Shown one piece after another: positions 1 to 64,000 of a DNA stretch of 64,000 nucleotides. The position numbers and the translations under genes were made by a program. Position 1 is the first letter of the stretch; every line of letters starts with the position of its first letter. Origin of the DNA: an uncultured Pelagibacteraceae bacterium (GTDB lineage: Bacteria; Pseudomonadota; Alphaproteobacteria; Pelagibacterales; Pelagibacteraceae). The notes under the pieces are model-generated. The model ran no database searches. It was not told the DNA's origin and saw nothing but the letters and a program-made list of their open reading frames with translations. The DNA lies in assembly GCA_902570425.1 (NCBI GenBank), contig CACFYB010000002.1, positions 1-64,000 of the forward strand. The letters are read 5' to 3'.

Positions 1-2
1 GT

Positions 3-371
3 TGTGGGCAATTAGCAAAGATGGTCAACCAAATTTGTATAGCAGGATTAGTTCAAGGATTATCTGAGGGAATTAATTTTGGAATGAAAGCTGGATTAAA
101 TATGGAAGATGTTATTGAAGTCATTTCAAAAGGTGCAGCTCAATCTTGGCAAATGGAAAATAGATATAAAACAATGATTGATGATAAATTTGACTTTGGT
201 TTTGCAGTTGATTGGATGAGAAAAGATTTAAAGATTGCAATGGATGAAGCTAAGAATAATGGTTCATTGTTACCTGTAACTGAACTGGTAGATAAATTTT
301 ATGGAGAAGTTCAAGGTTTAGGTGGAAACCGTTGGGATACTTCAAGTTTAATAAAAAGATTTAGAAAGTAA
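3..371 (+). CDS. 3-hydroxyisobutyrate dehydrogenase family protein, C-terminal part
   Basis: This is the 3' end of a gene that enters from the left edge; the frame is open from base 3, before the first visible ATG at 21. The visible part begins with GQLAKMVNQ, which matches the catalytic-lysine region of beta-hydroxyacid dehydrogenases (GxxGxxxKxxNN type). It continues into the all-helical C-terminal domain with the usual GAAQSW segment. Members reduce or oxidise 3-hydroxyisobutyrate, tartronate semialdehyde or related short acids with NAD(P) in the cytoplasm. The N-terminal Rossmann domain lies outside the window, so the substrate and cofactor cannot be judged. The next gene starts 4 bases after the stop, so the two are probably co-transcribed. 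Confidence 0.85.
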   Translation, partial: CGQLAKMVNQICIAGLVQGLSEGINFGMKAGLNMEDVIEVISKGAAQSWQMENRYKTMIDDKFDFGFAVDWMRKDLKIAMDEAKNNGSLLPVTELVDKFYGEVQGLGGNRWDTSSLIKRFRK

Positions 372-374
372 TGT

Positions 375-974
375 ATGCAGCCAGCATACTATGAAGACTT
401 AGAAGAAATTCAAAATAAGTACTGGTCTATGTTAGATGATGCAGTAACTAATAGAGGTTCGCAGTTTAGAATTCCTGTTTTCATTTGTGCTCATCAAGAT
501 GAAGTTGATGGTAGGATTGTTGTTTTACGTAAATCTGATAGAGAAAATAATCTATTACAATTTCATACAGATTTTAGATCTCCTAAGGTAGATATTCTTA
601 AAAATAATAAGAATGCCTCTCTAGTTTTTTACGACAAAGATGAAAAGATCCAATTAAGGGTAAAAGTAGAATGTGAAGTGAATAATCAAAATTCTATAAC
701 AGAAGAGTCTTGGAAAAAAACTCAACATATAAGCAGACGTTGTTATTTAACAGATAGTCCTCCAGGCACTGCATCAGAAAATCCAACCTCTGGAATGATA
801 TCCAAATTAGAAGATTTTGATTATACTATGGAACAGAGTGAAGAAGGTTATAAAAACTTTACTGTGATTAAATGTAAAATTAAATCTGTTGAATGGCTAT
901 ATCTTGCTGCTAAAGGACATCGAAGAGCTAAATTTGATTTAGAAACAAGTAAGAATGATTGGTTAGTTCCTTAA
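375..974 (+). CDS. Pyridoxamine 5'-phosphate oxidase-like FMN-binding protein
   Basis: A protein of 199 residues with the split-barrel layout of the PNPOx-like family: an N-terminal helix, then strands around residues 35-95 containing LQFHTDFRSPKV and ASLVFYD, then IQLRVKVECEV, and the C-terminal LYLAAKGHRRAKF, where PdxH-type proteins contact FMN. It is shorter and more divergent than true PdxH, so the reaction is open: vitamin B6 oxidation or another FMN- or F420-dependent reduction. It follows the dehydrogenase after 4 bases and ends 1 base before a convergent gene. The start at 375 is the only one that fits the fold. Confidence 0.75.
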   Translation: MQPAYYEDLEEIQNKYWSMLDDAVTNRGSQFRIPVFICAHQDEVDGRIVVLRKSDRENNLLQFHTDFRSPKVDILKNNKNASLVFYDKDEKIQLRVKVECEVNNQNSITEESWKKTQHISRRCYLTDSPPGTASENPTSGMISKLEDFDYTMEQSEEGYKNFTVIKCKIKSVEWLYLAAKGHRRAKFDLETSKNDWLVP

Positions 975-975
975 A

Positions 976-1416
976 TTATTTTTCGATAGCTGCTAATTTT
1001 TTCTTTAATTTAACAGGTAAATTTGCAAACCACTCTTTCTCTCTGCCTGACTCTGGTAAAACAGCCCCATACTCAATCATTTGAGATGGGGGAAGATCAT
1101 TAATATAAACCCATACTTGAGTTTCATCTAATTTAGAATTTTTTACTAATACATTTTTTAAATCTGAAATTAATTTATCTTTCACTTCTTTTGATCGACC
1201 TGCTCTAATTTGTCCAAGTAAAAATAAAGATGGCTCCTTGACTTTTTTTCCACCCATAAAATGATTATTCTTTTTAGTTTTATTAAATATTACTTGAGCA
1301 AAATAAGTATTCGCACCAGTTACTACATTATGAACTTTAGTTATTCCCTCAGCCAATTTTTTTTGCTGTTTTGAGGATAAATTAAAGTTTGAATTTGTTA
1401 CTGTATATGTTGGCAT
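976..1416 (-). CDS. cis-CaaD / Cg10062-like tautomerase superfamily protein
   Basis: A protein of 146 residues starting Met-Pro, so Pro-1 becomes the N-terminal catalytic base after Met removal. Numbered from that proline it has His-28, Arg-70, Arg-73, Tyr-103 and Glu-114, the six-residue set known for cis-3-chloroacrylic acid dehalogenase and its homologue Cg10062, at identical positions without gaps. The double-length beta-alpha-beta tautomerase fold is expected, as a soluble trimer. Family activities include hydration-based dehalogenation and hydration of acetylenic acids; the natural substrate here is unknown. It lies 1 base from the downstream hydrolase gene on the same strand and probably shares its transcript. 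The assignment to the family is firm; the substrate is not. Confidence 0.85.
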   Translation of the reverse strand: MPTYTVTNSNFNLSSKQQKKLAEGITKVHNVVTGANTYFAQVIFNKTKKNNHFMGGKKVKEPSLFLLGQIRAGRSKEVKDKLISDLKNVLVKNSKLDETQVWVYINDLPPSQMIEYGAVLPESGREKEWFANLPVKLKKKLAAIEK

Positions 1417-1417
1417 A

Positions 1418-2437
1418 TCAATTAAGCAGTTCCTTTTTGAAAAATTTTACAAACTGAGATTTAAAAATTTTACCCTTATCGCCTCCGATGTGTGCACCTC
1501 TTTTTATACATTTATCAGTCCACCATGATTTAGCCCATTTATAATTGGGATCACTTGAACTCGTTGTTCCATCATCATTAGTGAAAAAACCTGGACAATT
1601 AGTAAATACCATTCCTTCTTTTTCCCACTCTTCTTCATAATTAGCTGTAAAACCATGATGCCAACCTTTTTTAACTGTAACTTCTATATTTCCACCATTA
1701 GCTTTAATTTTTTTACCAAGTTCAACACAAGGTTCTGCCGCTGTATAATCGTCAGCACCACCTAATACCATCCAAGTATTTGTCTCTGGTGTTGGTGTTG
1801 GATTTTTAAACATTCCGATGCTCCAACATGGTGGAGATCTAGGTTGAGCAGCAGCAAAAAATAAATTTTTATCGATAAGTGCATCTCTTAACTTTTTTTC
1901 TGAAGCCATAATAGAAATTGCACCTCCTCTTGACCAGCCCGTAATACCAACTTTACTTATATTTATTTTAGGATCTTTAGATACGTGTTCAAGAGCCATA
2001 AAAGTATCAATAAAAGTAGACCAATGAGGGACCTTTTGTTGATTTGCATAAGTTGTATAAGTTCCTCGAGGTGCAAAATTATCTATGAACATAACTGCAA
2101 TTCCTTTTTTTTGTAAAGATTTGGCAGCGAGTCTGTTGAACTTAAACCATTTATCAGTAAACAAAAGTGGACCACCGCTAGCATGAGCAAACATTACTAG
2201 AGGGAAAGGTCCATCACCTTTTTTTGGATAAGCTATAAATGCCTCTATTTCTAATGGTGATTTTTTATAAGTCCCATCTTTAATCTCCATATAATTTTTT
2301 GCATTAAATGAATTGATTTTGATCATTTGACCATTTTTAAAATATTTAAATAATTTATCTAAAGGAGATTCTATTGGAGCAGCAAAAAGTGATGAAGTAA
2401 ATAAAATTATCAGCAATGTTAATAAAATTTTTTTCAT
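1418..2437 (-). CDS. Secreted alpha/beta hydrolase (dienelactone hydrolase family)
   Basis: I place the start at 2437, not at an upstream in-frame codon at 2500, because MKKILLTLL... then forms a clean signal peptide cleaved near AAPIE, and the longer form would overlap the upstream gene. The roughly 340-residue protein has the nucleophile elbow GWSRGG (serine), an acid in GGADDY and the histidine in WHHGF, a complete triad. Classical dienelactone hydrolases use Cys, so this is a Ser-type relative acting in the periplasm, probably an esterase or carboxylester hydrolase. It sits between gamma-carbonic anhydrase (upstream, 4-base gap) and the tautomerase. The natural substrate cannot be read from sequence. 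Confidence 0.8.
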   Translation of the reverse strand: MKKILLTLLIILFTSSLFAAPIESPLDKLFKYFKNGQMIKINSFNAKNYMEIKDGTYKKSPLEIEAFIAYPKKGDGPFPLVMFAHASGGPLLFTDKWFKFNRLAAKSLQKKGIAVMFIDNFAPRGTYTTYANQQKVPHWSTFIDTFMALEHVSKDPKINISKVGITGWSRGGAISIMASEKKLRDALIDKNLFFAAAQPRSPPCWSIGMFKNPTPTPETNTWMVLGGADDYTAAEPCVELGKKIKANGGNIEVTVKKGWHHGFTANYEEEWEKEGMVFTNCPGFFTNDDGTTSSSDPNYKWAKSWWTDKCIKRGAHIGGDKGKIFKSQFVKFFKKELLN

Positions 2438-2441
2438 TGAA

Positions 2442-2954
2442 TTAAAATATAGATTTAGAATATTTTTTCCAGTTATCTTGGTAATGTTTTGTATTTTCAA
2501 ATACTGCTTTCTTTTCTTCTTCTGTAACTTCTCTTACAACTTTGCCTGGTGAACCAATCACTAGTGAGTTGTCTGGTATTTCTTTATTTTCAGTGATTAA
2601 AGCTTTTGCGCCTATGATACAATTTTTTCCTATTTTAGCATTATTAAGAATCACTGCACCAATTCCAATTAGACTATTGTCCCCTATCGTACATCCATGA
2701 AGCATAACCATATGTCCAACAGTTACATTCTTTCCAATCTTTAATGGGTAACCAGGATCAGTATGCAAAACACTTCCATCTTGAACATTTGATCCTTCAC
2801 CAATGTGAATATTTTCAATATCTCCTCTTAGGGTTGCATTAAACCAAATACTAGAATTCTTTTCTAAAGTAACATCACCAATTACAGTTGCATTTGGAGC
2901 TACCCAATTTTCGCCAGAGTTTTTTGGTTTTTTATCTTTTAAATCGTAAAACAT
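2442..2954 (-). CDS. Gamma-class carbonic anhydrase family protein
   Basis: A protein of 170 residues made almost entirely of left-handed beta-helix hexapeptide repeats ([40 protein letters not shown]), ending in an alpha helix. The three zinc histidines are visible in VLHTDP and in GHMVMLHG. It matches the bacterial YrdA/PaaY branch of gamma-carbonic anhydrases in length. Many members are thioesterase-associated or of unproven carbonic anhydrase activity, so catalysis is likely but not certain. It is the first gene of a minus-strand run with the hydrolase and tautomerase, divergent from the thioredoxin-like gene by 20 bases. Confidence 0.88.
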
Positions 2955-2974
2955 AATTTATATATTATTACATT

Positions 2975-3529
2975 ATGCCAATACAAACTCCAATATGTGA
3001 TTTCGGCCAAAAGGCACACGACTTTAAGCTTAAATCAACTGATAATAAAATTATTTCACTAAATGATGTTAAGGGTGAAAATGGAACTTTAATTATGTTT
3101 ATCTGTAATCACTGTCCTTATGTTAAAGCGGTTACAAAAGATATTGTCGAAGATTGTAAAAAATTAAAAGATTTAGGTGTGAATTCAGTCGCTATATGTG
3201 CAAATGATGCTGAAAACTATCCTGAAGACTCATTTGATAATATGATTTTATTTGCAAAAAAACATCAATTTAATTTTCCTTATCTTGTGGATGAAACACA
3301 AGAGATAGCAAAAATATATGATGCTGTATGTACTCCAGATTTCTTTGGTTATAATAATAATTTAGAACTTCAATACCGAGGTAGATTAAGAGAGCTTAAG
3401 AATTTAATACCAGTTAGAGAAGGAGAAAGTGATTTATTTACAGCGATGAAGCAAATTTCTGAGACTGGAAAAGGACCTGAAAATCAAACTCCCTCTGCTG
3501 GATGTAGCATAAAGTGGAAAAATAATTAA
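2975..3529 (+). CDS. Thioredoxin-like / AhpC-TSA family redox protein
   Basis: A cytoplasmic protein of 184 residues without a signal peptide. It has the thioredoxin fold with the dithiol motif CNHCPY at about residues 48-53 and the redoxin-type N-terminus (GQKAHDFKLKSTDNK). This architecture is common in marine bacteria as a thioredoxin family protein of the redoxin/DUF899-neighbour type. It could act as a peroxide reductase or as a disulfide reductase; the second cysteine favours a thiol-disulfide exchange role. The stop overlaps the next start by one base (TAATG), suggesting translational coupling with the glycosyltransferase gene. Confidence 0.75.
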   Translation: MPIQTPICDFGQKAHDFKLKSTDNKIISLNDVKGENGTLIMFICNHCPYVKAVTKDIVEDCKKLKDLGVNSVAICANDAENYPEDSFDNMILFAKKHQFNFPYLVDETQEIAKIYDAVCTPDFFGYNNNLELQYRGRLRELKNLIPVREGESDLFTAMKQISETGKGPENQTPSAGCSIKWKNN

Positions 3530-4614
3530 TGTATTTAATTGTAACAAGATCATTTCCACCTGAATTAGGTGGTATGCAAAGTTTAATGTGGGGTCTAGCT
3601 AAAGAAATGTCAAAAAACTTTATGATTAAAGTTTTTGCTGATTATCAAATAAATCATAAAGAATTTGACAACGAAATTAACTTTTCGATCGAAAGAGTTG
3701 GTGGAATAAAATTTTTGAGAAAAATAAGAAAGGCTCAATTAATTAATGAGTTCCTGAAAGAGAATAAAGTTCAAGGCATTATTGCTGATCACTGGAAAAG
3801 TTTAGAACTAATCAAGACAAATAAAAATAAATACTGCTTAATTCATGGTAAAGAAATTAATCATCCAAAAAATAGTTATCAAAATAAAAGAATAAACAAG
3901 GTTCTTAACAATGTTGAAAAAGTTATAGCAAACTCTGAATATACTAAGAACTTAGTTATCAATAATGGTTTAAATAAGAATAAAGTTGTTGTAATAAATC
4001 CTGGTGTTAATTCTGCTCTTGAATTGAATAAAAAATCTTTAAACAATGTTGAAAGCTTATTAAAGATAAAAACACCTAGATTAATAACAGTGTCAAGGTT
4101 TGATAAAAGAAAAAATCATGAGAAAGTTTTAATGGCTGTTAGAAACTTAAAACAATTATACCCTAATATTGTTTACATTTGTATTGGCTATGGTGAGGAA
4201 GAAGAAAACATTAAACATTTAGTAAAAGAATTAAAATTAGAAACTCAAGTAATGTTTTTTAAAGAAATAACTGTTGATCTTAAAAATGCTTTGATTGCAA
4301 AATCTAATATTTTTGTGATGCCTTCAATAGTACATAAAACCTCTGTTGAGGGTTTTGGAATAGCTTATATCGAAGCAGCACAATATGGAGTCCCATCCTT
4401 AGGCGGTAAAGACGGAGGCGCTTCTGATGCAATTGATCATAATACAACAGGATTAATTTGTGACGGAAACAATTTAGATGAAATTTATACTTCATTAAAA
4501 ACAATGATTGAAAATAAAAAGTATTTGGAGCTAGGGAAAAATGCCAAGCAATTTTCCTCTAAATTTGAATGGTCTAAAATAATTGAAGAATATAAAAAAA
4601 TTATAAAAAATTAG
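3529..4614 (+). CDS. GT4-family glycosyltransferase
   Basis: A protein of 361 residues with two Rossmann-like domains (GT-B). The N-terminus has SFPPELGGMQ, typical of GT4 acceptor loops. The C-terminal half carries the VSRFDKRKNHEKV donor-domain entry and the retaining-enzyme E-x7-E segment in SVEGFGIAYIEAAQYG. It transfers a sugar from a nucleotide sugar, probably in lipopolysaccharide or surface glycan synthesis at the inner face of the membrane. A GT9 gene converges on it with a 14-base overlap, and a DUF6165 gene follows, so this is a small surface-glycan locus. The specific sugar is not predictable. Confidence 0.88.
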   Translation: MYLIVTRSFPPELGGMQSLMWGLAKEMSKNFMIKVFADYQINHKEFDNEINFSIERVGGIKFLRKIRKAQLINEFLKENKVQGIIADHWKSLELIKTNKNKYCLIHGKEINHPKNSYQNKRINKVLNNVEKVIANSEYTKNLVINNGLNKNKVVVINPGVNSALELNKKSLNNVESLLKIKTPRLITVSRFDKRKNHEKVLMAVRNLKQLYPNIVYICIGYGEEEENIKHLVKELKLETQVMFFKEITVDLKNALIAKSNIFVMPSIVHKTSVEGFGIAYIEAAQYGVPSLGGKDGGASDAIDHNTTGLICDGNNLDEIYTSLKTMIENKKYLELGKNAKQFSSKFEWSKIIEEYKKIIKN

Positions 4615-5539
4615 TCAATCTTTGAAAAACTTTTTGAGCACTTAAATTATTTAAATCATTTACTTGTATTGCTTTAAATTTATCTCTCTCAATACTTACT
4701 TTATAAGCTGTGGTGTGTTTTCCAAACAAAGTTAAACCTTTAGCGCCAACATGTGCTGTTATATGCGCTGGTCCTGTATCATTAGCTACAACAAATGAAC
4801 TATCTTTTATCAAAGATGTTAATTGAAAAATATTAAGAGCTTTACCATTATCAAGTAGAGCTAGTGCATTTACATTTTGTGCATCCTTAATTTCATCATT
4901 TCCAGGAGCAGTAACAATTTTGTACTTTTCACCATAATTATTATAAATAAGTTGAATCAAATCATTATAATATGGCCATTTTTTATTAGATAAATGAGGA
5001 GAACAAAAAGGAAATAATAAAATATATTTCTCCAATTTATAATTTTTTTTTATCTCACTAATATCAACAGTTGCCCAACTAAAATTTGGTTTTAAAGTGT
5101 TTACAGTGATCAATCCTGATGTTTTTAATTGATAATTAAATCTATCCAAAACAGAATATTTATCAAATTCTTCCTTATCTTTATTTTCTGGTAAAGTTGT
5201 TAATGAGCTTGACCAAACTTCTTTATTAGCCTTTGGAAAAAGAATGTTCTTATAAAAATTTGTTCTAGAGGAATTTTGTAAATCGAAAACTTTAACAAAA
5301 TTATGTTTTTTTATTTCTCGCATAAGAAAATATAGATAAATAAAATTATATCTTGGTAGTCTTTTATCTAATATAACCTCATGAATAAAAGGACTCTTCT
5401 TAAATAAATCAAAGTAGGGTTTTGTTGTAAGTAGATATATTTGATCATTTTTGTGATTTTCAGATATATCTTGAATTGCACCGCTAGCTTGGGCTATATC
5501 TCCTAAAGATCCATGTTTAATTATTAAAATATTTGACAT
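4601..5539 (-). CDS. GT9-family glycosyltransferase (heptosyltransferase-like)
   Basis: A protein of 312 residues with the ADP-heptose:LPS heptosyltransferase layout: N-terminal ILIIKHGSLGDIAQA, a central YILLFPFCSPHLSNKKWP, where WaaC/WaaF proteins bind the phosphate groups, and C-terminal NDTGPAHITAHVG for nucleotide sugar binding. It probably adds heptose or a related sugar to lipid A-core at the cytoplasmic face. It overlaps the convergent GT4 gene by 14 bases and is divergent from the DUF6165 gene, which also tends to be found in glycan loci. Assignment to WaaC, WaaF or WaaQ would need comparison. Confidence 0.85.
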   Translation of the reverse strand: MSNILIIKHGSLGDIAQASGAIQDISENHKNDQIYLLTTKPYFDLFKKSPFIHEVILDKRLPRYNFIYLYFLMREIKKHNFVKVFDLQNSSRTNFYKNILFPKANKEVWSSSLTTLPENKDKEEFDKYSVLDRFNYQLKTSGLITVNTLKPNFSWATVDISEIKKNYKLEKYILLFPFCSPHLSNKKWPYYNDLIQLIYNNYGEKYKIVTAPGNDEIKDAQNVNALALLDNGKALNIFQLTSLIKDSSFVVANDTGPAHITAHVGAKGLTLFGKHTTAYKVSIERDKFKAIQVNDLNNLSAQKVFQRLTNFL

Positions 5540-5571
5540 ATTTATAACAAGATAACACAGTATTTGATTTT

Positions 5572-5961
5572 ATGAATAAAATTATAGTTGAAATTTCAGT
5601 TGGAGAACTTTTAGACAAAATTTCAATTTTGGAGATCAAGCAAAGTAAAATAAAGAATCTAGAAAAATTAAAATTTATTAACAACGAGCATTCAATCTTG
5701 AAAAGCCAATTGGAAAAAAATATTAAATCAGATAAGAAACTTAATGAACTTTATCAATCTTTAAAAGAAATAAATTCTAAATTATGGGTTATTGAAGATG
5801 ATAAAAGACAATGTGAAAAAGATAAAAATTTTGGAGAAAAATTTATAAAACTTTCAAGAGATGTACATTTTTTAAATGATGATCGAGCAAAAATTAAATT
5901 AGAGATTAATAATCATACTGGTTCAGTGATTAAAGAAATAAAAGAATATTCTAGTTATTAA
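5572..5961 (+). CDS. DUF6165 family protein
   Basis: A small protein of 129 residues starting NKIIVEISVGELLDKISILEIK, which I recognise as the conserved N-terminus of the DUF6165 family. The rest is predicted to be helical and heptad-like, rich in Lys and Glu with no signal peptide or membrane segment, so a soluble coiled-coil or helical-hairpin protein is likely. Family members are often found beside LPS glycosyltransferases, as here, but no activity is established. It is 7 bases upstream of the M24 peptidase-like gene and may share its transcript. Confidence 0.7.
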   Translation: MNKIIVEISVGELLDKISILEIKQSKIKNLEKLKFINNEHSILKSQLEKNIKSDKKLNELYQSLKEINSKLWVIEDDKRQCEKDKNFGEKFIKLSRDVHFLNDDRAKIKLEINNHTGSVIKEIKEYSSY

Positions 5962-5968
5962 TTAATCA

Positions 5969-7120
5969 ATGGCACTTCATTTTTCAAAAGAAGAATTTTT
6001 CATTAGAAAAAATAAAGTTTTAAATTCCATGAAAGAACAAAATCTTGATGCTCTATTAATATTTAGACAGGAGTCAATGTATTGGCTTACAGGTTATGAT
6101 ACTTTTGGGTATGTTTTTTTTCAAACTTTAATTTTGAGTAAAGATGGAAATATAATATTGCTTACAAGAGCTCCTGATTTAAGACAGGCACAAAATACAT
6201 CTAACATAGAAGATATTAGAATTTGGGTAGATAAAGATGAGTCAAAACCAACTAATGATCTTAAAGTTATTTTAGACGAATTAAATCTAAAAGGAAAAAA
6301 AATAGGAGTGGAGTATGAAGCCTATGGTTTAACAGGACGTAATGCAATTCGACTCAACAAATCATTAGAAAACTATTGTAGTTTAGACGATCAATCAGAC
6401 TTAATTACAAAGTTACGAGTAGTTAAATCCAAAGAAGAAATTGTTTATGTTAAGAAATCTGCAGAGCTAGCTGATAAAGCTTTAGCTGAAATATGGAAAT
6501 ATGCAAAAGCTGGTGTTAGCGAGTCAAAGATATTGGCTGAAATGAATAGAGTTATATTTGAAGGAGGTGGTGATTATCCTGCAAATGAATTTATTATTGG
6601 CTCTGGTAAAAATGCTCTTCTATGTCGTTATCAAGCAGAAAAACAAATTTTAAATAAACGAGATCAATTAACTATAGAATGGGCTGGTACCTACAAACAT
6701 TATCACTCAGCAATGTTTAGAACTATTCTCATTGGTAAAGCTGATCCTAGACATTATAAAATGCACGAAGCTTGTATCGAAGCATTAAGGAGCTGTGAAA
6801 AAAAACTCAAACCAGGAAATAAAATCGGAGAAATTTTTGATGTTCATGCAAAAACCCTCGATGATCTTGGTTTTAATAAAGCTAGAATGAATGCATGTGG
6901 TTATTCATTGGGTGCTACATTTTCTCCAAATTGGATGGACTGGCCAATGCTATATTCTGGAAATCCCTACATTATTGAGCCTGGTAATGTTTTTTTTATG
7001 CATATGATATTAATGGACTCAGAAAATCAATTAGCAATGAATTTAGGTGAAACTTACTTGGTCACTGATAATGATTGCGAAAGACTGGGCAAACAAAAGT
7101 TAGATTTAGTTTTACTTTAG
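5969..7120 (+). CDS. M24-family hydrolase, creatinase / ectoine hydrolase (DoeA)-like
   Basis: A protein of 383 residues with an N-terminal creatinase_N domain (about 1-135, MYWLTGYDTFGY) and a C-terminal pita-bread M24 domain. The five metal ligands of metallo-aminopeptidases are largely lost: the first Asp position reads TIEWAG, the second reads HSAMFRT instead of SDxTRT, the histidine box reads GYSLGATFSP, and the first Glu position reads FFMHMI. Only the last Glu (LGETYLVT) remains. This pattern resembles metal-independent creatinase and DoeA (EutD), which hydrolyse small cyclic or amidino compounds. It converges on an amino acid ABC importer with a 4-base overlap, which may supply the substrate. 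The substrate is inferred, not shown. Confidence 0.78.
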   Translation: MALHFSKEEFFIRKNKVLNSMKEQNLDALLIFRQESMYWLTGYDTFGYVFFQTLILSKDGNIILLTRAPDLRQAQNTSNIEDIRIWVDKDESKPTNDLKVILDELNLKGKKIGVEYEAYGLTGRNAIRLNKSLENYCSLDDQSDLITKLRVVKSKEEIVYVKKSAELADKALAEIWKYAKAGVSESKILAEMNRVIFEGGGDYPANEFIIGSGKNALLCRYQAEKQILNKRDQLTIEWAGTYKHYHSAMFRTILIGKADPRHYKMHEACIEALRSCEKKLKPGNKIGEIFDVHAKTLDDLGFNKARMNACGYSLGATFSPNWMDWPMLYSGNPYIIEPGNVFFMHMILMDSENQLAMNLGETYLVTDNDCERLGKQKLDLVLL

Positions 7121-7791
7121 TTAAAGCTATATTTTTTTTCTAAAAATTTAATAATATTATGAATTATAAAAGTCATAAATAAGTAAATTCCACCCGCAAC
7201 AATGAATACTTCTATTGGTTTAAAGGTTGTAGAAATTATATATTTTGCAACACCTGTTAAATCCATCAAAGTAACTGTGCTTGCTAAAGAAGTGCCTTTC
7301 ATCATTAAAATAATTTCATTACCATAAGCTGGTAATGATTGCCTTATAGCAATAGGAATTTGAATTTTATAGAAGATTGTTTTTCTCGATATACCTAAAC
7401 TTTGTCCAGCTTCAATTATCCCAGGTTTAATTGTTTGAAAAGCAGATCTTAAAATTTCAGATGTATAAGCGCCAGTATTTAAAGCAAAAGCAATAATTGC
7501 ACACCAATAAGGTTCTTTCAAAATCACCCACAAAAATGTAGATCTCAAATATTCAATTTGACCTAATCCAAAATAAATAATGAATATTTGTACTAAAAGT
7601 GGAGTACCTCTGAATATATATGAATATCCATAAGCAAATCTATTTATATAAATATTTTTATTTAATCTTAGAATTGCAAATAAAAGTCCAATAAATAATC
7701 CTACAATTAAAGAGACAGATAAAAGTTTTAAAGTAATTACAGCTGCACCAAGTAATTTTGGTAAACTATTAATCATTAACTCAAAATCCAT
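7117..7791 (-). CDS. Polar amino acid ABC transporter permease (HisM/OccM-like)
   Basis: An inner-membrane protein of 224 residues with about five transmembrane helices, beginning with the HisM-type scaffold helix (LGAAVITLKLLSVSLIVGLFIG). It has the EAA loop EAGQSLGISRKTIFYKIQIP, which docks onto the ATPase. It is the second permease of an importer for basic or opine-like amino acids. The start overlaps the stop of the first permease gene by one base. No ATP-binding subunit is encoded next to it, so the ATPase must come from elsewhere in the genome. Confidence 0.92.
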   Translation of the reverse strand: MDFELMINSLPKLLGAAVITLKLLSVSLIVGLFIGLLFAILRLNKNIYINRFAYGYSYIFRGTPLLVQIFIIYFGLGQIEYLRSTFLWVILKEPYWCAIIAFALNTGAYTSEILRSAFQTIKPGIIEAGQSLGISRKTIFYKIQIPIAIRQSLPAYGNEIILMMKGTSLASTVTLMDLTGVAKYIISTTFKPIEVFIVAGGIYLFMTFIIHNIIKFLEKKYSFN

Positions 7792-8483
7792 TAATACCCC
7801 CTGCTATACTTCACTTCTAATTTATTTATCAATTTCATACTTAAAAAGGTTAATAATAAGTATAAAACTGCCGCGAATGAATAAAAGAATAATGGATCTC
7901 TTGTAGATCCAGCAGCTATGTATGATTGTCTCATTATTTCTACTAAGCCTGTCACTGATATTAAAGATGTGTCTTTAAGTGTAATTTGCCAAACATTACT
8001 TAAATTTGGTATCGCGAGTCTCAGCATTTGTGGAAGAATTATTTTATAAAATTGTTTAAATTTACTTAAACCTAAAACTTTAGCAGCTTCGAATTGTCCC
8101 TTATCAATTGATTGAATAGCTCCTCTAAAAACTTCAGTAGAATAAGCGCCAGAAATAATTCCAATTGCAAACGAGCCAGTAACAAATGCATTGATCTCTA
8201 TATATTCATTATAACCAAACATAGAAGCCACAAACATAATTGCTCCACTTCCTCCAAAAAAGAAAAGATAAATTACAAGAAGTTCGGGCACACCTCTTAT
8301 TACTGTTGTGTAAATATTAGCTACTAAGTTTAAAGATTTGTATTTAGATAATTTTAATGGAGTGAAAATTGCAGCAAAACTAAAACCAATTAACATTGCT
8401 GTAATTGATACAGCTATTGTCATTAGGGTAGCACGAAATAATTCATCCCCCCAACCAGTATCTCCAAATGCTAGAAGTTCCAT
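7791..8483 (-). CDS. Polar amino acid ABC transporter permease (HisQ/OccQ-like)
   Basis: An inner-membrane protein of 230 residues and the partner of the adjacent permease. It starts with a short amphipathic stretch followed by five hydrophobic helices. It carries the EAA motif EAAKVLGLSKFKQFYKIILP and the family segment SGAYSTEVFRGAIQSI. Together with the HisM-like subunit it would form the heterodimeric channel. It lies 47 bases downstream of the binding-protein gene, and the order binding protein, HisQ, HisM is typical of this family. Regulation is not visible. Confidence 0.92.
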   Translation of the reverse strand: MELLAFGDTGWGDELFRATLMTIAVSITAMLIGFSFAAIFTPLKLSKYKSLNLVANIYTTVIRGVPELLVIYLFFFGGSGAIMFVASMFGYNEYIEINAFVTGSFAIGIISGAYSTEVFRGAIQSIDKGQFEAAKVLGLSKFKQFYKIILPQMLRLAIPNLSNVWQITLKDTSLISVTGLVEIMRQSYIAAGSTRDPLFFYSFAAVLYLLLTFLSMKLINKLEVKYSRGY

Positions 8484-8530
8484 ACAGATTGGCGACTATA
8501 TATTAAATAATCGCCAAATCTAAAATTTAA

Positions 8531-9358
8531 TTACATAGATGCATCGAAACCGAACCATTTAGTAGCTATTCTACTAATATCTCCGTTCTTTCTCGCTTTA
8601 CTGATTGCAGCGTTAAACTTTTTCAAAAGTTCAGTATCATCTTTTCTAATACCAACACCTACACCATTGCCAAATGCTCCACCTGAAAAAGTTGGTCCAG
8701 TTAATACAACTGGCTTACCAGATTTTTCTGCATAATCACTAAACGCAACAGCTGCAGCTAATGCAGCATCACATCTTCCTGATGCTAAATCTAGGTTAAC
8801 TTCATCTTGTGTTTTATAAGTTCTAACATTCACTTTTCCTACATCACCAGAGTCCAAAAAGTTTTGGTGAATTGTAGCAGTTTGAACACAAACAGTTTTA
8901 CCTGCTAATGCTGCTGTAAGAGTTTTTAATGCTTTTTTTGCAGCTGCGTTAGGTTTAGTGAGATTAATCCCAGCTGGAGTATCTAAACCTTCAAGACTAG
9001 AGCCTTTCATAACTGCTAATGAAGCAACTTCGTCTGCATAACCTTGAGAAAAACTAATCGCTTTTTGTCTCTCAGCTGTAATTGACATTCCAGCCATTAT
9101 TGCATCAAATTTTCTCATAATTAGAGCGGGAATCATTCCATCCCAATCTTGTTCAACTATAGTACATTGTTGCCCTATATATCTGCAAAGTGTCCAAGCT
9201 AGTTCAACTTCAAATCCAATTAACTTTCCTGACTCATCTTTTGAGTTCCATGGTGGATAAGCACCCTCTGTTCCAATTCTTATCTTATCGGCATTAACAT
9301 TTCCTATAACTAATAAGGAAAGTAAAACTGAAAAGATTATTTTTTTAAATATATTCAT
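8531..9358 (-). CDS. Polar amino acid ABC transporter substrate-binding protein
   Basis: A periplasmic binding protein of about 275 residues. I choose the ATG at 9358 over a GTG one codon earlier because the AGGAG at 9365-9369 is then spaced 6 bases away. A signal peptide ends near NVNA-DKIRIG. Domain I starts IGTEGAYPPWN, and FDAIMAGMSITAERQKAISFS and SGRCDAALA are class F (SBP_bac_3) signatures. The WDGMIPAL and Asp-rich binding-site pattern is closest to lysine/arginine/ornithine or octopine/nopaline binders. It is the first gene of a three-gene importer operon. Ligand identity is a guess; class assignment is firm. Confidence 0.92.
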   Translation of the reverse strand: MNIFKKIIFSVLLSLLVIGNVNADKIRIGTEGAYPPWNSKDESGKLIGFEVELAWTLCRYIGQQCTIVEQDWDGMIPALIMRKFDAIMAGMSITAERQKAISFSQGYADEVASLAVMKGSSLEGLDTPAGINLTKPNAAAKKALKTLTAALAGKTVCVQTATIHQNFLDSGDVGKVNVRTYKTQDEVNLDLASGRCDAALAAAVAFSDYAEKSGKPVVLTGPTFSGGAFGNGVGVGIRKDDTELLKKFNAAISKARKNGDISRIATKWFGFDASM

Positions 9359-9418
9359 CACATTCTCCTTTAATAAAAATTTAAGTATTTCACAAATTAG
9401 TAGTTTGGAAAAGAGAAA

Positions 9419-10459
9419 TTAATGATTAATCGATGATGAAAAATTCCAAGAACAATCAAAGCTAGGCACATAAACCCTAGATAATTTAGTATTGCCAAAA
9501 TGATGATGAAAAACATTTAGCCAATTTTCAACTTGATGGGGTTTTTTATCTTGACTGCCTACTTGTGCCGTTATCACCCCTTTTGGTTTAAGAATTCGAA
9601 CTAATGAGTCCATATTTTTTGCTGCAAGATCTATGCAAAATTGATCATCATTTAAATCAACAAATATATGATCATATGTATCATCTTTAATAGATTTTAT
9701 ACTTTCAAAAGCATCACCCCAAACACATTTCACAGAGTTTTTCTCAGTTGCCTTTTTTCCAATATCGCCAAGATGTTTGTTGCAAACTTCAACTACCTCT
9801 GGATCAAGTTCAAACCAATCAATAAAATTAAATCTTTTAGATATACATTCTCTTGCAACACCCCCATCTCCTCCTCCAATAATCGCAGCTCTGTCATTAG
9901 AATTATTTAATTTTAATCCAGCCCCTACAAATGTAGAACTGTATAAATGTTCATCTGATGCAGCTACTTGAATTTCTCCATCAATAAACAAAGATTTTCC
10001 AAATTGTTCTAAATCTAAAATTTCAATATGTTGGCCAACTTTTGATTTAAAATCTTCAAGAACATCATTTACTACATATGATTTTTGTAAACCAGGAGAA
10101 CTATAAATATCGTGATATAAAGATTTTGTATCTCTATTAAATTCTTTTTTAACTATTCTCTTATGTTTGAATTCTTTTTTAATTATATCGATCGCAACAG
10201 AAGGATTTATTTTTCCACAAGTAAAAAAATCAAAACTTATTATACCTTTTTCAGGAAAAGTATGAAAACTTATATGGCTTTCAGCCAACAATGCCAGAAT
10301 TGTAAAACCTTGTGGCTCAAACTTATATTTTGATATATCTAAAATAGTAACTTTTGCAGCTTCAGCAATTTCTTTTATTACTTTTTCAAAAACTGAAGGA
10401 TCATATTCTTTATCAGTCCCAATTATATCTAAAGTAATGTGCTCCCCAACTTTTGTCAT
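9419..10459 (-). CDS. speDE: Fused AdoMet decarboxylase and spermidine synthase-like protein
   Basis: A fusion of 346 residues. Residues 1-120 form a prokaryotic SpeD: the LAESHISFHTFPE motif gives the Glu-60/Ser-61 autocleavage site that makes the pyruvoyl cofactor, with a Cys in the FFTCG processing region. Residues about 125-346 form an aminopropyltransferase with the decarboxylated-AdoMet loop IIGGGDGGVARE. Canonical spermidine synthases have DSTDPxGPA; here the segment is DLNDDQFC, so the amine acceptor may differ from putrescine. The products are an aminopropylated amine plus methylthioadenosine, which the upstream genes of the same operon process. It is the last gene of a five-gene minus-strand operon, 1 base after the aldolase gene. 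Confidence 0.9.
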   Translation of the reverse strand: MTKVGEHITLDIIGTDKEYDPSVFEKVIKEIAEAAKVTILDISKYKFEPQGFTILALLAESHISFHTFPEKGIISFDFFTCGKINPSVAIDIIKKEFKHKRIVKKEFNRDTKSLYHDIYSSPGLQKSYVVNDVLEDFKSKVGQHIEILDLEQFGKSLFIDGEIQVAASDEHLYSSTFVGAGLKLNNSNDRAAIIGGGDGGVARECISKRFNFIDWFELDPEVVEVCNKHLGDIGKKATEKNSVKCVWGDAFESIKSIKDDTYDHIFVDLNDDQFCIDLAAKNMDSLVRILKPKGVITAQVGSQDKKPHQVENWLNVFHHHFGNTKLSRVYVPSFDCSWNFSSSINH

Positions 10460-10460
10460 C

Positions 10461-11117
10461 TTAGCCTTTTTTATAATCTTTAGCTTTGTACAAAACTTTT
10501 TTCATTTCTTCAAATGAAAGAATTTTTGGTTCTCCTAACTTTAGTGTAATAGTGTATTGATGACAAATATTTTCTATCTCTTGGGCAAGTTCAAAGGCTT
10601 GGTCTAAATTTTTTCCAAAAGCAACCTGACCGTGATTAGACATTAAGCAAGCGCTTCTTTCGTTTAGAGCTTTAATAATATTTTTAGAGAGCTCTTCAGT
10701 TCCAAAAGTAGCATATTCAGCGCATTTAATGTCCTCTCCTCCAGCAAGTGCAATCATATAATGAAAAGGTGGTATTGTTTTTCCATAGGCAGATACAGCT
10801 GTTGCGTGTGGAGAATGGGCATGAACAATGGCATTTGCTTCTTTCTTGTTTAAATAGATATCTCGGTGAAATCTCCATTCAGATGAAGGTTTATTAGCTG
10901 ATTCGTTTTTATTTGCCTCATCATTTAATCCCATAAAAACAATATCTTTTGGTTTTAATGTTTCATATTTTTTTCCAGAGGGCGTAATTAAATATCCTTC
11001 CTTATCATCTTCGTTCGTTCTTATTGATATATTACCTGATCTAAGCGGTGAAAGATTTGTAGAATTAAGTTTTAAAGAATATTCAATAATCTTATTTCTT
11101 TTATCTAAGCTTTTCAT
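10461..11117 (-). CDS. Class II aldolase, FucA-like; probable methylthioribulose-1-phosphate aldolase
   Basis: A cytoplasmic zinc enzyme of 218 residues. It has the L-fuculose-1-phosphate aldolase residues: Glu-80 in SSEWRFH, His-99 and His-101 in VHAHSPH, and His-162 in NHGQV, plus LITPSG and AEYATFGTEELS typical of FucA. MtnB dehydratase belongs to the same superfamily, but the residue pattern here is FucA/Ald2-like. Between mtnA and speDE, its best role is cleaving methylthioribulose-1-phosphate (or 5-deoxyribulose-1-phosphate) to DHAP and an aldehyde, as in the DHAP shunt. No mtnC, mtnD or mtnK lies nearby. Overlaps mtnA by 4 bases. Family call is strong; substrate is inferred from context. 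Confidence 0.85.
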   Translation of the reverse strand: MKSLDKRNKIIEYSLKLNSTNLSPLRSGNISIRTNEDDKEGYLITPSGKKYETLKPKDIVFMGLNDEANKNESANKPSSEWRFHRDIYLNKKEANAIVHAHSPHATAVSAYGKTIPPFHYMIALAGGEDIKCAEYATFGTEELSKNIIKALNERSACLMSNHGQVAFGKNLDQAFELAQEIENICHQYTITLKLGEPKILSFEEMKKVLYKAKDYKKG

Positions 11118-12190
11118 TTAAATAACTTTCTTAATCCTTCCGTTGATGCTTCGCAAACGCCTTTTTCAGTTATCAAACCTGTTACATATTTTGCAGGTGT
11201 TACATCAAATGCTAAATTCATTGCTTTACTTTTTTTGGGATAAATTTGTATTTTTTTAATATTTCCTTTTTCATCAATGCCTTCAATATGAGATAATTCT
11301 TCTGAGTTTCTATCCTCTATGGGAATATCTTTATGATCTTTAATATTCCAATCAATTGTTGAGCTAGGTAATGCTACATAAAAAGGAATATTGTTATCAT
11401 GAGCTGCTAGTGCCTTTAAATAGGTTCCAACTTTATTACAAACATCTCCATTAGCTAAAGTTCTATCTGTACCGACAATGCACATATCAACCTCTCCTCT
11501 TTGCATCAAAATTCCACCTGTATTGTCTGCAATGATTGTATTTTTAATTCCTTCCTCATTTAACTCATAAGAGGTTAAGTTGGCCCCTTGGTTTCTTGGT
11601 CGTGTTTCATCAGCCCAAACATGAACAGGAATTCCTTTTTTGTGTGCTTGATAAATAGGAGAAGTTGCAGTTCCCCAATTTATTGTTGCAAGCCAACCTG
11701 CATTACAATGAGTAAGTATATTAACTGTATTTTTTTTTTTACTGTAGATTTCTTCAATAATTTTTAGCCCATTTAATCCTATATTTTCACAAAATTTTAT
11801 ATCTTCTTGACAAATATCTTTTGCTTCATTTAAAGCAATTTCAAAAATTTTATCATTATTAATACCCGATAATTTGTTCATCATTCTATCAACAGCCCAC
11901 TTCAAATTAATAGCTGTTGGTCTTGAAATAATTAAATTTTCTGATGATTTTTTTAAAAATGATTGATCGCTATTTTCAATAACAGCTAATACTAATCCGT
12001 AAGCTGCTGTAGCACCTATTAAAGGTGCACCTCTTACTTCCATTGTTTTAATTGCATTTATTGCATCATCAACAGTTTTAAGATCTTTAATAGTAAATTG
12101 GTGTGGTAGTTTTGTTTGATCTATAATTTTTACGACTTTTTTTTCTTTGTCAAACCAAATTGTTTGATAGTCAGTTCCATTAATTTTCAT
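11114..12190 (-). CDS. mtnA: S-methyl-5-thioribose-1-phosphate isomerase
   Basis: A protein of 358 residues of the aIF-2B/MtnA family. It has the family signatures MEVRGAPLIGATAAYGL, ILTHCNAGWLA (catalytic Cys), ADETRPRNQGANLT and the Asp-containing IVGTDRTLANGDVCNKVGTY. It isomerises the aldose phosphate made from methylthioadenosine to methylthioribulose-1-phosphate in the cytoplasm. Length matches the family. It overlaps both neighbours by 4 bases (ATGA type), placing it in one transcript with mtnP upstream and the aldolase and speDE genes downstream. It could also accept 5-deoxyribose-1-phosphate. Confidence 0.95.
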   Translation of the reverse strand: MKINGTDYQTIWFDKEKKVVKIIDQTKLPHQFTIKDLKTVDDAINAIKTMEVRGAPLIGATAAYGLVLAVIENSDQSFLKKSSENLIISRPTAINLKWAVDRMMNKLSGINNDKIFEIALNEAKDICQEDIKFCENIGLNGLKIIEEIYSKKKNTVNILTHCNAGWLATINWGTATSPIYQAHKKGIPVHVWADETRPRNQGANLTSYELNEEGIKNTIIADNTGGILMQRGEVDMCIVGTDRTLANGDVCNKVGTYLKALAAHDNNIPFYVALPSSTIDWNIKDHKDIPIEDRNSEELSHIEGIDEKGNIKKIQIYPKKSKAMNLAFDVTPAKYVTGLITEKGVCEASTEGLRKLFK

Positions 12191-13119
12191 TTTATTCTTG
12201 AGGCAATATAATCTAGAATTACTGGATTATAATACTGAAAACAAAGACCTTGGTTCATTTCATGACCTGGGTTTTTTCTGGCTGTAATATTTTCTTGCCA
12301 ATTATCTCCTTTAACAACACATTTCTTTCCATTAATCTTATAATCTTTAGAAATGACAATCCTTTTAACTCCTGGAACTTCTTCTAACCAATCAGACAAC
12401 ATTCCTTCCCATTTATCTTTAGGATGAGTAAATGCTAAAACTGGTACATTTTTCGATTGTTTAATATTATTAATTTGTCGTGCTCTTAGTTCACTGGGGC
12501 CTGGTCTTTTATTTGCAAATTTAGCTAGTGCTTCGTCGGGGCCAACTTTTTTTACTTTATATTTAGAGGATAGTTTACCAAAACATGCTTGCATATATGA
12601 TATACCCCCACCAACTTTTTCAGGATGAGCAGCTAATAACATTAAGGTTAATAGGCCTCCACAAGAATGTCCTGAAATAATAATTTGTTTTCTAGGTACT
12701 CCTATTTCTATAAATTTTTCAACTAATTCTAAATTTTTTTCAACTCTTTTATCTAATTTATGTTTACCCTCATAAGGTGTTTTAGAAAACCACCAGCTTT
12801 TTTTTTGTGACATATCACCAGCAATTTCATTAGAACAAAAGTTATAAACCATAATTTTCTTTCCATTAATTTCCTCACCTACCAAAGATGCTTGATTTCT
12901 AATTTGATTAACCCAAATACACTGGTTCTTTAATGCTTTATCATTAGTATTTTGTCCATGATTATAAATAATTATAATTTTATTTTTAGGGTCTTTAATA
13001 TTTATACCCTCTTTAACAGAAGCAGATTTTGAAATAAAACCACTTTTTAAAATTTTACCATTTGCATAGACGTTATTAGAAATAATCAAAAATAGGATAA
13101 TTAATAATATGTTTTTCAT
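12187..13119 (-). CDS. Secreted alpha/beta hydrolase-fold protein of unknown function
   Basis: A protein of 310 residues with a signal peptide (MKNILLIILFLIISNNVYA). The mature part has an alpha/beta hydrolase pattern: IIIIYNHGQNTND as the oxyanion strand, GHSCGGLL as the serine elbow, AFTHPKDKWEG supplying a possible acid, and NPGHEMN a possible histidine. It would act in the periplasm. Its position is odd: it overlaps mtnP and mtnA by 4 bases each, inside a cytoplasmic methylthioadenosine operon. It does not resemble any known MTA-pathway enzyme. Several cysteines (about six) suggest disulfides. Substrate unknown. Confidence 0.7.
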   Translation of the reverse strand: MKNILLIILFLIISNNVYANGKILKSGFISKSASVKEGINIKDPKNKIIIIYNHGQNTNDKALKNQCIWVNQIRNQASLVGEEINGKKIMVYNFCSNEIAGDMSQKKSWWFSKTPYEGKHKLDKRVEKNLELVEKFIEIGVPRKQIIISGHSCGGLLTLMLLAAHPEKVGGGISYMQACFGKLSSKYKVKKVGPDEALAKFANKRPGPSELRARQINNIKQSKNVPVLAFTHPKDKWEGMLSDWLEEVPGVKRIVISKDYKINGKKCVVKGDNWQENITARKNPGHEMNQGLCFQYYNPVILDYIASRIK

Positions 13120-13988
13120 TTATTTAAAACTCTTCCTGCTACAGTATTGAGTTTATCCTTTGTTTTTTTTGTTCTCTTTTCCGGTGCAGTAATTATTGCA
13201 ACGTCTAAACAATAATTCGTTGGATCTTTGGGATCAATATGTTTTTCAAAGTTTTCTATTAAATTTTTTATCATGTTTTTTGCTTTAGATGCATTTCCTA
13301 AAAGAACTTTTACAACCTGCTGGACATCAACATTTTCATGATCCGGATGCCAACAATCATAGTCTGTCACCATTGAAACTGATGCATATCTTATTTCTGC
13401 CTCTCTTGCTAATTTTGCCTCTGGCATGTTTGTCATACCAATCACATCTGCTTCCCACAATCGATAAAGGTTAGATTCTGCCAATGTGGAAAATTGAGGC
13501 CCCTCCATTACAATATAAATTCCACCTCTCTGATATTCTATTCCCTCTTTTTTGATTGCCTCCTCACAAGCATTCATTAATCCCACTGAAGTAGGATGGG
13601 CCATTGAGACATGAGCTACAATTTCCTCATCAAAAAATGTTTTTTCTCTAGCAAAAGTTCTATCTATAAACTGATCAATAATAACGAATTTTCCTGGTGG
13701 CAAATCTTCTTTCAAAGAACCCACTGCTGAAATTGAGACTATATCTGTTACTCCTAATTGTTTGAGAGCATCAATATTTGCTCTAAAATTTATGTTTGAA
13801 GGTGAAATATAATGACCTCTTCCATGCCTCGGTAGAAAAAAAATCTCTTTATTATTAAACTGAGTTTTTAAAATTTTATCTGAAGGTTTTCCCCATGGAG
13901 TACTAATATCTAATAAGTCTCTATTTTTAAACTCTTCTATATCATAAAGACCACTTCCACCGATAATTGCTAATTTATTTATTGTCAT
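13116..13988 (-). CDS. mtnP: S-methyl-5'-thioadenosine phosphorylase
   Basis: A protein of 290 residues of the PNP/MTAP family. The N-terminal GGSGLYDIEEF and the FLPRHGRGH phosphate loop are present, and EGPQFSTLAESNLYRLWEADVIGMTNMPEAKLARE is the MTAP active-site region (broken here only by positions; key residues are the Met-Thr-Asn-Met and the Asp of DYDCWH). It cleaves methylthioadenosine with phosphate into adenine and 5-methylthioribose-1-phosphate. It is the first gene of the operon that leads to mtnA, the aldolase and speDE. The divergent apt gene, 41 bases away, takes the adenine. DYDCWHPDHE supports an adenosine-type base specificity. Confidence 0.95.
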   Translation of the reverse strand: MTINKLAIIGGSGLYDIEEFKNRDLLDISTPWGKPSDKILKTQFNNKEIFFLPRHGRGHYISPSNINFRANIDALKQLGVTDIVSISAVGSLKEDLPPGKFVIIDQFIDRTFAREKTFFDEEIVAHVSMAHPTSVGLMNACEEAIKKEGIEYQRGGIYIVMEGPQFSTLAESNLYRLWEADVIGMTNMPEAKLAREAEIRYASVSMVTDYDCWHPDHENVDVQQVVKVLLGNASKAKNMIKNLIENFEKHIDPKDPTNYCLDVAIITAPEKRTKKTKDKLNTVAGRVLNK

Positions 13989-14029
13989 GTCACAAAATTA
14001 ATTTAATTATGCTTTTATAATTTACTATT

Positions 14030-14557
14030 ATGAATTTAAAAGACTTTATTAGATCCATTCCTGATTATCCAAAAAAAGGTATATTATTTAGAGATATAAC
14101 AACACTTATTAAAGATGAAAAAGCATTTTCTGAAACAATTAATCAGATAATTGAAAAATCCAAGAAATATGATTTTAACAAAATTGCTGCTATTGAGTCG
14201 AGGGGATTTGTTTTTGCTTCAGCAGTTTCTTATATTTTGAAAAAACCATTTATCATGTTGAGAAAAAAAAATAAACTTCCTGCTGATGTTCATTCAGTTG
14301 ATTTTGAATTAGAATATGGGACTGCAACCATTGAAGTTCATAAAGATTCAATTAAAAAAGATGATTCAGTTTTAATTATTGATGATTTAATTGCTACAGG
14401 TGGGACAGCAGAGGCTGCTGCAAAATTAGTAGAAATTTCAAATGGAAAAGTTTCTGCTTTTATATTTGTAATTAATTTATTTGATTTAGGAGGTTCTGAG
14501 TCACTGATTAAAAAAAATTACCAAGTAGAAAACTTAATAGATTTTCCTGGACATTAA
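14030..14557 (+). CDS. apt: Adenine phosphoribosyltransferase
   Basis: A protein of 175 residues with the adenine phosphoribosyltransferase order: DFIRSIPDYPKKGILFRDIT at the N-terminus, AIESRGFVFASAVSY in the middle, RKKNKLPA as the flexible loop, and the PRPP motif VLIIDDLIATGGTA. It converts adenine and PRPP to AMP. It is divergent from mtnP with a 41-base shared gap, which is logical because MTA phosphorylase releases adenine; the two promoters must overlap. Length is normal for the family and no residues are missing. Confidence 0.96.
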   Translation: MNLKDFIRSIPDYPKKGILFRDITTLIKDEKAFSETINQIIEKSKKYDFNKIAAIESRGFVFASAVSYILKKPFIMLRKKNKLPADVHSVDFELEYGTATIEVHKDSIKKDDSVLIIDDLIATGGTAEAAAKLVEISNGKVSAFIFVINLFDLGGSESLIKKNYQVENLIDFPGH

Positions 14558-14565
14558 TTAAAAAA

Positions 14566-15363
14566 TTATATTATCCATTCTGAATACTTCTCTTTATTTA
14601 ATCTGATATAATCTGGATACAAATAATCTATTGGTACTACTTTAAGTTTTTTATTTGGGTCAATAAAAAATTTTCTTTTTTTTATATTCTCTCTAATGAA
14701 ATCAACATTCCCATACACAGCAAATTCACTATGTGCATAAGAATTTAATTTTTTTACTATATCCTCTGGCTTTTTTAAAAAGGAAAAGTGCCATCCTCCT
14801 TCATCTATAAATTGTGTTTTAAAAAAAAGTTTTCTTATAAAACCTCTTCTTGTAAATTTTTTATCTCTCAACCATTGAGGTGATTTTAAGTATTTCTTGT
14901 AACAAATTGATGAGCCATTCCAACTTTGGTCAGATAATAAATTCAACTTATAGATAAACTCTTTTTGACTAAAAATCGCAAACTTATTAATTTTGACAGT
15001 ATTCAAAACTTCTAGATTTGGAATTTCATCTGCATCTGAAATAATGACCAAATCATTTGGACTACATTCGGTTAAGGCTCTATTGATTGCGTTCCTATTA
15101 AAGTTTTCTCGAAAAAAATTAGGACTCCATCCCTTTTTATAACTTTCAACTTTTTCTGGAATATCATCTACTATTAGATAATTAATCTTACTTTTAAATT
15201 TAGAAAACTTTTTTATATCAAAATTTAATTTTTTTTTTTTCCCTGAATGATCTCTAGTTGCCTCAACGATAACAAATTTATCAACGTATTGATTTAGAAT
15301 ATTCAATCTTAATTCAACCATCAAGTCTTCATCGAAGTACATGATGCAATCATATATTTTCAT
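14566..15363 (-). CDS. GT17-family glycosyltransferase-like protein
   Basis: A protein of 265 residues starting KIYDCIMYFDEDLMVELRLNIL, the hallmark start of the GT17 family (beta-1,4-N-acetylglucosaminyltransferase III relatives). ATRDHSGKKK, the FFRENFNRNAI segment and the ISDADEIPN motif (acidic, metal-binding DxD type) follow. The C-terminal half has GGWHFSFL, also conserved. Bacterial members lack characterised activity but lie among surface glycan genes. It has no signal peptide and is expected in the cytoplasm. It converges on apt with 8 bases between stops, and the Met tRNA gene is immediately upstream. Confidence 0.8.
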   Translation of the reverse strand: MKIYDCIMYFDEDLMVELRLNILNQYVDKFVIVEATRDHSGKKKKLNFDIKKFSKFKSKINYLIVDDIPEKVESYKKGWSPNFFRENFNRNAINRALTECSPNDLVIISDADEIPNLEVLNTVKINKFAIFSQKEFIYKLNLLSDQSWNGSSICYKKYLKSPQWLRDKKFTRRGFIRKLFFKTQFIDEGGWHFSFLKKPEDIVKKLNSYAHSEFAVYGNVDFIRENIKKRKFFIDPNKKLKVVPIDYLYPDYIRLNKEKYSEWII

Positions 15364-15373
15364 AATTTAAAAA

Positions 15374-15450
15374 TGGTAGCGGGAAGTGGGATCGAACCAC
15401 TGACCTCGGGCTTATGAGTCCCGCGCTCTAACCAACTGAGCTACCCCGCC
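15374..15450 (-). tRNA. tRNA-Met(CAU), elongator
   Basis: The minus strand reads GGCGGGGTAGCTCAGTTGG..., folding into a 77-base cloverleaf. It has a 7-bp acceptor stem with G-U pairs at both ends, a D arm AGCTCAGTTGGTTAGAGC, an anticodon loop CTCATAA with CAT, the T arm GTGGTTCGATCCCAC and an encoded CCA. The first base pairs (G-U), unlike initiator tRNA, which has an unpaired 1-72, so this is elongator Met rather than fMet. A tRNA-Ile2 with lysidine also has CAT and cannot be fully excluded by eye. Confidence 0.93.
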
Positions 15451-15542
15451 TTATTTTTTAATGATTTATAATAGCTTAAATTTATGTTTCAATATTTTTA
15501 AATAGCTTAAATGATAGGTAAATTTAAAAAAAAAGTTAAATT

Positions 15543-15761
15543 TTATGAAAAAATTAATAAACCAAATAAAACTAATCCCGTTGATGCAGCTGCAGAAAAA
15601 TACAATTTTTTTCTAGATTCATTTTTTTGATTTAATTTTACTCTATTTAGTAAAACATTAACATCAGTGCTTTTTGAATTTTTTTTTGGATTAATTTCTT
15701 CTAAATACTTGGCTATTAATTTTCTTTTTACTGAAGACAAGTTTAAATTAGAATTTTTCAC
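15543..15761 (-). CDS. Small tail-anchored membrane protein, paralogue A
   Basis: A protein of 72 residues starting at GTG (no ATG in frame). About 50 polar, Lys/Asn-rich residues are followed by one C-terminal hydrophobic helix (LYFSAAASTGLVLFGLLIFS), so it is probably tail-anchored with its N-terminus in the cytoplasm. The segment TDVNVLLNRVKLNQKNESRKK matches the same region (VDINVLKSKLQESESKEFKK) of the next gene, so the two are paralogues. I do not recognise a family. The gap to the tRNA gene is 92 bases; the gap to the paralogue is 42 bases. Confidence 0.55.
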   Translation of the reverse strand: MKNSNLNLSSVKRKLIAKYLEEINPKKNSKSTDVNVLLNRVKLNQKNESRKKLYFSAAASTGLVLFGLLIFS

Positions 15762-15803
15762 GACACTATTTAACCTCTGATATCACTTTAATCAATATTT
15801 TAA

Positions 15804-16034
15804 TTATAGAGATAAATAAATTCCTAAAATACCCAGTCCTAAAACTAATGAAGAAAGAATTATTAAGTTTTTTTTAAATTCTTTGCTTTCACTTTCTTGA
15901 AGCTTAGATTTAAGCACATTTATGTCAACTCTATTAGAAATAATCTGATTAGATTTTAAAGGCTTTTCAGCATTGCCATTATCATTTGGGGTCTCGACAA
16001 TAGTTTCTGTATCTGCAAAACCTTTATTATTCAT
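15804..16034 (-). CDS. Small tail-anchored membrane protein, paralogue B
   Basis: A protein of 76 residues with a polar N-terminal half and one C-terminal transmembrane helix (ILSSLVLGLGILGIYLSL) ending at the carboxyl terminus. It shares the pre-membrane D-[IV]-N-V-L motif and a basic/acidic linker with the downstream 72-residue protein. It is the first gene of the pair, divergent from the double winged-helix regulator by 112 bases. No known function; a membrane tether or an assembly factor are both possible. AT-rich codon use matches its neighbours. Confidence 0.6.
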   Translation of the reverse strand: MNNKGFADTETIVETPNDNGNAEKPLKSNQIISNRVDINVLKSKLQESESKEFKKNLIILSSLVLGLGILGIYLSL

Positions 16035-16102
16035 AAGATAAATAAATCATACTAAATTTATTCCGGCAATTTCTAGGAAGTTCAAACTGGGTCACTTATC
16101 AT

Positions 16103-16133
16103 TTGACAACTGTCCAAAATGGGTTTTTATTAG
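16103..16133 (+). promoter_or_regulatory. Candidate promoter/operator upstream of the winged-helix regulator
   Basis: A consensus-like -35 (TTGACA, 16103-16108) lies 16 bases upstream of TTTTAT (16125-16130), about 15 bases before the start codon. A GACA-AC-TGTC dyad covers the -35 element, which could be an autoregulatory operator. Both are seen only by eye. Confidence 0.35.
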
Positions 16134-16146
16134 AAATAAATAAATT

Positions 16147-17124
16147 ATGAATATTCAAGAAATAGATTTTTCTAAAACTCTCACTGACGATCAAGTGTAT
16201 GAGACAATTATGACTAATTACTCTGATCTTAGTAAAGATTGGATATCTCACCAATGGAATTGGATGAATAATGTTTATATATCATTTAATGATCATTACA
16301 AATATATGATAATAATTTCTTTGGTTGAAAAAACTCTTCAATTTTATGACCAAATGAATATTCAATATTCTTATGAAGAATATTATTCGAAATCATATCT
16401 ACAAATAGAAAAATTTAGTATTACTGAACTTTGTGAAAAATTAGATCTACCAAAAGAAACTGTTAGAAGAAAAGTTTTAGAACTTGAAAAAAAAGGAGTT
16501 ATAACTCGTAATAAAAAAAAAATCATTATTGATAGGAAAGCATTCACGTATGTTAAACCTGATAACCAAATAAAATTTTCAGCAAAATATATTTACTTAG
16601 TTTCACAAGCTTTAAATAAAGATAAAGTTTATTCAAAAAAAGTAGATCAAAAATCTATTGAAAATATAATAAAAAAAAAATTTTCATTATCGTGGAGATG
16701 GTTTTACAGAATGCAAATACCTTTGATTATTGGATACCATAAGTTCATGAAAGATTTAACAACTTTTCATATTTGGGGAACAATTTGTATGAATCAAGTT
16801 TTAAACGTTTCTAAACAACTAGATAGAGGTGGTGATAAAAGTTCTTTAGACTATTTTGCAACAAATAATGTTCTTATAGGAAATCTAGGAACAGATGTTG
16901 GTATAAGTGCAATGTCAATTTCAGATATGACTAATATACCTAGAGCAACAATTATTAGAAAATGCCAATATTTATTAAAAGAAGATTTAATTAAGATAAA
17001 TGCAAAAAAACAATATGTTTTATCTTCAATGAATTTTAGAAAAATCCTACCCTATCAAACAGAAATTTTTAGGTATAAAGCTAAATTTATCCGTAAAATT
17101 TTAAATCTTCTTGTAATTTCTTAA
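16147..17124 (+). CDS. Regulator-like protein with two winged-helix domains
   Basis: A protein of 325 residues with two helix-turn-helix segments. One is near residues 95-125 (ITELCEKLDLPKETVRRKVLELEKKGVI), the other near 260-290 (MSISDMTNIPRATIIRKCQYLLKEDLIKI). They share the spacing P-[KR]-x-T-[VI]-x-R-K-x-x-x-L, as if duplicated. Between them lie helical, aromatic-rich stretches (SWRWFYRM) without a recognised ligand domain. It probably binds DNA, perhaps as a repressor, and lies divergent from the tail-anchored pair and upstream of the BASS transporter. I do not recognise a named family. Confidence 0.6.
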   Translation: MNIQEIDFSKTLTDDQVYETIMTNYSDLSKDWISHQWNWMNNVYISFNDHYKYMIIISLVEKTLQFYDQMNIQYSYEEYYSKSYLQIEKFSITELCEKLDLPKETVRRKVLELEKKGVITRNKKKIIIDRKAFTYVKPDNQIKFSAKYIYLVSQALNKDKVYSKKVDQKSIENIIKKKFSLSWRWFYRMQIPLIIGYHKFMKDLTTFHIWGTICMNQVLNVSKQLDRGGDKSSLDYFATNNVLIGNLGTDVGISAMSISDMTNIPRATIIRKCQYLLKEDLIKINAKKQYVLSSMNFRKILPYQTEIFRYKAKFIRKILNLLVIS

Positions 17125-17164
17125 ATCTCCAATAAATTGTAAAAGAGTATTATACAGAAGGTTT

Positions 17165-18016
17165 ATGGGCATAGTTACAACGATAGCGCCTTTTGCTTTA
17201 GCACTTATAATGTTGGGGCTTGGTGCATCATTAACAATAAAAGATTTTACTAGAGTATTTCAACACCCTAAAGAATTTTTCGTGGGTCTAATTTGTCAAT
17301 TAGTTATTCTTCCAATTATTGGTTATGTACTAATAATTATTTTAAAAACTCCAGTAGAGTTAGCATTAGGAGTAATGTTGATTGCAGCGGCACCTGGTGG
17401 TGTAACTTCAAATGTACTTACTAAATTTGCAGATGGTGATGTTGCGCTATCCATATCACTCACGGCATTTACTAGCTTAATAAGTATTGTGTCAGTTCCT
17501 TATATAATTTTTTTATCAATTGATTTATTTGATATTACTTATGTTAGAAAAGAAGTTTCAATGATTGGTATTTCATTGAAAATGTTTTTTATAGTTACTG
17601 TGCCTGTAATAATTGGAATGATTATTAGAAAATTTTTCAGTGATTTAATAGAAAATAATATGAAAATTATTGAGAGAATATCTATAGGATTATTTTCAAT
17701 TGTTTTTATTGCTATCTATATACAGGAATGGGATAGTATAATAATGTTCCTCACTACAGCAGGAACTATTGCTTTAATATTAAATATTTCCATGATGATT
17801 GTAGGTTTTTATACTGCTAAATTTTTTGCGTCAGGTATTGCTCAACAAAGATGTATATCTCTTGAATGTGGATTGCAAAATGGAACATTGGCTGTTTTTG
17901 TAGGAACTCAATTGTTTGGGCAAAATATGACTTATATGGTTCCGACTGCAGCTTATGCTTTAATAATGATGATGACCTCTGTTATTTTTGTATTTTTTTT
18001 AAAAAGTAGAGCTTAA
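17165..18016 (+). CDS. Bile acid:sodium symporter (BASS) family transporter
   Basis: A protein of 283 residues with nine to ten hydrophobic helices. The N-terminal APFALALIMLGLGASLTIKDF and the crossover GVMLIAAAPGGVTSNVLTKFADGDVALSISLTAF match SBF/BASS proteins, whose conserved polar helix pairs bind sodium. In bacteria these import organic acids such as pantoate or pyruvate rather than bile acids. It lies 40 bases after the regulator and converges with the dehydrogenase gene with a 4-base overlap. Substrate not determinable. Confidence 0.85.
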   Translation: MGIVTTIAPFALALIMLGLGASLTIKDFTRVFQHPKEFFVGLICQLVILPIIGYVLIIILKTPVELALGVMLIAAAPGGVTSNVLTKFADGDVALSISLTAFTSLISIVSVPYIIFLSIDLFDITYVRKEVSMIGISLKMFFIVTVPVIIGMIIRKFFSDLIENNMKIIERISIGLFSIVFIAIYIQEWDSIIMFLTTAGTIALILNISMMIVGFYTAKFFASGIAQQRCISLECGLQNGTLAVFVGTQLFGQNMTYMVPTAAYALIMMMTSVIFVFFLKSRA

Positions 18017-20457
18017 TTATTTTTAAAATTAGTTTGTTTTAAAGGTTTAATAATGAGTTCAATAGGATATTTTTTTTTCTCTACTTCTATAAATAAATCT
18101 TTTTTTTGAAGTTCATCCATTGAAATATCATTATTGATATAACCAAACGCTAAATTTTTTTTAAAATTAAAAGAATAATTTCCTGATGTTGATCTACCTA
18201 TAATTTCATTTTCTAAATAAATAGGCTCATCATGAAGCAATAATGGTTCGCCTGGTTTACTGTCTTTTAAAGTAAACATTGCAAATCTACTTTTAATTTT
18301 TTCTTTTTTAATTTTTTCTAAAGCTTTTTTACCAATAAATTCGTCCTCTTTTTTTGAGCTAATTGTAAAAGTTAAACCTGCTTGATATTGATTTTCCTCT
18401 GGTGAAATATCGTGTCCCCAATGTAGAAATCCACTTTCCATTCTCATAATATCCATGGCATGCATACCACAATTCGAAAGGTTAAAATCTTTACCTTTAT
18501 TAATTAGCAATTCATAAATTTTTTTAGCTTCCTCAGTTTTTACATAAAGTTCATAACCTAATTCTCCTACATAAGATAATCTTTGTGTCCAAATTTTAAT
18601 TTCTTCAATCATTATATATTTTGCTGTACCAAATCTAAAATTATCATTTTCAAAATTATCATTTGAAATTGATTTCATTAAAGCTCTACTTTTTGGTCCA
18701 AAAACTCCAAATACACAAAAATGATCTGTCATATCTTTTAATTCAATATCTTTAGATAGGTGTTTATTAATATGAAATTTATCTCTTTCTCGAGTAGCTG
18801 CAGAGCTTATTATTCTAAAATGATCTTTCCCGATACAAACAACTGTCAAATCTGTTTCAATTCCACCATCAGGATTTAACATATGTGTATAAACACATTT
18901 TCCAGTCTCATTTTTAATATTAGCCGTGCAAAGTTTTTGTAATTCCTTGTGAGCTTTATCGGATTTTATCTCAAATTTTGAAAAAGGAGTTAAATCAAAT
19001 AAACCAACATTTTTTATAGTATTGTTTGTTTCATATTCTGCTGAAGGGTACCAATTTTGATAGTTATAACTATATTCATATTCCGTTTTTTCTCCATCTA
19101 AAGCAAACCACATTGGTCTTTCATATCCGCCTGAAACACCAAAACACGCACCGAAACTTTTTAATTCATCATGATATGGAAGAGTTTTAATATTCCTTGA
19201 GGTTTTATGTTGTTTAAACGGCCAATGCATTCCATATAAATCTCCTAAAGACTCTGTAATTCTTTTTTTGATAAAATCTAGCTCAGAATGAAATTTTTGA
19301 AATCTTTTAATGTCATAACAGAAAATATCTTCATTAATATGTCCATTGATTAACCATTCAGCTGTAACTTTACCTACACCTCCGCCACTTCCGATCCCAA
19401 TACTATTCAGACCACAACATACAAAAAAGTTTTTTATTTCAGGAACTTCACCAAGTAAAGTATTTGTATCTGGAGTAAAAGATTCAGGACCTGAAAAAAA
19501 TTTTCTTACTCCTGCTGTTTCTAAAACTGGAAATCTTTTAATTGCTGAAGCTAAATAAGGTTCAAAATGCTCAAAATTTTCTTGAAATTCTCCAAACGAA
19601 AAATCATTTGGAACTTTATTAGTTTTATTCCATGCTGGAATAGATTGAGACTCAAAAATCCCAACTAATATTTTTCCAGCGTCTTCTTTAATGTAAGTTC
19701 TATTATCAAAATCTCTTATCACCGGTAAAGTATTCGATAGATTTTTAATCGGTTCAGTTATAATGTAAAAGTGTTCTGCTGGATAAAGAGGAATACTAAC
19801 TCCAGCTTTTTCTCCTATTTGTCTAGACCACATACCTGAAGCTAAAACCACATATTCACAATTAATTGTTTGACCATTAACTTTTACTCCAGAAATTTTT
19901 CCATTCTTTGTGATAATTTCATCTACTGGTGATTTTTCAAAAATTTGTGCACCTTCTTTTTTGGCAGCTTTTGCGAGCATATGCGTAACACCAGATGGAT
20001 CCGCTGAACCGTCTCCAGGCATTAAAATACCTCCTAATACTCCATTAGTATTTACAATTGGATAATTTTTTTTAATTTGATTTTTATCTAAAATTCTTAC
20101 ATCAACATCATAAAGTTGTGCAGTTGTTGCTTGTCTTTGTAACTCTTGCCATCTGCCTTTCGTTTCTGCAATTGAAAGTGCACCATTTAATCTTAATCCA
20201 GCTGAATGATTAACTTTCTTCTCAAGATCTTTATATAAATCTAAAGTATATTTTCTTATTTTTGTTATCGCTGCTGATGGACCTAGCTGACTTACAAGTC
20301 CTGCAGCATGCCATGTTGTGCCTGAAGTGAGCTGATCTCTTTCTAAAAGAATTGTATCTTTCCAACCAAATTTGGCTAAATGATAAGCAACTGAGCAACC
20401 TACTACTCCACCTCCAATTACAACTACTTTTGTATTTAAGGGTGTTTTTTTAGTCAT
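18013..20457 (-). CDS. Sarcosine/dimethylglycine dehydrogenase-like flavoprotein with GcvT domain
   Basis: A protein of 814 residues. The N-terminal DAO domain starts with the FAD dinucleotide motif VVVIGGGVVGCSVAYHLA, followed by TSGTTWHAAGL, whose His is the covalent FAD site in DMGDH/SarDH. A FAO-type middle domain is followed by a C-terminal aminomethyltransferase domain (from about residue 420; GELGYELYV and LEKIKKEKIKSRF) that passes the one-carbon unit to THF. It oxidatively demethylates an N-methyl glycine, most likely sarcosine or dimethylglycine. It is a paralogue of the gene at 56835-59267 but has no ETF genes beside it. Divergent from galE-like by 31 bases. Confidence 0.85.
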   Translation of the reverse strand: MTKKTPLNTKVVVIGGGVVGCSVAYHLAKFGWKDTILLERDQLTSGTTWHAAGLVSQLGPSAAITKIRKYTLDLYKDLEKKVNHSAGLRLNGALSIAETKGRWQELQRQATTAQLYDVDVRILDKNQIKKNYPIVNTNGVLGGILMPGDGSADPSGVTHMLAKAAKKEGAQIFEKSPVDEIITKNGKISGVKVNGQTINCEYVVLASGMWSRQIGEKAGVSIPLYPAEHFYIITEPIKNLSNTLPVIRDFDNRTYIKEDAGKILVGIFESQSIPAWNKTNKVPNDFSFGEFQENFEHFEPYLASAIKRFPVLETAGVRKFFSGPESFTPDTNTLLGEVPEIKNFFVCCGLNSIGIGSGGGVGKVTAEWLINGHINEDIFCYDIKRFQKFHSELDFIKKRITESLGDLYGMHWPFKQHKTSRNIKTLPYHDELKSFGACFGVSGGYERPMWFALDGEKTEYEYSYNYQNWYPSAEYETNNTIKNVGLFDLTPFSKFEIKSDKAHKELQKLCTANIKNETGKCVYTHMLNPDGGIETDLTVVCIGKDHFRIISSAATRERDKFHINKHLSKDIELKDMTDHFCVFGVFGPKSRALMKSISNDNFENDNFRFGTAKYIMIEEIKIWTQRLSYVGELGYELYVKTEEAKKIYELLINKGKDFNLSNCGMHAMDIMRMESGFLHWGHDISPEENQYQAGLTFTISSKKEDEFIGKKALEKIKKEKIKSRFAMFTLKDSKPGEPLLLHDEPIYLENEIIGRSTSGNYSFNFKKNLAFGYINNDISMDELQKKDLFIEVEKKKYPIELIIKPLKQTNFKNN

Positions 20458-20488
20458 GTATGTTAATTAATACATTAAAAATCATTAA

Positions 20489-21466
20489 ATGAAAAAAATA
20501 TTAATCACAGGTGCTGCGGGATATATTGGCTCATGCTTATTTTTTTATTTAAAAAATAACTTCAAAGTCTCTGTTATTGACAAGAAAAAAAACCTTAATT
20601 TTTCAATTATTAATTGTGATTTACTTAATCTGAATAGATTAAATAAAATACTCAAAAAAGAAAAACCAGAATTTATTGTTCATTTTGCAGCCCAATCATT
20701 AGTGGATGAAACTATAAATAAGAGAAAATATTATCAAAATAATATTGTGGCAACGAATAATTTAATTAAAAGTATGAAAAAAAATAAGATAAACAATATT
20801 ATTTTCTCAAGCACTGCTGCTCTATACAAATATAAAAATAAAATTATTTCTGAAAAAAGTGAAATTAAACCAATAAGTACATATGCAAAAACAAAGTTTG
20901 AATGTGAGAAATTAATTAAAAAATCAAAGATCAATTCTGTAATTCTTAGATTTTTTAATGTTTGCTCAAGTCTTAAATCTAAAAATAAAATTGTTGGTGA
21001 GCTACATAATCCTGAAACACACCTTATTCCGACTTTAGTTTATAAAAATATGAAAAAAAAGTTGGTCTATATTTATGGTGACAATTATAAAACAAGAGAT
21101 GGGACATGTATTAGAGACTATATTCATATAAATGACATATGCTCCGCTGTAAGAAAATCAATAAACTATTTATCAAAAAATAAAAATAAATTTGAAATTA
21201 TCAACATAGGTTCATCGACAAAAATTACCAACTTAGAAATTATTAAGAATGTCGAAAAATTGACAAAAATTAAAACTAAATTCAAACTGGTTAAGAGACG
21301 AAAGGGTGATGTGGCAAAATTAAGCTGTTCTATTAATAAAGCAAGAAATAAACTTAATTGGAATCCAACTTTTTCAAAAATACCTAGAATTATAAAAGAT
21401 GAAATATCTTGGATAAGACATTTGGATAAATTAAACATTAAAAGAAAATTTAGAAACTATTTATGA
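20489..21466 (+). CDS. galE: UDP-glucose 4-epimerase-like NAD-dependent epimerase
   Basis: An extended SDR protein of 325 residues. It has the NAD motif GAAGYIGSC, the SSTAALY catalytic Ser/Thr strand, the YxxxK pair (YAKTK) and the GalE-specific DGTCIRDYIHINDI region. It converts UDP-glucose to UDP-galactose, or the N-acetyl forms, for surface glycans. It overlaps the next epimerase by 4 bases, so the two form a small nucleotide-sugar operon. The very high Lys/Asn/Ile content is normal for this AT-rich genome. GalE is likely; the exact sugar is uncertain. Confidence 0.8.
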   Translation: MKKILITGAAGYIGSCLFFYLKNNFKVSVIDKKKNLNFSIINCDLLNLNRLNKILKKEKPEFIVHFAAQSLVDETINKRKYYQNNIVATNNLIKSMKKNKINNIIFSSTAALYKYKNKIISEKSEIKPISTYAKTKFECEKLIKKSKINSVILRFFNVCSSLKSKNKIVGELHNPETHLIPTLVYKNMKKKLVYIYGDNYKTRDGTCIRDYIHINDICSAVRKSINYLSKNKNKFEIINIGSSTKITNLEIIKNVEKLTKIKTKFKLVKRRKGDVAKLSCSINKARNKLNWNPTFSKIPRIIKDEISWIRHLDKLNIKRKFRNYL

Positions 21467-22464
21467 AAATATTTGTTACCGGTAGTTCAGGTTTTATAGG
21501 TTTTGCTCTAACTTTATCATTATTAAAAAAAGGACATAAAGTACATGGTTATGACTCTGTTAATAAATATTATGATGTTAATCTAAAATACGCTAGGAAT
21601 AAAATTTTAAAAAAATTTAATAATTTTAAATTCACAAAAGGCTTATTAGAAAATGAAAATAAGCTAAAAAAAACAATTTTAAAGTTTAAACCGAATATTA
21701 TTATTCATTTGGCAGCACAGGCTGGTGTAAGATATAGTCTAAAAAAGCCAAGAACTTATCTTTCATCAAATATTATTGGTACTTATAATGTAATTGAAAT
21801 AGCAAATTTAGCTAAAGTAAAACATTTGCTAATTGCATCAACCTCATCTGCTTATGGTGCTAACTCTAAATCTCCTTTCTCAGAAATTGATAAAGCTGAT
21901 AGGCAATTAAGCGTATACGCAGCAACAAAAAAAGCTACAGAAAATCTAGCTCATTCATATTCTAGCCTATGGAAACTTCCAATTACAATGTTAAGATTTT
22001 TTACAGTTTATGGACCTTGGGGAAGGCCTGATATGGCACTATTCAAATTTACAAAAGCAATTATTAAAGGGAAAAAAATCGACATTTATAATAATGGAAA
22101 AATGTATCGTGATTTTACATACATAGATGATGTTGTTAAAGCGGTAGAATTATTAATTAAAAAGATACCAAAACTTAATTCTAAAAAGAGAATTAAAAAT
22201 GATAGTATTTCCTCAGTTGCACCATTTAGAATCGTTAATATAGGTAATCAAAAAAAAGTATATCTTAAAAACTTTGTTAAAGAATTAGAAGATGCTCTGC
22301 AAAAAAAATCAACAAAAAATTTTATGCCAATGCAAAAAGGTGACGTTAAACTTACATTTTCAAACACAAGACTTTTAAAAAACCTAACTGGTTTCCAACC
22401 AAAAACATCATATAAATTAGGAGTAAGAAAATTTATAGATTGGTACAAATCATTTTATCTTTAA
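21463..22464 (+). CDS. UDP-glucuronate 4-epimerase-like NAD-dependent epimerase
   Basis: An SDR protein of 333 residues with the NAD motif TGSSGFIGF and the signature YDSVNKYYDVNLKYAR, which is typical of UDP-glucuronate 4-epimerases. YxxxK is visible as YAATK, and the late MLRFFTVYGPWGRPDMAL and RDFTYIDDVV segments are also conserved. It makes UDP-galacturonate for capsule or LPS. It is co-transcribed with the galE-like gene and converges with ald by 4 bases. Length and motifs are normal. Confidence 0.85.
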   Translation: MKIFVTGSSGFIGFALTLSLLKKGHKVHGYDSVNKYYDVNLKYARNKILKKFNNFKFTKGLLENENKLKKTILKFKPNIIIHLAAQAGVRYSLKKPRTYLSSNIIGTYNVIEIANLAKVKHLLIASTSSAYGANSKSPFSEIDKADRQLSVYAATKKATENLAHSYSSLWKLPITMLRFFTVYGPWGRPDMALFKFTKAIIKGKKIDIYNNGKMYRDFTYIDDVVKAVELLIKKIPKLNSKKRIKNDSISSVAPFRIVNIGNQKKVYLKNFVKELEDALQKKSTKNFMPMQKGDVKLTFSNTRLLKNLTGFQPKTSYKLGVRKFIDWYKSFYL

Positions 22465-23573
22465 AATAAATTTAATGGATCAGTGTATTCGTGGTTAAAT
22501 ATATCTGCTACTGCTTTGTAAGTGACTTGTCCCTTATGTATGTTAAGTCCGGCTAAAAAGTTCTTGTCTTCTTTTAATGCTTTTTGATAACCTTTATTTG
22601 CTAATTTTACTAAATAAGGAAGTGTCGCTGTATTTAATGCAAAAGTTGAAGTTCTAGGAACTCCTCCTGGCATATTTGCCACGCAGTAATGAACAACATC
22701 GTCCACTATAAAAGTTGGATTTCCATGAGTAGTTGGTTTACTTGTTTCGACACATCCTCCCTGGTCAATAGCAACATCAACAATTACTGATCCTCTTTTC
22801 ATTAATTTTAACATATCTTTTGTAATTAATTTAGGTGCCTCAGCTCCTGGAATTAAAACTCCACCAACCAATAAATCTGCTTCGGAAACCAATTTTTTTA
22901 GATCTATTTTTTCACTATGTTCTGGAATAATTTTATCACCAAACATTTCAACTAATTTTTTCAATCTTGCTTCGGACTTGTCTACAATATGAACTTTAGC
23001 TCTCATGCCTGTAGCTATTATTGCAGCATTCTCTCCTACTACACCGCCTCCAAGAATTAATACATTTGCTGGCTCACCCCCTGGAGCTCCTCCTAATAAT
23101 ACTCCTCTTCCTTTTTGATTTTTTTCTAAGCAATGTGCACCTGCTTGCACTGACATTCTGCCAGCTACAGCACTCATTGGCGCAAGCAAAGGAAGTCTAC
23201 CATCATCATCTGTTACAGTTTCATATGCAATATTTATACTTTTTGATTTAATCAATCCCTCAGTTAATTCTTTTGCTGCAGCTAAATGAAGGTAGGTATA
23301 AATAATTTGATTCTCTCTAATCATCTCAACTTCAATTTTCTGAGGTTCTTTAACTTTTACTATTATTTCTGCATCATTGAAAATATCAGATGAACTTTTT
23401 GTTATTTTTGCGCCAGCTTTTATGTATTGATTATTGTCAAAACCTGCTTCAAATCCACCATTGTTCTCAACTAACACTTCATGACCTTCTGAGATAAGAG
23501 TTTTAACACTATCAGGGGTTAAACCAATTCGATTCTCCTGTGGTTTTATTTCCTTTGGTACTCCAATTATCAT
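22461..23573 (-). CDS. ald: Alanine dehydrogenase
   Basis: A protein of 370 residues with the alanine dehydrogenase/PNT N-terminal MIIGVPKEIKPQENRIGLTP, the catalytic TYLHLAA (His), and the NAD fold VLILGGGVVGENAA. The VANMPGGVPRTSTFALN segment is specific to Ald. It deaminates L-alanine to pyruvate and ammonium with NAD. It lies 9 bases downstream of the omega-aminotransferase, which uses pyruvate as amino acceptor and yields alanine, so Ald closes the cycle. Cytoplasmic hexamer in the family. Confidence 0.96.
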   Translation of the reverse strand: MIIGVPKEIKPQENRIGLTPDSVKTLISEGHEVLVENNGGFEAGFDNNQYIKAGAKITKSSSDIFNDAEIIVKVKEPQKIEVEMIRENQIIYTYLHLAAAKELTEGLIKSKSINIAYETVTDDDGRLPLLAPMSAVAGRMSVQAGAHCLEKNQKGRGVLLGGAPGGEPANVLILGGGVVGENAAIIATGMRAKVHIVDKSEARLKKLVEMFGDKIIPEHSEKIDLKKLVSEADLLVGGVLIPGAEAPKLITKDMLKLMKRGSVIVDVAIDQGGCVETSKPTTHGNPTFIVDDVVHYCVANMPGGVPRTSTFALNTATLPYLVKLANKGYQKALKEDKNFLAGLNIHKGQVTYKAVADIFNHEYTDPLNLF

Positions 23574-23582
23574 TAATGATAT

Positions 23583-24929
23583 TTAATTCTTTTTACTTTT
23601 TGCGTAATTGGTAATTCCAGTACGAAGTTTTTCTATGATTTCATCTATATGTTTTTTTTCACAAATAAACATTGGAGCAATAATTAAGCAATCACCAGTA
23701 GCTTTGAAATTTACACCAGCTTCGTAACAATGTTTAAAGCAAGTAAAACCTGCAGCACCTGGTTTTTTATCCATCTTAATATCTATACCCCCCATCATCC
23801 CGTAACCTCTAATATTTTCTACTACTTCAATGTCCTTTAAAGAAAACAATCCTTTTTGAAAATAAGGTGCTAACTCTTTTGCCCTATTAAAGATATCGTC
23901 TTTTTCAAAAATTTCCTGAACTGCCAATCCTGCTGCAACAGAAATTGGTATTCCAGAATAAGTATAACCATGAAACAATTCAATAGTTCCTTTTGGAGCG
24001 CTATCCATAAGTGTATCATAAATCTCTTCTTTACAGGCAACAACCCCTAGAGGACTTATTCCATTTGTTGTGGCTTTTGCCATTGTCATTATATCAGGAG
24101 TAACACCAAATTCTTGTGAGCCAAATGGAGATCCCATTCGTCCCCAACCAGTTATAACTTCATCAAATATTAAAAGGATACCGTGTTTATCACAAATCTC
24201 TCTTAATCTTTGCAAGTATCCTTTTGGTGGTACTAAAGTTCCTGTTGAGCCAGCAACTGGTTCGACAATACACGCAGCTATATTTTCTGCACCAAAATTC
24301 ATACAAATTCTTTCTAAATCTTCAGCTAGCTCAACACCAGTCTCTGGTTGTCCGCTTACAAATTTATGCTCAGGTAAATGTGTATGTCTCATATGGACAA
24401 CACCTGGCATTAATACACTTGCAAAAGTTTTAACATTGTTAACCATTCCTCCAACCGAAGTAGCTCCAATGTTCATTCCATGATATCCTCTTTCACGACC
24501 CACAAATCTAAATCTCTGACTATCTCCTCTGGCTCTGTGATAAGCAATCCCTATTTTGATTGCAGTCTCAACAGCTGTAGATCCACAAATTGTATAAAAA
24601 ATTCTGTTTAGATTGCCTGGAGTATGTTTAGCAATTTTTGTTGCTAATTCAAAAGATCCTCCAAAACCCTGTTGGAATGGTTGGCAATAATCTAAAGTTT
24701 TTAATTGATTAGTTATTGCTTCAATAATTTCTTGTCTTCCGTGTCCTAAGGGATTACAAAACAGTCCTGAGCTAGCATCTATTTGAGTTTTTCCCTGATG
24801 ATTTTTTAAATAAACTCCTTTTGCCTCGACTATTAATCTTGGATTTTCTTTAAAATCTTTATTAGATGTGAATGGCATCCAGTGTTCATTTAAAGAATTT
24901 GGTACTGAAGTTCTTTTTTCTGAGCTCAT
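23583..24929 (-). CDS. Omega-amino acid:pyruvate aminotransferase (class III), likely taurine or beta-alanine
   Basis: A PLP enzyme of 448 residues of class III. It starts HWMPFTSNKDF and has the GSTAVETAIKIG phosphate-binding segment, GRERGYHGMN, the IFDEVITGWGRMG PLP-aspartate strand, and AKATTNG with the Schiff-base lysine (AK). The sequence resembles omega-APT (beta-alanine:pyruvate) and taurine:pyruvate aminotransferases (Tpa). The neighbouring alanine dehydrogenase and divergent tauABC genes favour taurine, giving sulfoacetaldehyde plus alanine. The choice between beta-alanine and taurine is inference. Divergent from tauA by 180 bases. Confidence 0.85.
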   Translation of the reverse strand: MSSEKRTSVPNSLNEHWMPFTSNKDFKENPRLIVEAKGVYLKNHQGKTQIDASSGLFCNPLGHGRQEIIEAITNQLKTLDYCQPFQQGFGGSFELATKIAKHTPGNLNRIFYTICGSTAVETAIKIGIAYHRARGDSQRFRFVGRERGYHGMNIGATSVGGMVNNVKTFASVLMPGVVHMRHTHLPEHKFVSGQPETGVELAEDLERICMNFGAENIAACIVEPVAGSTGTLVPPKGYLQRLREICDKHGILLIFDEVITGWGRMGSPFGSQEFGVTPDIMTMAKATTNGISPLGVVACKEEIYDTLMDSAPKGTIELFHGYTYSGIPISVAAGLAVQEIFEKDDIFNRAKELAPYFQKGLFSLKDIEVVENIRGYGMMGGIDIKMDKKPGAAGFTCFKHCYEAGVNFKATGDCLIIAPMFICEKKHIDEIIEKLRTGITNYAKSKKN

Positions 24930-25109
24930 GTGTAATATTATTTTTTAATTTGTTAACTTATAGATTCTTTAGACTAGTTAAGCTAGATAAACCACTAAAA
25001 TAATTGACGCAACTAATAGTTGTATTCAAATTAGACACTTTTTTGTTTTACTTCTTCATAAATTTAATTTTAAACTTAGCACATATAAATAATCAACTAA
25101 GAGGATTAA

Positions 25110-26051
25110 ATGAAAAAAATAATTAGTTTTATTCTTGGATGTTTTGTAGCTCTAAATCTTTCAATTTCAGTTGCTAACTCAGCAGCGAATGAAGTTAGAG
25201 TTGCTTACTTTTTAGAATGGCCGAGTCCAAATCTCGAAGATATGATGAAAAAGAACTTTGCTAAAGCTTTAGGAGTTCCTGTTAAGTGGACTAACTTCAC
25301 TAATGGTGGAGCTATGACTGATGCTATGTTAGCAGGAGATATTGACATCTCTTACTCTCAAGGTTTAGTTCCTTTCATTAATGCTGTAAAATCTAAAGCA
25401 CCTATCAAACTTGTTGATGTTGCAATGGAATACGGAATGGGTGGTACTACTTGTGTAACATCTAATGCTTCTGGTATTACAAAAGCTAATGCGACTGAGT
25501 TAGAAGGCAAAAAAGTTGCTGTTCCACTTGGAACAATGGCTGAATACGTTTTCGATGAAAGTATGAAAGTTGTTGGAGCTGACAGAAAAAAAATGGATAT
25601 CATTCAAATGGACCCTGAAGAAGGAGCTGCTGCGTTAGTAAGTGGTGATGTTGTAATGGCATGTTTATTTGGAGGTAACTCTATTAAAGCTGCAACTGCA
25701 GTTGGATCTAGATTACTTACTGTTCAAGAAGCTAGAGATGCTGGTATTTTAGGGATAGATATTACTTCTGTAACTACAAAGTTTATGAAGGAAAATCCTG
25801 GAATGCTAAGAACTTTTATTGAGGTAACTCATGAGGCTAATGCAAGATATAGAGCTGGTAAAAGCGATATGAATGCAATGTCAAAAGCTTCAGAAATGAA
25901 AGTTGCTGATATGAAAGAAACTTTAGATGGTTTCAAATTCCTAACTCCAGAAGAAACAAAACAATCTATGGAGAGTGGAAATCTTGATGCATTCTTAAAA
26001 GGAATGGGAACACCAAGAGGAAACGTAGATACAAGTTTCTTACCTTTATAA
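25110..26051 (+). CDS. tauA: Taurine/sulfonate ABC transporter substrate-binding protein
   Basis: A periplasmic protein of 313 residues with a signal peptide (MKKIISFILGCFVALNLSIS, cleaved after SANSA region). It has the NMT1/TauA fold with the start VRVAYFLEWPSPN, MTDAMLAGDIDISYSQG, and late VSGDVVMACLFGGNS. It binds a small sulfonate, most likely taurine, and delivers it to TauBC. An AAGAGGA ribosome site precedes the ATG. A strong hairpin terminator follows the stop at 26077-26113, so binding protein should be made in excess of the membrane parts. Taurine rather than another sulfonate is inferred. Confidence 0.88.
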   Translation: MKKIISFILGCFVALNLSISVANSAANEVRVAYFLEWPSPNLEDMMKKNFAKALGVPVKWTNFTNGGAMTDAMLAGDIDISYSQGLVPFINAVKSKAPIKLVDVAMEYGMGGTTCVTSNASGITKANATELEGKKVAVPLGTMAEYVFDESMKVVGADRKKMDIIQMDPEEGAAALVSGDVVMACLFGGNSIKAATAVGSRLLTVQEARDAGILGIDITSVTTKFMKENPGMLRTFIEVTHEANARYRAGKSDMNAMSKASEMKVADMKETLDGFKFLTPEETKQSMESGNLDAFLKGMGTPRGNVDTSFLPL

Positions 26052-26076
26052 TTTAAAGGTAGATAAAAATTAAGAT

Positions 26077-26113
26077 AGGTGCCAATTTTTATTAATTGGT
26101 GCCTATTTTTTTA
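26077..26113 (+). terminator. Intrinsic terminator/attenuator between tauA and tauB
   Basis: AGGTGCCAATT (26077-26087) pairs with AATTGGTGCCT (26094-26104) over 11 bp with two G-U pairs and a 6-base loop, followed by ATTTTTTTATT. It sits 26 bases after tauA and 27 bases before tauB, suggesting partial termination that sets the ratio of binding protein to transporter. Confidence 0.8.
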
Positions 26114-26139
26114 TTAAAAATTCTAATATAAAGTTTTTT

Positions 26140-26937
26140 ATGAGTGATTTGATTTCTCAAAATCTTAATATGATCTTCAAAACTCCTAAAGGAGAAACTG
26201 TTCATGCTTTAAAAGATTTAAATTTTAAATTGAAAAAAGGTGAACTTCTTACTGTTCTTGGTCCATCGGGTTGCGGAAAAACAACTTTACTAAATATCAC
26301 AGCTGGTTTTATCAGACCTACATCAGGAAATATTATATTAAATAATAAAGAAATTGATGGGCCTGGAGTTGAAAGAGGAATGGTTTTTCAACAAGGAGCT
26401 TTATTTGAATGGTTAACTGTTGCTGAAAATGTCAACTTTGGATTAAGAATGAAAAATGAAGATCCAATTAAAACTCAAAAGAAAGTAGACGAATGGTTAG
26501 AAATAGTTGGTCTTAAAGGATTTGGCAATACTCCAACCTATCAATTATCAGGTGGAATGCAGCAAAGAGTGGCTCTTGCAAGATGTCTGATTAATGATCC
26601 AGATTTAATTCTAATGGATGAACCATTAGGAGCACTTGATGCATTAACCAGGGAAAAAATGCAATCATTAGTTCTTAAAATTTGGAAAGAAACTGGAAAA
26701 ACAATTATTTTAATTACTCATTCTGTCGAAGAAGCTTTGTTACTCGGTGAACGTTTATATGTGATGGCTCCGAGACCAGGACGAATACACAAAGAATACA
26801 ATCTTCCTTTTGCATCAATGGGTTTGAAAGAAGATTTAAGAGAAATTAAAAAAAATAAAGATTTTTCAGCTAAACGAGAGGAAATTCTAGAAATGATTTG
26901 GAATATGGAAGAAGAAATTATGGGGAAAGAAAATTAA
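26140..26937 (+). CDS. tauB: Taurine/sulfonate ABC transporter ATP-binding protein
   Basis: An ATPase of 265 residues. It has Walker A GPSGCGKTT, a Q-loop, the signature LSGGMQQRVALAR, Walker B LILMDEPLGALD and the H-loop ILITHS. It belongs to the NitT/SsuB/TauB group and powers import by TauA and TauC. It ends one base before tauC with a typical tight junction. The longer C-terminal tail (after residue 230) is Lys/Glu-rich and of unknown role. Downstream of the tauA terminator. Confidence 0.93.
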   Translation: MSDLISQNLNMIFKTPKGETVHALKDLNFKLKKGELLTVLGPSGCGKTTLLNITAGFIRPTSGNIILNNKEIDGPGVERGMVFQQGALFEWLTVAENVNFGLRMKNEDPIKTQKKVDEWLEIVGLKGFGNTPTYQLSGGMQQRVALARCLINDPDLILMDEPLGALDALTREKMQSLVLKIWKETGKTIILITHSVEEALLLGERLYVMAPRPGRIHKEYNLPFASMGLKEDLREIKKNKDFSAKREEILEMIWNMEEEIMGKEN

Positions 26938-28860
26938 ATGTTAACTCAGATTGTAACTTTTCTAATCTTTTTTGCTGTTATAGGATGTATTCTTTATGGG
27001 AGACGCCTAATTAGAACTGAAAAAGTTGATGCAGTATTTGGGAATCCTGAAAGAGCAAGAGGTGGTACACACTGGGTTATAGTTGGGAGCAGTTTTCTAC
27101 TTTTGGTCTGGCTTTATTATTCATGGGATATTGCAAAAGGATTTTATCCAAAATCTGCTAATGAACTTTGCCAAGTAGCTAAGGTAAACGACTCTTTATT
27201 AGGATTAAAATACCAATTTCCAATAGAGGAAAGAGAGTTTAAAAGTACATCTCAAATAAAGAAGGAGAATAAAAATCTTCAGAAAATTCTAGATGAAATA
27301 CAAAATTCTAATGATTTAAATAGTCAAGAAAAGACAATTCTTGCTGGCTTTATTAAAAAGACCATTCAATTAATTCCATTGCTTACAAATGAAGACTTAC
27401 TTGAAATTGATACAAAACAAAAGATAGACGATATTACTGGTAGAATTAATCTTTTAACTGAAAATTTTCAAAAAAGCGATTATCCATTTGAGTCAGAAGA
27501 AGCATATAATGAGAGACAAAAAGCTGTAAGTGAAGAAGGTGGATGGGGCATAGTCAAAGTAAGTTCGGGAACAGGATCAATTGAAAATACGATAGAAGTA
27601 CCTTTAGTTCCAGCAACTGATAGAGGTTTAAAATTTCATACAGCTGCACAGAAATTAAATTTAATAAGCGATGATTTTTTCAAATTAAGAAACCATAATC
27701 CTCAATTTAAAGAAAAAATTAAAGAACTTAAGGATGAAATTAAATCTTATAGAAAAGATTTAGATAGCGAAGATTTGTCATCAACATACGCTAAAAATAT
27801 TGTAAAGATTGCAAGGAGAATAGAATTCGCAAGTATCTACCCTCCAAATGCATTAGATAAAATGCAAAATGCAATTATTAAATTTGATATCGCTCAAAAA
27901 GAAGCACAAGGTGGATTAAGGTTTATAGATATATTTTTATTTCCAGCAGGTACCATAGTTGCGAGTGGTCCTAGTTGTTCTGAGCAAGGATCTGGAAGAT
28001 GGCTTCCAAAACCTTCAGACACTTTTAATAAATTTGCACTAATGTTAAAACCAAGCGTAGGTTACAAAGATATTCCACTTCTATGGATAGATATGGTTGA
28101 TGTTAGTAAAATGATTGGTTTTATTCTTCCAGATTGGCTAGCTGATATTCTTCCTGGTGAATATCCAGTTCATACTAAAGAAGGAATAGTGAAGCAAAAC
28201 TTTAAGGGTTATGTACTTAAAGTTGTAACAGGTGACTTCAAACTATTTAAGGTACCAGTTCCTTATGGTCATATATGGGATTCTTTTTTGAGAGTATTTT
28301 TGGGATTAGTTTTTGGAATACTTATTGGTGTTCCATTAGGTTTGTTTATGGGTTTAAACAGATTTGCAAAGGGATTTTTTGATCCATTAATTGAACTTTA
28401 CAGACCAGTTCCTCCATTAGCATGGGCTCCACTAATTATTTCTGTTTTAGGAATTGATAACACCGGAAAAGTTTTCCTATTATTTATGGTCTCTTTATCG
28501 ATTATGATTATTTCAGCAAGAGCCGGTGCATCAGGCACACAATTATCTAAAATTCATGCAGCTCACTCTCTGGGCGCTTCAAAAAAACAAATATTGAGAT
28601 ATGTAATATTTCCAAATTCTTTGCCAGAAATATTAACTGGAATAAGAGTTGCTGTTGGTATGTGCTGGGGAACATTAGTTGCTGCTGAATTTTTAGCGGG
28701 AACAACAGGTATTGGGTTTGTTGAAAACGTCGCAAAAAAATATTTCCAATATGAAGTTATCTGGATAACAATTTTTATAATGGGAATGCTTGGTCTATTA
28801 TTTGATGTAACTTTAAGAAAAATTATCGATAAAACAATTCCATGGCGTGGAAAAGGTTAA
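26938..28860 (+). CDS. tauC: Taurine/sulfonate ABC transporter permease with large N-terminal extension
   Basis: A protein of 640 residues, against about 260 for usual TauC. Only about residues 441-640 form the binding-protein-dependent permease, with EAA-type loop AHSLGASKKQILRYVIFP and VAVGMCWGTLVAAEFLAG. The N-terminal 440 residues have two hydrophobic helices (about 3-22 and 46-66), a Lys/Glu-rich probably coiled-coil or periplasmic region (90-310), then WLPKPSDTFNKF and a second re-entrant-like segment. The extension is in one continuous frame with tauB directly upstream. It resembles no domain I can name. Confidence 0.85.
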   Translation: MLTQIVTFLIFFAVIGCILYGRRLIRTEKVDAVFGNPERARGGTHWVIVGSSFLLLVWLYYSWDIAKGFYPKSANELCQVAKVNDSLLGLKYQFPIEEREFKSTSQIKKENKNLQKILDEIQNSNDLNSQEKTILAGFIKKTIQLIPLLTNEDLLEIDTKQKIDDITGRINLLTENFQKSDYPFESEEAYNERQKAVSEEGGWGIVKVSSGTGSIENTIEVPLVPATDRGLKFHTAAQKLNLISDDFFKLRNHNPQFKEKIKELKDEIKSYRKDLDSEDLSSTYAKNIVKIARRIEFASIYPPNALDKMQNAIIKFDIAQKEAQGGLRFIDIFLFPAGTIVASGPSCSEQGSGRWLPKPSDTFNKFALMLKPSVGYKDIPLLWIDMVDVSKMIGFILPDWLADILPGEYPVHTKEGIVKQNFKGYVLKVVTGDFKLFKVPVPYGHIWDSFLRVFLGLVFGILIGVPLGLFMGLNRFAKGFFDPLIELYRPVPPLAWAPLIISVLGIDNTGKVFLLFMVSLSIMIISARAGASGTQLSKIHAAHSLGASKKQILRYVIFPNSLPEILTGIRVAVGMCWGTLVAAEFLAGTTGIGFVENVAKKYFQYEVIWITIFIMGMLGLLFDVTLRKIIDKTIPWRGKG

Positions 28861-29866
28861 TTTGAAAACTGCTACTTTAAAAAAAGAGGTAACAAAGATC
28901 TTTAAAAAGTTTGGTTTAAGCAGTAACCATGCCTTAATATCGACAAATGCTATTATTAATGCTGAATTAGTTGGAGCGTATGGTCATGGTCTATCAAGAC
29001 TTAAAATGTATTGTGATCGAATTTCAAAAAAATTAATTAATCCAAAACCAAAAATAGTAATAAAAAAGATATCTCAATCAATTTCTCAAATTGATGCTGA
29101 TAATAGTATTGGATTTGTTGCTGCAGATATTGCAATTAAAAAAGCGATTAAAAATGCGAAAAAAACTGGGATTGGCTTGGTAGCAGTTAAAAATAGTGGC
29201 CACTATGGTTTATCAGGTTATTACGCTGAACAAGCTGTTAAAAAAAATTTAATCACTATGATTTATACTAATGGTCCACCCGCAGTATCACCACATGGTG
29301 CTTTAAAAAGTTTATTTGGAACAAACCCTATTTGCTTCGGAAGTCCAACTGCTTCTAAGATACCTTTCATTTTGGATACATCTATATCAATGATTAATAG
29401 GGGTAAAATTAGATTTGCAGCAAGAAATAATAAAAAAATCCCAGAGGGTGTTGCTTTAGATAAATTCGGTAAACCAACAATTGATGCAAAAAAAGCTTTA
29501 CAAGGAGTTCAATTACCCATAGCTGGTTTCAGAGGATCGGGCTTAGCCTGGATGGTAGACATTTTAAGTGGTGTCTTTACTGGTGGAAATCATGCTGGAA
29601 GAGTAAAAGACCCTTTTGATGATTTTTCGGGTCCACAAAATATTGGGCATTTGTTTATCACATTTAAAACAAATTTATTTGTAAAAGATTACAATAAAAG
29701 AATTAAAGATAATATTAAGAAAATAAAAAGATTGCCTAAAATTAAAGGAATAAAAGAAATAATGTATCCTGGTCAAAATAAATATAAAAGATTTAAAATG
29801 AATTTAAAAAAAGAAATAGAAATATCAGATCCTGTTAAAAAAGATCTAGAAAATCTTAAAATTTGA
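28847..29866 (+). CDS. Ldh-family (malate/L-sulfolactate) dehydrogenase
   Basis: A protein of about 339 residues of the Ldh_2 (malate/L-lactate/ComC) family. The start is GTG at 28847 (overlapping tauC by 14 bases), but a TTG at 28862 behind AAAGG is possible. Signatures are VAVKNSGHYGLSGYYAEQA, GTNPICFGSP and the NADH-binding AGFRGSGLAWMVDIL with GGNHAG. ComC oxidises (R)-sulfolactate to sulfopyruvate; within the sulfonate cluster this is the best guess, while malate, ureidoglycolate or lactate use cannot be excluded. Cytoplasmic; coupled to tauC. Confidence 0.75.
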   Translation: MEKVNLKTATLKKEVTKIFKKFGLSSNHALISTNAIINAELVGAYGHGLSRLKMYCDRISKKLINPKPKIVIKKISQSISQIDADNSIGFVAADIAIKKAIKNAKKTGIGLVAVKNSGHYGLSGYYAEQAVKKNLITMIYTNGPPAVSPHGALKSLFGTNPICFGSPTASKIPFILDTSISMINRGKIRFAARNNKKIPEGVALDKFGKPTIDAKKALQGVQLPIAGFRGSGLAWMVDILSGVFTGGNHAGRVKDPFDDFSGPQNIGHLFITFKTNLFVKDYNKRIKDNIKKIKRLPKIKGIKEIMYPGQNKYKRFKMNLKKEIEISDPVKKDLENLKI

Positions 29867-29868
29867 TT

Positions 29869-30780
29869 ATGCTATCAAACAAAGAAATAGTTGTTCCAAA
29901 TAATCTATTAAATGCTTCTCTTAAGAACAAAGGGGTTAAGGCAGGAATCGTTAATGCAGGAAAACCCTTGCCAATGTTATCTGTTCAGGATGCAGTTAAT
30001 GAAAATCTGATAGAACCAATTTTTATAGGAGATGAAAAGGAAATCTTAAAATGTGCAGAGGATTTAAAGTGGGATATTTCAAAATATGATATTATTCATG
30101 AACCAATTGAAAATAATACTGCCTCAATAGCTGCAAAACTTGCAAGTGAAAAAAAAATAAAAATTATAGTTAAAGGTCATATCCATACAGATGTTTTAAT
30201 GAAAGAAGTGCTTAAAAGAGAGTATAATTTATTAGGAAAAACTAGATTGAGTCACATATGGCATATGACATTAGAAAAAGAAGATAAACCTCTCATAATT
30301 ACTGATGGGGCATTAAATGTTTTGCCAAATATTAAAACAAAGATGCATATATTGAAAAATGTAGTAAATTTTTCTCATAGAATTGGTATTGAAAGACCTA
30401 AAATTGCAGTACTTTCAGCTACAGAGGAAGTTTTGGATAGTGTGCCTAGCTCTAAAGAAGCTGAGGAAATAACTAAACTTGCCAAAAAAGAAAATTTAAA
30501 TGCAGACGTATTCGGACCTTTAGCTTTTGATAATAGTATTTCAAAAAAATCTGCAGCAATTAAAGGAATTAAAAATGATGTTGCAGGAATTGCTGATGTT
30601 CTATTAGTCCCTAGTGTTGAGACAGGAAATGCATTAGTCAAAATGTTGATTTATTTTAGTGGAGCATGTGCAGCAGGAGTAGTTGTAGGTGGTAAAGTGC
30701 CTGTAGTTATAACAAGTCGTTCTGATGAAGCTCCAGCCAGATTAGCTTCAATTGCTGCAGCTGTTGTTGCACTAGATTAA
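29869..30780 (+). CDS. pta: Phosphate acetyl/butyryltransferase family protein
   Basis: A protein of about 303 residues of the PTA_PTB family. I place the start at ATG 29869; a TTG two codons earlier is also in frame. The RPKIAVLSATEEV segment and the C-terminal GGKVPVVITSRSDEAPARLASIA belong to the family. It transfers acetyl between phosphate and CoA. In sulfonate degraders a Pta accompanies sulfoacetaldehyde acetyltransferase (Xsc), whose product is acetyl phosphate; no xsc lies in this window. Butyryltransferase function is the main alternative. In-frame with the operon after the dehydrogenase. Confidence 0.85.
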   Translation: MLSNKEIVVPNNLLNASLKNKGVKAGIVNAGKPLPMLSVQDAVNENLIEPIFIGDEKEILKCAEDLKWDISKYDIIHEPIENNTASIAAKLASEKKIKIIVKGHIHTDVLMKEVLKREYNLLGKTRLSHIWHMTLEKEDKPLIITDGALNVLPNIKTKMHILKNVVNFSHRIGIERPKIAVLSATEEVLDSVPSSKEAEEITKLAKKENLNADVFGPLAFDNSISKKSAAIKGIKNDVAGIADVLLVPSVETGNALVKMLIYFSGACAAGVVVGGKVPVVITSRSDEAPARLASIAAAVVALD

Positions 30781-30842
30781 ATGTTTGATTGCAATAAAAT
30801 TAAATTTGTCTTAAATAGTTCATCAAATATAAGAATGTATTA

Positions 30843-32129
30843 ATGGCTATAACTTATTTAAAAAAGTCTCCAAAAACTTCGTCCACTGACGATAATAAGA
30901 CAACTGGAATAGTTCAAGATTTATTAAAAAATATCGAAACAACAAAAGAACAAGGCTGCATTGATTTAACTAAAAAATTCGATAAGTATGATGGTGATAT
31001 TATTGTTTCAAAAGAAAAAATTGAGGAAATTAAAAAAACGTTAGATCAAAAAACCAAAGATGATATTCAATTTTCATTTGAAAGAGTTAGAAAATTTGCT
31101 GAAGCACAACTTAAAAATTATGGACAAGATTTTGAAGTAGAACTTTCTGATGGTTTGTATGCAGGTCAAAAATTAGTCCCCGTAAATACAGCAGGCTGTT
31201 ACATTCCAGGTGGAAGATATGCTCACATTGCTTCAGCAGTAATGAGTGTAACTACAGCAAAAGTTGCTGGAGTAAAAAATATTATTGCATGTAGTCCTCC
31301 TAAAGAAGGTGTTGGTGCCCACCCTACTATTGTATACACAGCTGATCTTTGCGGTGCGGATGTTATTTTAAATTTAGGAGGAGTTCCTGCAATTGCAGCA
31401 ATGACCAATGGATTATTCAAAAATCCCCCTGCAGATATAATTGTAGGACCAGGAAATCAATTTGTAGCTGAAGCTAAAAGAATTTTATATGGAAAAGTTG
31501 GTATTGATTTATTTGCAGGACCAACTGAAATAGGAATTATAGCTGATGATAAAGCTGATCCAGAAATTGTTGCAGTAGATTTAGTAGGACAGGCAGAGCA
31601 TGGATATAACTCACCATGTTGGCTTTATACAACTAGTAAAGAATTAGCTGAAAAAGTGATGAAAATAGTTCCAGAATTAATCGCAGAACTTCCAGAAGTC
31701 CCAAGGACAAGTGCTGAAGCAGCCTGGAGAGATTATGGTGAAGTAATTCTTTGTGACACTGATGAAGAAATAGTTAAAATCAGTGACGAATATGCACCTG
31801 AGCATTTAGAAGTACAAACCAAAAACTTAGAATGGTTTCATGAAAGATTAACAAATTATGGATCGCTGTTTGTGGGTGAAGAAACAACTGTGGCATACGG
31901 CGACAAATGTTCTGGTACAAATCATATCTTACCAACTAAAGGTGCAGGAAGATACACGGGCGGATTATTTGTTGGAAAATTTATTAAAACTTTAAGCTTT
32001 CAAAGAATGACAAAAGAATCTACTAAATTGGTTGGTGCTGCTGCAGCTAGAATTTCTAGATATGAGGGAATGGAAGCTCATGCAAGAACAGGAGATGTAA
32101 GACTTAGAAAATATGGTTTTTCTAATTAA
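30843..32129 (+). CDS. hpsN: HpsN-type sulfopropanediol dehydrogenase (histidinol dehydrogenase family)
   Basis: A protein of 428 residues of the HisD superfamily. Zn ligands and base are kept: GQAEH, EHLEVQ, GDKCSGTNH and AHARTGD. The substrate-pocket region reads ILPTKGAGRYTGGLFVGKF, whereas histidine-synthesis HisD reads PTGGAARFFSGL; the former pattern marks HpsN, which oxidises (R)-2,3-dihydroxypropane-1-sulfonate to (R)-sulfolactate with NAD. The clustering with tauABC, an Ldh-family and a Pta gene fits. A real HisD would be expected with hisG. It converges with msrB by 4 bases. Confidence 0.82.
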   Translation: MAITYLKKSPKTSSTDDNKTTGIVQDLLKNIETTKEQGCIDLTKKFDKYDGDIIVSKEKIEEIKKTLDQKTKDDIQFSFERVRKFAEAQLKNYGQDFEVELSDGLYAGQKLVPVNTAGCYIPGGRYAHIASAVMSVTTAKVAGVKNIIACSPPKEGVGAHPTIVYTADLCGADVILNLGGVPAIAAMTNGLFKNPPADIIVGPGNQFVAEAKRILYGKVGIDLFAGPTEIGIIADDKADPEIVAVDLVGQAEHGYNSPCWLYTTSKELAEKVMKIVPELIAELPEVPRTSAEAAWRDYGEVILCDTDEEIVKISDEYAPEHLEVQTKNLEWFHERLTNYGSLFVGEETTVAYGDKCSGTNHILPTKGAGRYTGGLFVGKFIKTLSFQRMTKESTKLVGAAAARISRYEGMEAHARTGDVRLRKYGFSN

Positions 32130-32584
32130 TTCTCTGGTATAAAAATTAAACACAATCCATTATTACAAAATCTTTTTCCAGTAGCAGTAGGTCCGTCTAA
32201 AAAAACGTGGCCATGATGTGCGCCACAATTTGCACAATGATATTCAATTCTTTTCATTCCAAAAGAATAATCAATCTTAGTTTTAAAAGCTCCTGGCAAA
32301 GCTTCAGAAAAAGAAGGCCAACCTGTTCCACTATCGAATTTTGCTTTTGATGAAAATAACTTTGCTCCACAATTTGCACAATGATAAAATCCATCTCTTT
32401 TTTCTTTTAGTAATTCACTGGTAAATGGTCTCTCAGTTCCCTCTTTAAACATTATATCTTTTTGGGTTTTAGTCAGATCAGGATTAATAATTTTTTTTGT
32501 AGCTGATTTTAAGAATTGATAAGGCAATGATACAAAAAGTACAGAGAAACCTAATAATTTTAAAATTTTTCTTCTTAAAAGCAT
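32126..32584 (-). CDS. msrB: Exported peptide-methionine (R)-S-oxide reductase
   Basis: A protein of 152 residues with an Arg-Arg-containing N-terminal hydrophobic stretch (MLLRRKILKLLGFSVLFV), so it is exported (Tat-like) or membrane-anchored. The MsrB domain follows: two CxxC zinc pairs (HCANCGA twice), FDSGTGWPSF and RFCNNG, which holds the catalytic Cys. It reduces methionine-R-sulfoxide in periplasmic proteins. It converges on hpsN with a 4-base overlap. The resolving Cys is not evident beyond the LC near the terminus. Confidence 0.9.
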   Translation of the reverse strand: MLLRRKILKLLGFSVLFVSLPYQFLKSATKKIINPDLTKTQKDIMFKEGTERPFTSELLKEKRDGFYHCANCGAKLFSSKAKFDSGTGWPSFSEALPGAFKTKIDYSFGMKRIEYHCANCGAHHGHVFLDGPTATGKRFCNNGLCLIFIPEN

Positions 32585-32652
32585 ATTAAATAAGATTAGT
32601 TTGAAATTGAGATTTTAACATGTGCTATAGTTGTCACTCAAAATGCTTTTAA

Positions 32653-33267
32653 TTAAAGAAAATATGCCGTTTCTTTAATTATATAAATTGTTAGCAAAGA
32701 CATGAAGCTGATAATGAGTCCATTGATATATTTCCACGTTTTATCACTTTGAGCATATCTTGAAAAATATACTGATGAATAACCAAGTAAAAAGAAAAAT
32801 ATAAAAGATGCTACAGTAGCGCCAATACCAAAATAAATTTTTTCATCAAATAAAAAATTTTTTGAAAAATTTCCTAAAAATAAAACTGTATCGGAATAAA
32901 CATGTGCATTTAGGAAGGTGAAACCAAGTGTCTTTAATATAATCTTGGCACTAGTAGTCTCTTTTTTTTCAAAATTGAAATTAGCACTAACGCTAAAAGA
33001 TTTGATTTTTGAATATATATAATAGATTAAAAAAATTATTAAACAGATGTTTAAAGTTAGCTCTACAAATATATTGAAATATTGGTGAAAAAAATGAAAT
33101 AGAAGAATACCTGAAAATATTAAAATTAGGTCTGAAAAAGAACAAATTAGACAGACTAAAAAAACATACTGTTTTTTAAGGCCCTGTTCTATTACAAAGA
33201 CATTTTGAGCACCAATCGCTAGGATTAAACTAAGCCCGGTAATAAAACCTAATACCAGGTATTCCAT
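32653..33267 (-). CDS. LysE/ArgO-family amino acid exporter
   Basis: An inner-membrane protein of 204 residues with about six hydrophobic helices. The start LGFITGLSLILAIGAQNVFVIEQGL is the LysE/ArgO signature, and the LNAHVYSDTV segment contains the family Asn/His/Asp pattern. It exports basic amino acids or related solutes using the proton gradient. An A/T-only inverted repeat (32651-32661 with 32670-32680) sits at its 3' end. 12 bases separate it from the VOC gene upstream. Confidence 0.85.
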   Translation of the reverse strand: MEYLVLGFITGLSLILAIGAQNVFVIEQGLKKQYVFLVCLICSFSDLILIFSGILLFHFFHQYFNIFVELTLNICLIIFLIYYIYSKIKSFSVSANFNFEKKETTSAKIILKTLGFTFLNAHVYSDTVLFLGNFSKNFLFDEKIYFGIGATVASFIFFFLLGYSSVYFSRYAQSDKTWKYINGLIISFMSLLTIYIIKETAYFL

Positions 33268-33278
33268 CTAAACTAAGA

Positions 33279-33689
33279 TTATTCTGGATTAGCTGTTAAA
33301 GTTTTAATCTCTAGAATATTTTCGTTAGGGTCTTTTACAAAAAATGTTTCTTGCTCGTATTTTGTTCCTTTAAATCTAAGATAAGGTTCGTCGTAGTACT
33401 TTGCACCTTTTTCTTTCAATCTATTTTTTAAAGTATCAAAATCTTTTCTTGATAAATGAACTCCAAAGTGTGGAACAGAAACGTTACCCATATCTACATC
33501 ATGTCTCTCACTATCTAGTTTATGTTCGCTTGCATGAAGAGTTAGTTCATTTCCCCAAAAATCAACATCGGCCCACTCTTGTGCTGAATTATCAAGTCGG
33601 CAGCCTAAAGTTTCGCTGTAAAATTTTTTCGCTGTTTCTAGATCTCCACATGGGATTGCTAGATGAAAACAATTAGTGTTTTTGTACAT
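33279..33689 (-). CDS. VOC-family (glyoxalase/bleomycin resistance) protein
   Basis: A small protein of 136 residues with two beta-alpha-beta-beta-beta modules. The first opens FHLAIPCGDLETAKKFYSETLGC and the second has HFGVHLSRKDFDTLKNRL. The C-terminal FFVKDPNENILEIK carries the final metal-binding Glu; metal ligands are His (FHLA), Glu (NELTLH region), His (HFGV) and Glu, so it is plausibly a metalloenzyme such as a ring-cleaving or glyoxalase-like protein. An AAAGGAGTAATA site precedes the ATG. Function unknown beyond the fold. Confidence 0.8.
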   Translation of the reverse strand: MYKNTNCFHLAIPCGDLETAKKFYSETLGCRLDNSAQEWADVDFWGNELTLHASEHKLDSERHDVDMGNVSVPHFGVHLSRKDFDTLKNRLKEKGAKYYDEPYLRFKGTKYEQETFFVKDPNENILEIKTLTANPE

Positions 33690-33760
33690 TATTACTCCTT
33701 TAAATACTGTTTAAAAACACTATATAGAGATTAATTATTTTTATCAAGCTGACAAATTAG

Positions 33761-34330
33761 ATGAATGATTTTTTACAATCTATAATAGACAGAGATCCCG
33801 CGGCAAAATCTAAGTTAAGTCTTATCTTAACTTACCCAGGGGTTAAGGCTATTTTTTTTCATAAAATTGCAAATTTTTTTGCGATAGCAAAGTTTGATTT
33901 AGTTTCAAGAATCATTTCTCAATTTTCAAGATTTTTAACAGGAATAGAAATTCATCCAAAGGCAAAAATTGGAAAAAATTTATTTATTGATCACGGTATG
34001 GGAGTTGTAATCGGTGAGACATCTGAGATTGGAAACAATGTTACTATTTATCATAATGTTACATTAGGCGGAATTGCTCCAAGTATAAATACTAATGATC
34101 AAAGAAATACTAAAAGACACCCGACTTTAGAAGATAATGTCGTTGTCGGATCTGGTGCTCAAATTTTAGGGCCAATAACAATTGGTAAAAATTCCTTAAT
34201 CGGAGCAAATGCAGTGGTTACTAAAAATGTTCCTGAAAAATCAATAATGGTAGGAGTTCCAGCTACAAGAGTTGGTGATGCTACAAAAGGATTTCAACCT
34301 TATGCTGTTACTGATAAAGATAAAGATTAA
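33761..34330 (+). CDS. cysE: Serine O-acetyltransferase
   Basis: A protein of 189 residues with the short serine acetyltransferase form: an N-terminal helical part ([30 protein letters not shown]) followed by a left-handed beta-helix ([32 protein letters not shown], then YHNVTLGG). It transfers acetyl from acetyl-CoA to serine, producing O-acetylserine for CysK. The stop overlaps cysK by one base, so the two are translationally coupled. The N-terminal domain is shorter than in E. coli CysE, as in EpsC-like forms. Confidence 0.92.
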
Positions 34331-35331
34331 TGACACAAATTAAAAATAACTTTATCGAGTCAATAGGTAATACGCCGTTGATAAAGTTAAAAGCAGCTTC
34401 TGAGATCACTGGATGTAATATTTATGGAAAAGCGGAATACCTAAATCCAGGTGGATCAGTTAAAGATAGAGCTGCTCTTGCATTAATAAAAGATGCACAA
34501 GAAAAAAAACTAATTTCAGAAGGTGGAATTGTCGTTGAGGGTACTGCGGGTAATACCGGGATTGGTTTATGTCTTTTAGGAAATTCCTTAGGTTATAAGA
34601 CAATAATTGTAATGAATGATAACCAAACCCAAGAAAAAAAAGATACTTTAAAAAATATTGGTGCAGATCTTAGACTGGTACCACCCAAGCCTTATAAGGA
34701 TGATGGTAACTATGTAAAAGTTGCAGGTCGTCTTGCTGAAGAATTAAAAAGTTCAAATAACAAAGGTGTAGTTTGGGCAAACCAATTTGATAACACTGCT
34801 AATGCAAAAGGTCATTACGAAACAACCGGTCCAGAGATTTGGGAACAAACTGAAGGTAAAATAGATGGCTTTGTCTGTGCATCAGGAACAGGTGGAACTA
34901 TTGGTGGTGTAAGTAAATTTTTAAAAGAAAAAAATAAAGACACTAAAATTTATTTATCAGATCCAACAGGCTCTGCACTCTATAATTACATTATCAATGG
35001 AGAACTTAAAGCTGAGGGTGGATCAATAACTGAAGGTATTGGTTCAAGCAGAATAACTAAAAACTTTGCTGAAGCTAAAATTGATGGCGCTTTTTCAATC
35101 AGTGATCAAGAATCTTTACCTGTACTTTATGATTTAATACAAAATGAGGGATTAAGTTTAGGGACTAGTTGTGGAGTAAATATTGCAGGTGCAATTAGAT
35201 TAGGAAAAGAGCTAGGCCCAGGAAAAACAATAGTAACAATTCTTTGTGATAGATCTGATAAATACAACTCAAAGATGTTTAATAAATCTTTTTTAAATGA
35301 AAAAAACTTACCTATTCCTAGCTGGCTATAA
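34330..35331 (+). CDS. cysK: Cysteine synthase A (O-acetylserine sulfhydrylase)
   Basis: A PLP enzyme of 333 residues. The N-terminal IGNTPLIKL and NPGGSVKDRAAL contain the PLP lysine, EGTAGNTGIGL is the family TSGNT-equivalent loop, and ASGTGGTIGGV binds the cofactor phosphate. It makes cysteine from O-acetylserine and sulfide. Coupled to cysE through a one-base overlap and followed by a clean hairpin terminator. The loop reads EGTAGNTGI rather than EPTSGNTGI, a variation seen in the CysK2/CBS-like branch; cystathionine beta-synthase activity is a less likely alternative. Confidence 0.9.
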   Translation: MTQIKNNFIESIGNTPLIKLKAASEITGCNIYGKAEYLNPGGSVKDRAALALIKDAQEKKLISEGGIVVEGTAGNTGIGLCLLGNSLGYKTIIVMNDNQTQEKKDTLKNIGADLRLVPPKPYKDDGNYVKVAGRLAEELKSSNNKGVVWANQFDNTANAKGHYETTGPEIWEQTEGKIDGFVCASGTGGTIGGVSKFLKEKNKDTKIYLSDPTGSALYNYIINGELKAEGGSITEGIGSSRITKNFAEAKIDGAFSISDQESLPVLYDLIQNEGLSLGTSCGVNIAGAIRLGKELGPGKTIVTILCDRSDKYNSKMFNKSFLNEKNLPIPSWL

Positions 35332-35346
35332 TATCGCATACCAGCC

Positions 35347-35371
35347 ATGTAACAAAACAGTTACATTTTTT
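35347..35371 (+). terminator. Intrinsic terminator after cysEK
   Basis: ATGTAAC (35347-35353) pairs with GTTACAT (35360-35366) with a 6-base loop, followed by a T run. It ends the cysE-cysK transcript 16 bases after the stop and separates it from the small-gene cluster. Confidence 0.75.
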
Positions 35372-35399
35372 GAATAATATTAATTAACATTAAGGAGTT

Positions 35400-35774
35400 A
35401 TGAAAAAATATATAGCAGTAATACTATCTTTTTTAATTTTTACTTCTGCTCATGCAGGTATGAGTAAAGATGATAAATCTAAAGCATGGGATTGTATAGG
35501 TATTTATATGGCTAACTACTTTTTACCATCTGGTGAAAAATTTGAATATGGAATGAAAGAAAAATCTATTTCAACAGTAAAAGTTTTAAAAACGTACGCT
35601 CTTGAAATTGGTATTCCAGAAAAAGAATGGGATGAAGGAGTAAATAAAGCAGTTGATAAGCATTATGGTTCCAAATACGACAAAGCTAAAACTGAAAAAT
35701 GTCATACATTTGTTGAAGCTTTAATTCCAAATGGAGCTGAAAGAGTAAAAAAAGTAGTTCAGACTTTGTATTAA
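35400..35774 (+). CDS. Secreted small protein, unknown function (cluster gene 1)
   Basis: A protein of 124 residues with a signal peptide (MKKYIAVILSFLIFTSAHA|G). The mature part is about 105 residues, charged and helical, with two cysteines (positions 32 and about 100) that could form a disulfide in the periplasm. I recognise no domain. It is the first gene of a run of ten small genes on this strand, with an AAGGAG site spaced 3-4 bases before its ATG and the cysEK terminator directly upstream, so transcription probably restarts here. Confidence 0.6.
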   Translation: MKKYIAVILSFLIFTSAHAGMSKDDKSKAWDCIGIYMANYFLPSGEKFEYGMKEKSISTVKVLKTYALEIGIPEKEWDEGVNKAVDKHYGSKYDKAKTEKCHTFVEALIPNGAERVKKVVQTLY

Positions 35775-35792
35775 TTTAAAAGGAGAAAAAAA

Positions 35793-36083
35793 ATGGAAAA
35801 AGAAATGTTAGTATTCCTTAAACTTAAAGAGGGTAAATTAGAAACCTTCATGGGTTGGATGCAATCAGATGAAGGGATGGGTGTTAGAAAAAGTATTGCC
35901 TATCCAGAAAAAACTGTTGGTGCAATGATTCCAGATAAAAGTGGAATGTTATTTAAAGTGAATGTTCATAATCAAGATGGAATGAAAGAATTTGTAGCTG
36001 GAAATAATCCTGCAGGAAAAGCTATCTATGCAGAGTGTGTAGAGAGTGCTCAGTTATATGAATTATCTAAAGTTAATCTGTAA
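35793..36083 (+). CDS. Small protein, unknown function (cluster gene 2)
   Basis: A cytoplasmic protein of 96 residues without signal peptide. The pattern is beta-alpha-beta-beta: MLVFLKLKEGKLETFMGWMQ, then MLFKVNVHNQDGMKEFVAG and AECVESAQLYELSKV. This is compatible with a ferredoxin-like dimeric alpha+beta-barrel fold (ABM-like), although no catalytic motif can be named. A strong AAAAGGAG site is 7 bases before the ATG. It is 18 bases after cluster gene 1 and 10 bases before gene 3. Lys-rich, similar in composition to its neighbours. Confidence 0.6.
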   Translation: MEKEMLVFLKLKEGKLETFMGWMQSDEGMGVRKSIAYPEKTVGAMIPDKSGMLFKVNVHNQDGMKEFVAGNNPAGKAIYAECVESAQLYELSKVNL

Positions 36084-36093
36084 AGGAGAAAAA

Positions 36094-36300
36094 ATGAAAA
36101 AAATAATATTAACACTATGTTTGGTCTTATTTGTTAGCTCAGCATACGCAGGTTCATGTCCGATGTTAGCTAAAAATATTGAAGATAAGATTAAAAAAGC
36201 TCAAGAACTTAAAGATCAAGGTATGGATGCCCATAATAATGGTGATCATGCTAAGTCTGAAAAACTTTTAAATGAAGCTCTTGCACTTTTTAAAAGTTAA
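36094..36300 (+). CDS. Very small secreted protein, unknown function (cluster gene 3)
   Basis: A protein of 68 residues. I place the start at 36094, where the AAGGAG is correctly spaced and MKKIILTLCLVLFVSSAYAG forms a signal peptide, rather than at an earlier in-frame ATG inside the preceding gene. The mature part of about 48 residues starts SCPMLAKNIEDKIKKAQELKDQGMDAHNNGDH, an amphipathic helical hairpin (TPR-like half repeat with DAHNNGDHAKSEKLLNEAL). It has one mature cysteine. It may be a periplasmic adaptor or an outer-surface small protein. Confidence 0.6.
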   Translation: MKKIILTLCLVLFVSSAYAGSCPMLAKNIEDKIKKAQELKDQGMDAHNNGDHAKSEKLLNEALALFKS

Positions 36301-36316
36301 ATAGAAAAGGAGAAAA

Positions 36317-36607
36317 ATGAAAAACTATATAGTAACGCACACTTTTAAATCAAAAGAAGCAAAAGCTAAAATGATAGAAGTTACTGGTTCGATGTCGTTG
36401 GAAGATATGACTAAAGCAATGACAAGTGAAAATGCAAAATGTCAAATGAGCTGGAATACACCAGGTGATAATTTAACAATGTATTGTTGGTGGAAAGGTA
36501 CTGATCCAGAGGCTATTAATAAACAATTAGAGTCTATGAACGATTTCTACGAACCTCATAAATTTGTTGAGTGTACAGATGATATTATAGATTTTAATGC
36601 TAAATAA
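36317..36607 (+). CDS. Small protein, unknown function (cluster gene 4)
   Basis: A cytoplasmic protein of 96 residues: a beta strand (NYIVTHTFKS), a helix (KAKMIEV), then NAKCQMSWNTPGDNLTMYCWWKGTDPEAINKQLESM. The CQMSWNTPGD...MYCWWKGTDPEAI stretch resembles the fold of SCO4226/DUF4242-like metal-binding proteins, where His/Cys bind nickel, but the match is loose. Three Cys and several His/Trp make a metal or flavin role possible. It lies 16 bases after gene 3 behind an AAAAGGAG site and shares the gene 2 and 5 size. Confidence 0.55.
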   Translation: MKNYIVTHTFKSKEAKAKMIEVTGSMSLEDMTKAMTSENAKCQMSWNTPGDNLTMYCWWKGTDPEAINKQLESMNDFYEPHKFVECTDDIIDFNAK

Positions 36608-36641
36608 AACGGCTTAAACTTTTGCTAAATAGGGAGAAACC

Positions 36642-36959
36642 ATGAAGGTAATTTATACCAGAACAATGAGAGTAAAAGATGATGGCTTAGGAAAAGCTAT
36701 GGAAATAGGAAAAGGTTTAGCAGCAGTTAGAAAAAAACATTATCCTAACCATGATGTTTATTTTTCTTTTCAAATGGGTGGAGATCCAAGAACAATAAGA
36801 GAAACTTTAATTGGAACTATGTTTGAAGGTGATAGAGAAGCTGACGCTAACATGTCTGCAGATCCTGAATATATAAAACTTTTAGAGCAATTAAAAGAAG
36901 TCGCCGTAGAAGGAACTATTAAGGACGAGATAAGACCGATATTTAGTGAAGGAGAATAA
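36642..36959 (+). CDS. Small protein, unknown function (cluster gene 5)
   Basis: A protein of 105 residues: the strand MKVIYTRTMRV, a helix GLGKAMEIGKGLAAVRKKHYPNHDV, the strand VYFSFQMGGDPRTIRETL, a second strand and a helix ADPEYIKLLEQLKEV. This is the beta-alpha-beta-beta-alpha-beta order of dimeric alpha+beta-barrel proteins (ABM or NIPSNAP type); no catalytic motif is evident. It is acidic at the C-terminus. A GGGAG site precedes its ATG. It ends 3 bases before the membrane protein of the cluster. Confidence 0.55.
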   Translation: MKVIYTRTMRVKDDGLGKAMEIGKGLAAVRKKHYPNHDVYFSFQMGGDPRTIRETLIGTMFEGDREADANMSADPEYIKLLEQLKEVAVEGTIKDEIRPIFSEGE

Positions 36960-36962
36960 ATA

Positions 36963-37379
36963 ATGTTAGAAAAATTTAATGGAATATTTTATTTAATAAT
37001 TTACTTAGTTCATTTTATAGGAGTTGGTGTTTACGCATTTCAAACTATTTTTGGTACTAAAAGCTTTATGGAAAGATTTGGTATAGATCCGAGTGGAGCA
37101 ATAATGATTAGAATGGCAGGAGCGTTTATGCTTGCTGTTTTTTTAATGTCAATCTATGTAGGTTTTATAAGACCTGGGGGTTTGGAAAATACATGGGGGT
37201 TCTTAAATTTAGTTTTTATAAATAATCTGTGTATTTTTTTATGTAATTTTTACTCTATTAAAATAAATAAAACAGGTGTGAACGAGAAAACTTCAAATGA
37301 AGGTATCATTGCTCCATTTGTTTTTACAATTATGAGTGCAATTTTGTGCTATGGTTTAGCCGACAAAATCTACATTTAA
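36963..37379 (+). CDS. Four-helix membrane protein, unknown function (cluster gene 6)
   Basis: An inner-membrane protein of 138 residues with about four hydrophobic helices: FYLIIYLVHFIGVGVYAFQTIFG, MIRMAGAFMLAVFLMSIYVGF, FLNLVFINNLCIFLCNFYSI and FVFTIMSAILCYGLAD. Spacing and size resemble small uncharacterised integral proteins, and no transport motif is visible. The start is preceded by AAGGAGAATAAATA. It lies between soluble alpha+beta-fold genes and the SnoaL-like gene in one transcript. A role as membrane anchor or partner of the secreted or soluble cluster proteins is a guess. Confidence 0.6.
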   Translation: MLEKFNGIFYLIIYLVHFIGVGVYAFQTIFGTKSFMERFGIDPSGAIMIRMAGAFMLAVFLMSIYVGFIRPGGLENTWGFLNLVFINNLCIFLCNFYSIKINKTGVNEKTSNEGIIAPFVFTIMSAILCYGLADKIYI

Positions 37380-37397
37380 AAATAAAGGAAAATAATA

Positions 37398-37718
37398 ATG
37401 TCAATTTTAGAGAAATATACAAATGCAATTAGTAACAAAGATGAGTCAACTATGAATGAACTTTTACATGATGAATTTAAATTCACAATGCATAAGTCAG
37501 GAAACACCATAGGTAAAGCTGATGTTATAAAATGGGCAATGAGTGGCGATATTAACCAAGAAAAAAAACGAGTTGTTTATGAAAATGATGAAGTTGGTAT
37601 ACACCATTCAATTGTAACTTTTAATGATGGAAACGTTGAAGCTGTAATGGCAGTATATAAATATAAAGATGGAAAAATTGTTAGTTTAGAAACCGGCGCT
37701 ACTCCAATGTCTAAATAA
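37398..37718 (+). CDS. NTF2-like/SnoaL-like protein
   Basis: A protein of 106 residues with the NTF2-like (SnoaL-like) opening MSILEKYTNAISNKDESTMNELLHDEFKFTMHKSG, then central strands and VEAVMAVYKYKDGKIVSLETGATPMSK. The family includes cyclases, isomerases and ketosteroid isomerase-like enzymes, and many stress-associated proteins. Catalytic residues cannot be assigned. Its stop overlaps the DUF2798 start by one base, so the two are coupled. It is cluster gene 7. Confidence 0.75.
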   Translation: MSILEKYTNAISNKDESTMNELLHDEFKFTMHKSGNTIGKADVIKWAMSGDINQEKKRVVYENDEVGIHHSIVTFNDGNVEAVMAVYKYKDGKIVSLETGATPMSK

Positions 37719-37939
37719 TGTTTCCAAAAAAATATTTTGATTTAATATTCATATTAATAATGGGTTTTGGCATGAGTTTACTCATGACTTTGATAATAAC
37801 TTATATAAATACTGGAATGGATGATGAATATACTAAGAGATTTTTTAAAGCTTGGTCAGTAAGTTTACCTATAGCAATAATTGCAGCGCTTATTTTGGGT
37901 CCGCCAATTAAAAAATTGGTAGATAAAATTACCAAATAA
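37718..37939 (+). CDS. DUF2798 family small membrane protein
   Basis: A protein of 73 residues with two hydrophobic helices (YFDLIFILIMGFGMSLLMTLIITYIN and FKAWSVSLPIAIIAALILGP), matching the DUF2798 layout (FFKAWSxSxPIA, GPxIxxLV). Its role is unknown, though such proteins often accompany transporters. It is translationally coupled to the SnoaL-like gene and separated by 16 bases from the first SMR-like gene. Cluster gene 8. Confidence 0.8.
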   Translation: MFPKKYFDLIFILIMGFGMSLLMTLIITYINTGMDDEYTKRFFKAWSVSLPIAIIAALILGPPIKKLVDKITK

Positions 37940-37955
37940 GAATATTCTTTAAATT

Positions 37956-38291
37956 GTGAATAATATTATTGCGTATGTTGTTCTTATAATTGCAGTTATT
38001 TTAGGTACTGCTGCTAATGGTTTTGCTAAAAGTGCAAATGGTTTTATGATATTTATACCAAGCTTATTAACAGCAATAATGATTGTGGGCTGTATGTATT
38101 CATTATCTATTGTTATGAAAACTATTCCTGTTGGAATCACTTATGCTTCTTTCGCAGGACTATGTATAGTAGCTACAACAATAGTCGGTATATACAAATT
38201 TAATCAAATGCCAGATTTATACACTATTATCGGTTTAGTTTTGATTATTTCCGGTGTGTTAATAGTTAACCTAGTTGGTAAAACAAGTTAA
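37956..38291 (+). CDS. SMR-family-like transporter lacking the conserved Glu (subunit 1)
   Basis: A four-helix protein of 111 residues beginning with GTG (37956). The SMR layout is clear: YVVLIIAVILGTAANGFAKSANGF, then TIPVGITYASFAGLCIVATTIVG, then LYTIIGLVLIISGVLIVNL. The essential Glu-14 of EmrE aligns with Gly-17, and no acidic residue remains in helix 1; only an Asp in the last loop is left. It therefore cannot work by canonical proton coupling. It is followed by a second SMR-like gene, as in heteromeric pairs. Confidence 0.8.
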   Translation: MNNIIAYVVLIIAVILGTAANGFAKSANGFMIFIPSLLTAIMIVGCMYSLSIVMKTIPVGITYASFAGLCIVATTIVGIYKFNQMPDLYTIIGLVLIISGVLIVNLVGKTS

Positions 38292-38295
38292 ATTT

Positions 38296-38631
38296 ATGTC
38301 TAATTTATCTGGATATATTTACTTGCTTCTTACAATAATTTTAGGAATTATTTCAAATGGGTTTTTAAAATCTACAAATGGTTTTACAAATATCATGCCG
38401 ACAATTTTTTGCATAATTACAATAATCGTGGCCATATTTTTTATGGCAAAGGCTATGAATGTTATTCCTGTAGGTTTTACTTATGCAACCTATGGAGGAT
38501 TAACAATTACAGCCGTCACGTTGTTTGGTGTATTTAAGTATAACCAAATACCAAACCTGTATGGAATTATTGGAATTGCCTTAATCATTATTGGCATAAT
38601 TTTATTAAATACGCTTGGTAAAACTAGCTAG
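38296..38631 (+). CDS. SMR-family-like transporter lacking the conserved Glu (subunit 2)
   Basis: A four-helix protein of 111 residues. I choose ATG 38296; a start inside the previous gene at 38275 is in frame but adds a nonsense N-terminus. It closely parallels its neighbour: GYIYLLLTIILGIISNGFLKSTNGF, VIPVGFTYATYGGLTITAVTLFG and LYGIIGIALIIIGIILLNT. Glu-14 of EmrE again aligns with Gly, and the whole protein has essentially no acidic residue. It overlaps the convergent phosphatase by 8 bases. A heterodimer with subunit 1 is likely. Confidence 0.8.
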   Translation: MSNLSGYIYLLLTIILGIISNGFLKSTNGFTNIMPTIFCIITIIVAIFFMAKAMNVIPVGFTYATYGGLTITAVTLFGVFKYNQIPNLYGIIGIALIIIGIILLNTLGKTS

Positions 38632-39430
38632 ATACAGGTCTTAAAATTTTTAAAATCTTATTGTGAAGACTTTTATTTGCTGAACAAAGTATATTTCCAG
38701 CTTTTTTAGGATCATCATTTTTCCAAGTTGTAACTATACCATTTGCAGCTCTAATAATTGGTATTAAAGAATGAATATCCCAAATTTTATTTCCACATTG
38801 AATTACAATATCAAGTTTACCTTCAGCAAAATGGGAGTAGCTTAAAGCATCTGAGCATGGAAACTGCATGCGTTTTAATATTTGAGGAATTTTTTTTTGT
38901 TGATTTAAAGAAAGACTTCCGTGAAAAGCTGCTGATAATTTCATATTTAAAAAAGTTGCTTTACGATTAACTTTTATTCTTCTTTTTTTTCCATTCTCAG
39001 AAACATATGCTTTATTAAATGATGTATTAAAGTAGAATTTTTTAAGTATTGGAAAATTAACAAGACCTAAAACGGGATTTCCTTTATAATTTAAAGATAT
39101 CAAATTACTCCAAGTTGGATTACCAATAACAAAAGATCTGGTTCCATCAATAGGATCTATAACCCATGAAAAATTACTTTTAGTTTTTTTGTGTCCAAAT
39201 TCCTCTCCAATTATCTGATGATCAGGAAATCTTTTTTTAATCTCCTTACTTATAAATTTTTCAAAAGCCTTATCAGCATCTGTGACTGGATCATAGCCCC
39301 TTCCCTTTAATTTATTTGAAACCTTAAATGGCCTATTCAATTTCGAATAGTAAAATTTGGTAAGTTTATTTCCCAAATTACTTAGAAATTTAGAATAATT
39401 TTTATATTCTGAAGATTTTAATTTAATCAC
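38624..39430 (-). CDS. Inositol monophosphatase-family phosphatase (histidinol-phosphatase-like)
   Basis: A protein of about 268 residues of the inositol monophosphatase family with the metal site in full: GEEFGHKK (Glu), WVIDPIDGTRSFV (DPxDGT) and IWDIHSLIPIIRAANG (WDxxS). A GTG start at 39430 is chosen; a TTG two codons earlier is in frame and no ribosome site is obvious. Family members hydrolyse inositol phosphate, NADP-like 3'-phosphates, or histidinol phosphate (HisN). The late IWDIHSLIPI pattern and FPILKKFYFNTS are typical of the HisN-like branch. Confidence 0.82.
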   Translation of the reverse strand: MIKLKSSEYKNYSKFLSNLGNKLTKFYYSKLNRPFKVSNKLKGRGYDPVTDADKAFEKFISKEIKKRFPDHQIIGEEFGHKKTKSNFSWVIDPIDGTRSFVIGNPTWSNLISLNYKGNPVLGLVNFPILKKFYFNTSFNKAYVSENGKKRRIKVNRKATFLNMKLSAAFHGSLSLNQQKKIPQILKRMQFPCSDALSYSHFAEGKLDIVIQCGNKIWDIHSLIPIIRAANGIVTTWKNDDPKKAGNILCSANKSLHNKILKILRPVSS

Positions 39431-39494
39431 AAACAACTAATACAATTTAATTTGTATTGATTAAAGTAAAATTTTAAATAATCATCGAATTAAT

Positions 39495-40595
39495 ATGAAA
39501 ATTGAATTATCTGAAAATAAAGTTTTTTTTGAAAACAATGGTTCAAAAAAAGAAATTCATCCGTTTTGGTTAAGGGAGCGAGTAAATGGGGAAAACTATG
39601 TTGATAAATCAACCAAACAAAGATTATTCGATCCAACTGAACTTAATGGAAATGTAAAGATTAAAAATGTTAGTTTATCAGACAAATTTTTGGAGATTAT
39701 TTTTAGTGACGGTATTAAAACTAAACTTACCATTCAAAGTATTCTAAATGAATTTTCAAATATTAATGAAGTTAAATTTATTAAAAAAATAAGATGGGAC
39801 TCTTCTCTAAGTAATCTTAATAATTTTAAATTTAATCATAATTTTTTTGAAGAAAAAATTATGTATGAAGCTTTAATAAGTTTTTATAAATTTGGATTTG
39901 TTATTTTTAAAAAGGTGCCAACTGAAAAAAATTTTATTGTCAAATTTGCTAATTCAATAGGAAGTATACGAAGAACAAATTTTGGTGAATTTTTTAATGT
40001 AAAGTCAAAACCTAATCCAAATGATTTAGCATATACATCTTTACCTTTGGCGCCTCATACTGATAATCCCTATAGGAATCCTGTTCCTTGTATCCAATTA
40101 TTACATTGTATCGAAAATGAAGTTAGTGGAGGTTATTCAACTTTGGTAGATGGTTATACTGTTACTGAAAAGTTAAAAAAAGATTATCCAGATTACTTTA
40201 AAATTTTAACTGAAATAAAAGTTAGATATCAATTTATAGATAAAGATGTTGTTTTGGAAGATTGGTCAGAAATGATAAAATTAGATGAAAATCAAAATTT
40301 CAAACAAGTTAGATTTAGTCCAAGATTAGATTTTGTTCCATTAATGGATAAAGAAAAACTTAATCTCTATTATGCTGCAAGAAATAAAATATCTGAATTA
40401 TATAACTCAGATAAATATCGATTAGAATTTAAGCTCACTCCTGGAGATTTATTGATGATGGATAATTATAGATTACTTCATGGAAGAACATCGTATGACA
40501 CAAATGAGGGTAATCGATTTTTACAAGGTTGTTATATAGATTATGACAGCACAGAAGGAAAACTTAAGCATTTAAAGAGAAAATTTAATTTCTAA
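39495..40595 (+). CDS. Gamma-butyrobetaine/trimethyllysine dioxygenase-like 2OG-Fe(II) oxygenase
   Basis: A protein of 366 residues. An N-terminal DUF971-type domain (about 1-95, HPFWLRERV) is followed by a TauD-fold catalytic domain with the iron-binding HTDNPYR, and distal His in LLHGRTSYD, with Arg in the following NRFLQG segment. This two-domain layout is that of gamma-butyrobetaine hydroxylase and trimethyllysine dioxygenase. It hydroxylates a quaternary-amine-type substrate using oxoglutarate and oxygen. Carnitine synthesis is the classic role; in this osmolyte-focused genome it could start degradation of a trimethylated compound. The N-terminal Cys/His zinc cluster seen in human BBOX is not obvious here. 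Confidence 0.82.
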   Translation: MKIELSENKVFFENNGSKKEIHPFWLRERVNGENYVDKSTKQRLFDPTELNGNVKIKNVSLSDKFLEIIFSDGIKTKLTIQSILNEFSNINEVKFIKKIRWDSSLSNLNNFKFNHNFFEEKIMYEALISFYKFGFVIFKKVPTEKNFIVKFANSIGSIRRTNFGEFFNVKSKPNPNDLAYTSLPLAPHTDNPYRNPVPCIQLLHCIENEVSGGYSTLVDGYTVTEKLKKDYPDYFKILTEIKVRYQFIDKDVVLEDWSEMIKLDENQNFKQVRFSPRLDFVPLMDKEKLNLYYAARNKISELYNSDKYRLEFKLTPGDLLMMDNYRLLHGRTSYDTNEGNRFLQGCYIDYDSTEGKLKHLKRKFNF

Positions 40596-40597
40596 AA

Positions 40598-40777
40598 TTA
40601 TTTGTTAAAACAATTATTTACAAGAATTGCCATTAATATCCAAATCACAAAAGTTTCTCCGTGTGAAAATGTATAATCAGCTCCAGCAAATCCAGCAACA
40701 ATGTTTATTCCATAGATAATTATTGTAGATATTATTAAACTTATAATTAAATTTATAAGACCACTTACATATTTCAT
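40598..40777 (-). CDS. Very small two-helix membrane protein
   Basis: An open frame of 59 residues read directly from the minus strand, starting at ATG 40777 and ending TAA 3 bases beyond the end of the convergent dioxygenase gene. It has two hydrophobic helices (LINLIISLIISTIIIYGINIVAG and ETFVIWILMAILVNN) joined by an acidic turn (ADYTFSHGE). Composition and codon use match the surrounding genes, and the frame fills the whole interval, so I think it is real. I recognise no family. Confidence 0.5.
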   Translation of the reverse strand: MKYVSGLINLIISLIISTIIIYGINIVAGFAGADYTFSHGETFVIWILMAILVNNCFNK

Positions 40778-40873
40778 ATTTAAACAATATAGATATTAAA
40801 TCTTAATGCAATTTTAAAATTTCTATTATTAATTGAAGTTTTTTTTAGATGTGCGAATGATATTAAATAGGTG

Positions 40874-40930
40874 GGTTGTATTCAAGAAATATATTTTAAT
40901 GATATTGAAATAAATTTATTGAATACAACC
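40874..40930. repeat. Inverted repeat, 12-bp arms
   Basis: GGTTGTATTCAA (40874-40885) and TTGAATACAACC (40919-40930) are exact complements with a 33-base AT-rich spacer. It could form a hairpin in RNA or be a two-site protein-binding region. Confidence 0.7.
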
Positions 40931-41071
40931 TATCAAAAATTTATCTTTTTATTAGGAGGTAGTTTAAATGAATCTAATGCCACCTGACACTTAGCTGGGT
41001 AGCTTAATACTTCATAAAAACGAATACAATAAACTTAAAGTCCAATTGGACTTAAATGCCAAAGAGGCAAC

Positions 41072-41117
41072 TTAGGGGAACCCTTTTGGTTGGAGAACAA
41101 AAGGGTGAACCCCCTAA
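41072..41117. repeat. Nested hairpin at the end of the cytochrome c' gene
   Basis: The outer arms TTAGGGG (41072-41078) and CCCCTAA (41111-41117) enclose the inner arms CCCTTTTG (41081-41088) and CAAAAGGG (41098-41105) with a loop containing GGA. It lies directly downstream of the cytochrome c' stop on the minus strand, without a T run, so a terminator call is weak; an RNA element is possible. Confidence 0.65.
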
Positions 41118-41122
41118 ATTAT

Positions 41123-41584
41123 TTAATGTTCTTCTCTAAAACGTTGATGGCACGATTTACAATTACTCCACATAAATTTTCTAATAGTGCCTCCTATATC
41201 ATCTGTTCCTTCAATAACTTTGGTTAATTTGATCATATCATTTGAGGATTTTATCATTAAATCGTTAAATTCCTTTTTATTCTCCCAGATTGTTGGAAGA
41301 GCCTCTGTTTTAAAACCTTCCTTTGAATTTTCAGGAAAATATTTAATCAAAATTTTATAATTTTCACTCATTTCTAACATTAAAGTTTTTGCCTTATCAA
41401 ACTCACCTTTGTTAGCTAAAGTTTGAACTCTTTTAGCTGTACTGTAATTTTTACTAAACAATGCTTTTCTTCCTTTAATTACCTCTTCAACTGAAAGTTC
41501 AGAATTAGCAGGAAGCGACAAAATGACGAAAGTAGAAATAAACAAAATATACTTAAAGATTAAAATGATATATTTTGTAAACAT
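41123..41584 (-). CDS. Cytochrome c'-family protein
   Basis: A protein of 153 residues with a hydrophobic signal (IILIFKYILFISTFVILSLPANS) followed by a four-helix-bundle body. A single haem-binding motif CKSCH lies near the C-terminus (SNCKSCHQRFREEH), as in cytochromes c'. It is periplasmic, binding haem covalently. Members bind NO or CO, or carry electrons. Its start codon abuts the start of the divergent b561 gene with no base between (CATATG), so promoter and ribosome site for each must lie in the other gene. Partners are probably functional. Confidence 0.85.
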   Translation of the reverse strand: MFTKYIILIFKYILFISTFVILSLPANSELSVEEVIKGRKALFSKNYSTAKRVQTLANKGEFDKAKTLMLEMSENYKILIKYFPENSKEGFKTEALPTIWENKKEFNDLMIKSSNDMIKLTKVIEGTDDIGGTIRKFMWSNCKSCHQRFREEH

Positions 41585-42112
41585 ATGAAATTAATAAATA
41601 CACTAACAGAATATGGATCTATATCAAAAATATTTCATTGGTTAAGTGCCGCAGTCTTAATTGTGCAAATCCCCCTGGGTTTCTATTTAGTTGATATGGA
41701 TTTTAGTGAAAAAAGATTAACCATCGAAAGTATTCACGTGACACTTGGTCTTAGTATATTCTACTTAACTTTATTAAGACTGATTTATAAAACTTTTAAT
41801 CCAACTCCAGCTTTACAAAACAGTATTTTTTTTGGACAAAAAGTTATAGCCAAATTAAATCATATTTTTTTATATATAACAGTTTTAATCATAACTATCT
41901 CAGGTGCACTAAAAAAATTATATAATGGTGAAGAACTTGATATGTTTTTTTTTAATCTTGAAATTAAAGATAATTTTGAGATGGCAGAAATATTCTATGA
42001 AATACACATAATTGGAAATTATACGCTAATAGCATTAATAACATTACATATTTCTGCTGTTATAATTCACAAAGTGTTGTTTAAAGAAAATTTATTAAAA
42101 AGAATTTTATAA
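41585..42112 (+). CDS. Cytochrome b561-family membrane protein
   Basis: A protein of 175 residues with four hydrophobic helices and the histidines of the cytochrome b561 (YodB/CybB) type: FHWLSAAVLIVQIPLG, SIHVTLGLSIFYLTLLRL, KLNHIFLYITVLIITISG and HISAVIIHKVLF. It would bind two b haems and carry electrons between quinones and a periplasmic partner. The best candidate partner is the divergent cytochrome c'. The ATG is directly next to the partner's start codon. It overlaps a convergent methyltransferase by 6 bases. Confidence 0.88.
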   Translation: MKLINTLTEYGSISKIFHWLSAAVLIVQIPLGFYLVDMDFSEKRLTIESIHVTLGLSIFYLTLLRLIYKTFNPTPALQNSIFFGQKVIAKLNHIFLYITVLIITISGALKKLYNGEELDMFFFNLEIKDNFEMAEIFYEIHIIGNYTLIALITLHISAVIIHKVLFKENLLKRIL

Positions 42113-42817
42113 AATAATACAAATTAATTTATCTTTAAATCTTAATTCATTGCTATATTTTAACTCAATTTCTTGAATTCCTTGAATAAGTTGCTTTTTC
42201 GATAGAGGTATTAACGTTGAAATATATCTATTTTTAATCATATCTAAATATTTCTTTTTTCTTATTTTTACATCGAAAATAAATTTTTTCTTAATTCTAT
42301 GAGGATAAATTTTTGTAATGATCTTTAATATTTTTTTATCTCTTTTTAGGGATTTATAAAGTTTATGTTTCATTAATTTAAAAGTTGGAATTTCATTTTT
42401 ACCAGTATCCAAGGTAAAAATTAAAATTTTACCTTTTGGATTTAAACTTTTTTTTAAAAATTTTAACAATTTTTTTATCTCACCAAATTTCATTAGGTGA
42501 ATTGTTTGTTTAATTAAAATTAAATCGAATTTTTGATCTTTCCTTAAAGAAAAATTTAAAACATTTATTCTTTTAAAATTAATTCTTTTATCTCTATCTT
42601 TATGATTAACAATATCTATCCCTAGCGGTTTTTCTTTAAGTTTAAGTTTTGAGCTTAAAGAACCTAAAATCTTTCCACGGCCACATCCAATATCTAAAAT
42701 TTTAAAATTTGAATTAATTTTTATATTTTTAATAAGAAAATTATTAAATGATTGAATGTAATTTTGTGAAGATAGCCAAGTTTTATTATCCCAATTTTTA
42801 ATGACAGTTGATGCCAT
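42107..42817 (-). CDS. Class I SAM-dependent methyltransferase
   Basis: A protein of 236 residues with the class I motif I FKILDIGCGRGKILGSLS near residue 40. Motif II reads FDLILIKQTIHLM, post-motif KGKILIFTLD. The C-terminal half is basic and lacks an obvious substrate-binding signature. It is cytoplasmic and probably methylates a small molecule or lipid; the target cannot be assigned. It overlaps the upstream DUF4396 gene by 20 bases and the convergent b561 gene by 6 bases, so expression is coupled with the upstream gene. Confidence 0.75.
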   Translation of the reverse strand: MASTVIKNWDNKTWLSSQNYIQSFNNFLIKNIKINSNFKILDIGCGRGKILGSLSSKLKLKEKPLGIDIVNHKDRDKRINFKRINVLNFSLRKDQKFDLILIKQTIHLMKFGEIKKLLKFLKKSLNPKGKILIFTLDTGKNEIPTFKLMKHKLYKSLKRDKKILKIITKIYPHRIKKKFIFDVKIRKKKYLDMIKNRYISTLIPLSKKQLIQGIQEIELKYSNELRFKDKLICIIL

Positions 42818-43235
42818 ATTTTTTTAATCTCCAATAATTATACGGCCACGGTGTTAAAAAACCAACAATAAGCATTAAAGGTACAACCCACCACGTTAAT
42901 ATTGCACCACCAGTAAGAAAATAATCAGTTAAATTCATAGTAATTTCCATACTTATCATTGAAATAAAACTCATACCTAAAGCTGTTTTTAAAGCTTTAT
43001 TAAATTCTAAATTTTGACGAATTAAAATTATAGTCTCTAAAATTATACTTGTGATCAATCCGTTAATAATTGCTAATATCATTATTGCTAAAACTGGGAA
43101 TGGTATATTTGATAATTGAAAAAATAAAATTGTTCCAAAATCACCAATTGAGCAACCCAATAAACACCATGAGGTATTCTTTGCACTTTGTTTCCATGTG
43201 TACTTACATGACCAGTCAAATGTAGTGGTTTCCAT
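42798..43235 (-). CDS. DUF4396 family membrane protein
   Basis: A protein of 145 residues with four hydrophobic helices. The features WKQSAKNTSWCLLGCSIGDFGTI, SMISMEITMNLTDYFL and FLTPWPYNYWRLKKYGINCH are the conserved parts of DUF4396. It has several Cys/His at the ends, which in this family suggest metal or copper handling; function is not established. Its gene is divergent from the persulfide dioxygenase-like gene (22 bases). It is coupled to the methyltransferase by a 20-base overlap. Confidence 0.75.
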   Translation of the reverse strand: METTTFDWSCKYTWKQSAKNTSWCLLGCSIGDFGTILFFQLSNIPFPVLAIMILAIINGLITSIILETIILIRQNLEFNKALKTALGMSFISMISMEITMNLTDYFLTGGAILTWWVVPLMLIVGFLTPWPYNYWRLKKYGINCH

Positions 43236-43257
43236 ACTTATATGATAATATTTGATT

Positions 43258-43938
43258 ATGATTTTTAAACAATTATTTGATCAAAAATCTAGTACTTACA
43301 CTTACTTAATTGCCTCAGCAAAAGGAAGAGAAGCGTTAATTATTGATCCGGTATTCGAAAATGTTAATCAATACGTTAAATTTTTGAAAGAATTAGATTT
43401 AAATTTAGTTAAGGTAATAGATACTCATATCCATGCAGATCATGTAACTGGTGCTTCAAAACTTAAAGATATCACTAAGTGCACAACAATAATGGGTGAA
43501 CATACGCCAGCCGATACTGTAGAGCTAAAAGTTAAAGATGATGAATATATAAATTTAGATAATTTAAAAATTAGAGCTATGTATACTCCTGGACATACAT
43601 CTGATAGCTATAGTTTTTTAATGGATAATTATCTATTTTCTGGTGACACATTGTTAATAAATGGAACTGGTAGAACTGATTTTCAAAATGGTGATGCGAA
43701 GGATGCTTACAATTCAATTTTTAATAAACTTTTAAAATTACCAGAAGAAACTCTTTTATACCCTGCCCATGATTATAAGGGAGAAAAAGTAAGTACAATT
43801 GGTAAAGAAAAAAAACAAAACCCAAGATTGCAAGTTAATAGTATTAATGAGTACGTTGAAATTATGAACAATTTAGATTTAAAAAAACCAACTGAGATTG
43901 ATAATAACGTAGCAAAAAATATTAGATTAGGTGCTTAG
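43258..43938 (+). CDS. MBL-fold hydrolase, ETHE1/persulfide dioxygenase-like
   Basis: A protein of about 226 residues; start at ATG 43258, since an upstream TTG at 43252 is unlikely. It has the metallo-beta-lactamase ligands THIHADHVTG, GHTSDSYSFLM and LFSGDTL with the ETHE1 pattern GTGRTDFQNGDAKDAY and YPAHDYKGE. ETHE1-type enzymes oxidise glutathione persulfide to sulfite with one Fe. The catalytic His/Asp set (HxHxDH, H, D, H) is complete. It is next to DUF4396 and a convergent thioredoxin-like exported protein, so a sulfur-handling set is plausible. Confidence 0.88.
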   Translation: MIFKQLFDQKSSTYTYLIASAKGREALIIDPVFENVNQYVKFLKELDLNLVKVIDTHIHADHVTGASKLKDITKCTTIMGEHTPADTVELKVKDDEYINLDNLKIRAMYTPGHTSDSYSFLMDNYLFSGDTLLINGTGRTDFQNGDAKDAYNSIFNKLLKLPEETLLYPAHDYKGEKVSTIGKEKKQNPRLQVNSINEYVEIMNNLDLKKPTEIDNNVAKNIRLGA

Positions 43939-43940
43939 TT

Positions 43941-44330
43941 TTAAATTGATGTTTTTATAGCTTCGTAAATCAAGTCCTCAGTAGTTTCACCAATACTTCT
44001 ATAAACCTCTTTACTGCCTTTGAAAATTAATAATGATGTTTGATATTGAATATCAAATAAATTTGCGATTTCTCTATTTGTTACATCGAATGAAAAATAC
44101 TCGATATTGGTAAATTCAATATCTGATAACTTGCCATCCTTTTTTGCCTTATTCAAAATTTTCATTTGATTTGCACATGAAGAACAATATTTGATCCAAG
44201 AACTTACTATTACAATCTTGCCATCAGCTTGGGCTTTATCAAACAACTCTTTTTTAAAAGTTGTTTCTTTTTCCATAGAATTTACACCAAATGCAAAAAT
44301 ACAAAAAATAAAGATAAATATTTTTTTCAC
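43941..44330 (-). CDS. Exported thioredoxin-like protein
   Basis: A protein of 129 residues with a signal peptide (MKKIFIFIFCIFAFGVNS). The thioredoxin fold has the active motif CSSC (KYCSSCANQM) and the later cis-Pro region reads IQYQTSLLIFKG without an obvious Pro. It would work as a periplasmic thiol/disulfide exchange protein, perhaps in cytochrome c or persulfide handling. It is convergent with the dioxygenase-like gene and 6 bases from AzlD. The lost cis-proline is unusual and may alter redox potential. Confidence 0.78.
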   Translation of the reverse strand: MKKIFIFIFCIFAFGVNSMEKETTFKKELFDKAQADGKIVIVSSWIKYCSSCANQMKILNKAKKDGKLSDIEFTNIEYFSFDVTNREIANLFDIQYQTSLLIFKGSKEVYRSIGETTEDLIYEAIKTSI

Positions 44331-44336
44331 ACTTAT

Positions 44337-44651
44337 TTATACAACAAATATCAAAAACCAATAAGATGCTAATCCTGAAAATATTGTCGCAATTATACTT
44401 CTTGAAAAAATTCCAATTAATGTTGCAATTAATGCAGCAATAATTTTTGGATTATCTTCTAATAATAATGACCCAGAATTATCTATAAAAATTGCTGGGA
44501 ATATAATTGCTGGAAATATTGCTGATGGTACATAAGATAAAACTTGTCTAATTCTATCATTAAACATTTCCTTCTTAATCAATGCAATCATTGAAAATCT
44601 TGTAAGATAGGTAATCAACCCACAATATATAATCAAAGCCCAATTACTCAT
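44337..44651 (-). CDS. azlD: AzlD-family branched-chain amino acid transport protein
   Basis: An inner-membrane protein of 104 residues with about three helices (ALIIYCGLITYLTRFSMIAL, VPSAIFPAIIFPAIF, IAALIATLIGIFSRSIIATI). Size and the start WALIIYCGLITYLTRFS match AzlD, the small partner of AzlC exporters. The two together export branched-chain amino acids or analogues. Its start overlaps the azlC stop by 8 bases, so the two are coupled. Substrate uncertain. Confidence 0.85.
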   Translation of the reverse strand: MSNWALIIYCGLITYLTRFSMIALIKKEMFNDRIRQVLSYVPSAIFPAIIFPAIFIDNSGSLLLEDNPKIIAALIATLIGIFSRSIIATIFSGLASYWFLIFVV

Positions 44652-45339
44652 TTGTTTTAACCATTTTGGTTAATATCATAGCTGTTAATAATCCTGTTAA
44701 GCCAGCAACTATTGCATAGGCTTTGAAAGGAATATAATTATAACCAAGTGTAGCGACCAATCCTGAAACAATTATTACAATAACATTTATAAATTTTCTA
44801 AAATCATTTACTAAAAGCGCCAAAAAAGTTAAGGGAACAGCAAAACTTAAACCAAGTTTTTCTGGTATTGCCGCACCTAATATGATTCCTAAAAAAGTAG
44901 TTGATTGCCAAATCATCCAACATGTAGCACCAGCGCCAACTAAATGAAAATATTTATTTTGATCTTTGTTTTTTTTTAAAAATTCATTTGATATAGCGTA
45001 TGCCTGATCTATTAAAAAATATGAAATAATAATTTTCCAAATTAATCTTAAATCTGACAAGTGCTCAGATACAACAGCTCCATAAAGTAGATGACGTGAA
45101 TTAACAGCACCAACTGAACTTATAATTACCAGAGAAGAAGCTCCTCCTGAAAATAATTGTAAAAGAACTATCTGAGAAGCCCCACCGAAAACTATTAACG
45201 ACATTCCCATTGTTTCTAATGGACTAAACCCAACATCGATTGCAAGAACTCCAAAAATAAGACCAAAGGGAACTACTGGGATCATTAATGGACTAACATC
45301 AAGTATCCCTTTTAAAAAAACTTTTAGATTACTTTTCAT
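44644..45339 (-). CDS. azlC: AzlC-family branched-chain amino acid permease
   Basis: An inner-membrane protein of 231 residues with about six helices. It starts with GILDVSPLMIPVVPFGLIFGVLAIDVG and the conserved SLIVFGGASQIVLLQL, which mark AzlC. It forms the main channel for export of branched-chain amino acids. It lies between azlD downstream and the iron-transport ATPase gene upstream (17 bases), but no functional link to iron uptake is known. Motifs are complete. Confidence 0.88.
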   Translation of the reverse strand: MKSNLKVFLKGILDVSPLMIPVVPFGLIFGVLAIDVGFSPLETMGMSLIVFGGASQIVLLQLFSGGASSLVIISSVGAVNSRHLLYGAVVSEHLSDLRLIWKIIISYFLIDQAYAISNEFLKKNKDQNKYFHLVGAGATCWMIWQSTTFLGIILGAAIPEKLGLSFAVPLTFLALLVNDFRKFINVIVIIVSGLVATLGYNYIPFKAYAIVAGLTGLLTAMILTKMVKTNE

Positions 45340-45356
45340 TTTCTAAAATGTTTTTA

Positions 45357-46418
45357 TTAGAAGCAAACTATATGATCAATATGAATAGGTCTTTTGATAC
45401 CAAATTTTTCATCAACCTCATGTTGATGAATATGATGTGAATGTACAAATACTGGTATTTTGGTATTACTTGGTGTTTTAAGGGTATAAATAAAGTTAGT
45501 CCCCCTAAATTTCCTATCTACCACCTCTAGTTTTAAATTACTTTTATCATCATGTTCAAGATCCTCTGGTTGAAGTAGTAATTGTACGTTTGCACCTTTT
45601 GGATATTCTTTTATAAAATTACCCTCAATAGTTCCTAAATCCCAATTTTCTAATGTGTTTTTACCTGTAACTTTTGCCGGAATTAAAATTCCCCTGTTTA
45701 AAAAGTTAACGACTTCAATTGAATTAGGGAAATGATAAACTTTATATGGATCATCAAACTGTTTAAGTTGTTGATTTAAAATTATTCCACATTTAGTTCC
45801 TAAATAAAATGCCTCATATGAGTCATGCGTGACTATAATTGTTGTAATTTTTAATTGATTTAAAATTTTTTTAAGTCTTACTTGAATTTCTTCTTTAAAA
45901 CTTTGATCAACATTTGATAGAGGCTCGTCTAATAATAAAAGATCTGGCTGCGTTATAAGAGATCTTGCAAGTGATGCCCGTTGAGCTTCACCAGCACTTA
46001 TTTCATGTGGGTATTTACTTAATATGTGAAAAATATCTAATAAATCAACTATTTCTTTTAAAGTTATCTTTTTTCCATTTTTTTCTTTATTTCTTTCAGC
46101 TCCTAATAATATATTTTTTTCAACTGTATAATGAGGAAATAAACTGTTGTCTTGAAAAGCAAGTGATACATTTCTGTATTCAGGTTCTACGTTTATTTTT
46201 TCAGTTGATATTAATTTACCATTAAGTTTGATTGATCCTTTGTTGATTTTTTCCAATCCAGCAATAGTTCTTAATATTGTGGTTTTTCCGATTCCAGAGG
46301 GTCCTAAAAGACATATAACATCTCCTTCATTTTCTATTGAAAAAGAAACATCTTTAACCTTAATTTTACCACCAACATTAAAATCAACATCTTTAATTTC
46401 TAAAAAATTCTTACTCAT
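45357..46418 (-). CDS. fbpC: Iron(III) ABC transporter ATP-binding protein
   Basis: An ATPase of 353 residues. Walker A GPSGIGKTT, Q-loop DNSLFPHYTV, signature ISAGEAQRASLAR (LSGGQ replaced by ISAGE), Walker B LLLLDEPLSNVD and TIIVTHD are present. The C-terminal extension (about 240-353) is a TOBE-like regulatory domain, as in FbpC/PotA-type ATPases. The shift in the signature (Gly to Ala) is seen in this subfamily. It overlaps the permease gene by 8 bases and follows the binding protein operon. Confidence 0.9.
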   Translation of the reverse strand: MSKNFLEIKDVDFNVGGKIKVKDVSFSIENEGDVICLLGPSGIGKTTILRTIAGLEKINKGSIKLNGKLISTEKINVEPEYRNVSLAFQDNSLFPHYTVEKNILLGAERNKEKNGKKITLKEIVDLLDIFHILSKYPHEISAGEAQRASLARSLITQPDLLLLDEPLSNVDQSFKEEIQVRLKKILNQLKITTIIVTHDSYEAFYLGTKCGIILNQQLKQFDDPYKVYHFPNSIEVVNFLNRGILIPAKVTGKNTLENWDLGTIEGNFIKEYPKGANVQLLLQPEDLEHDDKSNLKLEVVDRKFRGTNFIYTLKTPSNTKIPVFVHSHHIHQHEVDEKFGIKRPIHIDHIVCF

Positions 46419-48030
46419 TTTGATCCTTTAAAATATATTTAGATGTAACAATTATAAAAGAAGTTGCAATCAAAATTAAAAACAATGATGGAACCGCTGC
46501 TGCTTCTAATAAATCCTCTGACGCAGAAATGTAAGCTGTAGTAGCAAAAGTTTCAAAATTAAAAGGTCTTAAGATCAAAGTTATAGGAAGCTCTCTTATA
46601 ATTTCTAATGAAATCAATATAAAAACAAATAATAATGAATTTCTCAAAAAAGGAATATGAATATTCATAAATGTTTTTCTTTTTGAATATCCAAGTAAAT
46701 ATGAACTTTCATCAACTGATATATTGATTTTTTCATATCCTGATTTGATTCCATTAAAAGCTAAAGAGTAAAATCTAATAAAATAAACAATAACCAATCC
46801 TAATATTGAACCTATAAAAACTTTTTTTATTGATAAAAAACCATAGGTTTTTATCACACTCTCATCAATCCAGGCAATAAAAGTAATAAAGGCGACTGCC
46901 AAAATTACACCTGGAATTGCATAGCCTGAAATTGATAAAGTTGATAAAAAATTTAAGGATTTATCTTTATTAACTCTATTTCCATAATTCGAAATAAGAG
47001 CAAATATTATTAAAACCAAACTAGATAAAACGACCAAATAAAGAGTATTAATTAGAAGATTAATTATTTGTAAATCAAACAGGTTTTCTGGAAATTTTAT
47101 TGTCCAATACATCATTTGACTTAGTGGAAATAAAAAGCTTAAGAAAAAGACTAAAAAGCAAAACGTGAAAGCCATTAAAGATTTTGTACCACAAAGTTTA
47201 ATTTTTTGTTTTTGTTTAAATCCACCTCTAGAATTCATGTGATATCTAGCCTTTTTTCTAGAAAGGTTTTCTAAAATAAAAAGAACGAATATGAATAAAA
47301 GCAAATAAAAGGATAATTGGTTAGCAAAAGCTAAATCATCAAACGCTATCCAAGAATTGTAAATTCCTGTTGTTAAGGTGTTTATTGAGAAGAAATCAAC
47401 TGCACCAAACTCTGCAAGTGTTTCCATGGCAACTAAAGACAAACCTGCAACTATTGCAGGTCGTGCAGCAGGTAAAATAATAGAATATAAAGTTTTAAAT
47501 TTCGAAAAACCTAAATTTTTTCCTAAATCAATTAAATTTTGTGGTTGATATAAAAAAGATGATCTAGCTAGAATATATACATACGCATACAAAGAAAAAG
47601 AAATAGAAAGAATTACTCCAAATAATCCATCAAATTTTGGAATGTTTTGATTGTAATTAGCTTCACCAAATAAATTTTTTAAAATGGTGTAAGCAGTTCC
47701 ATAATTTTCAAAAAAAGCAGTTAATGAATAAGCATAAATATAAGGAGGAACTGCAAAAGAAAGTATCAATGCCCATTTAAAAAAATTACTAAATGGAAAT
47801 TCAAAAAAAGATACCAAGTATGCAGATCCAGTGCCTATTAAAAAAGTTAATACTAATACACTTAATAATAAAATAGATGAATTTAATAAATATTCTAATA
47901 AAAAAGTATCTTTTAAAACTTGATAATAATTTGAAGTATTTTCGAAAAAACTTGAAAAGATTGTTAAAATTGGAATTATAACTAAAAAAGAAATTAAAAA
48001 AGAAGATATATACCAAAAATTTATTCTCAT
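46411..48030 (-). CDS. fbpB: Iron(III) ABC transporter permease
   Basis: A protein of 539 residues with about 12 hydrophobic helices in two halves, each with an EAA loop (LGKNLGFSKFKTLYSIILP and LLGYSKRKTFMNIHIP), as in the fused FbpB/SfuB permeases. It forms the channel for periplasmic iron bound by FbpA. A 95-base gap with an 11-bp inverted repeat separates it from the Cys-rich small gene upstream. The EAA loops and length are normal. Iron specificity comes from the neighbouring binding protein and the Fur-like box. Confidence 0.92.
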   Translation of the reverse strand: MRINFWYISSFLISFLVIIPILTIFSSFFENTSNYYQVLKDTFLLEYLLNSSILLLSVLVLTFLIGTGSAYLVSFFEFPFSNFFKWALILSFAVPPYIYAYSLTAFFENYGTAYTILKNLFGEANYNQNIPKFDGLFGVILSISFSLYAYVYILARSSFLYQPQNLIDLGKNLGFSKFKTLYSIILPAARPAIVAGLSLVAMETLAEFGAVDFFSINTLTTGIYNSWIAFDDLAFANQLSFYLLLFIFVLFILENLSRKKARYHMNSRGGFKQKQKIKLCGTKSLMAFTFCFLVFFLSFLFPLSQMMYWTIKFPENLFDLQIINLLINTLYLVVLSSLVLIIFALISNYGNRVNKDKSLNFLSTLSISGYAIPGVILAVAFITFIAWIDESVIKTYGFLSIKKVFIGSILGLVIVYFIRFYSLAFNGIKSGYEKINISVDESSYLLGYSKRKTFMNIHIPFLRNSLLFVFILISLEIIRELPITLILRPFNFETFATTAYISASEDLLEAAAVPSLFLILIATSFIIVTSKYILKDQNE

Positions 48031-48067
48031 AATTTATAATCCGCCTTATAAAAATGAAAAAGTATTT

Positions 48068-48116
48068 GTGTCTACGCTAGGAGGAAGGAGACATCTTGCC
48101 TAATAAGCGTAGACAC
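48068..48116. repeat. Perfect 11-bp inverted repeat between fbpA unit and fbpB
   Basis: GTGTCTACGCT (48068-48078) and AGCGTAGACAC (48106-48116) are exact complements with a 27-base loop containing AGGAGG and CCT. The minus-strand transcript would form a strong hairpin between the binding-protein gene and the permease gene; no T run follows. A processing or stabilising hairpin is the simplest role, as at tauA-tauB where termination is used. Confidence 0.8.
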
Positions 48117-48125
48117 CCAGAAAAA

Positions 48126-48296
48126 TTAAAAATTAAATACTTTTAGGATATGCGAAACCTCCTTAGTTTTAATTTTTGAAAGTTTTCTGTCATTTATTCT
48201 TTTATTGATTTTTTCACACTCTAAAAGACATGGGGAACATGGTTTAGAAGATTTATTTAAATCAACATTAGACATAAATTTCTTTTTTACTTTCAT
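48126..48296 (-). CDS. Small Cys-rich protein coupled to the iron-binding-protein gene
   Basis: A frame of 56 residues (MKVKKKFMSNVDLNK...) whose ATG overlaps the last base of the fbpA stop (TAATG), giving translational coupling. It has KPCSPCLLECEKIN, a C-x2-C-x3-C motif at residues 20, 23 and 27, in a Lys-rich protein with no signal peptide. Three near cysteines suggest Fe-S or Zn binding. I know of no family for it, but its place between fbpA and fbpB is suggestive. Too short for a confident call without conservation data. Confidence 0.5.
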   Translation of the reverse strand: MKVKKKFMSNVDLNKSSKPCSPCLLECEKINKRINDRKLSKIKTKEVSHILKVFNF

Positions 48297-49324
48297 TATT
48301 TCCAACCAGCGGCTGTCATTACTTCAACAGCAGCAGCTTGATTTTTTCCATAAGAAGCTAACTTAGTTTTCATATCTTGTTTAAAATCTAAACCTAAGTT
48401 GTTTACAACTAATGGACTTGGCGAAACACCATCAATCATTGGAAACTCAAAAGTATTGTTTGTAAAATGCTCTTGAGACTCTGGAGTTAATAAAAACTCC
48501 ACAAGTTTAACAGCGTTAGCTTTGTTAGGAGCACCTTTTACCAAAGCTGCACAACTAACATTCATGTGTGTTCCTCTATCGTTTTGATTAGGAAAGAAAG
48601 CTTTTACTTTTTTAGCAGCTTCTTGCTGTTCTGCACCTTTTTTACCAGATAACATAAGAGCTAAGTAATAAGTGTTAGCCACAGCTATATCAGCTTCTCC
48701 AGCTGCTACTGCCATGATTTGAGCCCTGTCATTACCTGTTGGTGTTCTTGCCATATTGGCAACAACTCCTTCTGCCCATGCAGCTGTCGCTGCCTTTCCA
48801 TTATTTTTAATTAATGATGCCACGAGAGACTTATTATATATGTTGCTAGATTTTCTAATTACCAATCTACCTTTCCATTTAGGATCAGCTAGACCTTCAT
48901 AAGTCATTCCAGATAATTCAGCTCCTGTAACTCTTTCAGGTGAATAATAAATTATTCTTGCTCTTTTTGCGATTCCAACCCACTTGCTCGTTCTAAAGCT
49001 TTTTGGGACTGCTGATTTTATAGCTGCTGATGTTAAACCACCTTGAAGCGTACCTTTTGCATCCATAGCGCCACATCTTCCAGCGTCTGCAGTGATGTAA
49101 AGATCAGCGGAAGAGTCTGCGCCCTCACTAATTATTCTTTTCTCTAAAGCACCTGATTTTCCGTTTATTAAATTAACTTTGATACCAGTCTTATTTGTAA
49201 ACTTAGAATAAAGCTCTCCATCGGCTTTATAATGTCTTGCATTAAAAACATTCACTTCATTTGCAACAACAAAAGATGATACAAACAAAGATGTGATTAA
49301 TGTCAAAATTGATATTTTTTTCAT
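48296..49324 (-). CDS. fbpA: Iron(III) ABC transporter substrate-binding protein
   Basis: A periplasmic protein of 342 residues with a signal peptide (MKKISILTLITSLFVSSFVVA|NEVNVF). The class D/FutA-type body has VFNARHYKADGELYSKFTNKTGIKV, YITADAGRCG and the metal-binding double tyrosine in VANTYYLALMLSG; the His in NARHY is a further ligand. It binds ferric iron. A Fur-like palindrome lies 35-70 bases upstream and an RBS GGGAG precedes the ATG. It heads the operon with the small Cys-rich gene, fbpB and fbpC. Confidence 0.93.
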   Translation of the reverse strand: MKKISILTLITSLFVSSFVVANEVNVFNARHYKADGELYSKFTNKTGIKVNLINGKSGALEKRIISEGADSSADLYITADAGRCGAMDAKGTLQGGLTSAAIKSAVPKSFRTSKWVGIAKRARIIYYSPERVTGAELSGMTYEGLADPKWKGRLVIRKSSNIYNKSLVASLIKNNGKAATAAWAEGVVANMARTPTGNDRAQIMAVAAGEADIAVANTYYLALMLSGKKGAEQQEAAKKVKAFFPNQNDRGTHMNVSCAALVKGAPNKANAVKLVEFLLTPESQEHFTNNTFEFPMIDGVSPSPLVVNNLGLDFKQDMKTKLASYGKNQAAAVEVMTAAGWK

Positions 49325-49343
49325 TTATTTCTCCCTTTTCTTC

Positions 49344-49415
49344 CGCATCGTTTATTGATAATGATAATTATTCGCAATGCGAATGATTATCAATTGCAAG
49401 TATGTCGCATCGTTT
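49344..49415 (-). promoter_or_regulatory. Fur-like iron-responsive operator region upstream of fbpA
   Basis: GATAATTATTCGC (49363-49375) and GCGAATGATTATC (49379-49391) form a near-perfect 13-bp dyad with a 3-base spacer and one mismatch. Positions 49357-49375 match the E. coli Fur 19-mer at 16 of 19 bases. The block is bracketed by two identical 10-mers CGCATCGTTT (49344-49353 and 49406-49415). Iron-dependent repression of the fbp operon is the likely use. Confidence 0.75.
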
Positions 49416-49436
49416 GAGTGTTCTTTAATATATGAA

Positions 49437-50327
49437 TTAAGATTTCCAGTCGCCTATTTTACTGAATAAAAAGTTCCTGAAAGCCTGAACTCTAGCAGTA
49501 TTTTTTAAAGATTGAGGATAAACAAAATGTGCCTCTGTAATTGGGCCTTCTGATTTAGGCAACACTTTAATGATATTATTAGATTTACTTACCAAATATT
49601 CAGGCAATGCAGCTAATCCTACCCCTGACTCAACTGCAAGAAGCAATCCCATAACACTATTTACTTTCATTATTGTTTTCCTTTTTTTACCATCAGGCAT
49701 ACCTAATTTTAAAGCCCAATCAGGGTTATAAACCGGAGAAGGGGCTCCCTTTCCAAAAGAAATAAACTTATGTTTGTTTAAATCATTAATTGTTTTCGGC
49801 ATACCATATTTTTCAAGGTATTTATTCGATCCATAAATATAATACTTTAAATCTATCAATTTTTTTTGAATATAATTCAATTGTTTAGGTCTTCTCATAA
49901 ATATACCAATATCAGCTTGTCTAGTGCTTAAATCTAATTCTTTATCCTCGAAAATTAGTTCTATTTCAATTTCTGGGTTTAGCCTCATAAATTCTTGAAT
50001 TCTTGGAGTTAACCAATGAGTCCCAAAACTTCTTACAGTCGTTATTGTCAATTTACCAGTAGGTTTATTTTTTTGATCACCTAATGAGGTTTCTACTTCT
50101 TTTAATTTGCTAATTACTTCATGAGCAGTTTTAAAAACATACTCTCCATTTTCCGTTAAAGTAAGACCTCTTGCATGTCTTTCAAATAATTGAACTTTTA
50201 AATCTTGCTCTAGTGACTGAATCTGGCGGCTTATTGCTGACTGACTTAAATTTAAATTTATGGTAGCATTTGTAAAACTTCCAGCCTCTGCTACTGCATG
50301 AAAAATCTTTAATTTATCCCAATCCAT
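49437..50327 (-). CDS. LysR-family transcriptional regulator
   Basis: A protein of 296 residues with the LysR N-terminal winged helix MDWDKLKIFHAVAEAGSFTNATINLNLSQSAISRQIQSLE (HTH at about 18-37) and a type 2 periplasmic-like effector domain from about residue 90. It overlaps the acuI-like gene by one base, in the same direction, so it is coupled downstream of it rather than divergent as LysR genes usually are. The effector could be acrylyl-CoA-linked, but this is not shown. fbpA lies downstream with its own Fur box. Confidence 0.9.
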   Translation of the reverse strand: MDWDKLKIFHAVAEAGSFTNATINLNLSQSAISRQIQSLEQDLKVQLFERHARGLTLTENGEYVFKTAHEVISKLKEVETSLGDQKNKPTGKLTITTVRSFGTHWLTPRIQEFMRLNPEIEIELIFEDKELDLSTRQADIGIFMRRPKQLNYIQKKLIDLKYYIYGSNKYLEKYGMPKTINDLNKHKFISFGKGAPSPVYNPDWALKLGMPDGKKRKTIMKVNSVMGLLLAVESGVGLAALPEYLVSKSNNIIKVLPKSEGPITEAHFVYPQSLKNTARVQAFRNFLFSKIGDWKS

Positions 50328-51328
50328 TATTTATTCAAATCAACTAAAACTCTTCCTGAAATCTCACCTTTTAATATTTTAGGATAAGTATCAATTAATT
50401 CCTCTAAGCTTACTATTTGAACAGATTTTTCTAATAAATTAAAATCAACCAGGTTTGCTGCTTCACTCCAAATAAATTCTCTCCTTTTAATGCTACAATT
50501 GGCAGAGTCCATTCCCCAAAGTTTAATACCTCGAAGCATAAAAGGGATTACATTAGTATTTAATTCATTAGTATTAGCATTACCACAAACAGCTATAATC
50601 CCATTCGGATTTGTTTGAACAATTGCATTTGCAAGTATTTTTCCACCTACTGTATCTACAACACCATCCCATAAACCTTTATCAATTAATCTTGGGTCCT
50701 TATCAAATTCTCTTCTATTTACAATGGTTTTAGCACCAATTGATTTTAAATAGTCTGCTTTAGAATCTTTTCCTGTGACTGCTGTTACATCATAACCCAT
50801 TTTATTTAATATGATAACTGCAACACTGCCCACTCCACCAGTAGCGCCTGTCACTAAAACTGTTTTTACTTTTTCACCTAAAAGAATTTCCTCTCTTGCC
50901 TTAATTGCAAAAGCAGCCATAAGAGATGTAAATCCTGCAGTACCAAGTATCATTGCTTGTTTAGTTGTTAAATTTTTTGGTTTTTTTATCAAGAAGTCAC
51001 TATTTACTTTTGCAATCTGTGAATAACCTCCATAAAAAACTTCCCCAACTCTAAACCCTGTTAAGATTACTTCATCACCATCTTTAAATTTTGAATTTTG
51101 ACTTTCAATAACTTTTCCAGAAAAATCAATTCCAGGTATGTGGGGAAATTCTTTTACCAATCTTCCACCATTTTTTAAAATCATTCCATCTTTGAAATTT
51201 AGATCTGAATAATCTACTTTAACTGTTACATCACCGTGTTTCAGAAAACTTTTATCAATTAATTTTACTTCTCTTGAAAAATTCTCACCTTCTTGATTGA
51301 GAATTAATGCTTTAAATTGATCAGACAC
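50327..51328 (-). CDS. acuI: AcuI-type acrylyl-CoA reductase (zinc-free MDR family)
   Basis: A protein of 333 residues of the MDR superfamily. N-terminal DYSDLNFKDGMILKNGG and PGIDFSGKVIES and the central VLVTGATGGVGSVAVIIL NADPH site match YhdH/AcuI, with GYSQIAKVN. The structural zinc cluster of alcohol dehydrogenases is absent, as in AcuI. It reduces acrylyl-CoA to propionyl-CoA, a step in DMSP/acrylate and 3-hydroxypropionate breakdown, and also protects from acrylate. Translationally coupled to a LysR gene. DMSP lyase is not in the window. Confidence 0.88.
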   Translation of the reverse strand: MSDQFKALILNQEGENFSREVKLIDKSFLKHGDVTVKVDYSDLNFKDGMILKNGGRLVKEFPHIPGIDFSGKVIESQNSKFKDGDEVILTGFRVGEVFYGGYSQIAKVNSDFLIKKPKNLTTKQAMILGTAGFTSLMAAFAIKAREEILLGEKVKTVLVTGATGGVGSVAVIILNKMGYDVTAVTGKDSKADYLKSIGAKTIVNRREFDKDPRLIDKGLWDGVVDTVGGKILANAIVQTNPNGIIAVCGNANTNELNTNVIPFMLRGIKLWGMDSANCSIKRREFIWSEAANLVDFNLLEKSVQIVSLEELIDTYPKILKGEISGRVLVDLNK

Positions 51329-51332
51329 TTTT

Positions 51333-51947
51333 TTACTCTTTTGAAATACTAATAAATCTTAAATATCTATTTTGATAAGATAAATCCTCTTTAAATTGGC
51401 CTAAATAATAGTTTGTAACTGTCGATGCTTGTTCTTTTTTTATTCCCCTCATAGTCATACATTGATGAGTAGAGTCAATCGTAACGGCTACACCCTTAGC
51501 GTCTAGTGACTCCATTAGTGTATTCGCAATTTGCATAGTTAATCTCTCTTGAGTTTGTAATCTTTTTGAAAAAACCTCAACAACTCTCGCTAATTTACTC
51601 AATCCAACCACTCTCTCATTTGGAATATAGGCAACATGTGCTTTTCCAATGATTGGTGCCATATGATGCTCACAATGACTTTGAACTGATATATTTTTTT
51701 GAATTACCATATCGTCATATCCCTCAACATCTCCAAATGTTTTGTCTAATATTTGAACTGGATCGTCTTTGTAACCTTTGAAGTACTCTTTAAAAGCTTT
51801 TACAACTCTTTTAGGAGTTTCCAACAAACCCTCTCTGTTTGGGTCCTCGCCCATCCAAGATAAAATTGTTTTAATGGCATTTTCAGCTTCAGTATCAGAG
51901 ACTTTTTTAAGGTCTTTTTTATCATCAGTATTTTTTACTAATTTCAT
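51333..51947 (-). CDS. folE: GTP cyclohydrolase I
   Basis: A protein of 204 residues with the full GTP cyclohydrolase I core: LLETPKRVVKAFKEYFKGY, SHCEHHMAPIIGKAHVAYIP (zinc Cys/His), VVGLSKLARVVEVFSKRLQTQERLT and DSTHQCMTMRG (second zinc Cys). It makes dihydroneopterin triphosphate for folate. It lies 4 bases from acuI, with its start divergent from hisI (76 bases). Length and catalytic residues are normal. Confidence 0.96.
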   Translation of the reverse strand: MKLVKNTDDKKDLKKVSDTEAENAIKTILSWMGEDPNREGLLETPKRVVKAFKEYFKGYKDDPVQILDKTFGDVEGYDDMVIQKNISVQSHCEHHMAPIIGKAHVAYIPNERVVGLSKLARVVEVFSKRLQTQERLTMQIANTLMESLDAKGVAVTIDSTHQCMTMRGIKKEQASTVTNYYLGQFKEDLSYQNRYLRFISISKE

Positions 51948-52023
51948 GAGTGGTTTTATACCTATAAATGCTTCTTTTTAAAATATTTAATATATCTGGA
52001 TATGTGCTACATAATCACCTTAA

Positions 52024-52491
52024 ATGTTCAAAAAAAGAGAAAATGTAGTCGAAATTGAGGAAGGCAAACTTCTATCACCTAAATTTGATAATGATGGGCT
52101 TATACCAGTAATCACAGTTTGTCATAAAACAAAAGATATACTAATGCATGGATATATGAATGTTGAGGCTTTTAAAAAAACTATTGAAACTAAAGAAGCT
52201 CATTATTTTAGTAGGTCAAGAAATGCTCTTTGGCACAAGGGAAGAACAAGTGGCTTTGTTCAGAAAGTTTTAGAAATAAGAATAGATGATGATCAAGATT
52301 CTCTATGGTTAACAGTTGATATTGGTGATGGCGCAAGTTGCCATGTTGGTTACAGATCTTGTTTTTATAGATCTATTCCTTTAGGTCCAATTAAAAATGG
52401 AAGAGAAATTGAAATGAAATTTTTAGAAGATGAAAAAAAATTCGATCCTGAGGAAGTTTACAAAGGTCAGCCAAATCCAACAAAGATTTAA
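52024..52491 (+). CDS. hisI: Phosphoribosyl-AMP cyclohydrolase
   Basis: A protein of 155 residues with the HisI motifs: HGYMNVEAFKKTIETKEAHYFSRSRNALWHKGRTSGFVQKV and the zinc Cys/His in ASCHVGYRSCFYR. It opens the PR-AMP ring in histidine synthesis. It is not fused to HisE. The neighbouring 2OG oxygenase and DUF2237 genes start right after it (1 base), an unusual place for a histidine gene since the other his genes are not in the window. Confidence 0.94.
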   Translation: MFKKRENVVEIEEGKLLSPKFDNDGLIPVITVCHKTKDILMHGYMNVEAFKKTIETKEAHYFSRSRNALWHKGRTSGFVQKVLEIRIDDDQDSLWLTVDIGDGASCHVGYRSCFYRSIPLGPIKNGREIEMKFLEDEKKFDPEEVYKGQPNPTKI

Positions 52492-53115
52492 ATGTCTAGA
52501 ACAATATTTAAACCATTTGGTCCATCAATATTAAAGGTTAAAATGCCAGAGGAATTAGTAAAAAAAATAAATGAATATACTGATAAAAAATCAAAAGAAA
52601 AAATAGAGGGTGGAAAACTTGATGCCGGTCATGATCTTGCTGGTAATGTTACTCAAGAAATTTATCTTGATCAAAAATTTATGGAAGAAAGTGGATTTGG
52701 AAAATTCTTATTAGGTGAAGTTTCAAATTGGATCTCTCAGACTAAAAATAAAAATATTAAAAAATTTCAAATAACAGGTTCATGGATTGTAAGACAATTC
52801 CAAAATGAATATAATCCTATTCATATGCACTCTGGTCATATTTCTGGAGTTGGATATACAAAAGTTCCAACTAATTTAGGAAATACTAAACAAAAAAATA
52901 AACCAAACAAAAATGGGCATTTACAACTAATTCATGGATCAAAATCCTTTTTATCTAATGCTATAATGGATATATTACCTGAAGTTGGAGATTTTTATTT
53001 CTTTCCACATTATGTGATGCACGCAGTATATCCTTTTTCAGATTCTAATGAGGAAAGAAGATCAGTTTCATTTAATGCTCTTTTAGATGATGAAATTTAT
53101 TTTTCCACTCACTAA
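52492..53115 (+). CDS. 2OG-Fe(II) oxygenase of the TIGR02466/HSPBAP type
   Basis: A protein of 207 residues of the putative 2OG-Fe(II) oxygenase group: the central IVRQFQNEYNPIHMHSGHISGVGYTKVP has the His-x-His and SGVGY pattern of the jelly roll, and FYFFPHYVMHAVYPF supplies the distal His with ERRSVSFNAL (Arg for oxoglutarate). It hydroxylates an unknown target. It is directly after hisI (0-base gap) and overlaps the DUF2237 gene by one base. No signal peptide; cytoplasmic. Confidence 0.78.
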   Translation: MSRTIFKPFGPSILKVKMPEELVKKINEYTDKKSKEKIEGGKLDAGHDLAGNVTQEIYLDQKFMEESGFGKFLLGEVSNWISQTKNKNIKKFQITGSWIVRQFQNEYNPIHMHSGHISGVGYTKVPTNLGNTKQKNKPNKNGHLQLIHGSKSFLSNAIMDILPEVGDFYFFPHYVMHAVYPFSDSNEERRSVSFNALLDDEIYFSTH

Positions 53116-53489
53116 TGAGTAAAAATCAAAAAAATGTGCTTGGTGAAGAGTTAGAGAATTGCTCACTCGATCCTTTAACAGGTTGGTATCGAGATGGATG
53201 TTGTAATACAGACAATAATGATCATGGACTTCATACAGTGTGTGCAAAAGTAACAACAGAATTTCTTGAATGGTGTAAAGAAGAAGGAAACGATTTAATA
53301 ACACCTCATCCTGAATTTGGCTTTCCAGGTTTGAAAGATGGGGATGGATGGTGTGTTTGTGCTAGTTGGTATGCAAGAGCTGTCGAAGCAGGTAAAGGTT
53401 GCCCTATTTATTTAAAAAGTACGCATGAAAATACCTTAAAAATTTTGCCAATAGAAACTCTAAAAAAATTTGCTATAGATTTATCTTAA
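53115..53489 (+). CDS. DUF2237 family protein
   Basis: A protein of 124 residues: NVLGEELENCSLDPLTGWYRDGCCNTDNNDHGLHTVCAKVTTEFLEWCKEEGNDL marks DUF2237, with later DGWCVCASWYARAVEAGKGCP. It has about eight cysteines and several His, which suggests metal binding, but the function of this widely distributed family is not known. It is translationally coupled to the oxygenase before it, which hints at a shared function. It converges on the ETF-ubiquinone oxidoreductase gene with 1 base between stops. Confidence 0.88.
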   Translation: MSKNQKNVLGEELENCSLDPLTGWYRDGCCNTDNNDHGLHTVCAKVTTEFLEWCKEEGNDLITPHPEFGFPGLKDGDGWCVCASWYARAVEAGKGCPIYLKSTHENTLKILPIETLKKFAIDLS

Positions 53490-53490
53490 A

Positions 53491-55110
53491 TTACATATTT
53501 CCATACTTTGGGCCACCACCACCCTCAGGTGTAACCCAAGTAATATTCTGAGATGGCTCTTTAATATCACAAGTCTTGCAATGAATACAATTTTGTGAGT
53601 TAATCACAAACTTTTGAACATTGTTTTCATTTTGAACTTCATAAACTCCAACTGGACAATATCTTTGAGCGGGTTCATCAAATTTTTCTAAAGTATAACT
53701 AATTGGCAAATTTGGATCTTTCAACTTCAAATGCACTGGCTGATTATCAGCGTGATTGGTTCCAGTTAAATATACCGAGCTTGTTTTATCAAAAGTGATG
53801 ATATTATCAGGCTTTGGATATTCAATTTTAGGCATTTCATTTGCTAACTTGAGTGTTTCGTGATCAGCATGTTTATGTTTTAAAGTAAAAGGCATTCTAC
53901 CTCTGAATAAAATTTGATCTATTCCTGTAAAAATAATACCTAAAAGAAGACCCCAGCTAAAACTTGGTTTGACATTTCTAGCCTTATAAAGTTCGTCATA
54001 TACCCAGCTATTTTTAAACTTTTCCTCAAAAATCGATAAATCTTTTTTCAATTTAAAATATTCATCAATAGTTTCAGCGGCTATCATTCCACTTTTCATA
54101 GCTGTATGCGAACCTTTTATTTTAGGCATATTAAGTGTACCCGCATCACATCCAATAAGTAATGCTCCAGGCATAAACATTTTTGGTAAACTTTGAAAAC
54201 CACCTTCAATTAAAGCTCGTGCCCCATAAGAAATTCTTTTTCCTCCTTCAATAATTTTTCTAATTGCGGGATGAGTTTTAAATCTTTGGAATTCATCAAA
54301 AGGAGATAAGTGAGGATTTTTATAATCTAATCCAATGACATAACCTAAAAAAACTTGTTTATTCTCAGCGTGATAAATAAAACTTCCACCATAAGTGTTT
54401 TTATCTAAAGGCCAACCAGCCGTATGCATGACCATACCCTCTTCATGATTTTTTTCATCTATTTCCCAAATTTCTTTAAAACCAATTCCATATTGTTGCG
54501 GATCTTTTCCTTTATCTAATTCAAATTTTTTAATTAATTGTTTACCTAAATGACCTCTACAGCCCTCCGCAAATACGGTCACCTTACCAATAAGATTAAT
54601 ACCAGGCTCAAAACTATCTTTTTTATTTCCATCTTTGTCTAAACCCATATCTTGAGTTGCAACTCCTTTAACAGAACCATCATCATGATATAATATTTCA
54701 CTTGCCGGAAATCCTGGAAAAATTTCAACACCAAGCGCCTCAGCTTGTTCTGCAAGCCATCTGCATAAGTTTGCAAGACTAATAATATAATTTTTATGAT
54801 TTTTTTGAACTGCTGGAAGTAACCAAGTTGGCCAGCTAAATGATTTGTTCTTTCCTAAAAATAAAAATTTTTCTTTTGTAACTTTAGTATTGATGGGTGA
54901 GTTCAAATCTTTCCAATCAGGAATTAATTCATCTAAAGCCCTTGTTTCAAAAACATTTCCACTTAAAATATGTGCACCTATTTCAGATGCTTTCTCTAAC
55001 AAACAAATATTTAATTCTGAATTTAGTTGTTTCAATCTAATAGCTGTAGCCAGTCCTGATGGACCACCACCTACAATAACTACATCATATTCCATTGTCT
55101 CTTTGGACAT
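53491..55110 (-). CDS. etfD: Electron transfer flavoprotein:ubiquinone oxidoreductase
   Basis: A protein of 539 residues with the FAD motif YDVVIVGGGPSGLATAIRL at the N-terminus, an ubiquinone-binding middle and a C-terminal 4Fe-4S ferredoxin-like site in CIHCKTCD...TWVTPEGGGGPKYGNM. It passes electrons from reduced ETF to ubiquinone on the inner membrane. It is the last gene of the operon with etfA, etfB and the dimethylglycine dehydrogenase-like gene (23-base gap to etfA), so a whole demethylation-to-quinone path is in one place. Fourth Cys of the cluster is earlier (QRYCPVGVYEV). Confidence 0.94.
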   Translation of the reverse strand: MSKETMEYDVVIVGGGPSGLATAIRLKQLNSELNICLLEKASEIGAHILSGNVFETRALDELIPDWKDLNSPINTKVTKEKFLFLGKNKSFSWPTWLLPAVQKNHKNYIISLANLCRWLAEQAEALGVEIFPGFPASEILYHDDGSVKGVATQDMGLDKDGNKKDSFEPGINLIGKVTVFAEGCRGHLGKQLIKKFELDKGKDPQQYGIGFKEIWEIDEKNHEEGMVMHTAGWPLDKNTYGGSFIYHAENKQVFLGYVIGLDYKNPHLSPFDEFQRFKTHPAIRKIIEGGKRISYGARALIEGGFQSLPKMFMPGALLIGCDAGTLNMPKIKGSHTAMKSGMIAAETIDEYFKLKKDLSIFEEKFKNSWVYDELYKARNVKPSFSWGLLLGIIFTGIDQILFRGRMPFTLKHKHADHETLKLANEMPKIEYPKPDNIITFDKTSSVYLTGTNHADNQPVHLKLKDPNLPISYTLEKFDEPAQRYCPVGVYEVQNENNVQKFVINSQNCIHCKTCDIKEPSQNITWVTPEGGGGPKYGNM

Positions 55111-55132
55111 ACTTAATTTTTTACAGATTATA

Positions 55133-56086
55133 TTATTTTTGTATAGTGTTTAATTTATTCAATTCCTCCAAGAACTGGGGAACTGCTTCAAAAAGATCAG
55201 CTTCAAGTCCATAATCTGCGACACTAAATATTGGTGCTTCACCATCTTTATTGATTGCTACGATAACTTTACTTTCTTTCATGCCAGCTAAATGTTGAAT
55301 AGCACCTGAGATACCAACAGCGATATACAAATCAGGAACAACAACTTTTCCGGTTTGACCAACCTGATGATCATTACTTATATATCCTGCATCAACTGCC
55401 GCCCTTGAAGCTCCGATAGCTGCATTTAATTTATCAGCTAAAGAAGTAATTAATTTAAAATTATCACCACTCTGCATTCCCCTTCCACCAGAAACAACAA
55501 CTCTCGCTGTACCAAGTTCGGGTCTATCTGATTTTACTTCTTCTCTTTTGATAAATTTTGTTTTTACAAATTCTTCAACAGGATCTGCTTTTTCTATTGG
55601 GGCTGATCCTCCTGAGCTTTCACATGAATCAAATGATGTGGGTCTGATGGTTACACATTTTTTAACATCTTTACTTTTAACTGTTGCAAAAGCGTTTCCT
55701 GCGTAAATTGGCCTTAAAAAGGTATCAGGCGCAATAACTTTAATAATATCACTTATTTGAGATGTATCTAAAGCTGCAGCAATTCTTGGCATTAAATTTT
55801 TTCCAAAAGTATTTGCTGAACTTATAATATGTGAATAATTTTCAGCTAATTTTAAAATTACTGGCGCAAAATTTTCAGCAACAAAATTTTCATAGTGAGC
55901 AGCTTCAACTTGAATAACTTTTTTAATTAATGGTATTCCTGAAAGAGCTTTTGCAGCTTCATCACAGTTATGTCCAATAATTACTGCATGAACATCATTA
56001 TCAATTTGAGAAGCTGCTGTAGTTGCATTAAGCGTAAAAGGCTTCAATTCTTTATTGTTATGTTCTGCAATTAATAAAACCGACAT
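55133..56086 (-). CDS. etfA: Electron transfer flavoprotein alpha subunit
   Basis: A protein of 317 residues with ETF-alpha features: N-terminal VLLIAEHNNKELKPFTLNA, a central RPELGTARVVVSGGRGMQSG and the FAD domain VGASRAAVDAGYISNDHQVGQTGKVV with LYIAVGISGAIQHLAGMK. It binds FAD and partners etfB. The one-base overlap with etfB shows coupling. It carries electrons from dehydrogenases, here probably the upstream dimethylglycine dehydrogenase, to the ubiquinone oxidoreductase next to it. Confidence 0.95.
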   Translation of the reverse strand: MSVLLIAEHNNKELKPFTLNATTAASQIDNDVHAVIIGHNCDEAAKALSGIPLIKKVIQVEAAHYENFVAENFAPVILKLAENYSHIISSANTFGKNLMPRIAAALDTSQISDIIKVIAPDTFLRPIYAGNAFATVKSKDVKKCVTIRPTSFDSCESSGGSAPIEKADPVEEFVKTKFIKREEVKSDRPELGTARVVVSGGRGMQSGDNFKLITSLADKLNAAIGASRAAVDAGYISNDHQVGQTGKVVVPDLYIAVGISGAIQHLAGMKESKVIVAINKDGEAPIFSVADYGLEADLFEAVPQFLEELNKLNTIQK

Positions 56087-56835
56087 TATATTACCTTAGC
56101 TTCATTTTTTAATTTTTGAACCAACTCAGCTACACTTGATACTTTTATTCCAGCTTTTCTTTTCGGTGGCTCTTCAACTTTAACTTGCTCGATTCTAGGA
56201 TTTATATCTACTCCTAAATCTGACGCATTTAATAGTTCTATAGGCTTTTTCTTTGCTTTCATTATATTTGGTAATGATGCATACCTTGGCTCATTTAATC
56301 TTAAGTCACAAGTTACTATTGCTGGAATATTAATTTCAATTGTTTCTAAACCTTCATCTATCTCTCTAGTAACTTCTAATTTACCATCTTTGATTTCAAT
56401 TTTAGATGCAAAAGTTGCTTGAGGCCAATTTAAAAGTGCACTTAACATTTGACCTGTTTGATTGCAATCATCATCAATTGCTTGTTTACCCATAAAAACT
56501 AAATCTGGTTTTTCTTTTTCAACAATCTTTTGTAACAATTTTGAAACGGCAAGCGGTTCAATGACGCCATCTGACTTAACAAGTATTCCTCTATCTGCTC
56601 CAACTGCTAAAGCTTTACGAACAGTTTCTTGAGCTTTCTCTTCACCAATACTTACTGCAATGACTTCTGCTGCTTTACCAGCTTCTTTTATTTTTACTGC
56701 TTCCTCAATCGCGTTATCATCAGGTGGATTAGTAGACATTTTAACATTATCAGTTACAACACCTGAATTGTCATCCTTAACTCTAATTTGAACGTTGTAA
56801 TCAATTACTCTTTTTACTGCGACTAAAATTTTCAT
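56086..56835 (-). CDS. etfB: Electron transfer flavoprotein beta subunit
   Basis: A protein of 249 residues with [22 protein letters not shown] and the AMP-binding [26 protein letters not shown], and [15 protein letters not shown]. It pairs with EtfA and binds AMP. It overlaps etfA and the dehydrogenase gene by one base each, so all are one translated unit. Length and motif order are normal. Confidence 0.95.
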
Positions 56836-59267
56836 TAAGCTCTCAATAATTTATTCTCAGTGTCATAAGGACTTTCGTCTAATATTGTAGCTTCATACAT
56901 CTTGCCTAAAATATCAACCTTAAGTTTCTCCCCAACATTAGCTAAATCAGGTTTTACCATTGCTAATGCAATTGACTTATCTAATCTAAATCCATATTCA
57001 CCACCCGTAGCTCTTCCAACAACTTTATCATCTTTATATATTGGGTTATTTCCCAAAACATCTGAGTCAGTTGTATTATGAACTTCAAGAGTTACTAATT
57101 TGTTATCAAAACCTTTTTCTCTCCATTTATTTAATGCCTCAAGGCCAATAAAATTTCCTTTGTTTGGGTGAATAAATCTATCTAGACCAGACTCATATGG
57201 TGAGTATTCAATTGATAATTCTGTACCAACCAATTTATAGGATTTTTCAACTCTTAGACTGTTCATTGCCCTAATACCAAAAGGCTTAATGCCTAAATCT
57301 TTTCCTTCCTTCATCAATCTATCAAAAATATGATTTTGATATTCAATGGGATGATGTAATTCCCAACCAAGTTCTCCAACAAAATTTACTCTCATTGCAT
57401 TTACCGGAGCATACCCTACATTTACATTCTTAGCTGTTAACCATTTAAAATTTTCATTTGAAAAATCGTCTGTTGAAACTTTTTGCATTAATTCTCTGGC
57501 TTTAGGACCTGCCACAACCAAGACTCCGGTGCTATTTGTAAGATCTTCAAATATTACCGAACCATCAGTTGGCATCCATTTTTGTATCCAATCATGGTCC
57601 AATCTTAAATTTGCTCCAGCAGATACAAGATAATAACTATTTTCTGCCTCTTTCATAATTGTAAATTCTGAATGGACACCGCCCTTTGTATTTAGCGCAT
57701 GACAAAGATTTATTCGACCAATTTTTTTTGGAAGTTTATTAGCAACTAAGTAATCTAGAAACTCCTCTGCTTTTGGACCTTTAATTCGACACTTAGCAAA
57801 TGCGGTCATATCAAGAAGACCAACATTTTTTTTTACGTTTTCACATTCTTTTTTAATTGCATCAAACCATTTTGATCTTCTAAAAGACCAATCATCTTTC
57901 TGCTCCATGCCATCAGTCGCAAAAAAATTAGGTCTTTCCCATCCAAATTTCTGACCAAACACAGCCCCAAGGTCTTTCATTCTTTCATAGCAAGGCGATG
58001 TTCTTAGTGGTCTTGCAGCTGGTCTTTCCTCGTCAGGATAATGCACGATAAATACATGACTATAAGCCTCCTCATTTTTCACTTTCAAATATGATTTTGT
58101 AGCATAATTTCCATAACGTCTAGGTTCTACACCAAGCATATCTATTGTAGGCTCTCCATCAATTATCCACTCAGCTAATTGCCAACCAGCTCCGCCTGCA
58201 GCTGTAATCCCAAAACTATGTCCCTCATTAATCCAAAAATTTTTTAACCCCCAAGCTGGACCAACTATTGGATTGCCGTCAGGTGTATAGCAAATTGCTC
58301 CATTATAAACTTTTTTTACTCCAACTTCACCAAAAGCAGGAACTCGATGAATAGCTCCCTCAATATGTGGTGCAAGTCTATCTAAATCCTCTTGAAATAA
58401 TTCATATTCAGAGTCTTTTGAAGGTCCCTCAACATAACAAGCTGGTGCTCCATCTTCGTAAGGACCTAAAATTAAACCCCCAGCTTCTTCTCTCATATAC
58501 CATCTGCTATCACTATCTCTCAGTACTCCCATTTCTGGAAGGCCTTCTTTTTTTCTTTTTTGAATTTCAGGATGTGGCTCTGTTACAATGTATTGATGTT
58601 CCACTGGGATTACTGGTATATCTAATCCAACCATTTCACCAGTTTGTCTAGCAAAGTTTCCTGAGCAAGAAATTACATGCTTACACTCAATTGATCCTTT
58701 GTCTGTCTCAACTATCCATCCATCTTTGGTCTGTTTCATTGATAAAACTGTCGTGTTCCTATAAATCTCTGCTCCTCTATTTCTTGCTCCTGTTGCTAAT
58801 GCTTGTGTTAAATCCGCTGGTTGAATATAACCATCCTCTGGATGTTGAATTGCTCCGATTAGATCATCTGTATGACATAATGGCCAAATTTCTTTTACTT
58901 GTTGAGGTGTCAAAAATTTTACATCAACACCTATAGTTTTTGCTACACCAGCATATTGGTGATATTCATCCATTCTATCTTTTGTACTTGCAAGACGAAT
59001 ATTTGATACAACACTAAATCCAACATTTTTTCCTGTCTCTTCCTCTAATTTTTTATAAAGATTGACTGCGTATTTATGTAATTGACCAACTGAATAACTC
59101 ATATTAAAAAGTGGTAACAACCCTGCAGCATGCCATGTTGATCCAGAAGTTAATTCTTTTCTCTCTAATAAAACAACATCTGACCAACCTTTTTTTGCTA
59201 AATGGTAAAGAGCACTAACTCCGACTACTCCTCCACCTACAACTACTACTTTTGTTTTAGTTTTCAT
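56835..59267 (-). CDS. Dimethylglycine dehydrogenase-like flavoprotein with GcvT domain
   Basis: A protein of 810 residues. FAD motif [18 protein letters not shown]; the covalent-FAD His in [14 protein letters not shown] domains, then from about 440 a GcvT THF-binding domain ([15 protein letters not shown] with position-specific Tyr/Glu). [22 protein letters not shown] and [16 protein letters not shown] resemble mammalian dimethylglycine dehydrogenase. Substrates are probably dimethylglycine or sarcosine, giving methylene-THF. Unlike its paralogue at 18013-20457 it heads an operon with etfB, etfA and etfD, so its electrons can go to ubiquinone. Confidence 0.9.
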
Positions 59268-59323
59268 TAATCGATTCCTACTAAATTTTTATTCATTACG
59301 AAACAAAATTGTACTAAGAATGA

Positions 59324-59800
59324 TCAAATTGAACTTCCCAAAGGAACTGGGCTTGAGACCATAGTGGTTAACCAGCAATCTTTTAACGGCCCATCCTCAG
59401 TGTATTTTTCGACCTGCCAATTAAATTTATGATAGATTTTTTCACTATCCAAAATTATCACCTCAAATTGAGCCCATTTGTCACTACTTCCTATCTCGGT
59501 AATTGTATGACTCAAATGATTTAAAAGCATTTGATAAGATCTGCTTTTAATCATCATTTTGAAGTTAGGTAGTGGTCCAGTATTTTTTTTATTTTCAGGA
59601 TGTGCAAAATTCCAAGTCTGTTCAATACCACTATCTATAAAATTATCATCATTTTTCATTAATCCAGTGAGTTGAATTTGAATTACTTCCTTTGGTTTAA
59701 TCGAATTGTTAGGAGAAATTAAATCAGCTTTAAGTGGAATAATAGTTAAAAGATATAATAAAATGATTTTAAACGTTAAGAGCAGTTTTTTTAACATCAT
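59324..59800 (-). CDS. DUF4864-like secreted protein
   Basis: I place the start at ATG 59800 because MMLKKLLLTFKIILLYLLTIIPLKADLI then forms a signal peptide; longer starts lie deep in the upstream flavoprotein gene. The mature part has KEVIQIQLTGLMKNDDNF, TWNFAHPENKKNTGPLPNFKMMIKS, which resembles DUF4864 (a helical/NTF2-like domain). It is about 158 residues, exported and of unknown function. Even so it overlaps the preceding gene by 32 bases. Alternative starts inside the window exist. Confidence 0.65.
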   Translation of the reverse strand: MMLKKLLLTFKIILLYLLTIIPLKADLISPNNSIKPKEVIQIQLTGLMKNDDNFIDSGIEQTWNFAHPENKKNTGPLPNFKMMIKSRSYQMLLNHLSHTITEIGSSDKWAQFEVIILDSEKIYHKFNWQVEKYTEDGPLKDCWLTTMVSSPVPLGSSI

Positions 59801-60338
59801 TGAGAAATTGTTTTCGCTTTTCATCACTGACAAATGGTACAGCAAAATATCTTCTGTAAACAACATCCGTAATGCCACATATATTAAAAACTCCTCTTCT
59901 CAGTCTTTTAGTTGGCATATTAAGAAAGAAAGTTCTTACAGCAAATTGAGGAGATCCATAAGTACAAAATACTACTGCTTTTTTACCTTTCAAGTTACCC
60001 AAAGGATAACCATAATTTCCAAATAATCTTTTAAATCTAAATGCCCATGGTGGAGCAAGAACTTTATCTATCCAACCCTCAACAATTGCTGGCATTCTAA
60101 AATTCCATATTGGAGCAATTAAAACAATTGCATCAGAACTTTCTATTTTTTTTCTATGACTTAAAACTGTATTATCAGGTTCCTCGCCTGCAAAAACTGG
60201 ATTAAACTTTTCTTTATAAAGATCAATAACATCGACTGAATGACCTTTTTCTTTTACTGTATTAACAAAAGTGTCTCTTATTGCAGCATTAAATGATTTG
60301 TCATTGTAATGCCCATATATAAGAATTATTTTTTTCAT
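59769..60338 (-). CDS. Flavodoxin-fold NAD(P)H-dependent oxidoreductase
   Basis: A protein of 189 residues of the NAD(P)H dehydrogenase (quinone)/MdaB-KefF family: KKIILIYGHYNDKSFNAAIRDTF, DAIVLIAPIWNFRMPAIVEGWIDKVLAPPWAF and KKAVVFCTYGSPQF. It binds FMN and reduces quinones or azo compounds to guard against oxidative stress. Its stop overlaps the DUF4864 gene and its start overlaps the CoA-binding gene by 4 bases. Substrate not resolved. Confidence 0.85.
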   Translation of the reverse strand: MKKIILIYGHYNDKSFNAAIRDTFVNTVKEKGHSVDVIDLYKEKFNPVFAGEEPDNTVLSHRKKIESSDAIVLIAPIWNFRMPAIVEGWIDKVLAPPWAFRFKRLFGNYGYPLGNLKGKKAVVFCTYGSPQFAVRTFFLNMPTKRLRRGVFNICGITDVVYRRYFAVPFVSDEKRKQFLNDVKKTALNV

Positions 60339-60739
60339 TGATTTAAATACTTATCAAATTCTATTTTTGTACATTTGTTTTCAATATACAAAATGTTATT
60401 TGCCTCAACAATTCTTTTTGCCTCTTCGTTTTTTATATCTAATTGTAACCATAAAACTTTTGCATTAATTTTTACTGCCTCTTTAGCAATTTCAATTGCT
60501 TCATTTGAAGGTCTGAAAACATTGATTATTTCAACTGGACTATCTATCTCTGTAATACTGCCAAAGACTTTTTCACCTAATATTTGCTCTCCTTTCATAG
60601 ATGGATTAACAGGATAAACTTTATATCCATATTCTTGTAATGATTTCATCACAATTGATGATGTTTTTGTTAAATCTTTACTTGCACCGATTAGAGCAAT
60701 TTTTTTATATTTTTCTAAAATTTCTTTAGTTTTTTTCAT
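60335..60739 (-). CDS. CoA-binding domain protein (YccU-like)
   Basis: A protein of about 134 residues with a single CoA_binding Rossmann domain: KYKKIALIGASKDLTKTSSIVMKSLQEYGYKVYPVNP, then EIINVFRPSNEA and VLWLQLDIKNEEA. I choose ATG 60739 over 60754, since the shorter form starts at the usual domain boundary; the other would overlap the preceding gene by 11 bases. Standalone proteins of this kind bind CoA or nucleotides, role unknown. Overlap with the oxidoreductase suggests one transcript. Confidence 0.82.
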   Translation of the reverse strand: MKKTKEILEKYKKIALIGASKDLTKTSSIVMKSLQEYGYKVYPVNPSMKGEQILGEKVFGSITEIDSPVEIINVFRPSNEAIEIAKEAVKINAKVLWLQLDIKNEEAKRIVEANNILYIENKCTKIEFDKYLNQ

Positions 60740-60743
60740 ATAC

Positions 60744-60932
60744 TTATTTCTCATTCATGATTTTATCTTCACAGAACTTCTTGGCCTCTTGAATGGTCAT
60801 GGGTTTTTCTAATTTCTGACTACCAGCAATACAGGCATCTATAGCTCTTTTAAAATTATGATCTCTAAATGTAAAAATTAAATACAAACCAAAAATAATT
60901 AAAATAATAGTTATAAAATTTTTAAATTTCAT
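60744..60932 (-). CDS. Small single-helix membrane protein, unknown
   Basis: A protein of 62 residues: one N-terminal hydrophobic helix (FITIILIIFGLYLIFTF) then a charged tail with two cysteines (AIDACIAG, KKFCEDK). It is probably anchored in the inner membrane with its tail outside. It overlaps enoyl-CoA hydratase by 4 bases, so it is translated from the same message. I recognise no family. The two spaced cysteines could form a disulfide outside the cell membrane. Confidence 0.6.
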   Translation of the reverse strand: MKFKNFITIILIIFGLYLIFTFRDHNFKRAIDACIAGSQKLEKPMTIQEAKKFCEDKIMNEK

Positions 60933-61702
60933 TTATTTTTCCATTTTGGTTTCCTTTTTTCTAAAAAAGCAGAAATTCCCTCTTGCGCGTCCATTGCCAT
61001 CATGTTGATAGTCATCATTTTACTAGTATATTGATAAGCTTTCTTTAACGGCATTTCTAATTGTTTATAAAACGCTTGTTTACCAATTTTAATTGATAAA
61101 TTTGATTTTTTAGAAATTTTTTTAGCAACTTTTAAAACTTCTCTATCTAAATTAGATCTTGTAAAATAGTCGTTAATCAAACCAATTTCTTTTGCATAAC
61201 TTGCTTTGATTGGTTCACCGGTCAATAACATTTTCATCATGGGTTTTCTATTTATTTTTCTACTAACTGCCACCATTGGAGTGCTACAAAATAATCCAAT
61301 ATTCACTCCTGGTGTTGCAAACAAAGCTTCCTTTGAACTGTAAGCTAAATCACAACTAGCAACCAATTGACAACCAGCAGCGTAGGCCGCACCATGCACT
61401 TTAGCAATAACTGGTATTCTTCCTTCAACAATTTGAAGCATCAATTTCGAACACAAGTTAAATAGTTTTTGATATCTATTTTTTCTCTTAAGATTTTTAA
61501 CTTCTCTTAAGTTGTGTCCCGCACTAAAACCTTTGCCTGCTCCCTCAAGAATAATTACTTTTACCTTCTTATCTTTATCAAGTTTTTTAAAAACTTTTAT
61601 TAAATCATTTAAATTTTTAAATGATAATGAGTTATATGTTTTAGGCTCATTAATTGTAATTACAGATATTCCATCTGATAAATTTTTAACTTTAATGTTC
61701 AT
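60929..61702 (-). CDS. Enoyl-CoA hydratase/isomerase family protein
   Basis: A protein of 257 residues of the crotonase family: VITINEPKTYNSLS at the start, GKGFSAGHNLREV (oxyanion), VHGAAYAAGCQLVASCDLAYSS (second oxyanion). EpsC-type catalytic Glu positions are not obvious: the CaiD-type region reads GVNIGLFCSTPMVA, lacking the usual Glu residues, so isomerase or other roles are possible. It hydrates enoyl-CoA or acts on a related thioester. Stops near the nucleotidyltransferase with 8 bases. Confidence 0.85.
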   Translation of the reverse strand: MNIKVKNLSDGISVITINEPKTYNSLSFKNLNDLIKVFKKLDKDKKVKVIILEGAGKGFSAGHNLREVKNLKRKNRYQKLFNLCSKLMLQIVEGRIPVIAKVHGAAYAAGCQLVASCDLAYSSKEALFATPGVNIGLFCSTPMVAVSRKINRKPMMKMLLTGEPIKASYAKEIGLINDYFTRSNLDREVLKVAKKISKKSNLSIKIGKQAFYKQLEMPLKKAYQYTSKMMTINMMAMDAQEGISAFLEKRKPKWKNK

Positions 61703-61710
61703 TAAAAATT

Positions 61711-62085
61711 CTATTTAAGTTTTCCTTCTTCTCTCATTTTAGCTCTTATTTTAGTAGCTGAAATTTTTTGTATTTCCTCAGGTAATACAATCTCCTCAAT
61801 TTTATAACCCACACCTCTTCCATAGCAAATATTAGTGACATTAGGGACTAACATGATTTTGTATCTTCCTTCGAATTCAGGATTTAATTTATCCTCGATA
61901 TTTTTTTTAACAGTTTCAAAATCAAAAGGATTATCATCTACTCCTTGAACATCTCTAATTTGAATACAAACTTGACCAGTTTTTTTTATTATTTCTTTAA
62001 ATAAAGTATAATGACCATCGTGAAATGGTTGCCATCTTCCTAACATTTGTGCTGTTGGTTTTTTATTATCCCATTCGTAAGCCAT
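61711..62085 (-). CDS. Nucleotidyltransferase (NadM/cytidylyltransferase-like)
   Basis: A protein of 124 residues of the nucleotidylyltransferase superfamily: LGRWQPFHDGHYTLF (HxGH), and C-terminal ISATKIRAKM (ISxTxxR). It transfers AMP or CMP to a phosphorylated small molecule; NMN adenylylation is a formal option, but the protein is shorter than NadM. The stop overlaps by one base (TAATG) with the kinase-like gene upstream, implying that the two act in sequence: a kinase makes the phosphate and this enzyme adds the nucleotide. Substrate unknown. Confidence 0.78.
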   Translation of the reverse strand: MAYEWDNKKPTAQMLGRWQPFHDGHYTLFKEIIKKTGQVCIQIRDVQGVDDNPFDFETVKKNIEDKLNPEFEGRYKIMLVPNVTNICYGRGVGYKIEEIVLPEEIQKISATKIRAKMREEGKLK

Positions 62086-62492
62086 TATTTTAATTCCTTA
62101 TATATTTTTGGTGCCCAGTTCTTAGCATCTTGTGTAGTAACATGAAAGTCATACTTCTCAGGTTTTACAAACATTTTATTTGTGTCATCAAATCTACCTT
62201 CCTTAATTGTATCTACCCAAATAGTATAATCTGCTGGAAACAAACTTCTTGCTTCTGGTGTTGGGCATATGAAATCTGCAACAACATAATTTCCCTCATT
62301 TTTAAGTTTCATTGCAAAGTCTGCCATTCTTTTAGCTTGTCTTTTTCTTCCCTCTTCAGAAAAGTCCCAATCATTAGCTGCTTTTCTTACCTCATCAGCA
62401 TTTAATCTTTTTGCCTTTAGCATTGGACCTAGTTCGTTAGCAAGAGTGGTTTTTCCTGAACCAGGTAGTCCCATTATCAAAATTATTTTCAT
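62085..62492 (-). CDS. APS-kinase-like P-loop kinase
   Basis: A protein of 135 residues with the P-loop GLPGSGKTTLA and the APS kinase-like pattern LNADEVRKAANDWDFSEEGRKRQAKRMADFA, plus VVADFICPTPEARSLF. It lacks the sulfurylase part. SAR11-type genomes lack assimilatory sulfate reduction, so sulfate activation is improbable, and a small-molecule kinase is more likely. Its partner is the nucleotidyltransferase in the next frame. It is divergent from metF-like by 44 bases. The pair may make an activated sugar or cofactor. Confidence 0.8.
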   Translation of the reverse strand: MKIILIMGLPGSGKTTLANELGPMLKAKRLNADEVRKAANDWDFSEEGRKRQAKRMADFAMKLKNEGNYVVADFICPTPEARSLFPADYTIWVDTIKEGRFDDTNKMFVKPEKYDFHVTTQDAKNWAPKIYKELK

Positions 62493-62536
62493 GATATTAA
62501 TTTGACAGCTTTTTCAAAAAAGATAAAGATCTTAAA

Positions 62537-63265
62537 ATGAAATTTTCTTTGGAAATCGGGCCACAAACTGATCTTGATACAATCCCTAAGGTAAGTGATG
62601 TATATATCACAATGTTACCAGGTGGAGACTATAAGGAGACAGCTCAACAGGCAGTTGAGTTAGTAAAAAAGGGTTATAATCCAGTGCCACATTTTCCAGC
62701 AAGATCAATGCTAGATGAAAAGCAACTAAAAGATTACGTTTCTAGATGTAAAGATGGAGGTGTAAAACAAGTTTTAATAATTGGTGGTGGAAGAGAGCCA
62801 ATGGGAAAATTTGATAGCTCTTTTCAACTTTTGGAGACTGGTTATTTTGAGAAGTTGACTATAGGAATTGCTGGACACCCAGAGGGGAGTCCTGATATAT
62901 CCGATTCAGATTTAGAAAAAGCTATGAAAGATAAAAAGCCTTATGCTGATTATATAGTAACTCAGTGGTTATTAGATCCTCAGCCTATCATAGATTTTAT
63001 CTCTAAACAAAGTGTGCCAGTGCATGTGGGAATTACTGGACCTCTTAAGATATCAAGCTTAATTAAGTTTGCAAATATTGTAGGGGCGAAAAATTCCTTA
63101 AATTTTCTCAAGTCTAATTTTAGTAAGGCGTTAGATTTGTTGAAACCTAAAGACCCTAATGATCTAATTGGGAAAGTTAAATCACATACAGATTTTTTCC
63201 ACATTTATACATTCGGCGGCTTGAAGGAAACTAACAAGTGGTTGAAGGAGAATGGTTATGTCTAA
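62537..63265 (+). CDS. metF: Methylenetetrahydrofolate reductase-like protein
   Basis: A protein of 242 residues, shorter than the usual 290-300 of MetF. TIM-barrel features are SLEIGPQTDL, VYITMLPGGDYKETAQQAVELVKKGYNPVPHFPARS, VKQVLIIGGGREPMG, AGHPEGSP and QWLLDPQPIIDFI. It interconverts methylene- and methyl-THF with FAD. It overlaps the DmdA/GcvT-like gene by 8 bases, so methyl groups taken off by that enzyme could be oxidised here. The shortened C-terminus is a peculiarity of the MetF-like (not E. coli MetF) branch. Confidence 0.85.
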   Translation: MKFSLEIGPQTDLDTIPKVSDVYITMLPGGDYKETAQQAVELVKKGYNPVPHFPARSMLDEKQLKDYVSRCKDGGVKQVLIIGGGREPMGKFDSSFQLLETGYFEKLTIGIAGHPEGSPDISDSDLEKAMKDKKPYADYIVTQWLLDPQPIIDFISKQSVPVHVGITGPLKISSLIKFANIVGAKNSLNFLKSNFSKALDLLKPKDPNDLIGKVKSHTDFFHIYTFGGLKETNKWLKENGYV

Positions 63266-64000
63266 AGAATTTGACTATACTAAACTAAAACATGTTACCT
63301 CTGTTGATCAATCTGATCGAAAAGTACCATACAATTTAAGACAAAGTGGACCAACTAAAGTTGAAATGTTAATCTCAACAAGAGTAAGAAAATCACCTTA
63401 TTGGCATTTATCAATGCAAGCAGGTTGTTGGAGAGCCACAGTTTACAATCGTATTTATCATCCAAGAGGATATGTTAAGCCTGAGGATGGTGGAGCGATG
63501 GTCGAGTATGATGCGATTGTTAATCATGTTACGATGTGGAACGTAGCTGTTGAAAGGCAGATACAAGTGAAAGGTCCAGACGCAGAAAAATTTGTTGACT
63601 ATGTAATAACAAGAGATGCAACAAAAATTTCACCAATGAGAGCAAGATATGTAATTTTATGTAACTCATATGGTGGGGTTTTGAATGATCCAATACTTTT
63701 AAGAATTTCTAAAGATGAGTTTTGGTTTTCTTTATCTGACTCAGATATAGGTATGTATCTTCAGGGTGTAAATTCTAATGGTAGATTCAATTGCACTATA
63801 GAGGAAATTGATTCGTGTCCTGTTCAAATTCAAGGACCAAAATCAAAAGCTCTGATGAAAGATTTATTAGGTGATCAAGTTGATTTAGAAAATATGCCAT
63901 TTTATGGTTTAGCAGAAGTTAAAGTTGCTGGAAAAAGTTGTGTAATTTCTCAATCCGGTTTTTCAGGTGAGGCCGGTTATGAAATTTATTTGAGAGATGC
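63258..64000 (+). CDS. DmdA/GcvT-like THF-dependent demethylase, partial
   Basis: The N-terminal 247 residues of a gene that leaves the window. It starts at ATG 63258 behind a well-placed AAGGAG (63245-63250). It matches the aminomethyltransferase-fold group with DMSP demethylase DmdA and LigM-type O-demethylases: TVYNRIYHP, VNHVTMWNVAVERQIQVKGPDA, VITRDATKISPMRARY, LNDPILLRIS, FWFSLSDSD and IQGPKSKALMKDLLG. It transfers a methyl group from a sulfonium, amine or methoxy donor to THF. It is not identical to the DmdA pattern, so substrate is open. It is coupled to metF. Confidence 0.82.
   Translation, partial: MSKEFDYTKLKHVTSVDQSDRKVPYNLRQSGPTKVEMLISTRVRKSPYWHLSMQAGCWRATVYNRIYHPRGYVKPEDGGAMVEYDAIVNHVTMWNVAVERQIQVKGPDAEKFVDYVITRDATKISPMRARYVILCNSYGGVLNDPILLRISKDEFWFSLSDSDIGMYLQGVNSNGRFNCTIEEIDSCPVQIQGPKSKALMKDLLGDQVDLENMPFYGLAEVKVAGKSCVISQSGFSGEAGYEIYLRD

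Follow-up and report, generated by a model that had tools for sequence, protein, structure and literature searches.

What occupies a structured gap of 345 nt in the genome of a SAR11 bacterium? Few cells on Earth are as numerous as those of SAR11, which ranks among the most abundant bacteria of the ocean, and the cited literature gives the median intergenic region (IGR) of HTCC1062 as 3 nt. The gap lies in the window analysed here, a stretch of 64,000 nt from an uncultured Pelagibacteraceae bacterium (contig CACFYB010000002.1, positions 1 to 64,000). Among the ORFs of the window, it is flanked upstream by a small ORF of 59 amino acids (40598-40777, minus strand), and downstream by a convergent cytochrome c' gene (PF01322; 41123-41584, minus strand), which is context and lies outside the RNA described below. 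The 59-amino acid ORF has no Pfam match and neighbours the RNA in many loci (cluster c3). A first-pass annotation of this DNA had listed stem and palindrome elements, an AGGAGG with an eight-codon frame and a structured gap of 345 bases, and had proposed a possible sRNA with a mini-ORF. Direct reading found all of these elements in place, with the AGGAGG at 40954-40959, and the gap of the size claimed, and the sRNA proposal is supported by covariation, a conserved frame, a -10-like box and a convergent downstream gene.

Structure and ends of the intergenic RNA

The RNA gene of about 245 nt spans 40874-41117 of the plus strand. The minimum free energy of 40865-41125 was -78.9 kcal/mol, against a mean of -46.8 for shuffled sequences (z = -7.4), and none of 200 shuffles folded as low. 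The opposite strand of the same interval gave z = -7.2; since both strands fold far below their shuffles, the strand was chosen by the ORF and not by folding energy. At the 5′ end, hairpin H1 (40874-40930) has 27-nt arms that are 89% complementary, with the 12-bp inverted repeat GGTTGTATTCAA/TTGAATACAACC as its outer part (arms 40874-40885/40919-40930). The 3′ portion contains H2 (41038-41053; AAGTCC-AATT-GGACTT), which is the 16-nt palindrome AAGTCCAATTGGACTT; H3 (41057-41069; GCC-AAAGA-GGC), whose loop is of the GNRA type in subclade III relatives and whose counterpart in locus L251 is GACCGAAAGGUC; and H4 (41074-41115), which consists of a lower stem GGGG/CCCC, an asymmetric internal loop and an upper stem ACCCUUUU/AAAAGGGU, the nested stem being read at 41075-41113.

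Covariation, which the first-pass annotation had named as the check on this structure, was strong. Among 40 divergent aligned members, 93.5% of cells were paired and 18 of the 28 base pairs showed compensatory double changes. Double-changed cells numbered 97, compared with 25 in shuffles and 6-23 when partners were slid by 1-3 columns, in an alignment that was fitted to the covariance model and hence leans towards the modelled structure. By helix, such changes affected all six pairs of H2, three of the four pairs of H3 and eight of the 12 pairs of H4, where 94-99% of cells were paired. When RNAalifold was run on an alignment made independently with MAFFT, it again gave H3, H4 and a helix formed by the Shine-Dalgarno (SD) sequence, with double changes in eight pairs, all of them in H3 or H4. 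At least 10 of the 12 outer pairs of H1 were retained in 57 of 78 copies. On this comparative basis we regard H2, H3 and both parts of H4 as well supported. A pairing of GAATACAA (41022-41029) with the left arm of H1 was absent from the other lineages read and was treated as chance.

A -10-like box, TATTAA (40861-40866), precedes the invariant 5′ motif GGTTGTATTCAA (40874-40885), the left arm of H1. In 61 distinct upstream sequences, a T and an A are invariant 13 and 12 nt ahead of the motif and A occupies positions -9 to -7 in 87-90%, the box reading TANNAA across the genus. Its spacing fits a -10 box for transcription starting at, or close to, the first G of GGTTGTATTCAA, and the transcript probably begins there (GGUUGUAUUC); no consensus -35 was found. 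GGTTGTATTCAA was unchanged in 74 of 78 aligned copies, and it was intact in 10 of the 11 copies in which the right arm has drifted and only eight of the 12 pairs are left. At the other end, no U-tract terminator was found on the plus strand in the window, nor is one conserved across the family: a U-rich tail (at least five T in the 8 nt after H4) was present in 11 of 32 members. The RNA does not show the intrinsic terminator with a U-tail that marks an Hfq-type sRNA.

A mini-ORF ending in Pro-Pro-Asp/Glu-Thr

Between H1 and H2 lies a strong SD sequence, AGGAGGT (40954-40960), whose GGAGG is conserved across genera, followed by an in-frame ATG and a mini-ORF of eight codons, MNLMPPDT* (40968-40994). 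All 61 distinct SD-to-stop versions have an in-frame ATG 3-11 nt past GGAGG and no internal stop, although these are related sequences and hence not 61 independent trials. The ATG stands at 4-12 nt from GGAGG in 56 of them, always in frame with the conserved end, and at 3 nt (GGAGGTTTATG), likewise in frame, in the remaining five; an out-of-frame ATG at 4-12 nt spacing occurred in none of the 61. The SD-to-stop distance ranges from 31 to 43 nt and the ORF from five to nine codons, encoding at least 29 peptide versions; with the initiating Met included, these have 6-9 amino acids.

The peptides share a C-terminus, (P)P-D/E-T/I-stop, in the form of PPDT, of PPET or PPEI in subclade III-type relatives, and of LPDT in one clade. 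The N-terminus is free (MNQM-, MLILS-, MLKLT-, MSKLT-, MQNKT-, MS-). Codons are exchanged within the conserved end (CCA/CCG for the first proline, CCT/CCA for the second, GAC/GAT for Asp or GAA for Glu, ACT/ACA for Thr), and TAG, TAA and TGA all occur as stop codons. Frame, start and SD are thus conserved with synonymous or conservative replacements, as in translated small ORFs, and, judged from these alignments, the genera together show the pattern expected if the frame is translated.

Ribosome profiling in E. coli places PPD only among the pausing PPX motifs, and PPE is found in the table of EF-P-dependent pauses (PMC4140641). Nearly all ORF versions contain PPD or PPE and hence a strong-pausing PPX motif; the D-to-E replacement leaves the motif in the pausing class. 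We infer that ribosomes may also pause at PPD/PPE in SAR11. Of 30 genomes, some carrying the RNA and some lacking it, 29 contained efp, and no phylogenetic link between EF-P and the RNA was seen.

RNAalifold pairs the SD with the CC-N-CCT proline codons. This predicted helix is kept with almost no double changes, containing two invariant pairs and showing G-U changes in one clade, and we take it as no more than suggestive. Conservation of the CC-N-CCU codons may serve this pairing instead of proline, and one clade has UUG-CCU, in which pairing is kept as G-U and Pro is changed to Leu. In most of 33 members the SD was predicted to be paired, either with upstream pyrimidines or with the proline codons. 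A hairpin right after the stop codon is clear in subclade III-type relatives, in L249 and in the HTCC1062 group and weak in other lineages (mean z -0.5), and we make no family-wide claim for it. At the subclade III-type loci L251, L253, L254, L255, L284 and L267, a strong hairpin is formed from the Thr and stop codons onwards, its sequence varying with the pairing kept.

Distribution, context and novelty

A blastn search with 281 nt gave matches in 115 of 201 Pelagibacter genomes. The gapped DNA pattern GGAGG...CCNCCTGAYACTTAGCTG was found in at least 118 genome contigs, the titles listed being Pelagibacteraceae, Pelagibacterales or Pelagibacter; it had no match in viral contigs, and a phage origin was rejected on this ground. 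In an order sample of 149 near-complete genomes, covariance model R1 identified the RNA in 77, with one copy in each, and in a family sample it found the RNA in 50 of 102 genomes. Other genera were also reached, namely g12, g4 and, with model R2, g9. Genus g12 includes a complete genome of 1,284,727 bp, which we take to be that of IMCC9063. Its locus L284 reads MSPPET* (E 2.1e-17), and L267 reads MSPPEI* (E 1.4e-10); both had been left out of building R2. Over 181 alphaproteobacterial genomes, R2 gave weak matches only (E 0.05-1), and the five that were read had no ORF.

The source genome and nearly every other genome carry a single copy, which argues against a repeat or mobile element; a second match in some genomes was the antisense of the same place. 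Within Pelagibacter the distribution is patchy, with 20 near-complete genomes (G243, G251, G280, G290, G301 and 15 others) yielding no copy in a sensitive covariance search. In G112 the copy (L250, 1991-2137, minus strand) has decayed, with H4-like stems remaining and neither an in-frame ATG nor GGTTGTATTCAA, which suggests that this lineage lost the RNA recently. The R1 match at 69007 of G209 seems to fall within a coding region (L256) and was taken as a false positive, the true copy of that genome being at 162059.

Almost all of the loci checked have a convergent downstream gene whose end is no more than about 25 nt from H4, and the families of this gene are unrelated (cytochrome c', methyltransferase, SSS symporter, FolD, aminotransferase). 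At L253 and L284, both of subclade III, no ORF of at least 50 amino acids lies that close downstream; the convergent gene at L284 may be shorter than 50 amino acids and so fall below the ORF cut-off. A downstream gene that is convergent and changes in this way indicates a stand-alone RNA and not a leader or riboswitch. In several subclade III-type loci the next gene resembles, by eye, folD (methylenetetrahydrofolate dehydrogenase). The short contig with the g4 copy also carries a glycine riboswitch aptamer (L249, 2349-2435).

Neither the interval nor its relatives had a match at gathering score in Rfam 15; the best permissive matches were microRNA models on H1 (E about 0.04), far below gathering scores. 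A tRNA or tmRNA identity was rejected, as neither ARAGORN nor the Rfam tmRNA models matched the interval. A single-contig genome of 1,308,759 bp, presumably Ca. P. ubique HTCC1062, carries the element at 762690-762860 (minus strand). This position coincides with an HTCC1062 IGR, 762678-763012, listed by Meyer et al. (2009) in their Table 1 between SAR11_0785 (plus) and qacH (minus); no RNA was assigned to it, and its 76 BLAST hits were below the cut-off of 200 used in that screen (PMC2704228). We found no description of the RNA in the searchable literature, a scope that leaves aside subscription papers and supplements, including those of ocean small-RNA metatranscriptomes, and it may have been detected earlier as an anonymous transcript. 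The gene appears to be absent from current annotation. Taking structure, frame and distribution together, we conclude that the gap almost certainly holds an authentic RNA gene of a new family, conserved in the Pelagibacteraceae and with an ORF under selection.

Possible modes of action

An RNA of about 245 nt that has survived genome streamlining, both in subclade I and in genera of the subclade III type, probably matters to the cell, and a mini-ORF conserved only at Pro-Pro-Asp/Glu-Thr-stop suggests an RNA switch that is read by the ribosome and acts in trans. Building on the observed structure, ORF conservation, stand-alone context and distribution, we infer the following working, in which start site, translation, pausing and target are putative. 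The RNA gene would be transcribed independently, with the SD held in alternative helices by upstream pyrimidines or by the two proline codons. A loading ribosome would disrupt the SD/proline-codon helix, read a handful of codons, slow down at Pro-Pro-Asp/Glu and terminate two codons after the pause, just ahead of the 3′ hairpins. Its presence or absence on this segment would set the fold, the lifetime or the interaction surface of the RNA, a surface that in Pelagibacter would include the invariant 5′ GGUUGUAUUCAA. The RNA might in this way report the state of translation in trans, be it initiation capacity or EF-P-dependent proline elongation. That it is a small RNA acting in trans, its state set by ribosome loading and by pausing at PPD/PPE, is our preferred reading, which we put forward as tentative but quite possible. 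More doubtful is the bolder form, in which stand-alone RNAs of this kind make up a class of direct translation sensors specific to the lineage, the PPD/PPE pause in an ORF of five to nine codons switching a structured RNA that then acts in trans. If true, an ocean bacterium with a streamlined genome and few regulatory proteins would possess a sensor of ribosome or EF-P state made of RNA. The cultured strains HTCC1062, HTCC7211 and IMCC9063 appear to carry the RNA, the HTCC7211 copy lying near 673876-674110 (minus strand), which opens it to direct testing.

Other readings place the weight elsewhere. The RNA could be a classical base-pairing sRNA with GGUUGUAUUCAA as its 5′ seed. Ribosomes on the mini-ORF would then do no more than control how stable or accessible the RNA is, and PPD pausing would play no part. 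Such an sRNA would fit a 5′ motif that lies just downstream of the -10-like box and does not change even in copies that have lost the arm it pairs with, as well as the conserved 3′ hairpins. However, the exact 11-nt complement of the motif was no commoner than the reversed control in 24 genomes, a comparison of exact 11-mers that lends no support to a seed target of this length. Also, the U-tail of the Hfq type is not conserved, and subclade III-type relatives keep the ORF, whereas the 5′ motif was not seen there; a seed-based sRNA is thus conceivable, if doubtful. Emphasis on the peptide leads to an mRNA for a functional micropeptide, M-x-PP-D/E-T, acting in trans as proposed for peTrpL. The conserved C-terminus, with its synonymous and D/E replacements, agrees with this, but five to nine residues are very few, the N-terminal half is free to vary in both sequence and length, and the majority of the conserved bases belong to hairpins that lie beyond the ORF, all of which makes a micropeptide improbable. 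A ribosome-sequestering or hibernation-type RNA, on which an unusually full SD (AAGGAGGU), a pause-type motif and a very short, abortive ORF would hold ribosomes on a stable molecule, strikes us as similarly improbable, given its single copy and the prediction that most members have a masked SD.

The two remaining readings take up options named by the first-pass annotation, and the loci speak against both. A bidirectional terminator array, or a 3′-UTR of the convergent gene with a coincidental ORF, would account for the strong stem of H4 and for an RNA whose 3′ end is, at most loci, about 25 nt or less from the stop codon of the convergent gene. Most members, however, have no plus-strand U-tract after this last hairpin, and the in-frame ORF of all 61 versions and the conserved promoter-like box are left unexplained; as a main function the two-sided terminator array did not hold up, and we consider it very unlikely. 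In its succession of SD, short ORF and downstream hairpins, the RNA resembles a leader peptide system of the usual, cis-acting kind. Yet at virtually every locus the neighbour that follows is convergent and its family differs from locus to locus, no conserved co-directional gene lies immediately downstream, and only PP-D/E-T is conserved, with no cognate codon run as in an amino-acid attenuator. These neighbours contradict a cis-acting leader or attenuator for the downstream gene, to which we give hardly any credence.

Several known systems resemble the RNA in part. The SAR11 RNAs of Meyer et al. (2009; rpsB, rpsL, ffh, SAM-V and the SAR11_0636 element, among others) are structured intergenic RNAs of the same organisms, and separate transcription has likewise been suggested for the SAR11_0636 element, but none is described there with a PPDT mini-ORF (PMC2704228). 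Like tmRNA, which is two-piece and permuted in SAR11, the RNA is structured and encodes a short peptide; unlike it, its mini-ORF has its own SD and ATG, and the SAR11 tmRNA lies elsewhere (10302-10518 in HTCC1062). Dual-function sRNAs (SgrS/SgrT, VcdRP, RNAIII) and Pos19 of the alphaproteobacterium Rhodobacter sphaeroides, reported as a small coding RNA of 219 nt (PMC5036791), are likewise stand-alone, with their own promoter-like sequence and a short ORF. They have no sequence or Rfam family in common with the SAR11 RNA, and their ORFs are longer (29 amino acids for VcdP) and encode functional proteins, whereas that of the SAR11 RNA has five to nine codons with the last three or four conserved. 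With rnTrpL/peTrpL of Sinorhizobium meliloti, an attenuator RNA with a leader peptide that acts in trans, the RNA shares a very short ORF within a structured molecule, on whose fate a translating ribosome can have a bearing, but it is a single stand-alone gene, does not lie upstream of a biosynthetic operon and has PPD/PPE in place of a cognate codon run. EF-P/polyproline-sensitive upstream ORFs of the mgtA leader type also place a short proline-pause ORF in a structured RNA, through which a gene is controlled in cis; the SAR11 RNA has the same kind of proline-based pause motif, but its downstream gene is convergent.
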